Of a DNA stretch of 32,416 nt, positions 1 to 32,416 are shown piece by piece (within the stretch, counting starts at the first letter, position 1; each line of letters opens with the position of its first letter). The stretch spans positions 1 through 32,416 of the forward strand of contig PMBI01000066.1 in NCBI GenBank assembly GCA_003153775.1. Reading direction: 5' to 3'. The position numbers and the translations under genes are program-made. The notes under the pieces were generated by a model. It worked only from the letters and a program-made list of their open reading frames with translations, had not been told where the DNA came from and did no database searches. Origin of the DNA: Syntrophaceae bacterium. Lineage in GTDB: Bacteria; Desulfobacterota; Syntrophia; Syntrophales; UBA2185.

Positions 1-274
1 TTCTGAGGGTATCAATGATATTGCGGGTTCCGATAACAGTCAAGGGACGATCCTTCTGCAGATAACAAATATTATCTGCCAGAAACATGATGTCTCTCAC
101 ATGATCAAGGTGAGCATGGGTGACGAGGACATAATCGATATTAACTTGTTCCTCAATAGTCAATAAAGATGTAATAGCTCCGGCATCGACAAGGATCTTA
201 CCGTCCAAAAGGAAGCTCGTTGTATTGCATCCGGGCGTCTGTGATCCATGGCAACCCAGTACTCTGATCTGCAT
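1..274 (-). CDS. Metallo-beta-lactamase-fold hydrolase, possibly class II cyclic-nucleotide phosphodiesterase-like (partial, 5' part only)
   Basis: The first 91 codons are present and the gene runs off the left edge. The product starts MQIRVLGCHGS and carries the metal-binding signature HAHLDHVRD at residues 53-60 (H53, H55, D57, H58), which is the HxHxDH motif of the metallo-beta-lactamase fold. The early GCHGSQTPGCNT segment resembles the N-terminus of MBL-fold phosphodiesterases and RNase Z-like proteins, in which the first strand is followed by a glycine-rich turn. I chose the ATG at 272-274 because AGGA lies about 10 bases upstream and the protein begins directly with the first beta strand. 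There is no signal peptide, so a cytoplasmic enzyme is expected. The substrate cannot be told from this fragment; a class II cAMP phosphodiesterase is one guess. It lies beyond the ribosomal terminator and is not part of that operon. Confidence 0.8.
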   Translation of the reverse strand, partial: MQIRVLGCHGSQTPGCNTTSFLLDGKILVDAGAITSLLTIEEQVNIDYVLVTHAHLDHVRDIMFLADNICYLQKDRPLTVIGTRNIIDTLR

Positions 275-677
275 CTTTTTTCATCCTATGAGAGGAGTTA
301 CTAATGCTCTGGGCCCATGTCCTCCCTGGTCAGGAAGGTATTCATGCCGCGATACGGCCTCAGAACAGGCTTTAACGGCAAGGATCGGTCATAAACTCTC
401 ATTGTCGGAAGCCGGCGGAACGCTAACATACCTTTCCTGTTCAGGCAACAACTTTATAGAACGGTTGTACAACTTGCAGAGAGGGTGCAGTGGTGGATAA
501 AAGACCAGGAATCTTTACCGTAGCCCTGCAAGGCGAGGGTGCAATGTAAGATAAATTCTTTCTTACCGGCCAGGCGCTTTAATTATTACCGATGATGGAA
601 GCAAATTGAACCCGAATCCTTCTTAACAAAAGGGAAAGCAGAAGTTACAAACCCCGGCTTGTTAAATCAACAGATTC
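275..677. other. 403-base intergenic stretch without a convincing gene
   Basis: Between the orphan EF-Tu-like gene and the MBL-fold gene I see no recognisable protein or RNA gene on either strand. On the minus strand there is a 42-codon frame from 429 to 301 that starts MLAFRRLPTMR and ends REDMGPEH, with AGGAAAGG just before its ATG. It is rich in Arg and Pro, matches no family I know, and ends 27 bases before the MBL gene. It could be a small leader peptide or chance. The sequence GTTGTACAAC near 464-473 is a short palindrome. I found no clear terminator after the EF-Tu-like gene; TTAACAA and TTGTTAA near 620-677 can pair only across a 29-base loop. Confidence 0.5.
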
Positions 678-935
678 CTATGGGACAACTTTAAAAACTT
701 CATCACCGGGGCGGACACGATCGGAGACTTTGAGACCAATATAGTCACCCGCCGCAGCCTTCTCAACCTTTTGGTTTTCAATCTCCATCGATTCAAGTGT
801 GTTTGTTATGTCCGTAGTGTGACCTATTATTTTGATCGTATCGCCTACTTTTATCTCGCCATTTGTCAGTTTTATCGCCGCAACGCACGGCTTCGCAAAA
901 AATTTTACAACTTCGCCTATCTTTTCTTCCGCCAT
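678..935 (-). CDS. Free-standing EF-Tu domain-2-like beta-barrel protein
   Basis: This 85-residue protein (start MAEEKIGEVVKFF, end DEVFKVVP) has the layout of the second, beta-barrel domain of translational GTPases: a first strand, the LTNGEIKVGDTIKI turn that corresponds to the G-x-I-x-x-G-D segment, then GHTTDITNTLESMEIEN, and a closing AAAGDYIGLKVSDRVRPGDEV. It has no G domain, so it is not a GTPase. Small proteins of this kind are annotated as translation elongation factor-like in several anaerobic bacteria; their role is not known to me. The start at 933-935 is chosen because GGAGG lies 7 bases upstream; an in-frame start at 962 lacks this. It follows the ribosomal terminator by about 130 bases and so probably has its own promoter. 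Confidence 0.8.
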   Translation of the reverse strand: MAEEKIGEVVKFFAKPCVAAIKLTNGEIKVGDTIKIIGHTTDITNTLESMEIENQKVEKAAAGDYIGLKVSDRVRPGDEVFKVVP

Positions 936-1066
936 AACAAATCCTCCTTCTCCATTGCCCAAATAAAAATCACAATGTGACTCTGTAAAGAACCTTTGAT
1001 GAGTTGAGACTATTGAGAAAGTTATAACTTGCTATGAAGTATATTTTTTCTGACAAAAAAACAAGT
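936..1066 (-). promoter_or_regulatory. Probable promoter region of the EF-Tu-domain-2-like gene
   Basis: The A+T-rich stretch lies between the rplQ terminator and the next gene, so a promoter is expected here. On the minus strand TATACT (1043-1038) could be a -10 box, but the matching -35 (TTGTTT, 1064-1059) is only 15 bases away. Two short dyads are visible: AAGTTATAACTT at 1019-1030, a perfect 12-base palindrome, and TCACAATGTGA at 971-981. Either could be an operator, but no known regulator can be named. Confidence 0.3.
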
Positions 1067-1105
1067 GAAAAAAAGAAAAGCAGGGTCGGCGAAAAACCCT
1101 GCTTT
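1067..1105 (-). terminator. Rho-independent terminator after rplQ
   Basis: On the minus strand a perfect 10-base stem (AAAGCAGGGT pairing with ACCCTGCTTT, positions 1105-1096 and 1086-1077) closes a 9-base loop and is followed by TC and seven T residues. It begins 35 bases after the rplQ stop. It is the only clear intrinsic terminator I found in the direction of transcription of the 31-kb block, so it marks the end of the operon cluster. Confidence 0.92.
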
Positions 1106-1139
1106 GCTGTAAACGTAAGAAATCGCGCGAAGTGCCGTG

Positions 1140-1538
1140 CTACTTTTGTGAAACAACCTTCTTCTTTGTTTGATCCGGACCGATATCCCGGATAAACTCA
1201 ATTATAGACACGGGGGCATTATCACCTGCGCGATTACCCATCTTCACTATCCTCGTATAACCGCCCGCACAGTCACGATACCGCAACGAAAGTTCATCAA
1301 AAAGTTTCCCCACAACTTCCCTGTCCCTTACGTAGGAAAGGGCCTGTCGTCTTGCATGAAGATCGCCTCTCTTCCCGAGGGTGATCATTTTTTCGGCAAC
1401 TTTTCTCAATTCTTTAGCTTTAGCATCTGTCGTCGTTATCTTCTCATATTTCAAAAGAGACGTTACCATGTTTCTCAACATAGCTTCCCTATGACTCTTC
1501 GTTCTGCCCAGACTTTTTCCTGAATTCCCGTGACGCAT
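1140..1538 (-). CDS. rplQ: 50S ribosomal protein L17
   Basis: The 132-residue product starts [20 protein letters not shown] and contains the family core [14 protein letters not shown] and [19 protein letters not shown]17 binds 23S rRNA domains near the exit side of the large subunit. Length fits the usual 120-135 residues. The ATG has GGGAG about 9 bases upstream. It is the last gene of the cluster, 36 bases after rpoA and just before the intrinsic terminator, its normal place at the end of the alpha operon. Confidence 0.98.
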
Positions 1539-1574
1539 CTAACTATCTCCCTTCTCCGCTAAGCATAAAACTCT

Positions 1575-2594
1575 TCATTCTTTAGCACCGAAGTCACCAA
1601 TGTCTCTCCTCTCCTCCTTATTCCAGGGAGGCAAATCGAGTTTCATACCAAAGCTGAGTCCCATCTCTGCAAGAATTTCCTTTATCTCATTCAGAGACTT
1701 CCTGCCGAAATTCTTGGTCTTTAACATCTCCGCTTCCGTTTTCTGAACAAGCTCTCCTATAAGATTAATGCCCGCATTTTTCAAGCAGTTCGCCGATCTT
1801 ACGGAAAGTTCGAGATCGTCAACATGCCTGAGCAGGTTTTCATTGGCGCTCTCCTTTTCCTCGACTACTTCCTGCTGTTCTTCCTCATCCACATCATCAA
1901 AGTTTATGAATATATCCAGTTGTCCCTTTAATATCTTTGCCGCAAAGGCAAGGGCATCCTCCGGAAGGACGCTGCCATCGGTCCATACTTCCATTACAAG
2001 GCGATCATAATCGGCAATCTGTCCCACCCTTGCATGGGCAATCGTATAATTCACTTTCTTAATAGGCGAAAAAGCTGCATCAACATTTATAGTCCCTTCA
2101 GATTGATCTGAGGCCCTGTCCCTGCGGGCCGGCACATACCCTTTCCCCGTTTTCACAACGAGCTCAGCCTTAAACTTGTTACGTCCGGAGAGTGTTGCAA
2201 TATGGTGCTCGGGATTGAGAATTTCAACCGTTCCGTCTGTAATAATATCCCCGGCAGTTACGGCACCTTCTTCTGAGGCATCGATATGAACGACTCTCGG
2301 ACCGTCCTGATTAAGCTTTAATCGAACGCCTTTGAGGTTCAGTATAATATCTGTTACATCTTCTTTGACTCCTGGAATTGTTGAATATTCATGAAGGACT
2401 CCGTCAACCTTCATTGAGACAATAGCCGCTCCCTGAATAGACGACAGCAATACCCTTCTGAGGGCATTTCCGAGAGTAATGCCAAAACCCCGCTCTAAAG
2501 GCTGACAGGTAAATTCGCCATAAAAGCGTGTATGCGTGCTCTCGTCAATTTCAATTCGCTTCGGTCGTATTAAAGTGCGCCAGCTCTTTTGCAT
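1575..2594 (-). CDS. rpoA: DNA-directed RNA polymerase alpha subunit
   Basis: The 339-residue product has both alpha domains. The N-terminal assembly domain (about 1-235) includes [18 protein letters not shown] near residues 36-53, the dimerisation and beta/beta'-contact region. An acidic linker ([16 protein letters not shown]) leads to the C-terminal domain (about 255-325), with [16 protein letters not shown] and [16 protein letters not shown], which holds the arginine used for UP-element DNA and activator contact and the helix-hairpin-helix. Length fits the bacterial family (about 330-350). AAGGAA precedes the ATG. Its position between rpsD and rplQ is the standard alpha-operon order. Confidence 0.99.
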
Positions 2595-2641
2595 TTTTTA
2601 GTTCCTTACCTTTGGGGTATGTTTGTAAGTCTATGACAATT

Positions 2642-3268
2642 TTACTTTGAATAAAGTTCAACAACTAATTGTTCCTGAACGGGCATAACCAATTCTTCGC
2701 GGGAGGGCAGAGTTTTTACCAGGCCCCTGAAATTATCCTTATCCAGTTCCAGCCATTGTGGTATACCCCGCCTGGCAACTATTTCCATCGCCTCAACTAT
2801 TCTTTCCACCTTCTTGCTTTTCTCTCTTACCCGAATCTCGCTGCCTACCTTAACCAAGTAGGATGGGATATTTATCGGTTTCCCGTCTATTAAGAAGTGC
2901 TTATGTCTCACAAGCTGCCTCGCCTCATTTCTCGAATTGGCAAAGCCTATTCGGAAAACCATATTATCGAGACGCCGTTCCAGGAAAAGTAAAAGATTTG
3001 TTCCTGTTATCCCCTTCTGTTTGTCAGCCTTTTCAAAATAACTCCTGAATTGCCTTTCTAACAGGCCGTACATCCTCTTGAGTTTCTGCTTTTCTCTCAA
3101 TTGCACGCCATAATCGGAGTGCTTCCTGCGAAGCTGACCATGATCTCCCGGAGCATAACCCCTTCTCTCAAAGGCACATTTATCACCGTAACACCTGTCC
3201 CCTTTGAGAAAAAGTTTCAGGCCCTCTCTTTTGCATAACCGACACACGGATTCTTTATATCTTGCCAA
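2642..3268 (-). CDS. rpsD: 30S ribosomal protein S4, zinc-binding form
   Basis: The 208-residue product begins [16 protein letters not shown]. Four cysteines at 9, 12, 26 and 31 form the zinc site of the C+ type of S4, which is missing in the E. coli type. The S4 RNA-binding domain follows at about 95-160 ([21 protein letters not shown]). S4 is a primary 16S rRNA binder that nucleates 30S assembly and in many bacteria represses the alpha operon. The start codon is TTG at 3266-3268, supported by GGGGAGG 7-8 bases upstream. The gene lies between rpsK and rpoA. Confidence 0.98.
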
Positions 3269-3326
3269 AAAAACCTCCCCATAAAAAAATCAGAATTCTC
3301 TATGTAAACCCTAAATAAGATCTATT

Positions 3327-3719
3327 TTATACTCTTCTCCTCTTCGGAGGACGGCACCCATTATGGGGAATCGGCGTAACATCTCTGATGAGACTGATGT
3401 TCAAGCCAGCCACCTGCAATGACCTTAATGCCGATTCACGGCCTGAGCCGGGTCCCTTCACGTATACTTGAACTCGCCTCATTCCATGTTCCTTCGCCTT
3501 CTTGACCGCGTCCTCAGCTGCCACCTGCGCCGCAAAAGGCGTACTCTTTCTCGAACCTTTAAACCCCTGCGTTCCGGCGGAAGACCAAGCCACTACATTG
3601 CCGCTGAGATCAGTGATTGTAATAATGGTATTGTTAAAGGTAGATTGAATATGCACAACTCCTTCGGTTATGTTCTTCTTTTCCTTTTTTTTCCCTGTTT
3701 TTCTTACCTGTTTTGCCAT
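3327..3719 (-). CDS. rpsK: 30S ribosomal protein S11
   Basis: The 130-residue product has a basic N-terminal tail ([16 protein letters not shown]), the core [18 protein letters not shown] and [21 protein letters not shown], and the conserved C-terminus [17 protein letters not shown]11 sits on the 30S platform near the E site. Length agrees with the family. It starts 24 bases after rpsM ends and 58 bases before rpsD begins, in normal alpha-operon order. Confidence 0.98.
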
Positions 3720-3743
3720 CTTCCCTCCGGATTAATTCCTTCT

Positions 3744-4112
3744 CTATTTCTTCTTCCCGGCAATCGACCGTCTCGGTCCTTTCCTCGTTCGAGCATTTGT
3801 ACTCGTTCTCTGGCCCCTGACGGGAAGCCCTTTTCTATGCCTCAGTCCACGGTAAGCTCCGAGATCCATCAACCGCTTCACCGACATAGATATGTCTCTC
3901 CTTAAATCGCCTTCGACTTTGTGTTCTTTATCTATGACATTTCTGATGGCGGTTATTTCTGAGTCGGCAATGTTGTCCGTTTTCTTATCAAGGCTGACAC
4001 CGGCCTTCTCCAGAATATCCCGCGCGCTGCTCCTGCCAATTCCATATATATACGTTAAAGCGATTTCCATTCTCTTGTTTTTCGGTAAGTCAACTCCCGC
4101 AATTCTTGCCAC
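3744..4112 (-). CDS. rpsM: 30S ribosomal protein S13
   Basis: The 122-residue product starts [19 protein letters not shown] and has the helix-two-turn-helix region [14 protein letters not shown] and the basic tail [21 protein letters not shown], which reaches toward the P-site tRNA and the subunit bridges. The start is GTG at 4110-4112, with a very strong AGGAGG 7-8 bases upstream. It follows rpmJ by 36 bases, too little room for the large pseudoknot leader found before rpsM in E. coli, so that mode of S4 control is not visible here. Confidence 0.98.
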
Positions 4113-4148
4113 TTGATAACCTCCTGATGAAAGGCACTATAGTCTAAA

Positions 4149-4262
4149 TTATCCCTGACGCTGTTTGTGTTTTGGATTCTCGCAGATAACCCTCAACACA
4201 CCACGCCTCTTGATAATTTTACATTTGTCACAAATTTTTTTCACTGAAGACCGCACCTTCAC
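4149..4262 (-). CDS. rpmJ: 50S ribosomal protein L36, zinc-binding form
   Basis: This short gene encodes 37 residues starting [15 protein letters not shown] and ending [10 protein letters not shown]. The zinc ribbon is complete: C11, C14, C27 and H32. The start is GTG at 4260-4262 with AAGGAG 8 bases upstream. L36 binds 23S rRNA in the large subunit. Length is exactly the usual 37-38 residues. It sits between infA and rpsM, its standard place. Confidence 0.97.
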
Positions 4263-4362
4263 GATATTCGCTCCTTAACAGAGTGGTTTGAAACCCGAAG
4301 CGCGCCGGACGATCTGCCGATGGCACACTGCAATGCCGCACATACACTCTATTCATTTAAGT

Positions 4363-4581
4363 TTATTTTGTCCGGTATATAATCCTTCCTCGAGTAAGAT
4401 CGTAGGGAGAAAGCTCAACAGTAACCTTGTCACCCGGCAGTATCTTGATAAAATGCATGCGCATTTTTCCGGAAATATGAGCAAGGACACGGTGTCCGTT
4501 CTCGAGCTCAACCCGGAACATTGCGTTTGGCAAAGTTTCAACTACTTTACCTTCAACCTCAATTGGTTCCTCTTTTGCCAT
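4363..4581 (-). CDS. infA: Translation initiation factor IF-1
   Basis: The 72-residue product is a single OB-fold: [20 protein letters not shown] followed by [20 protein letters not shown] and [22 protein letters not shown]-1 binds the 30S A site and works with IF-2 and IF-3 at initiation. Length is the standard 72. It lies between map and rpmJ; the 100-base gap to rpmJ holds only AGAGTG and CACTCT copies that could close a loose stem. Confidence 0.98.
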
Positions 4582-4640
4582 AACAACCTATATCAATTAA
4601 TTACCAACAAACCTTGAAAAAACCATCTGTTGTCTATTTT

Positions 4641-5390
4641 TCAATTTATCCTGCTCAGGATGTCCGGACCATCCTTGGTTATGGCAATTGAATGTTCGAA
4701 GTGGGCCGATAATTTTCCATCTTCCGTGACCACAGTCCAGCCATTATCAGTGACTTTGACCTTATACGTGCCTTGATTGACCATTGGCTCAATGGCCAAT
4801 ACCATGCCGGTCTTCAATTCTATTCCTCTGCCTTTTATGCCATAGTTGGGTATCTGCGGTTCCTCGTGAAGTTTCTTTCCAATTCCGTGGCCCACAAAAT
4901 CTCTCACAACGGAAAACCCGGCAGTCTCAACCCGCATTTGAACGGCGACTGATATGTCGCCGAGGCGGTTCCCCGCTCTTGCCTCTCTGATGCCATCGTA
5001 GAGGCCTTGTTCAGTAACGCGAATCAACCTTGCAGCTTCTTGGGAAACATCTCCGACAGGGACCGTTATTGCAGCATCCCCGTAGTATCCCTTATAATAT
5101 GCTCCGAAATCGAGACTGACGATATCCCCCGCATCCAGAACCCTGTTTGACGGTATTCCATGAACAACCTCCGAATTAACCGATATGCAAAGTGAATTCG
5201 GATAGCCCATATAACCCTTAAATGCCGGTTCCGCCCCTTTTTTACGGACAAGCTCTTCCGAACAGATATCCAGCTCTCCGGTGGTTACGCCGGGTCTAAC
5301 CTTTTCCTTCAGCCTGTTTAATATCTCAGCAACGATATGGTTGCTCGCCCTCATCTTTTCAATCTCTTCCGGCAGCTTTAGGACAATCAT
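4641..5390 (-). CDS. map: Type I methionine aminopeptidase
   Basis: The 249-residue enzyme removes the initiator methionine from nascent proteins in the cytosol. It starts MIVLKLPEEIEKMRASNHIV, typical of the family. The metal and catalytic ligands are all visible: H in SEVVHGIPS, the two D in SLDFGAYYKGYYGDAAI, H in FVGHGIGKKLHEEP, E in MVLAIEPMVNQG and E in AHFEHSIAIT. I prefer the ATG at 5388-5390; a TTG at 5426 would add 12 residues lying inside the secY end and not seen in the family. It starts 19 bases after secY with no obvious strong ribosome site, so coupling to secY is likely. No adk gene separates the two. Confidence 0.96.
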   Translation of the reverse strand: MIVLKLPEEIEKMRASNHIVAEILNRLKEKVRPGVTTGELDICSEELVRKKGAEPAFKGYMGYPNSLCISVNSEVVHGIPSNRVLDAGDIVSLDFGAYYKGYYGDAAITVPVGDVSQEAARLIRVTEQGLYDGIREARAGNRLGDISVAVQMRVETAGFSVVRDFVGHGIGKKLHEEPQIPNYGIKGRGIELKTGMVLAIEPMVNQGTYKVKVTDNGWTVVTEDGKLSAHFEHSIAITKDGPDILSRIN

Positions 5391-5409
5391 GCTACAGAAT
5401 ATGGCATCA

Positions 5410-6717
5410 TTAACGCCGTTTCGCAATACGGCCCTTCTTCATGAACCCTTCATACTGTCTCGTCAGCAAATGGGTCTCGATCTGGCCTGCCGTGTCAAGA
5501 GCAACACCGACCACAATCAAAAGGGCCGTGCCCCCAAAATAAAATGGGACACTGAAATAACTGATCAGTATGCTGGGAAGGACACAAACAGCTGATACAT
5601 AAATGGCACCGCCAAATGTCAGTTTAGACAAGACGTCATCGATATATTCCGCTGTTTTTTTGCCTGGTCTTATGCCGGGGACATACCCGCCATATTTTTT
5701 CATGTTGTCCGAAACGTCCACAGGATTGAATACGACAGCAGTATAAAAATAACAGAAAAAAACGATGAAGACGACATACATCAATTCATAAACCATTTTC
5801 CCGGGAATCAAAGCGTCTGAAATCAGCTTCATCCATGGGTGAGATATGAAGTTGGCGATCGTTGCCGGAAACATAATGATCGAGGATGCAAAGATCGGAG
5901 GAATGACGCCCGCAGTATTGACTTTAAGAGGCAAATGGGTCGTTTGTCCCCCGTACATCTTTCGTCCGACAACACGCTTCGCATACTGTACCGGTATTCT
6001 CCTCTGACCGCTCTCTACAAAAACGATGACGCCTATGACGGCAATCATCATAACAACGAGTATTATGATAAAGAAAATGCCCATCTCGCCCGCGGAGAGC
6101 AATGTAAACGTCTGATAGATCGCTGCAGGACCCCTGCAGACTATACCGGCAAAGATGATGAGCGAGATGCCGTTGCCTATACCTTTTTCGGTAATCTGTT
6201 CCCCCAGCCACATGATGAATGCAGTACCGGCAGTCAGTGTAATCACCGTCATAAGACGGAAGCTCCAGCCAGGTTCCATGACAATGGAAACCCCCGTCGG
6301 TCCGGCCATATTCTCCAGTCCAACAGAGATACCAAAGCCCTGTATCAGACTCAAGAGTACCGTCCCGTAACGTGTGTACTGTGTGATCTTTCTCCGTCCC
6401 GCTTCTCCTTCCTTGGAGAGTCTCTCCAGATGCGGAATAGCGATAGTCAGGAGCTGAAGAATGATTGAGGCGCTGATATAAGGCATGATGCCAAGGGCAA
6501 AAACTGAAAGGTTGGAAAGCGCACCGCCGGCAAACATGTCAAAAAATCCAAGCAGTGAACCCTTCGCCTGTTCAAAATAAGCGGCTAAAGCCGCCGTATC
6601 GATGCCAGGCGTGGGCACATGTGCACCTATTCTGTAAACAGCCAAGAGCAGAAACGAGTAGAGAATCCGTCTCTGGAGTTCAGGAATCTTTCCGATATTT
6701 TTTAAGCCGTCTAACAA
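5410..6717 (-). CDS. secY: Protein translocase subunit SecY
   Basis: The 435-residue inner-membrane protein has the ten hydrophobic spans of the SecYEG channel. Landmarks are LYSFLLLAVYRIGAHVPTPG in the first span, NLSVFALGIMPYISASII in span 2, GGQTTHLPLKVNTAGVIPPIF in the cytosolic loop before span 7, and PGIRPGKKTAEYID in the SecA-contacting loop, with its conserved Arg. The start is TTG at 6715-6717, one base after the rplO stop, with GAGG inside the rplO end 9 bases upstream; this suggests translational coupling. The partner secE is at the other end of the window. Confidence 0.98.
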   Translation of the reverse strand: MLDGLKNIGKIPELQRRILYSFLLLAVYRIGAHVPTPGIDTAALAAYFEQAKGSLLGFFDMFAGGALSNLSVFALGIMPYISASIILQLLTIAIPHLERLSKEGEAGRRKITQYTRYGTVLLSLIQGFGISVGLENMAGPTGVSIVMEPGWSFRLMTVITLTAGTAFIMWLGEQITEKGIGNGISLIIFAGIVCRGPAAIYQTFTLLSAGEMGIFFIIILVVMMIAVIGVIVFVESGQRRIPVQYAKRVVGRKMYGGQTTHLPLKVNTAGVIPPIFASSIIMFPATIANFISHPWMKLISDALIPGKMVYELMYVVFIVFFCYFYTAVVFNPVDVSDNMKKYGGYVPGIRPGKKTAEYIDDVLSKLTFGGAIYVSAVCVLPSILISYFSVPFYFGGTALLIVVGVALDTAGQIETHLLTRQYEGFMKKGRIAKRR

Positions 6718-6718
6718 A

Positions 6719-7162
6719 TCAGATAACCTCGATTACCGAGCCGCCGGCAGCCTCAATCTTATCTTTGGCTCCGCGACTTATCATATCAACCTTCACCGAT
6801 ATCGGATACTCTATATTGCCTTTGCCCAAGACTTTGACGCCGTCTCCTATTCTATTCACCAAGCCGGCTTTTAAAAGCGCATCCCTATCTATAACAGAAC
6901 CCTCGGGAAATCTTTTCAACTGATCTATATTTATGATCACAATGTCTCTACGAAAAGGGTTGCGAAACCCTCTCTTGGGTAATCTTCGCGAAAGGGGCAT
7001 CTGTCCACCTTCGAAACCCGGCCTGACTCTTCCTCCCGAACGGGCATTCTGTCCTTTATGTCCCTTTGTAGATGTGCCGCCATGCCCTGATCCATCGCCG
7101 CGGCCGATTCTTTTTCTTTTTTTTCTTGAACCCGCAGGCGGCTTCAATGAACTCAAATTCAT
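6719..7162 (-). CDS. rplO: 50S ribosomal protein L15
   Basis: The 147-residue product starts [20 protein letters not shown] and has the glycine- and arginine-rich extended N-terminal segment ([37 protein letters not shown]) that threads into 23S rRNA, then a globular C-terminal domain. Length is normal. Its ATG overlaps the rpmD stop by 4 bases (ATGA), and its stop is one base from the secY start. Confidence 0.98.
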
Positions 7163-7356
7163 GCCTTGTTCCCCTTTACTTCTTCCATAAACACCAGATG
7201 ACTCACTTTGTTAATCATGCCGCGAATCTCAGGCGTATCCACGAGCAGGACAGTCTTATTCAATCTCCCCAGTCCCATCCCGCGAAGTATCAGCCGCTGT
7301 TTCTCTGGCCTGCCTATGTAGCTTTTCACCATTGTTATCTTGAGTTTCTTATCCAC
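7159..7356 (-). CDS. rpmD: 50S ribosomal protein L30
   Basis: The 65-residue product has the family core [34 protein letters not shown] and the end of the fold at MINKVSHLV. The start is GTG at 7354-7356, supported by GAGGGAC 7-8 bases upstream; an in-frame GTG at 7380 lacks a ribosome site. L30 is absent from some bacterial lineages, so its presence between rpsE and rplO is informative. The last dozen residues ([10 protein letters not shown]) are a small extension beyond the usual 58-60 residues. Confidence 0.95.
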
Positions 7357-7444
7357 AATTTGTCCCTCTATATCGCGCACACTGATTATTACAACTCATA
7401 AGAGGTCATTCATCAGTAGCGATTGACGACCTTTTATGACATCA

Positions 7445-7942
7445 TCAACTGTCAGCACCCGTTCTACCCCTCAGGGATGAGATTTCCGCCGGATCCTTCA
7501 ATTGACAAAGACCTTCAATTGTAGCCTTAACCAGATTGTGCGGGTTGTGCGAACCTAAACATTTTGTCAGTATGTTATGGACTCCTGTAACTTCAAGAAC
7601 CGCTCTCACCGCTCCTCCGGCAATGAGGCCAGTTCCTTCGGAAGCAGGCTTCAGGAGAACCCTGCCTGCACCAAACTTTCCAATAACCTCATAGGGAACA
7701 GTCCTATTGGAAATGGCAACTCTAACCATGCTTTTCTTGGCCCTTTCCATACCCTTTCTGATCGCCTCCGGAACCTCGTGGGCCTTTCCCAGACCGGCAC
7801 CCACAGATCCATGTCCGTCTCCAACGACGACTATGGCACTGAACCGAAACCTCCGTCCGCCTTTGACGACTTTGGCCGTTCTGTTAATTGCTATAACTCT
7901 GTCAAGAAGTTCTAATTCTTCCATATCTTCAGTAATAACCAT
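7445..7942 (-). CDS. rpsE: 30S ribosomal protein S5
   Basis: The 165-residue product has the double-stranded RNA-binding-like N-terminal domain ([23 protein letters not shown] begins it) and the C-terminal domain with [37 protein letters not shown] and [21 protein letters not shown]5 helps decoding accuracy and 30S assembly. The start is uncertain: ATG at 7940-7942 gives the usual family length but its AAGGGA is only 2 bases away. A TTG at 7966 would add eight residues and an ATG at 7924 would remove six. The 88-base gap after it precedes rpmD. Confidence 0.95.
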
Positions 7943-7970
7943 TCCCTTCGAGTAATGTAGACCCAAAAAC

Positions 7971-8336
7971 CTAAAATTTTAACCCTGACTCTCTTGCCCC
8001 CTCGGCAAGCGCCTCAACGCGACCGTGATACAGGTAACATCCCCTGTCAAAAACGGCATTTTCTATACCCAGAGCCTTCAATTTTTTTGAAACAAGATTG
8101 CCGACTTTCTTCGCTGCATCAATCTTCTTAGAACCATCAAGGGTACCTTTAATTTCCTTGCTCAGTGTTGAAGCCTCAACCAGCGTCCGTCCGACATCAT
8201 CTGCTATAGCCTGAACATATATGTGTCTTGAACTTCTAAAGATCGAAAGACGCGGCCGAGCCTCCGTGCCGAATATTTTTCCTCTCACCCTCTTCTTACG
8301 CTTAATTCGTATCTTTTCTACTTTTTTCGATGCCAA
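7971..8336 (-). CDS. rplR: 50S ribosomal protein L18
   Basis: The 121-residue product starts with a basic tail ([20 protein letters not shown]) followed by [20 protein letters not shown] and the C-terminal [21 protein letters not shown]18 joins 5S rRNA with L5 to the central protuberance of the 50S subunit. The start is TTG at 8334-8336, with AGGGG about 7 bases upstream. It ends 28 bases before rpsE. Confidence 0.98.
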
Positions 8337-8405
8337 TTCTCTACCCCTTATGCGTTCAGCATCACACCGTTAAAGATGTTTTCAAGCCATGGACGAATCG
8401 ATTCA

Positions 8406-8945
8406 TCAGGCTCCGACGGACTTACCCACTTTCCTTCTAACCTTTTCTCCGACATACCTTATCCCTTTTCCTTTATAGGGTTCGGGTTTCTTCAGGTCTC
8501 TAATCTCAGCGGCAACCCTTCCTACGAGCTGCTTATCGATTCCACTGACCATAATATTGATCTGTTTATCAATCTTTACATCAATGCCCTTAGGAATCCT
8601 GTATTCTAAAGGACTGGAAAATCCTAAAACTAATCGGAGAGTGTCATCACTCTTCTCGGCACGGTATCCGATACCCGAGAGTTCCAGACCCTTCTGAAAA
8701 CCAACGGTAACACCCATAACCATATTCGCGATTAGTGTCCTGACAAGGCCGTGATAGGCTTTCCCTTTTCTCGTCTCGGCCGATGTTTTTACCTCTACCG
8801 CCCCATCACTTATCGCTACCTCAACACCAGGGGGCATTTCCATTGACATCATCCCCTTGGGGCCTTGGACTTTGACTGTCGATTTATCCCGACTGATCTT
8901 CACCCCTTGAGGAATTATAACGGGTTTCTTACCGATTCTTGACAT
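8406..8945 (-). CDS. rplF: 50S ribosomal protein L6
   Basis: The 179-residue product has two similar L6 domains: residues 1-80 (MSRIGKKPVIIPQGVKI, VKVQGPKGMMSMEMP) and 82-179 (VGFQKGLELSGIGYRAEKS, KKPEPYKGKGIRYVGEKVRRK). The last motif is the conserved signature near the factor-binding site by the sarcin-ricin loop. Length is standard. It lies between rpsH (44-base gap) and rplR (69-base gap). Confidence 0.98.
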   Translation of the reverse strand: MSRIGKKPVIIPQGVKISRDKSTVKVQGPKGMMSMEMPPGVEVAISDGAVEVKTSAETRKGKAYHGLVRTLIANMVMGVTVGFQKGLELSGIGYRAEKSDDTLRLVLGFSSPLEYRIPKGIDVKIDKQINIMVSGIDKQLVGRVAAEIRDLKKPEPYKGKGIRYVGEKVRRKVGKSVGA

Positions 8946-8989
8946 TGAATAAATCTCCAGATACTAAATGACCATACCGAACAAGATTT

Positions 8990-9391
8990 CTACCACACAT
9001 TGCAGAGCACTTCTCCACCGAGTTTCGACTCACCTGCTTCTTTATCTGTTAAGATCCCCTTGGATGTGGAGAGAATCGCAATACCATAACCGTTCAACAC
9101 CTTTGGTAGTCGCTCGCTCCTCACGTATACCCTTCTCCCGGGCTTGCTGACCCTTTGAATGCTCGTAAGAACCGACCGCTTGGCGTCGGCATATCTCAAG
9201 TATATTCTCAACACCTGATGTCCGCGCGCGTCTTTCTTAATATCATAGCCGCTTATATACCCGGATTTTTTCAATACTTTTGCGATATTGAGGTTGATCC
9301 TGGATAAGAGAACATCCACGTTCTTGAATCGTACGTTATTGGCGTTACGAATTCTTGTTAACATATCAGCAATAGGATCTGTCATCCCCAT
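8990..9391 (-). CDS. rpsH: 30S ribosomal protein S8
   Basis: The 133-residue product starts MGMTDPIADMLTRIRNANNV, has the S8 core, and ends with LSTSKGILTDKEAGESKLGGEVLCNVW; the STSKG-type motif binds helix 21 of 16S rRNA. S8 is a primary binder and, in E. coli, the repressor of the spc operon; I cannot point to its mRNA site here. It lies between rpsZ and rplF. Confidence 0.98.
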   Translation of the reverse strand: MGMTDPIADMLTRIRNANNVRFKNVDVLLSRINLNIAKVLKKSGYISGYDIKKDARGHQVLRIYLRYADAKRSVLTSIQRVSKPGRRVYVRSERLPKVLNGYGIAILSTSKGILTDKEAGESKLGGEVLCNVW

Positions 9392-9413
9392 AACAATACT
9401 CCTTAATATAACT

Positions 9414-9599
9414 TTACCAACTAGACTTCATGAGCCCTGGAATCTCGCCTTTCAAAGCACGATTCCGCAGGCAGATTCTGCACATGTCGAATTTCCTGAA
9501 GTAAGCTCTCGGCCTACCGCATATGGGGCAACGGTTGTAAACCCTCACTGAGAATTTTGGACTCCTTCTCGCTTTTGCAATCAAGGACTTCTTTGCCAC
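9414..9599 (-). CDS. rpsZ: 30S ribosomal protein S14 type Z (zinc-binding short form)
   Basis: The 61-residue product is the short zinc form of S14: two CxxC pairs at C24/C27 and C40/C43 within [22 protein letters not shown] are clear, and the protein ends IPGLMKSSW as usual. The long zinc-free form has about 100 residues. The start is GTG at 9597-9599 (AGGT is close upstream, the site is weak). It lies between rplE and rpsH, its normal spc position. Confidence 0.97.
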
Positions 9600-9634
9600 A
9601 CCTATTCCTCCGGATATCTTTTCTGTTCCCTTTA

Positions 9635-10174
9635 TCAGTTTCTAAATGGTAAACCCATGAATCTAAGAAGTTGTCGCGCCTCTTCATCCGTTCTGGCGGT
9701 CGTCGCAATTACAATATTCATCCCTCTGATTTTATCAATCTTGTCATACTCTATTTCAGGAAAGATTATCTGCTCCTTCAAGCCAATGGCAAAATTCCCT
9801 CTGCCGTCGAAAGATTTCTGCGATATTCCCCTGAAATCACGGACTCTGGGAAGCGCAATATTTACAAGCCTGTCAAAGAACTCATACATTCTGTCTCCCC
9901 TTAGTGTAACCCGGCAGCCTATTGACATGCCCTGGCGAAGCTTAAATGTAGCTATCGACTTCTTGGCTTTCGTTATCACGGGCTTCTGCCCTACAATCAT
10001 GGAAAGGTCAGCGACTGCGCTTTCCAACGCTTTTATGTTCTGAATTGCTTCACCGACGCCCATATTCACGACTATCTTGTCGAGTTTAGGCACCTGCATG
10101 CGGTTCTTGTAATTGAACTCCTTAACCAGAGAAGGTACGACCTCTTTTATGTAATAATCTCTCAGTCTCGCCAT
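9635..10174 (-). CDS. rplE: 50S ribosomal protein L5
   Basis: The 179-residue product shows LKDYY-type start ([20 protein letters not shown]), then [40 protein letters not shown], the conserved [16 protein letters not shown] and [20 protein letters not shown]5 binds 5S rRNA in the central protuberance and touches the P-site tRNA elbow. Length equals the family standard. It starts 11 bases after rplX ends. Confidence 0.99.
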
Positions 10175-10185
10175 TTTATCTTGAC

Positions 10186-10506
10186 CTACGTATCCAATAT
10201 ATCGTTACATTTTTTGCAAACTCGTGTCTTTGCCCCGTCTTCCAGGAGCTTGTATCCTACTCTGACACCTTCATCACACTTGTTGCACAGGAACATGACG
10301 TTGGAGATATTGATCGGCCCTTCTTTCTCCACGATGCCTCCCTTTCCTTTCTGATCGGCCCTCTTGTGCTTCTTAACGATGTTCAGCTTCTCGACGACCA
10401 CTTGGTCTTTATCATTTATGATCTTGAGAACCTTGCCGGTTTTTCCCTTTTCTTTACCGGTAATCACTTTCACCATATCGCCTTTTTTCAGCCGTTTGAC
10501 CTGCAT
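10186..10506 (-). CDS. rplX: 50S ribosomal protein L24 with a C-terminal zinc-ribbon-like motif
   Basis: The 106-residue product has the N-terminal KOW domain ([20 protein letters not shown], residues 7-26) that starts 50S assembly on 23S rRNA. The C-terminal half carries four cysteines as two CxxC pairs, C74/C77 (FLCNKCDEG) and C97/C100 (RVCKKCND), which look like a zinc ribbon around [13 protein letters not shown]. coli L24 lacks this set; some anaerobic and deeper-branching lineages keep it. Zinc binding is inferred from the spacing only. It lies between rplN and rplE. Confidence 0.98.
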
Positions 10507-10529
10507 TTCCTATACCCCACTCCAACCTT

Positions 10530-10898
10530 TCATAAGACCTCGGGCGCCAGCGAAATGATCTTCATAAACTGCTTAGCCCGCAATTCCCTTGCGACGGGAC
10601 CAAAAATCCTCGTTCCGACAGGCTCCATTTGAGGAGTAATCAGGACAGCGGAGTTATCATCAAATTTCAGATAAGATCCGTCGGGCCTCCGCACTCCTTT
10701 TGCGGTACGCACGACAACCGCTTTCATGACATCCCCTTTCTTGACCTTCGAATTGGGAATAGCTTCCTTTATAGAAACTACAATAACATCACCAACGCTG
10801 GCATATCTTCTTTTGGACCCGCCAAGAACCTTAATGCATGCGACCTTCTTGGCACCTGAATTGTCCGCCACATTTAAAATAGTCTGCATCTGAATCAT
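10530..10898 (-). CDS. rplN: 50S ribosomal protein L14
   Basis: The 122-residue product starts [19 protein letters not shown] and contains the signature [20 protein letters not shown] followed by [21 protein letters not shown]14 forms an intersubunit bridge on the 50S face. Length is the usual 122-123. It is the first gene of the spc-type section, 64 bases after rpsQ. Confidence 0.99.
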
Positions 10899-10962
10899 GA
10901 TATCACCATACCTGTTCAGGAATCATTTATTGCCGAACAGAATTTCTTCCGTAGATTTTCAG

Positions 10963-11220
10963 TTATTTGGCCCTTTCAATTATTGTGCGCATGCGCCACC
11001 GCTTTTCCTTGCTCAATGGCCTTGACTCAACTATGAGTACTTTATCACCAATATTGCACGCATTTCCCTCATCATGGGCCTTATACTTGACATATCGTCT
11101 CATATACTTGTGAAACACGGAATGCTTGACCAGACTCTCCGCACGGACGACAATTGTCTTATCCATCTTATTGCTGACCACTACACCTTGAATGGTTCTC
11201 TTATTGCCTCGTTCCCTCAT
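10963..11220 (-). CDS. rpsQ: 30S ribosomal protein S17
   Basis: The 85-residue OB-fold product starts [20 protein letters not shown] and shows [20 protein letters not shown] and the conserved [19 protein letters not shown]17 binds 16S rRNA helices 7 and 11. Its ATG overlaps the rpmC stop by four bases (ATGA), which implies coupled translation. Confidence 0.98.
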
Positions 11221-11414
11221 ATCTTCTGAACCTCCCTCTCCCTGAGCACTGTCCTAATACGTGCAATACTTTTCCGCACAGAACTCATCACGGCAGGAGA
11301 TTCTAATTGACCCGCCTTATGTCGCAGGCGGAGTTTGAAAAGTTCCTCAACAAGCTCTTTATTTTTCTGCGTGAGCTCATCAGTATCAAGATCTCTTATC
11401 TCTTTTGTCTTCAC
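11217..11414 (-). CDS. rpmC: 50S ribosomal protein L29
   Basis: The 65-residue product is two antiparallel helices: [20 protein letters not shown] and then [20 protein letters not shown] with [18 protein letters not shown]29 sits next to L23 at the polypeptide exit. The start is GTG at 11412-11414 and overlaps the rplP stop by four bases (GTGA); the stop overlaps rpsQ. It is thus tied to both neighbours by translation coupling. Confidence 0.98.
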
Positions 11415-11827
11415 CCAATCATCTCCCTCGATAGAAACTTTGTTGCAATCGGAAGCTTATGAGCAGCCAGTCTGAAGGCTTCACGGGCAACTTCCTCCGT
11501 AACCCCCTCCATTTCATAAAGGACAACACCAGGTTTTACGACTGCAACCCACCCTTCAGGTGCTCCCTTTCCTTTACCCATACGGGTTTCCGCTGGTTTT
11601 TTTGTTATTGACTTATGAGGAAAGATTCTTATCCAGATTTTCCCCCCTCGTTTGACGTGGCGCGTCATGGCAACACGGGCAGCTTCAATTTGCCGGGATG
11701 TTATCCAGCCGCATTCGGCGGCCTGAAGGCCATACTCTCCAAAAGACACGACACTTCCCCTGGTTGCCTTGCCACTCATGCGGCCCCTCTGTACTTTTCT
11801 GTACTTAACTCTCTTTGGCATCAACAT
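11411..11827 (-). CDS. rplP: 50S ribosomal protein L16
   Basis: The 138-residue product starts [20 protein letters not shown] and includes [40 protein letters not shown] and the end of the fold at [13 protein letters not shown]16 contacts the A-site tRNA and is needed for a working peptidyl-transferase region. The first ATG (11825-11827) is preferred because GAGG lies 10 bases upstream. The 150-base gap between it and rpsC is unusually long for this junction. Confidence 0.98.
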
Positions 11828-11877
11828 AATTCAACGACCTCTGTTGTCGCAGCAAAAAAACAATATCCTTGAATCAG

Positions 11878-11970
11878 AAATCCTGAGTCCTAAAAAATAT
11901 CAAAAGCATGTAAAATTCAAAAAGGCTTCTTTGGTATTGTATAGGATTGCGGCATTAGGATTCAGGATTT
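11878..11970. repeat. Long inverted repeat in the rpsC-rplP gap
   Basis: AAATCCTGAGTCCTAA (11878-11893) and TTAGGATTCAGGATTT (11955-11970) are inverted copies matching at 15 of 16 bases and separated by 61 A+T-rich bases. The element occupies most of the 150-base gap between rpsC and rplP, where close or overlapping genes are normal. There is no T-run after it on the minus strand, so it is not an intrinsic terminator. It may be a decayed small inverted-repeat element or an RNA-processing or regulatory stem. Confidence 0.75.
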
Positions 11971-11977
11971 AGTCTAT

Positions 11978-12625
11978 CTATTTATCCGCCCCCTTCTTCG
12001 TAGGAAGCACTTCTCCGTGGAATATCCATACCTTTACGCCAATTAGTCCATAGGCGGTACTTGCTTCTGCAAATCCCCAGTCGATATCAGCCCGCAGCGT
12101 GTGCAGAGGCACTCTTCCTTCTCTATACCATTCGGACCTCGCCATTTCGGCTCCGCCAAGTCTGCCGGCACAATTTACTCTGATCCCCTTGGCGCCGAAT
12201 TTAAGGGAAGAGGTAACACATTTCTTCATGGCCCTCCTGAAGGCAACACGTCGCTCCAGTTGAAGGGCCACATTCTCAGCAACGAGCTGCGCGTCTACTT
12301 CCGGCTTGCGCACCTCGAGTATGTTTATAATAATCTCGCTTTTCGAAACACCTTCGAGCTCTTTTTTCAGTTTCTCAATCTCTGAACCCTTCTTGCCTAT
12401 GATGATTCCCGGACGCGCAGCATAAATATTTACCTTGGCCTTGCTGGCAGCCCTTTCTATCTCTATCCTTGAAATACCCGCATGATAGAGTTTCTTTTTC
12501 AGGTATTTCCTAATATTTATATCCTCATGAACCAGCTCGGCGTAGTTCTTCTCTGAAAACCATTGCGATCGCCATGTTTTAATACCGCCCAGCCTGAAAC
12601 CGATCGGATTAACCTTCTGCCCCAA
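11978..12625 (-). CDS. rpsC: 30S ribosomal protein S3
   Basis: The 215-residue product starts [20 protein letters not shown]. It has an N-terminal type II KH domain with the loop [12 protein letters not shown] near residues 75-86 and the C-terminal S3 domain ([40 protein letters not shown]). S3 lines the mRNA entry tunnel and helps unwind mRNA. The start is TTG at 12623-12625, supported by a strong GGAGGTG about 5 bases upstream. It begins 18 bases after rplV. Confidence 0.98.
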
Positions 12626-12643
12626 ACTTCACCTCCTCAATTC

Positions 12644-12976
12644 TCACTTTTCATCCAGAATTATAGTTATGTGACTCATCCTCTTCTTTATGGACGCCGC
12701 CCTCCCCTGTGCCCGTGCTCTCCATCTTTTCAGCGAAGGACCCTGATCCACAAAAATATCCTTTACATAAAGGATGCTCTCATCAATATTCGGGTTCTGT
12801 TTTGCATTAGCAACTGCGGATTTCAAAACTTTACTGATGACGCCTGCAGAATATTTTCTCGTGAATTGCAGTATTGTCTTCGCTTCGCCAATATCTTTCC
12901 CCCTCACAAGATCGACCACCAGTCGAGCCTTCTGAGGAGAAACTCGTATATACTTGGCAACTGCCCTTGCTTCCAT
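12644..12976 (-). CDS. rplV: 50S ribosomal protein L22
   Basis: The 110-residue product starts MEARAVAKYIRVSPQKARLV, has VVDLVRGKDIGEAKTIL, and ends with the extended hairpin KRWRARAQGRAASIKKRMSH that lines the exit tunnel, a known site of macrolide-resistance changes; I see no deletion there. The ATG at 12974-12976 is chosen because GGAG is 9 bases upstream and gives the standard 110 residues; a TTG five codons earlier is less likely. Confidence 0.97.
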   Translation of the reverse strand: MEARAVAKYIRVSPQKARLVVDLVRGKDIGEAKTILQFTRKYSAGVISKVLKSAVANAKQNPNIDESILYVKDIFVDQGPSLKRWRARAQGRAASIKKRMSHITIILDEK

Positions 12977-13012
12977 ATCTTTAAACTCCAACCACCGATC
13001 TTACTTAAGTTA

Positions 13013-13294
13013 TTATTTCCGTACCTTTGTTTTCCGATCACCCGCATGGCTGAAAAACGTTCTCGTCGGCGCAAATTCACCGAGTTTATGTCCCACCATA
13101 TTTTCTGTAACAAAGATGGGAATGAACTTCTTCCCGTTATGAACTGCAAAGGTATGCCCTATCAATTCAGGAGTAACTGTTGACCGGCGAGACCAAGTCT
13201 TTATGACACTCTTGCTTCCCGATTCTTCGGCCCTTCTGACCTTGTCGAGGAGCTTCTCATTTATATATGCCCCCTTCTTAATTGAACGCGCCAC
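13013..13294 (-). CDS. rpsS: 30S ribosomal protein S19
   Basis: The 93-residue product starts [20 protein letters not shown] and has the family core [20 protein letters not shown] and [20 protein letters not shown]19 forms a head complex with S13. The start is GTG at 13292-13294, 3 bases after the rplB stop, with AAGGGG inside the rplB end acting as the likely ribosome site. Confidence 0.98.
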
Positions 13295-13297
13295 CTT

Positions 13298-14119
13298 CTA
13301 ACCCCTTCTCTTGACGATGTATTTATCAGTCTTTTTATTTTTCCGTGTCTTATGCCCTTTAGTCGGAATGCCCCATGGTGTGCATGGATGTCTTCCTCCC
13401 GATGATTTGCCTTCACCTCCACCCATAGGATGGTCGACGGGATTCATGGCCACGCCCCTCACCTTGGGGCGTCTTCCCAGCCACCTGGACCGACCGGCTT
13501 TACCGATGCTAATATTTTCGTGATCAATATTGCCCACCTGCCCTATGGTCGCCTTGCAATCAAGTAGGATCTTCCTTACCTCCCCTGAGGGGAGTCTTAC
13601 CTGCGCATAACCTTCTTCCTTAGCCATAAGCTGACCGTATGTCCCCGCCGATCTGATCAGCTGGCCTCCACGCCCGATCTTCAACTCCACATTGTGAATA
13701 AGGGAACCGAGCGGTATATTCTTTATGGGCATAGTGTTTCCGGGTTTGATATCGGCCCTTTCGGAGCTTACAATCGTATCGCCTATATCTATTTTTGACG
13801 GGGCGATGATATACCTCTTTTCGCCGTCGAGATATTGCAACAAGGCAATCCGTGAACTCCGATTGGGATCGTATTCCAGTTCCGCTACCTTGGCAGGTAT
13901 TTCCATCTTGTCTCGCCTAAAATCAATTACCCTGTATCGCCTCTTATGACCGCCTCCAACGTGCCTCATCGTTATTCTTCCGTAGCAATTTCGTCCGCCC
14001 GTACGTTGCAGTGGTATGAGCAAACTTTTTTCAGGCACAGTTCGCGTGATTTCATTAAAATCCGAGCACGTTTGGAATCTTCTGCCCGGCGATGTTGGTT
14101 TATATTTCCTTATAGCCAT
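13298..14119 (-). CDS. rplB: 50S ribosomal protein L2
   Basis: The 273-residue product has the OB-fold and SH3-like domains and the C-terminal [20 protein letters not shown], which holds the conserved histidine near the peptidyl-transferase centre. The start region [20 protein letters not shown] is typical. L2 is needed for subunit joining. Length is standard (273-276). The neighbours are rplW (20-base gap) and rpsS (3-base gap). Confidence 0.99.
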
Positions 14120-14139
14120 CCGACTGTATCTCTCCCCGT

Positions 14140-14427
14140 TTACACACCTTCGTGAATTTCAATACGATTGCCGGGGGCAAGGGTGACGATTGCCTTTTTC
14201 CATGAGCGTTTTTCACCCATAACCCTCCCAACCCTTTTTTTCTTTCCGAGAATATTCATAACATGAACGTCCACTACTTTTACTTTAAAGATCTTTTCCA
14301 CTGCCGTGGCAACCTCAATCTTGTTTGCCCTTCGATCAACTTCAAAGATATACTTATTGCTTTCATCCTTTGCAGCAGTGCTCTTCTCAGTAATCAGCGC
14401 CCTTCTAATAGTATGATATATATCCAT
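14140..14427 (-). CDS. rplW: 50S ribosomal protein L23
   Basis: The 95-residue product starts [20 protein letters not shown] and contains [33 protein letters not shown] and the basic [21 protein letters not shown]23 is at the tunnel exit and is the docking site for trigger factor and SRP. The ATG overlaps the rplD stop by one base (TAATG), indicating coupled translation. Confidence 0.98.
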
Positions 14428-15050
14428 TATGACAATAAAGCCCCTTCAATCATCTTCACTGATGGTTCAAAGAGAACCACGTGATCGTAGTTCAGAAGGT
14501 CATAAACATTGATCCCCTCCGACCGAATCAATTTAATTCCCTCCACATTTCTTGAGGATTTTTCCAAGACAGGATTAGATTTGTCCAAAACAAGCAAGGC
14601 CTTTTTCAAACCGAATCGATCAATAACTTCCTTGAACTTCTTTGTCTTAATTTCGTCCATGGGAAAATCTTTCAGTATCAACATTTTCCCTTCCCTTACT
14701 TTCAGACTCAGGGCAGACATCAAGGCCAGTTTCCTGACTTTCTTCGGCACTTTATACGCGTAACTACGCGGATGAGGCCCAAACACAATCCCGCCGCCCC
14801 GCCACAGGGGGGATCTCGTCGTCCCCGCTCTCGCCCTGCCTGTGCCCTTCTGGCGCCAGGGTTTCTTGCCTCCTCCTCTGACTTCCTGCCTTCTCTTGGT
14901 TGACGCGGTACCTGACCTTCTCCCTGCCATCTGCATTCTCACGACGTCATGCAGTACGGCTTCATTGACCTCCGCAGCGAAGACAGCATCACTCAAATCG
15001 ATCTCGGATACTCTGTTATTCTCAATATCGTATACACCGGCAACTGGCAT
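14427..15050 (-). CDS. rplD: 50S ribosomal protein L4
   Basis: The 207-residue product has a globular domain and the long basic loop ([40 protein letters not shown], around residues 48-88) that reaches the exit tunnel near L22. In E. coli, L4 also represses the S10 operon through a leader upstream of rpsJ; here tuf lies immediately upstream of rpsJ, so an equivalent leader is not obvious. GGAG precedes the ATG by 8 bases. Confidence 0.98.
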
Positions 15051-15071
15051 TTCATCTACTCCAGATACTGC

Positions 15072-15704
15072 TTAACCACCTATTTTAATTGATTGCTTGA
15101 TAATGACAACGCTATTTCTACAACCCGGAATGGAGCCTTTAACCAAAATCAGATTCCGCTCCGGCCTTATACCGATCACCAATAAATTTTGTACGGTCTT
15201 CCTCACATCGCCCATTTGTCCCGGAAGCTTCTTCCCCTTCAAAACGCGCGATGGCTCCGCACTCGCTCCAATAGACCCGGGCGCTCTATGAAACATCGAT
15301 CCGTGCGTCGCCCTGCCTCCGCTGAAGCCGTGTCTCTTAATTACGCCGGCAAACCCTTTGCCTTTTGAGGTTCCGACGACATCAATATAATCTCCAATCT
15401 TAAACATATCGACCTTCAGTTCCTGCCCGAGTTCATAGCTGTCCGTAGCAGTTCTGAATTCCCTCAGGTTACGGAAGAACCCCTTGTTTGCTTTTTTAAG
15501 ATGGCCCTGCAAGGCTTTCGTCACATTCTTCTGCTTAACTCGTCCGTAACCCAGTTGTAGCGCATCATAGCCATCAGCCTCTTGAGTTTTTTTCTGAACG
15601 ACAACGGATGGCTCCGCCTCGATGACAGTCACCGGGACGGATTCGCCGTCTTCCGCAAAAATTTGTGTCATGCCTAATTTTCTGCCGACAAGCAACTTTT
15701 TCAT
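15072..15704 (-). CDS. rplC: 50S ribosomal protein L3
   Basis: The 210-residue product starts MKKLLVGRKLGMTQIFAEDG and shows the long insertion loop GTSKGKGFAGVIKRHGFSGG, RATHGSMFHRAPGSIGASAE and the KKLPGQMGD segment, which reaches the peptidyl-transferase centre. The loop includes the conserved glutamine of GQMG. The ATG at 15702-15704 gives the family length; an in-frame ATG 18 codons upstream would add a tail unlike L3. A 204-base gap separates it from rpsJ. Confidence 0.97.
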   Translation of the reverse strand: MKKLLVGRKLGMTQIFAEDGESVPVTVIEAEPSVVVQKKTQEADGYDALQLGYGRVKQKNVTKALQGHLKKANKGFFRNLREFRTATDSYELGQELKVDMFKIGDYIDVVGTSKGKGFAGVIKRHGFSGGRATHGSMFHRAPGSIGASAEPSRVLKGKKLPGQMGDVRKTVQNLLVIGIRPERNLILVKGSIPGCRNSVVIIKQSIKIGG

Positions 15705-15908
15705 ATTCTTCCCACAATATTCAGCACATTTATGAGCAGTCCAAAGGCTTACGTGCACATCAGTCTTGTTACTGCCTGTTAGTTCTGCGTATGCCTGATT
15801 TCTTCAGTATACGACTCTTTATGAGGGCGCCATCATTTCCAACAACCGACATCCAAGCCCTTCACACATGACAAAGAAGATATTGATCCGATAGTGTGTC
15901 GCGTATAT
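15705..15908 (-). other. 204-base gap between rpsJ and rplC
   Basis: Neighbouring S10-operon genes are usually a few bases apart, so this gap is long. I see no terminator and no known leader motif. A 27-codon frame at 15852-15769 (start MSVVGNDGALIKSR) has AAGGG 5-6 bases before its ATG and a basic C-terminal half; it could be a leader peptide or chance. Confidence 0.4.
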
Positions 15909-16217
15909 CTATAATTTTATCTCAACGTCAACGCCCGCAGACAGGTCCAATTTCATCAGCGCATCTACGGTAGATTGCGTCGGCTCAATAATATCAATGA
16001 GTCTCTTGTGTGTCCTGATCTCAAATTGCTCCCTTGATTTCTTGTCTACATGGGGAGATCGATTGACGCAAAATTTGTTGATTTCCGTGGGTAGAGGTAT
16101 GGGCCCTGCCACACGGGCTCCCGTCCTTTTTGCCGTCTCAACAATATCTTCGACAGACCGGTCAAGGAGTTTATAATCATATGCCTTGAGGCGGATTCTT
16201 ATTCTCTGATCTTTCAT
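15909..16217 (-). CDS. rpsJ: 30S ribosomal protein S10 (NusE)
   Basis: The 102-residue product starts [20 protein letters not shown] and contains [40 protein letters not shown] and [21 protein letters not shown]10 is part of the 30S head and, as NusE, pairs with NusB and NusG in antitermination and transcription-translation coupling; NusG is encoded in the same block. It follows tuf by 26 bases. Confidence 0.99.
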
Positions 16218-16243
16218 GGATATATCTACCTATAGTATTCCTT

Positions 16244-17437
16244 TTACTCGATTATCTTACTGACTACGCCGGCGCCTACAGTTCGACCGCCTTCCCTGAT
16301 AGCGAACCTGAGCTGTTCTTCCATGGCAATGGGGGTGATTAAATCTACTTCAACTTCGATGTTGTCACCAGGCATCACCATCTCGACACCTTCGGGCAGC
16401 GTACAGATTCCTGTAACATCCGTGGTTCTGAAATAGAACTGGGGACGATAGCCGGGAAAGAAGGGCGTATGCCTCCCGCCTTCCTCTTTGGTCAGAACAT
16501 AGACTGCCGCTTTAAATTTCGTATGCGGTGTTATTGATCCCGGTTTTGCCACAACCTGGCCTCTTTCAACCTCTTCTCGTTTGGTGCCTCTCAAGAGAAC
16601 GCCGATGTCATCACCCGCCCTGCCCTCATCAAGGGTCTTGCGAAACATCTCAACGCCCGTACAGACCGTCTTAAACGTGGGTCTGAAACCGACTATTTCC
16701 ACTTCATCTCCCGTTCTGATGATACCTCTTTCCGCCCTGCCTGTAACAACTGTCCCCCGGCCCGATATGGAGAACACATCACCAATGGGCATGAGGAAAG
16801 GCTTATCCAGATCGCGCGTCGGCTCCGGAATATATTTATCGACGGCATCCATTAACTCCCAGATAGACTTGGCATCAGGCGAGTCCGGATCATCAGCCTC
16901 CAGTGCCTTCAAGGCTGACCCTCTGATTATGGGAACTTCATCGCCGGGGAATTCATACTGCGTCAAGAGCTCTCTCAATTCAAGTTCTACGAGATCCAAA
17001 ATCTCCGGGTCATCTACAAGGTCGATCTTGTTCAAATAGACAACGACATAGGGAACCCGAACCTGTCTTGCAAGGAGGATGTGCTCTCTTGTCTGAGGCA
17101 TGGGGCCATCCGAAGCAGCCACCACGAGGATCGTGCCGTCCATGTGAGCGGCACCTGATATCATGTTCTTGATATAATCCGCGTGGCCAGGGCAATCTAC
17201 GTGGGCGTAATGTCTCTTCGCCGTCTCATATTCCACGTGTGCGACGTTAATGGTAACTCCCCTTTCTTTTTCCTCTGGCGCATTGTCTATGGAATCAAAG
17301 GGTCTGAATTCGGCCAATCCTTTTGTCTGCAAGTGTTTTGTAATTGCCGCCGTCAGGGTAGTCTTACCATGATCTACGTGCCCAATGGTGCCAATATTCA
17401 CATGCGGTTTCGTCCTCTCAAATTTCTTCTTAGCCAT
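16244..17437 (-). CDS. tuf: Translation elongation factor Tu
   Basis: The 397-residue GTPase delivers aminoacyl-tRNA to the ribosome. G1 is GHVDHGKT at residues 19-26; the switch region is EERERG-like ([17 protein letters not shown]); G3 is DCPGH near 81-85; G4 is NKID near 136-139; G5 is GSAL. The three domains are complete, ending [11 protein letters not shown]. The ATG at 17435-17437 has the full AAGGAGGT sequence 7 bases upstream; the in-frame start at 17455 would place that site inside the gene. The gene is followed by rpsJ after 26 bases. A second tuf copy, if present, is outside this window. Confidence 0.99.
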
Positions 17438-17486
17438 ATCCATTACCTCCTTCAACTTAAAATGGTTCGTTTATTCACTATGTTTT

Positions 17487-19574
17487 TCATGCTTCATCGA
17501 CTGCCTTTAGTCTGTCAATGACCAGTTTCGCCTGAGTTTCTGATACTGCATGGTAATTGAGAAAACGCATGGTAAAAGTTGCTCTTCCCTGAGTTTTTGA
17601 TCTAAGGTCAGTAGCATATCCGAACATTTCCGCCAAAGGAACCTCGGCATTTATTGCCTCTAAAGAAGGCCTTGACTCGATGCTCACGATCTTTCCCCGT
17701 CTCGAAGTGAGATTCCCGATAACGTCACCCATATATTCTTTGGGAACTATGACTTCCACAGACATCATCGGCTCCATCAAGACGGGGTGAGCTCTTCTTG
17801 CTCCACTCTTGAATGCTATGGAGGCCGCTATCTTAAATGCCATCTCGGAAGAATCCACATCGTGAAAGGAGCCATCCACGGCACTGACAATAACATCTAC
17901 CACGGGGAAGCCCGCCAGAACACCTTCCTGTGTAGCCTCGGAAACGCCCCTTGCCACTGCAGGAATATACTCGCCGGGAATAACCCCGCCGACAATCTTA
18001 TTCCTGAATTCAAATCCCCGGCCTGGTTCATTTGGTTCAATCTCAAGCCATACGTGGCCATACTGTCCTCTGCCGCCGGACTGTTTAACAAACTTGCCTT
18101 CAGACCTGATTCTCTTTCTGATAGTCTCCTTGTAAGCTACCTGCGGACTACCGATGTTGGCGCCTAATCCAAATTCTCTTGATAGCCGGTCGACGATAAT
18201 TTCTAAGTGCAGCTCCCCCATCCCCGAGATCAAGGTTTGACCCGTATCTTTGTCGACCTTCACCTTGAAGGAAGGATCTTCACGGGAGATCTTTCTGAGA
18301 GCCACATCTAGTTTTTCCTCATCCGCCTTCGTTTTTGGCTCTATGGCTATGGCAATAACGGGATCGGGAAATTCCAGGGTCTCCAATACAAGAGGGTGTG
18401 CCGTATCACAAAGGGTATCGCCGGTAGTTGTCAGGTTAAGACCCACGGCGGCAGCTATGTCGCCAGTGCGCACTTCCTTAATCTCCTCCCTCTTATTGGC
18501 ATGCATCTTTAGCAAGCGGCCAATGCGTTCCTTTTTCCCTTTGGACACATTATATACATAGGAACCGGCAGAGAGCACGCCTGAATATACCCTGAAATAG
18601 GTCAACTGGCCGACGTAGGGATCAGTCACAATCTTAAATGCCAACGCTGAGAAAGGTTCGTCATCGCCCGGTGTTCTTTCGATCTTTTCCCCCTTACTGC
18701 CCGTGCCGACCACCGGGGGCATATCCAGCGGCGAAGGAAGGTAATCGATAATTGCATCCAAGAGAGGCTGAACACCTTTATTCTTGAAGGCGGAGCCGCA
18801 CAGCACCGGCGTCGCTTTTAACGACAGCGTGGCCTTCCTCAAGGCGCTTATAATTTCATCTTGTGAAAGAGCTTCTTCATTGAGATATTTTCTCATCATG
18901 CTCTCATCGTGATCGGAGAGAAACTCGATGAGCTTCTCTCGTTCTCGACGAGAGGCATCAAGAAGATCGGGCGGAATCTCATTTACGCTGAATTTAGCCC
19001 CCAGGGAATATTCATCGTAGATGATCGCCTTCATACGTATAAGATCGATTATTCCCCGGAAAGATTCCTCCTTGCCAATGGGCATCTGAACGGGTATCGG
19101 ATGTGCCCCGAGTCTGTCGCGAATCGCGGCAACAACCTTCTCAAAATCAGCCCCCACCCTATCCATCTTATTGACAAAGATAATTCGCGGGACGCGATAC
19201 TTATCAGCTTGACCCCAAACTACCTCAGACTGGGGTTCCACGCCACCCACTGCGCAGAAAAGTGCGACAGCACCGTCCAAGATTCTCAAAGATCTTTCCA
19301 CTTCTATAGTGAAGTCAACGTGGCCGGGCGTATCAATGAGGTTCATGCGGTGGTCGCTCCACGTGCATGTAGTAGCCGCAGCCGTGATCGTTATACCCCG
19401 CTCCTGCTCTTGCTCCATCCAATCCATGGTGGCCGTTCCTTCATCGACCTCACCCATTTTGTAGGAGCCGTGCGTATAATAAAGGATGCGCTCGGTTGTT
19501 GTAGTCTTGCCGGCATCAATGTGCGCCATAATGCCGATATTGCGAAGACTTTGTAAAGGAACAATGCGTGCCAA
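17487..19574 (-). CDS. fusA: Translation elongation factor G
   Basis: The 695-residue translocase GTPase starts [21 protein letters not shown]1 is AHIDAGKT at residues 17-24, G2 lies in [15 protein letters not shown]3 is DTPGH and G4 is NKMD. Domain II, domain III ([15 protein letters not shown]), domain IV with [16 protein letters not shown], and domain V ending near [15 protein letters not shown] are all present. The start is TTG at 19572-19574; the codon just before it is an in-frame stop and the next in-frame ATG would remove part of the G domain, so TTG is essentially forced. It lies between rpsG and tuf. Confidence 0.99.
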
Positions 19575-19603
19575 TTAATATTCACCCAAACCTTCAAATA
19601 AAG

Positions 19604-20074
19604 CTAAAACCGGTAGTGGGCAAACGCCTTATTCGCCTCTGCCATCTTGTGAACGCTTTCTCTCTTCTTGACGGAAGCGCCTCTGTTGTTAGCGGCATCG
19701 ATCAATTCGGCGGCAAGCTTTTCTTGCATGGTTTTTTCGGCACGTTCTTTTGCATGAATAATCAACCAGCGAATTGCCAGGGCAACTCTTCTCTCAGGTA
19801 CAACTTCAGTCGGAACCTGATACGTAGACCCTCCGACACGTCGTGATTTTACTTCTATCAGAGGTTTGACGTTACTTACGGCCTTTTCAAAAACTTCCAC
19901 AGGCTGCTCTTTTGTTCTCTTTTCAATAATATCAAAAGCTCCGTAGAACATCGATTCTGCAATGCTTTTCTTGCCCTTCTTCAACAGACAATTAATAAAT
20001 CTCGACACAAGCTTATTATTGTACTTTGGATCCGATATTACTTCTCTTTTTGCTATCTCTCTTCTTCTCGGCAT
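19604..20074 (-). CDS. rpsG: 30S ribosomal protein S7
   Basis: The 156-residue product starts [20 protein letters not shown] and has [20 protein letters not shown], the beta-hairpin region [20 protein letters not shown] (approximately) and the C-terminal [19 protein letters not shown]7 organises the 30S head and touches the E-site tRNA. It starts 13 bases after rpsL, so no long S7-binding spacer like the one in E. coli is present. Confidence 0.99.
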
Positions 20075-20087
20075 GACCTATTCTCAC

Positions 20088-20459
20088 TTAGCTCGGCTTC
20101 TTGGCCCCGTATTTTGATCTACCCTGCTTTCTGTCCTGAACTCCGACGGCATCCAGCGTGCCCCTGATAATGTGATACCGTACCCCCGGAAGATCTTTGA
20201 CCCTGCCGCCTCTAACCAAGACAACTGAGTGCTCTTGAAGATTGTGGCCCACTCCCGGAATATAAGATGTCACCTCATAGCCGCTTGCAAGACGAACCCT
20301 TGCGACCTTTCTCAAGGCAGAATTTGGTTTCTTGGGTGTGGAGGTATACACGCGCACGCAAACACCCCGTCTCTGCGGCGAACCGGCCAGAGCAGGCGTT
20401 GACGTCTTCTTTTGAATTTTTGTCCTTCCCTTGCGGACCAATTGGTTCAGCGTCGGCAT
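20088..20459 (-). CDS. rpsL: 30S ribosomal protein S12
   Basis: The 123-residue product starts [20 protein letters not shown]. The decoding-centre loops [15 protein letters not shown] and [13 protein letters not shown] are intact, with lysines at 43 and 88 (the usual streptomycin-sensitive residues) and aspartate 89, which is beta-methylthiolated in many bacteria. AGGGGG precedes the ATG. It lies 57 bases downstream of rpoC with no terminator, which joins the rif and str operons. Confidence 0.99.
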
Positions 20460-20516
20460 GATTCCCCCTAAAAGTTTCTTAACTTATGCAATTCGTGCAT
20501 AAAAGATGATTTTCTA

Positions 20517-23500
20517 TCAATTTGTGGCCTTTATGTCAACATCTTTTTCAATTAATTTTTCATCCGTCTCCTGACTTTCCAGTTCGACTGTGCTCTCAGC
20601 ATCCGCCGCTTTGATGCCCAACTTCCTGTACATAGGAAGACCAGTCCCTGCAGGAATCAGTCTCCCCATTATTACGTTCTCCTTGAGCCCTCTTAAATAA
20701 TCTACCTTTCCGGCAAGGCTTGCCTCCGTAAGAACACGTGTTGTCTCCTGGAACGAGGCAGCAGATATGAAACTCTGCGTGCTGAGAGATGCCTTGGTAA
20801 TGCCGAGAAGCATAGGTTCCCCAATAGCGGGCTTTTCCCCCTTACTAACGACTCGCTCGTTTTCTTCCTGGAAACGATATCTTTCCACTTGCTCATCGGC
20901 GATGAATGACGTGTCGCCCGGGTCTTTCACTTTCACCCTGCGCAGCATCTGGCGTACAATTATCTCCATATGTTTGTCATTGATCTTGACACCCTGAAGT
21001 CTGTACACCTCCTGCACCTCATCCACCAAATACCGTGCCAACGCTTTTTCACCTTTGATCGCCAGAAGATCATGGGGATTATGTACGCCATCCATCAGCG
21101 CTTCACCGGCTTGAATCCTGTCGCCTTCCTGAACGCTGACATGTTTTCCCTTGGGAATGAGGTATTCCTTGTCTTCTCCCACATCCGGGGTGATAATTAC
21201 TTTCCTTTTTCCCTTTGCATCTTTACCATATGAAACGGTCCCGTCTATCTCACTTATTACCGCGAACTCCCTGGGTTTTCGAGCCTCAAAGAGCTCTGCC
21301 ACTCTTGGAAGACCTCCCGTGATATCCTTGGTTTTAGTCGTTTCTCTGGGAATCTTGGCAACAATGTCGCCTGCCTTGATCTTATCACCCTCGGAAACCA
21401 CAATATTTGCCCCCACAGGCAAGAGATATCTTGCTACGGCATTGGTACCGGGGAGCTTAACTGTCTTGCCTTTCTCGTCTTTGATGGAAACCCGCGTGCG
21501 TAAGTTGGCACCCTTATATTCGACGATAACCTTTCTTGAAAGACCGGTCACCTCATCGACCTGTTCCTGCATTGTCTTTCCTTCCAATATGTCGCCGTAC
21601 TTTACAGTCCCGTCAACTTCGGCAAGTATCGGTATGGAAAAAGGATCCCACTCCGCAAGCAGATCGCCCGTTTTCACGACGTTGCCATTCTTGACTTTGA
21701 GATGGGCTCCATATGGGACCGGGTATTTCCCGCGGCTTCTGGCCTGTTCGTCAAGGACATGAACTTCTCCGTTCCTGTTCATCACGACGATATCCTTCCC
21801 ATGACCCTTAACAGTGTTGAGGTTCACGTACTTCACAGTGCCGTCATGCCTCGCTTCGAGCGTAGAATGTTCCTCAAACTTTGCAGTACCTCCAATGTGA
21901 AATGTTCGCATGGTGAGCTGAGTTCCAGGTTCGCCGATGGACTGAGCTGCAATGATACCCACGGCCTCGCCTATATTGACGAGATGACCGTGAGCCAAGT
22001 CCCTTCCATAGCACATGGCACAGACGCCCTGTTTTGATTTGCACGTCAGAACCGATCTTATATTTATCCTTTCTATACCAGACTTATCAATTTTCTCTGC
22101 CAGGGTCTCATCTATGGCTTCATTGGCGCGCACCAGTATTTCACCCGTAAAAGGATCCTTTATTTCTTCGAGAGCCACTCTTCCGAGAACTCTTTCTCCG
22201 GCTGCCTCTATAATCTCCCCACCTTCCATCAGGGCTGAAACAAAAATCCCATCGATGGTGTTGCAATCATTTTCGCTTATAATGCAATCTTGGGCAACAT
22301 CGACAAGCCGCCTGGTTAGATATCCGGAATTTGCCGTTTTCAAGGCCGTGTCGGCCAAGCCTTTCCTTGCACCGTGGGTCGATATAAAATATTGAAGAAC
22401 AGTAAGGCCTTCCCGGAAATTTGCAGTAATCGGGGTTTCAATTATTTCCCCTGATGGCTTGGCCATCAGACCCCTCATACCCGCGAGTTGTCTGATCTGA
22501 ACAGCGCTGCCCCTCGCACCAGAATCGGCCATCATATAGATGGGATTCAGACTTTCTCCCTGCCTCTTCGCCCCGGTAGCAGCATCATCTTCTTCTGCAC
22601 CGATGCCGCTTAACATCTCCGCGGCAATCTTTTCTGTCGCCTGTGCCCAGATATCGATGACCTTATTGTAGCGCTCGCCATCGGTAATAAGACCATCCAT
22701 ATACTGAGTCTGTACCTTAAGCACTTCCTTATCAGCCAACGCTACTATGTCTTTCTTGTTCTTCGGGATGACCATATTATGGATCGCAATAGATGACCCC
22801 GAAGACGTAGCGTACTTAAATCCCAAATCCTTAAGTTGATCGGCCAGCAAGACTGCCGTCTTTGCGCCACACGACCGGTAACAATTATCAATAAGGTTCG
22901 CCAGCTCTTTCTTATTCATCACTTTATTGATGACATCGAAAGAAATTTCTTGAGGAATAATATCATAAAGGATGACCCTGCCGACGGTTGTATCTTTCAA
23001 TTCACCGTCAATACGTACTCGCACCTTTGCATGAAGGCGAACGGCATCAGCATCAAGGGCTCTACGGACTTCTCCAGGATCTGAAAAAGTCATCCCCTCG
23101 CCTTTGACGCTGGACCTGGCCCGCGTCAGGTAATATATCCCGAGCACGATATCCTGGCTGGGGTTAATAATTGGCTTCCCATTAGCTGGAGAAAGTATAT
23201 TGTTTGTTGACATCATCAGGACTCTGGCCTCTGTCTGAGCCTCTATGGACAGGGGGACGTGGACGGCCATCTGGTCCCCGTCAAAATCCGCGTTAAATGC
23301 CGTGCAAACCAGCGGATGGAGCTGTATCGCTTTCCCCTCAATTAGGACCGGCTCAAAGGCCTGAATCCCGAGCCTGTGCAAAGTAGGAGCTCTGTTGAGC
23401 ATTACCGGATATTCGCGCACCACTTCATCGAGTGCATCCCATACCTCGGCAGTCTCTCTTTCCACCATCTTCTTAGCGCTTTTCACTGTGGTTACATAAC

Positions 23501-24671
23501 CCTTCTCCTCGAGGCGGTTATAGACAAATGGCTTAAAGAGTTCCAGTGCCATCTTCTTGGGAAGACCACACTGATGAAGCCTGAGATCAGGCCCCACTGT
23601 AATGACCGATCGTCCTGAGTAATCAACCCTCTTGCCAAGCAGGTTCTGTCTGAACCTGCCCTGTTTCCCCTTCAGCATGTCGGAGAGAGACCTGAGAGGC
23701 CTCTTATTGGAACCTGTGATGGCTCTGCCTCTTCTGCCGTTATCGAAGAGGACGTCAACTGCCTCCTGGAGCATTCTCTTTTCGTTTCTTACTATGATCT
23801 CCGGGGCATTTAATTCCTGCAGGCGTTTCAGACGGTTGTTCCTGTTGATTACCCGCCTGTAAAGATCGTTGAGGTCGGATGTCGCAAAACGGCCACCGTC
23901 CAGTGGCACCAGAGGTCGTAGATCCGGCGGGATGACAGGCAAAACCGTGAGAACCATCCATTCAGGTCTGTTTGTCTTGGATTTCTTCAGAGACTCGATC
24001 ACTTTCAATCTCTTCACAAGCTTTTTCTTCTTGGTATCAGAAACGGTCGATCTTAGCTCTTCACGCAGTTCCTCATCAATCTTTATCAGATCAATTTCGA
24101 CAAGAAGTTTTCTAACGGCCTCGGCTCCAATCCCGACTTCAAAAGCATCTTCACCGTATTGTTCGCGTAACTCACTTAGCTCTTCCTCAGTCAGAAGCTC
24201 CCTTTTTTTCAGGGGAGTGTTCTTGGGATCCAGCACTATCCAGGACTCGAAATAAAGAACCTTTTCCAGTTCCTTCAGACTCAAATCGAGGACATTTCCT
24301 ATCCGGCTCGGAAGACTCTTGAGAAACCATATGTGAGCAACCGGCGTAGCCAGGGTAATGTGGCCCATCCTCTCTCTGCGGACCTTTGATTGGATAACCT
24401 CTACGCCGCATTTCTCACATATAACGCCGCGATACTTCATCCGCTTATAGCGGCCACAGAGACATTCGTAATCTTTCACGGGGCCGAATATTTTTGCGCA
24501 AAACAGTCCATCTCTTTCCGGCTTGAATGTCCTGTAATTAATCGTCTCAGGTTTCTTGACCTCACCATGGGACCAGGAAAGTATCTTCTCCGGCGAAGCA
24601 AGCGACATCTTGATTGCGCTGAACCTGATTGGATCCTTCGGTTTTTCAAAATAACTAAAAATATCTTCCAC
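20517..24671 (-). CDS. rpoC: DNA-directed RNA polymerase beta' subunit
   Basis: The 1384-residue product holds the catalytic magnesium site NADFDGD at residues 460-466. The N-terminal zinc site is C70, C72, C85 and C88 ([18 protein letters not shown]). The second zinc site is formed by the Cys in [13 protein letters not shown] and by [15 protein letters not shown]. The bridge-helix region ([17 protein letters not shown]) and the trigger-loop region with [20 protein letters not shown] are intact. Length agrees with non-split beta'. The start is GTG at 24669-24671 with GGGAG about 10 bases upstream. It follows rpoB by 87 bases. Confidence 0.99.
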
Positions 24672-24758
24672 TATATTATATCTCCCGATTGTTAGAGGGT
24701 TATCAAGTGCAAACCGTAAATTCTAAATACCTCCAAAACAACATTGCGTTTGACGTTC

Positions 24759-27700
24759 TCATTCTTCTTCCATTAAGTCCACATCAAGGCAAAGACTCTG
24801 CAGTTCCTTGACAAGAACATTGAATGATTCTGGCAGCCCAGGTTCAAATGTATGCTCACCTTTCACAATAGCTTCGTATATCCTCGTTCTGCCTGCCACA
24901 TCATCGGACTTAACCGTAAGGAACTCCTGCAGTGAGTAAGCAGCGCCATAGGCTTCCATGGCCCACACCTCCATTTCACCGAGCCTCTGACCACCAAACT
25001 GCGCTTTTCCGCCAAGCGGCTGTTGAGTCACTAAGGAATAGGGCCCAATGGACCTTGCATGAATTTTGTCATCAACAAGGTGATGTAACTTCAGCATATA
25101 AATCATGCCGACCGTGACCTCCTGATCAAACGGGTCGCCGGTCTTTCCGTCAAAAAGAACAGTCTGTCCATTCTCAGGAAGACCCACCTTCTTCAGCATA
25201 TCCCTGATTTCATTTTCTTCTGCACCATCAAAAACCGGGGTAGAAACCAAAATGCCCCTCTTTAATTTACTTATAAATTCTCTGAGCTTATCCTCGGAGA
25301 TACCGTCGATAAAACTATCAAAATCAGGCGAGGAATAAATGCTTCGCAATTCTTTTTTCAACCGATCGGTACTGTGATGCTTTTCCAGCATGGCATTAAT
25401 CTTCTCACCCAAGCCTTTTGCTGCCCAGCCTAAATGCGTCTCGAGAATCTGCCCGACATTCATACGTGAAGGAACCCCTAAAGGATTCAGAATGATATCA
25501 ACGGGTGTTCCGTCCTTAAAATACGGCATATCTTCTTCAGGGAGTATCCTCGACAATACCCCTTTATTACCGTGCCTGCCGGCCATCTTGTCGCCTACGG
25601 ACAATCCTCTCTTGATGGCGATATAGACTTTGACCATTTTGATCACTCCCGGGGGAAGTTCATCGCCTGCCTTCAGCTTGCTGATCTTCTCCTCAAAGAA
25701 TGCCTCAATGATCTCCTTTTTTCTCTCATAATTTGCAACCAAAGTGCCTATCTTTTCTTCTGTTGCCTCATCACGGACGAGAGAAATGTCCTTCCACAGG
25801 CCAAAAGGTATTTTTTCCAGAGTTTCTTTTTCAATCAGCTCTCCTTTTTTCAGGAACATCTTCTTCTTCTTTGGATCGACCAGCTTTGAGGCAGAAGTTT
25901 TTCCGACGAGCATGCCGGCGATATTGTTCTTGACGCTTTCGGTGATGATTCTGATTTCGTCATCACGGTCTTTATACAAATCCCCCATGGCTTCATCTTC
26001 GATGGATTGCGTCCTGTGGTCCCTTTCAGAACCCTTTCTGGTAAATACTTTGGCGTCTATCACCGTACCTTCAACACCCGGAGGAACCCGAAGAGATGTG
26101 TCTCGAACGTCGCTTGCCTTTTCACCAAATATCGCCCTAAGCAGCTTTTCTTCAGCGGATAATTGAGTCTCTCCTTTCGGAGTGATCTTCCCCACAAGAA
26201 TATCCCCTGATTTCACAAATTCGCCCATCCTGACAATGCCGCTTTCGTCAAGGTTTCTGAGGGCATCCTCTCCCACGTTAGGAATATCTCTTGTGATCTC
26301 CTCTTTACCCAGCTTCGTATCTCTCGCCATCGTCTCGAATTCTTCAATGTGAATCGACGTGTAGATGTCATCTTTTATGAGTCTTTCGCTTACCAGTATC
26401 GAATCTTCATAGTTGTATCCCCCCCACGACATAAAAGCGACCATCACGTTTCGCCCTAATGCAAGTTCCCCGGAATCAGTGGCGGGACCATCAGCAATGA
26501 TATCACCCTTGCTGACCAAATTTCCCTTATTCACAATCGGCTTCTGGTTAAAGCAGGTATCCTGGTTTGAGCGCTGATACTTGGAAAGGTTATAGATATC
26601 AACGCCCGTGTCAAGCTCATCCTCTCCATCCCCGTCACACTTGATAACAATCCTTGCAGCGTCCACCTGCTCAACTACTCCGGAGCGCTTCGCCACAACA
26701 ACCGCGCCCGAGTCCCTCGCAACAATAGATTCCATCCCCGTACCCACTATGGGAACTTCGGGCCTCAAAAGGGGAACTGCCTGTCGTTGCATATTGGAAC
26801 CCATGAGGGCCCGGTTGGCATCATCATGCTCAAGAAACGGTATCGATGCTGCCGCAATACTTACGAGTTGATCCGGAGATACATCCATCAAATTGATCTC
26901 GGTCGGCGGAATATTGAGAAAATCGCTTCCCTTTCTGGCAGAAACGAGTTCTCCGACAAACCTCCCTCTGCCGTCAAGGGCCATATCGGCCGGTGCGATA
27001 ATATACTTTTCCTCTTCAATGGCTGTCAGGTAGCGAACTTCGTCAAGAACCCTGCCGTTATTGACTACTCTGTAAGGTGTTTCTATAAAACCGAATGGAT
27101 TGACCCGTGCATACGTGCTGAGGGAGACGATGAGACCTATATTGGGGCCTTCCGGCGTTTCAACAGGACAGATACGGCCATAATGGGTAGGATGAACATC
27201 TCTGACCTCAAACCCTGCCCTTTCACGCGTTAGGCCGCCAGGGCCAAGGGCGGAAAGTCTTCTCTTGTGGGTAATTTCCGAGAGGGGATTGGTCTGATCC
27301 ATGAACTGGGAAAGTTGGCTGCTTCCAAGAAACTCATTCACAACGGCAGAAACAGGTTTGGCGTTGATGAGCTCATGCGGCATCATGGTTTCAATATCCT
27401 GGAGGCTCATCCTCTCCTTGATGGCCCTCTCTATCCGAACCAGACCAATGCGGTACTGATTTTCTATCAGTTCGCCGACCGACCGGATTCTGCGGTTTCC
27501 CAAGTGATCAATATCGTCTACACTGCAGTCACCAGAACCATTTTTCAGATCAATCAGGTATTTGACGGCGGCAAGGATATCCTCATTGCGAAGCACTGTC
27601 ACGTCTATCGGGACATCCAGGCGTAGCTTGTAATTCATTTTGGCCCTTCCGACGTCCGAGAGGTCGTAACTTGCAGGATCAAAAAAGAGACTGTTGAAAA

Positions 27701-28850
27701 ACTTATGTGCCGTCTCCGGTGTCGGCGGGTTACTCGGCCTCAACCTTCTGTATATCTCGATTATTGCCTCTTCTTCATTCTCAATCTTATCGATGAGCAG
27801 AGTATCCTTAATTGAAGCATTGGATCTTTCCTCGTCCATGTAGATAAACCGAAGCTCCTGAACCCCCTTCCCGCTGACCAGCTCCAGGCCGTCGACTGTC
27901 AACTCTTCATTACATCTCAACAATACTTCGCCGGTGTTGGGGTCCTTTATATCTGAGGCAAGAATTTTTCCGACTATGTCTGATTCTTTAATCTGTATCC
28001 TCTTGATCTTCAGATCAGTCATTCTCTTGATGTGTGCTTTGGTAAACTTCCGCATCTTCTTAATAATCACTTCACCGGATCCTGGCTCCTTTATATCTTC
28101 GAGGGCCTTCTCACCTACGAGTGACTCATCCACAACCATATAAAACTTATTATGGTCTACAAATACCTTCTCGATATTGTAAAAATAACTGAGGAGGAAT
28201 TCCGTAGAGTTTGCCATAGCCTTAAATAGAATCGTCACAGGCATCTTTCTTCGCCTGTCGATCCTCACATACAGAAGATCTTTTGAATCAAATTCAAAAT
28301 CCAGCCAAGACCCTCTGATAGGTATGATCCTCGCTGAATAAATCAGCTTCCCGCTGGCGAGGGTTTTCCCTTTATCGTGATCAAAGAATATACCCGGCGA
28401 TCTGTGAAGCTGGCTAACGATGACCCTTTCCGTGCCATTCATGATGAAGGTGCCGTTATCCGTCATCAAGGGGATTTCTCCGAAGTATATCTCCTGCTCC
28501 TTTATGTCCCGGATTGTCTTATGCCCAGAGGTACGATCAGCATCGAAGACAACCAGCCTCACGACGATTTTCAAAGGAGCGGCATACGTCATGCCTTTTT
28601 GGATACATTCCTTCACGTCATATCTGACGTCTCCGATTTTGTAACTTACAAATTCGAGCGAACACTTCCCGCTAAAGTCGGAGATTGGGAAAACGCTCTT
28701 GAATGCACCCTGAAGTCCAAAGAGCCCCCGCTCGAGCGGGGCTACTTCCTTCTGAAGAAACTTCTCGTAGGACTTCTTCTGAATATCAATCAGATTTGGT
28801 ATTTCTAAGATCTTTCTTATACGGCCAAAATTCTTTCTAAACTCGTTCAT
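24759..28850 (-). CDS. rpoB: DNA-directed RNA polymerase beta subunit
   Basis: The 1363-residue product starts [20 protein letters not shown]. The rifampicin-binding region (about residues 508-536) reads [20 protein letters not shown] and then [11 protein letters not shown], with the residues equal to E. coli Q513, D516, H526, R529 and S531 all of sensitive type. Further landmarks are [40 protein letters not shown] and [25 protein letters not shown] lies 4-5 bases before the ATG at 28848-28850; the in-frame start at 28931 would add 27 residues, including two Cys, unlike the family. Confidence 0.99.
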
Positions 28851-28955
28851 ATTATCCTTTTGTGTTATTGTATATTTGCAAGCACAGAATCGGTTATCCC
28901 TGTCTCCCGGGATTACAAAATCTCTAAACAATAATTCTACTATCTCATCTGCCCG

Positions 28956-29342
28956 CTACTTAATTTCTACGGTGCCTCCCACTTCCTCTATCTTCTTCTT
29001 TATGTCTGCTGCTTCTTCTTTCGAAACACCCTCCTTAATCGGCTTCGGTACGCCATCTACCAAGTCTTTGGCTTCTTTAAGCCCGAGACTGGTAAGGGCT
29101 CTGACAACCTTGATAACCTGAATTTTCTGTTCGCCGAATCCCGTCAGAATGGCATTAAATTCTGTCTTCTCCTCTGCCTGCGCTGCTTGTTCAGGCCCTG
29201 CAGAAACTTGAGCCACTGCCATAGGCGCGGCTGCGGATACGCCGAATTTTTCTTCCAGTTCCTTCACTAACTCAGAAAGTTCAAGAACCGTCATTTCTTC
29301 AATAAATTTTATGACATCATCTTTTGTAATTTTACTGGCCAT
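28956..29342 (-). CDS. rplL: 50S ribosomal protein L7/L12
   Basis: The 128-residue product has an N-terminal dimerisation helix region ([20 protein letters not shown]), an Ala/Pro-rich hinge near residues 36-57, and the C-terminal domain ([40 protein letters not shown]), which recruits translational GTPases. L12 forms the stalk with L10. In the 105-base gap before rpoB there is a small ATCCC/GGGAT stem without a T-run, which could be a processing or attenuation element but is weak. Confidence 0.99.
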
Positions 29343-29365
29343 CTTTCTTATCCTCTCCTGTATAT

Positions 29366-29890
29366 TTAGTTTCCTGATTGTTTTTTTGCACGATAAGCGT
29401 CAAGCGCGCAGATAAAGCTTCTCGGAACCCCGCTTAAAACGGTAACCAGCGAAGTTTGGACTCCTACCATAACGGAAAGAAGTTTTCCGAGAAGGACCTC
29501 TCTGCTCGGCAACTCCGACAGCGCTCTTAGCTGATCTTTGCTCAATACCTTGCCATTTAGCATACCGACCCTTATTTCCAGCTCGGCGTTCTTTTTGGCA
29601 AATTCGACTAACACCTTTGTCGGCCGGACCACATCCCCACGGTTCAAGAGGATAGCCAATGGTCCTTTGAAATACTCTTTCAGCCCGCTAAAATCGGTAT
29701 TTTCCGAGGCAATTCCGAGCAGCGTGTTCTTAACGACTCGCAGTTCAGTGCCTGACTTGCGTAAAGTATTTCTCAGGACAGTCAGCTTCTCAACGTTCAT
29801 GCCGGAATATCCGGCAAGAACCGCCAACTTGGTGTCTCTCAGTTTTTCATGAAGCTCAGCTACAACCTTCTCCTTAGTTCTCCGATCCAA
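29366..29890 (-). CDS. rplJ: 50S ribosomal protein L10
   Basis: The 174-residue product starts [20 protein letters not shown]. The N-terminal globular domain binds 23S rRNA near L11 ([33 protein letters not shown]) and the C-terminal helix carries L12 dimers. The start is TTG at 29888-29890; an in-frame stop lies two codons before it and AGGGGG is about 7 bases upstream, so TTG is well supported. It is preceded by an L10-leader element, which points to feedback control by the L10-L12 complex. Confidence 0.98.
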
Positions 29891-29895
29891 TCTTT

Positions 29896-30039
29896 AACCC
29901 CCTTTCATTACATTAAATTTGTAGAACTTCTACCTCTTGTAAACAAGAATGTCATCAGAAGTCAGAGAACTGTTCATGATACAGGGGAGTTCCTAAGTAT
30001 GATGTACATTACTGAATCAAATTACTGCAAAACCATCTA
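29896..30039 (-). promoter_or_regulatory. rplJ 5' leader between L10 element and start codon
   Basis: This part of the 352-base rplA-rplJ gap contains CCCCTGTA on the minus strand (29987-29980), which is perfectly complementary to TACAGGGG in the apical part of the L10 leader (30080-30073). There are also two small dyads next to the ribosome site: TCTTGT-TT-ACAAGA (29935-29948) and GTAGAAGTTCTAC (29921-29933). They could form alternative structures that expose or hide the rplJ start. No T-run makes any of them an intrinsic terminator. Confidence 0.45.
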
Positions 30040-30095
30040 CTGGTCTCGGCAGGCCGCTTCAAATCGTTTAAACCCCTGTACCTGCTGTCTCAGAC
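30040..30095 (-). ncRNA. Ribosomal protein L10 leader (L10-L12 binding, kink-turn element)
   Basis: On the minus strand GTCTGAGACAGCAGG (30095-30081) and CCTGCCGAGACCAG (30053-30040) form the hallmark helix of the L10 leader: GCAGG pairs with CCTGC, the outer GTCT with AGAC, and the GAGACA/CGA internal loop has the shape of a kink-turn. The apical part (GTACAGGGGTTTAAACGATT) lies between. In known systems the L10(L12)4 complex binds this fold to lower rplJ-rplL expression. It stands about 150 bases before the rplJ start. Confidence 0.88.
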
Positions 30096-30105
30096 TTCTA
30101 TTATT

Positions 30106-30135
30106 GTATTATCAAATCCGGCGGCATCGCAACAA
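30106..30135 (-). promoter_or_regulatory. Candidate sigma-70 promoter for rplJ-rplL-rpoBC
   Basis: On the minus strand TTGTTG (30135-30130) and TAATAC (30111-30106) are 18 bases apart, and a TG one base before the -10 gives an extended -10 (TGATAATAC). A start 6-8 bases downstream would fall at about 30099, just before the L10 leader, a position consistent with a separate promoter for the L10 operon. The call rests on box matches only. Confidence 0.5.
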
Positions 30136-30242
30136 GCCATATTCCGTGTATCCCTTTTGCGAAGCGCCATTTCCACAAAACCCTCTTTTAGTAAAACAAC
30201 GTTCTCTATATCGGCAGGCGTATAATTGCGCCGGTCCTAATT

Positions 30243-30941
30243 TCAAATATTTCTTACATCCAAGGGATCAACTTTTATCCCCGGCCCCATAGTGGTGGAT
30301 ATTGATATTCCTTTGAGATAAGTTCCCTTGCTCGATGCCGGTTTCAGCTTAATTATCGCTTCCAAAAGGGCACTGATGTTTTCCGTTAACTTATCCGCTC
30401 CAAAAGATACCTTTCCGACCGGACTATGCACAATACCCGTTTTTTCCACGCGAAATTCAACCTTCCCGGATTTTAGTTCATTGACAGCCTTTGCTACGTC
30501 AAAGGTTACTGTGCCTACCTTGGGATTAGGCATCAATCCACGGGGGCCTAATATCTTCCCCAGCTTTCCGACATTGCCCATCATATCAGGTGTGGCAATC
30601 ACCCTGTCAAACTCGAGCCATCCTCCCTTAATTTTTTCAATAACATCGTCCGAACCGACGATATCGGCACCCGCATCGAGGGCCTCTTTCTCCTTTTCTC
30701 CTTTCGCAAAGACGAGCACTCTGACTGATTTACCTAATCCGTTCGGCAAGACAACACTGCCTCTGACCATCTGATCAGCGTGTTGTGGGCTTACGCCCAG
30801 CCGGATGGCCGCATCTACGGTTTCATCAAACTTTGTTCTCGCCGTACCAACAACCAATTGTACAGACTCTTTTAAGGTGTACCGTTTTCCTGCTTCAATC
30901 TTTTTCTTCGCTTCTGCGAAAGTCTTGCCTCTCTTAACCAT
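30243..30941 (-). CDS. rplA: 50S ribosomal protein L1
   Basis: The 232-residue two-domain product starts [20 protein letters not shown] and has [20 protein letters not shown], the domain II Rossmann-like part ([20 protein letters not shown]), [20 protein letters not shown] and [21 protein letters not shown]1 forms the mobile stalk that helps deacylated tRNA leave the E site, and is an autogenous repressor of the L11-L1 operon in other bacteria. AGAGG is 7 bases before the ATG. Confidence 0.99.
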
Positions 30942-30963
30942 GTCAAAACCTCTGTTATTGATA

Positions 30964-30999
30964 TTGCCATTGGCCTGGGTAGGCTTCCCGCAATGGCAA
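30964..30999 (-). promoter_or_regulatory. Stem-loop in the rplK-rplA gap
   Basis: A perfect 9-base inverted repeat, TTGCCATTG (minus 30999-30991) and CAATGGCAA (30972-30964), encloses an 18-base loop in which GCCT and AGGC can also pair. It ends 23 bases before the rplA start codon. There is no T-run. Possible roles are control of rplA translation, for example an L1 target, or RNA processing; the sequence alone does not decide. Confidence 0.6.
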
Positions 31000-31058
31000 A
31001 TGTTTAACTTTACAAACCTACACTGACCGTGCGTTTCCTGACAATATCCCGATTTATT

Positions 31059-31484
31059 TTATCCTGCTATTTCGATTCCCATTGACCGTGCAGTTCCCTC
31101 AATGATTCTGACTGCCCCTTCTATGTCAACAGCGTTTAGGTCGTTATATTTTGAGGTGGCGATCTCCTTAATCTGTTCACGCGTCACGGTGCCGACCTTC
31201 TCCCGCCTCGGGTCCCCAGAACCTTTGGCAATCTTGGCAGCCTGTTTGAGAAGCACGGATGCAGGCGGAGTCTTGGTCACAAAGGTGAATGATCGGTCGG
31301 CATATACCGTGATAACGACTGGAATAACAGTGCCTTCCTGGTTCTGTGTCATGGCATTGTAAGCCTTGCAAAACTCCATGATATTGACCCCATGCTGCCC
31401 TAAGGCGGGCCCTATGGGAGGAGATGGAGTTGCTTTGCCTGCCTTAATCTGAAGCTTTATATTCGCTATAACCTTTTTTGCCAT
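31059..31484 (-). CDS. rplK: 50S ribosomal protein L11
   Basis: The 141-residue product starts [20 protein letters not shown]. The proline-rich N-terminal domain [20 protein letters not shown] binds the GTPase-associated centre and is the thiostrepton contact; the C-terminal RNA-binding domain has [19 protein letters not shown] and [17 protein letters not shown]. The ATG at 31482-31484 gives the standard length; GGGGTGG lies about 5 bases upstream and overlaps an alternative GTG three codons earlier. Confidence 0.98.
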
Positions 31485-31526
31485 TGCGACCACCCCAATG
31501 CTTTCTTGTTAACTCATCACCTATTA

Positions 31527-32057
31527 TCAATGCTGAACAACCTGGATAAAATCTAGCTCAACCGGCGTTGACCTGCCAAAGATACTGACGATGACCCTTA
31601 ATTTACCCTTTTCCGGCTTGACCTCATCTACAACCCCGTCAAAATTCGTAAATGGACCATCAATAATCCTTACGTGATCACCCACCTCAAACCTGAATTT
31701 TGGTTTTGGTTTTAAAGTTCCCTCATTTATCCTGGTCTTGAGGTTATCAACATCCTTATCAGGGATTGGCGATGGCTTTTCCTTGCCTCCAATAAACCCC
31801 GTCACCTTCGGTGTCCCTTTAACAAGGTGCCACGTTTCGTCATTCATCTCCATCCTGACGAGGATGTATCCGGGGAAGAATTTCCTTTTCGACGTCTTCT
31901 TCTCTCCCGACACCAGTTCTACAATATCTTCTTCCGGAATAAGGACATCCGAAAAGTGCTCCTGCATTCCTGCTGCTTCAATTCTTTCCTGCAGAGAAAT
32001 CTTCACCCTGTTCTCAAAACCCGAATACGTGTGAACGACATACCATTTGAACGCCAT
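31527..32057 (-). CDS. nusG: Transcription termination/antitermination factor NusG
   Basis: The 176-residue product has the NGN domain (MAFKWYVVHTYSGFENRVKI, KFFPGYILVRMEMNDETWHL, KVTGFIGG, about residues 1-115) that binds the beta' clamp helices, and a C-terminal KOW domain (FEVGDHVRIIDGPFTNFDGV, about 122-176) that contacts S10 or Rho. It begins 4 bases after secE and lies in the same block as its partner S10. Confidence 0.99.
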   Translation of the reverse strand: MAFKWYVVHTYSGFENRVKISLQERIEAAGMQEHFSDVLIPEEDIVELVSGEKKTSKRKFFPGYILVRMEMNDETWHLVKGTPKVTGFIGGKEKPSPIPDKDVDNLKTRINEGTLKPKPKFRFEVGDHVRIIDGPFTNFDGVVDEVKPEKGKLRVIVSIFGRSTPVELDFIQVVQH

Positions 32058-32061
32058 ATAC

Positions 32062-32265
32062 CTAACCCAAAACCATCCTTATGGCCTTAGCCAAACCAAA
32101 ATCCACGATACCTAAGAACATGGACACAATTATCACCACAATTATCACCACGGAAGTGGAAGCAAGCGTCTGCCTGGGAGTCGGCCATGTAACTTTTTTC
32201 AACTCAATCTTTGCTTCTTTTAAGAACCGTATTACTTTGTCAGCAATTATTCTTACCTTATTCAT
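32062..32265 (-). CDS. secE: Protein translocase subunit SecE (short, single-span form)
   Basis: The 67-residue product has an amphipathic cytosolic helix (IRFLKEAKIELKKVTWPTPR, with the conserved WPTPRQT hinge) and one membrane span at about residues 37-62 (STSVVIIVVIIVSMFLGIVD). It clamps SecY in the translocon. The E. coli form has two extra spans; this is the short form common elsewhere. AAGGG is 9 bases before the ATG. Confidence 0.98.
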   Translation of the reverse strand: MNKVRIIADKVIRFLKEAKIELKKVTWPTPRQTLASTSVVIIVVIIVSMFLGIVDFGLAKAIRMVLG

Positions 32266-32357
32266 CAGCGCAATCCCTTAAAGATCAACGTTCAGACCGT
32301 TCGCCCCGCTTCAACCGTTCACGGCCAGTTTGACCATATTTCTTCTTCGCGTCTCTA

Positions 32358-32383
32358 AATATATATGAAAGACCAAATGTCAT
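32358..32383 (-). promoter_or_regulatory. Weak candidate promoter upstream of secE
   Basis: In the 128 bases between the tRNA and secE, ATGACA (minus 32383-32378) and TATATT (32363-32358) resemble -35 and -10 boxes, but the 14-base spacing is short. Alternatively secE-nusG may be transcribed through the upstream tRNA. A 32-codon frame from 32383 to 32285 in the same stretch has no ribosome site and matches no family. Confidence 0.25.
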
Positions 32384-32393
32384 TTAAACCAAA

Positions 32394-32416
32394 TGGCAGG
32401 CCAGGAGGGACTTGAA
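32394..32416 (-). tRNA. tRNA 3' end, probably tRNA-Trp (partial)
   Basis: The last 23 bases, read on the minus strand, are TTCAAGTCCCTCCTGGCCTG followed by CCA. TTCAAGT is a T-loop (TTCRANY), followed by the 3' T-stem strand, the acceptor 3' strand CTGGCCT, discriminator G and an encoded CCA. The anticodon is outside the window. The tryptophan identity rests on the usual tRNA-Trp-secE-nusG order and on the acceptor sequence and G discriminator, both of which fit tRNA-Trp. Confidence 0.8.

Follow-up and report, generated by a model that had tools for sequence, protein, structure and literature searches.

We found that an 85-residue protein encoded just beyond a ribosomal gene cluster of an anaerobic Syntrophaceae bacterium is a single beta barrel of the translation-factor domain 2 superfamily, and that its nearest relative is the C-terminal barrel of some U32-family proteins, not domain 2 of EF-Tu. 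Our preferred but tentative reading, which we hold at less than even confidence, is that the protein binds tRNA, or aminoacyl-tRNA, at the 3' acceptor end.

The small gene and its surroundings

In the window (the whole stretch of DNA that was analysed, 32,416 nt), the small open reading frame (protein P0002, about 9.2 kDa, pI 5.4) runs on the (-) strand from an ATG at 935-933 to a stop codon that ends at 678. These are exactly the coordinates given for an 85-residue frame in an earlier note on this DNA, which had left the strand unstated. The plus-strand frame over 678-935 is also stop-free, and we rejected it as a shadow frame. The features of this region are:

678..935, (-) strand: stand-alone beta-barrel protein, 85 aa (open reading frame including stop; profile, fold and selection)
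943..949, (-) strand: Shine-Dalgarno sequence AAGGAGG, 7 nt ahead of the ATG (read from sequence)
1038..1043, (-) strand: putative -10 box TATACT of the small gene's candidate promoter (conservation in aligned loci)
1077..1105, (-) strand: intrinsic terminator past rplQ (stem of 11 bp and T run)
1140..1538, (-) strand: rplQ (bL17), the cluster's final gene (named by sequence recognition)
2..274, (-) strand: start of the next gene, metallo-beta-lactamase (MBL) fold, truncated by the window edge

Upstream of the small gene, the order is terminator, rplQ, rpoA and the remaining ribosomal cluster, with EF-Tu (16244-17455) and EF-G (17487-19574), both of which have a GTP_EFTU_D2 domain, further up in the same cluster. 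The earlier note was thus right that the gene follows the terminator (1105-1077, (-) strand) of a cluster that encodes both factors, and the AAGGAGG 7 nt from the ATG bears out its strong ribosome site. We take the labels of rplQ, rpoA, rpsD, folC, NadD, PHP and the host translation factors from sequence recognition. The open reading frame tool called TTG starts at window positions 3268, 17455 and 19574, which belong to rpsD, EF-Tu (which has an internal ATG) and EF-G.

When we aligned eight loci, AAGGAGG was also present in L002-L006 and was not intact in L007 and L009. The TATACT box is kept in L001-L004, L006 and L009, and a hairpin resembling the rplQ terminator is present in L002-L004, L006 and L009; both elements are kept in four same-genus loci and in L006 and L009, and not in L005 and L007. 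Promoter consensus scans of the window did not report the box, and for that reason the small gene's own promoter is one that we infer. A full-length relative of the MBL gene (L003:2007-2771) scores above the Pfam cut-offs of PDEase_II and Lactamase_B_2 and far below the cut-off of the RNase Z models. An RNA element was rejected, as Rfam gave no match at E<=0.1 in window positions 1-2600.

A single barrel of the translation-factor domain 2 superfamily

The small protein scores 33.1 bits with Pfam GTP_EFTU_D2 (PF03144; cut-off 30.3), and its matches to EF-G_D2, GTP_EFTU_D4 and Peptidase_U32_C fall below the respective Pfam cut-offs (16.0 bits against 28.2 for Peptidase_U32_C, PF16325). At E<=0.1, GTP_EFTU_D2 is matched by 37/37 members of a diverse alignment and Peptidase_U32_C by 12/37. 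The GTPase domain that EF-Tu, EF-1A and SelB possess is absent here; the Pfam matches of the 85-residue frame are barrel models and one chance-level match. The AlphaFold2 model (pLDDT 83.9, pTM 0.66) has seven strands and zero helices, and the predicted structure is an all-beta barrel.

Among solved structures, this model best matches a U32 C-terminal domain from Geobacillus (4he5; Foldseek E 9.4e-6), which VIA-align superposes with Z 15.0 and an rmsd of 1.0 Å over 79 aligned residues, so that the barrel is common to both over nearly its full length. The remaining Z values were 14.3 for 4he6 (also a U32 C-terminal domain), 12.9 for IF2, 12.3 for eEF1A, 12.2 for SelB, 11.9 for Pbp11 and 11.6 for EF-Tu with tRNA (1ttt). 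The profile search and structure comparison that the earlier note had proposed therefore confirm its barrel fold, since GTP_EFTU_D2 is above cut-off and the model matches EF-Tu, EF-1A, SelB and IF2 at Z of about 11.5-13. Its description of the protein as an orphan EF-Tu domain 2 holds for the superfamily but not for the nearest relative: domain 2 of EF-Tu, EF-1A and SelB is less similar to the small protein, in both structure and sequence, than the U32 domain is.

Free-standing barrels of similar size have been solved from archaea. Pyrococcus abyssi Pbp11 (7anu, NF041207, named a tRNA-binding protein) has the same barrel, and P. furiosus PF0907 (4pgo) and another P. furiosus hypothetical protein (1xe1) are similar-sized Foldseek matches. 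Membership of the Pbp11 family was rejected: the small protein scores 16 bits with NF041207 against a cut-off of 100, and 0/99 sampled phylum genomes pass that cut-off. The CDD entries for single-domain relatives of EF-Tu domain II, and the NCBI entries named 'translation elongation factor-like protein', are probably this family, and to our knowledge they assign it no function. In titles and the openings of abstracts, we found no study of the stand-alone family or of Pbp11 binding tRNA. The single-domain EF-Tu-II-like kind is already known; what seems worth recording is its closer kinship with one group of U32 C-termini and its independence of U32 enzymes.

The barrel is akin to one subgroup of U32 C-termini and occurs without a U32 enzyme

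To compare the family with its relatives, we used a profile of its 121 distinct sequences. U32-length C-termini in six loci (L134, L135, L149-L152) score 41-64 bits and are the best sequence match outside the family, whereas the host EF-Tu scores 19.7 bits. A 258-residue frame (L165) lies above EF-Tu at 23.0 bits, and L164 scores 18.2 bits. L134 and L135 are U32 proteins by Pfam (250 and 231 bits) and were excluded from the stand-alone set; L149 and L150 are annotated as U32, and L151 and L152 are U32 by reading of the sequence. The C-terminal barrel of L134 and L135 has no Peptidase_U32_C match at E<=0.001, yet it matches the stand-alone profile. Five further U32 proteins of relatives (L143-L146 and L148) score at most 4.9 bits, and the kinship is therefore with one U32 subgroup.

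TrhP, a U32 protein, takes part in the formation of ho5U34 in tRNA and has the C-terminal domain PF16325 (PMC6599085). Because the small protein is below the PF16325 cut-off and the five U32 proteins above do not exceed 4.9 bits, TrhP is linked to the stand-alone family by fold and not by close kinship, and its connection with tRNA bears on the family through the shared fold only.

U32 enzymes of the TrhP, RlhA and UbiU types have a catalytic domain, whereas the small protein is free-standing, and a profile search found no such domain (PF01136) in the host genome. The host assembly is 99% complete, which makes an overlooked U32 gene possible but unlikely; in this host the small protein therefore works without a U32 domain. 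Counting the host, PF01136 was not found in 55/60 nearest genomes, and of the five that match, four are above the cut-off. A detached half of a U32 enzyme is disfavoured on these grounds. In the phylum sample, U32 proteins occur in 126/198 genomes and are rarer alongside the stand-alone gene (22/54 carriers vs 104/144 non-carriers; Fisher p 6e-5, uncorrected for kinship), and 9 of the 22 carriers with U32 have it by weak matches only (E 1e-6 to 1e-15). The stand-alone gene and U32 do not go together.

The small gene is conserved and under purifying selection

The host genome (3.13 Mb in 98 contigs) has one match to the small protein at E<=0.001, and relatives have full-length matches with identities of 62-98%. 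At the same threshold, the stand-alone gene is present in 54/60 nearest genomes, host counted; 55 genomes match, and G034 was dropped because its sole match is an unannotated 399-aa frame that is EF-Tu-like by length and alignment. The gene is in pieces in 3 of the 54 carriers (G016, G035 and G057). The distribution counts cover Desulfobacterota, where the gene is found at E<=1e-6 in 54/198 genomes, host counted, and not found in 144; here too 55 match, and G189 was dropped, since a U32 frame accounts for its sole match. A contig scan with two peptide patterns from close relatives gave 131 matches, and among the best 80, which were retained, the nearest named records are Syntrophaceae metagenome bins.

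In five of seven pairs with relatives, dN/dS is 0.08-0.15; dS is saturated in the other two. The small frame is under strong purifying selection, and together with the 54/60 nearest genomes this confirms that it is conserved in relatives. Measured against one reference locus, median identity is 73.6% for the small protein (n=56), 71.2% for rplQ (n=56) and 72.3% for rpoA (n=52); the MBL gene reaches 65.5% (n=11) and folC 56.5% (n=36). For rpsD it is 77.9% (n=48), with a different reference locus. The identities of the small protein and rplQ are correlated (rho 0.51 over 1540 non-independent pairs from 56 loci), as shared descent would give. L133, which has a masked stretch, was left out of alignment A2 and of the 56-locus survey, and its masked positions count as gaps within the 121 sequences. 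Three genomes occur twice among our loci (L136 and L104, L178 and L106, L179 and L105).

A phage or plasmid gene was rejected. Although 19 stretches fit the pattern in a scan of viral contigs, 0 were confirmed as relatives, and of the six records found by tblastn (four plasmid and two phage), the four inspected are annotated as U32 (two) or are unannotated but U32-like by reading (two). The U32-like gene of L152 is in a record labelled Bacteriophage sp. (MT835672.1, unverified) that may be a bacterial contig.

The neighbours of the small gene differ between lineages

To identify what lies next to the small gene in relatives, we surveyed 76 nearest loci (L021-L096), chosen by rank and many labelled only Deltaproteobacteria. 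Of these, 71 extend 1.2 kb or more upstream, and 66 of the 71 have a same-strand rplQ match no more than 3 kb upstream, 63 of them no more than 400 nt away. Downstream, 67 loci reach 3 kb or more; 52 of them have folC there and 16 the MBL gene. A wider survey covered 56 loci, mostly outside the order, with 19 labelled queries; there, two loci of the order and family f40 are the only places where rplQ is nearby. The position directly after the ribosomal cluster, which the earlier note described, is thus borne out here and in the host's own lineage but not in the rest of the phylum sample, f40 excepted. With neighbourhoods this varied, the position beside the ribosomal genes belongs to a single branch.

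In f40, the order is rplQ, EcfA1, small gene, EcfA2 in 4/4 gene-bearing genomes; the family's fifth genome, G150, gave no match to the stand-alone gene. The adjacency to rplQ in the host lineage was plausibly left after loss of the ECF genes from an f40-like order. In f34 (L110, L120, L167 and L168), we found SelA, small gene and EcfA2 with short gaps in 4/4 gene-bearing genomes, and the SelA of L120 scores 586 against an NCBIfam cut-off of 268. The single f83 genome has the small gene between EcfA1 and EcfA2. Two ECF-type ATPase genes flank the small gene in L108, L126 and L169-L171, and an EcfA2-like gene starts about 7-32 nt downstream, measured from match edges, in nine loci of f34, f40 and f83. 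In f45 and f74, a CCA-NTase/PcnB-like gene comes after the small gene in 5/5 gene-bearing genomes, with a PhoU-like gene between them in four. Neither the CCA-NTase-like protein nor the ECF ATPases reach the equivalog cut-off of the model that fits them best.

Other families have different neighbours. In f28, f31 and f92 (12 genomes), a GT9 glycosyltransferase gene is upstream and a DUF763 gene (8 genomes), or else a radical SAM or PHP-like gene, is downstream; the protein labelled PHP has no Pfam match at E<=0.001. The DUF763 gene is on the same strand in the f28 and f31 loci L111, L114, L121, L123, L129, L172, L175 and L176, and in L097 a DUF763 gene is on the opposite strand. In f59, an aminotransferase gene is downstream in 3/4 loci and a NadD-like gene upstream in 2/4, and the two f36 loci have an AAA ATPase and a further gene. 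Few or no labelled genes were found in sixteen loci of other families and three short contigs of f15 and f59 type. These lineage-specific associations, with rplQ, SelA, a CCA-NTase-like gene and ECF-type ATPases, also seem worth recording.

These surveys bear on two other explanations. The protein could be a ribosome- or initiation-associated factor whose barrel would bind rRNA or a ribosomal protein like IF2 and tune translation or assembly, which we consider unlikely though credible. The IF2 barrel comes next in fold after the U32 domain, in 63 of the 71 nearest loci that could be counted the gene stands at the end of the ribosomal cluster, and its rate of evolution is about as low as that of rplQ and rpoA. 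However, a terminator separates it from rplQ, an ECF-type ATPase gene intervenes in f40, where alone outside the host lineage rplQ is near, the protein is acidic, and the gene was not found in most genomes of the phylum sample. A ribosomal protein is disfavoured because the family is acidic (median pI 5.3 and net charge -3 for its 121 sequences) and its location differs by lineage.

Alternatively, the protein might be a protein-protein adaptor whose barrel attaches to an enzyme or a transporter; it could, for example, serve a U32-like enzyme as a C-terminal domain in trans, or regulate an ECF transporter. We regard this as about as unlikely as the ribosome-associated role. The U32 C-terminus is the closest domain and the EcfA2-like gene is tightly spaced in the nine loci, but PF01136 is unmatched in the host and most of its nearest genomes, genomes with U32 carry the stand-alone gene less often, and EcfA has no match in the 76 nearest loci (with a reach of about 4 kb on each side).

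A candidate pocket for the tRNA acceptor end

For our preferred reading, binding of the tRNA acceptor end, we compared the family with the EF-Tu pocket. By alignment, Val237 of Thermus thermophilus EF-Tu corresponds to V18 and Glu271 to E51, and in EF-Tu these two residues hold A76, the last nucleotide of aminoacyl-tRNA. All 121 sequences have V at position 18, and at position 51 all 121 have either E (85) or Q (36); at the latter, EF-Tu has E, the host SelB-like protein (labelled by sequence) Q and the U32 protein L135 E. In L149 and L151, both U32 C-domains from Bacteroidota, R stands in place of Glu271, and this residue is therefore not a mark of a fold-wide function. Unlike Val237 and Glu271, Arg274 and Leu289 have different partners here, mostly N and mostly K, respectively, among the 121 sequences. 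When we compared six pocket positions with random sets, enrichment of conservation was not significant (P 0.09). Basic residues are kept at K15 (120/121), K69 (115/121) and R75 (119/121), and, judged from sequence, these form a possible phosphate-binding patch.

The conserved polar residues T40, T41, S49, K69, R75 and D78 need not make an RNA site, and the protein might instead bind a small molecule or metal, or have some other role outside RNA binding, with a stable fold merely reused. Its acidity and the lack of significant conservation in the RNA pocket are in keeping with this explanation, which we judge quite unlikely. A functionless remnant is unlikely, given the strong purifying selection and the wide retention of the gene.

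Binding of the tRNA acceptor end remains the reading that we prefer, and several lines of evidence point to it: the superfamily, with fold matches that include SelB and EF-Tu with tRNA; the barrel in common with C-termini of U32 proteins, the family to which TrhP belongs; E or Q at the A76-glutamate position and V at the Val237 position throughout the family, as far as aligned sequences can tell; acceptor-end neighbours in separate lineages (SelA in f34, the CCA-NTase/PcnB-like gene in f45 and f74); the ribosomal cluster that adjoins the gene in the host lineage; and, by analogy, the single-barrel Pbp11 that NCBIfam names as tRNA-binding. Against it stand the many neighbours without any connection to tRNA (ECF-type ATPases, GT9, DUF763 and the aminotransferase), the acidic protein and the pocket set that is not significantly conserved. 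Because of this pocket statistic, the N and K partners, the acidity and a TrhP link through fold only, we keep the reading tentative.

On this reading, the small gene is probably transcribed from its own promoter, and the barrel would act as a free-standing RNA-binding module that holds the tRNA 3' acceptor end on the face used by EF-Tu, EF-1A and SelB. Such a hold might protect those ends or hand them over. That the family is a putative GTPase-free 'acceptor-end clamp', passing charged or uncharged tRNA ends to lineage-specific partners (ribosome, SelA, CCA-adding enzyme), is a more specific idea that we find doubtful. Binding of tRNA ends would make the protein a minimal stand-alone form of the aminoacyl-tRNA module of translation factors, kept in many uncultured anaerobes of the phylum and in a single copy in the host, and would suggest that in some U32 proteins, too, the C-terminal barrel binds RNA. 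If it is wrong, the protein is an ordinary uncharacterised small domain protein.

Among its other translation factors, the host genome (G000) encodes three EF-G-like proteins of 692-695 aa, labelled by sequence (L153, L155 and L159), and that of L159 has an unusual P-loop, GHGATGKT.
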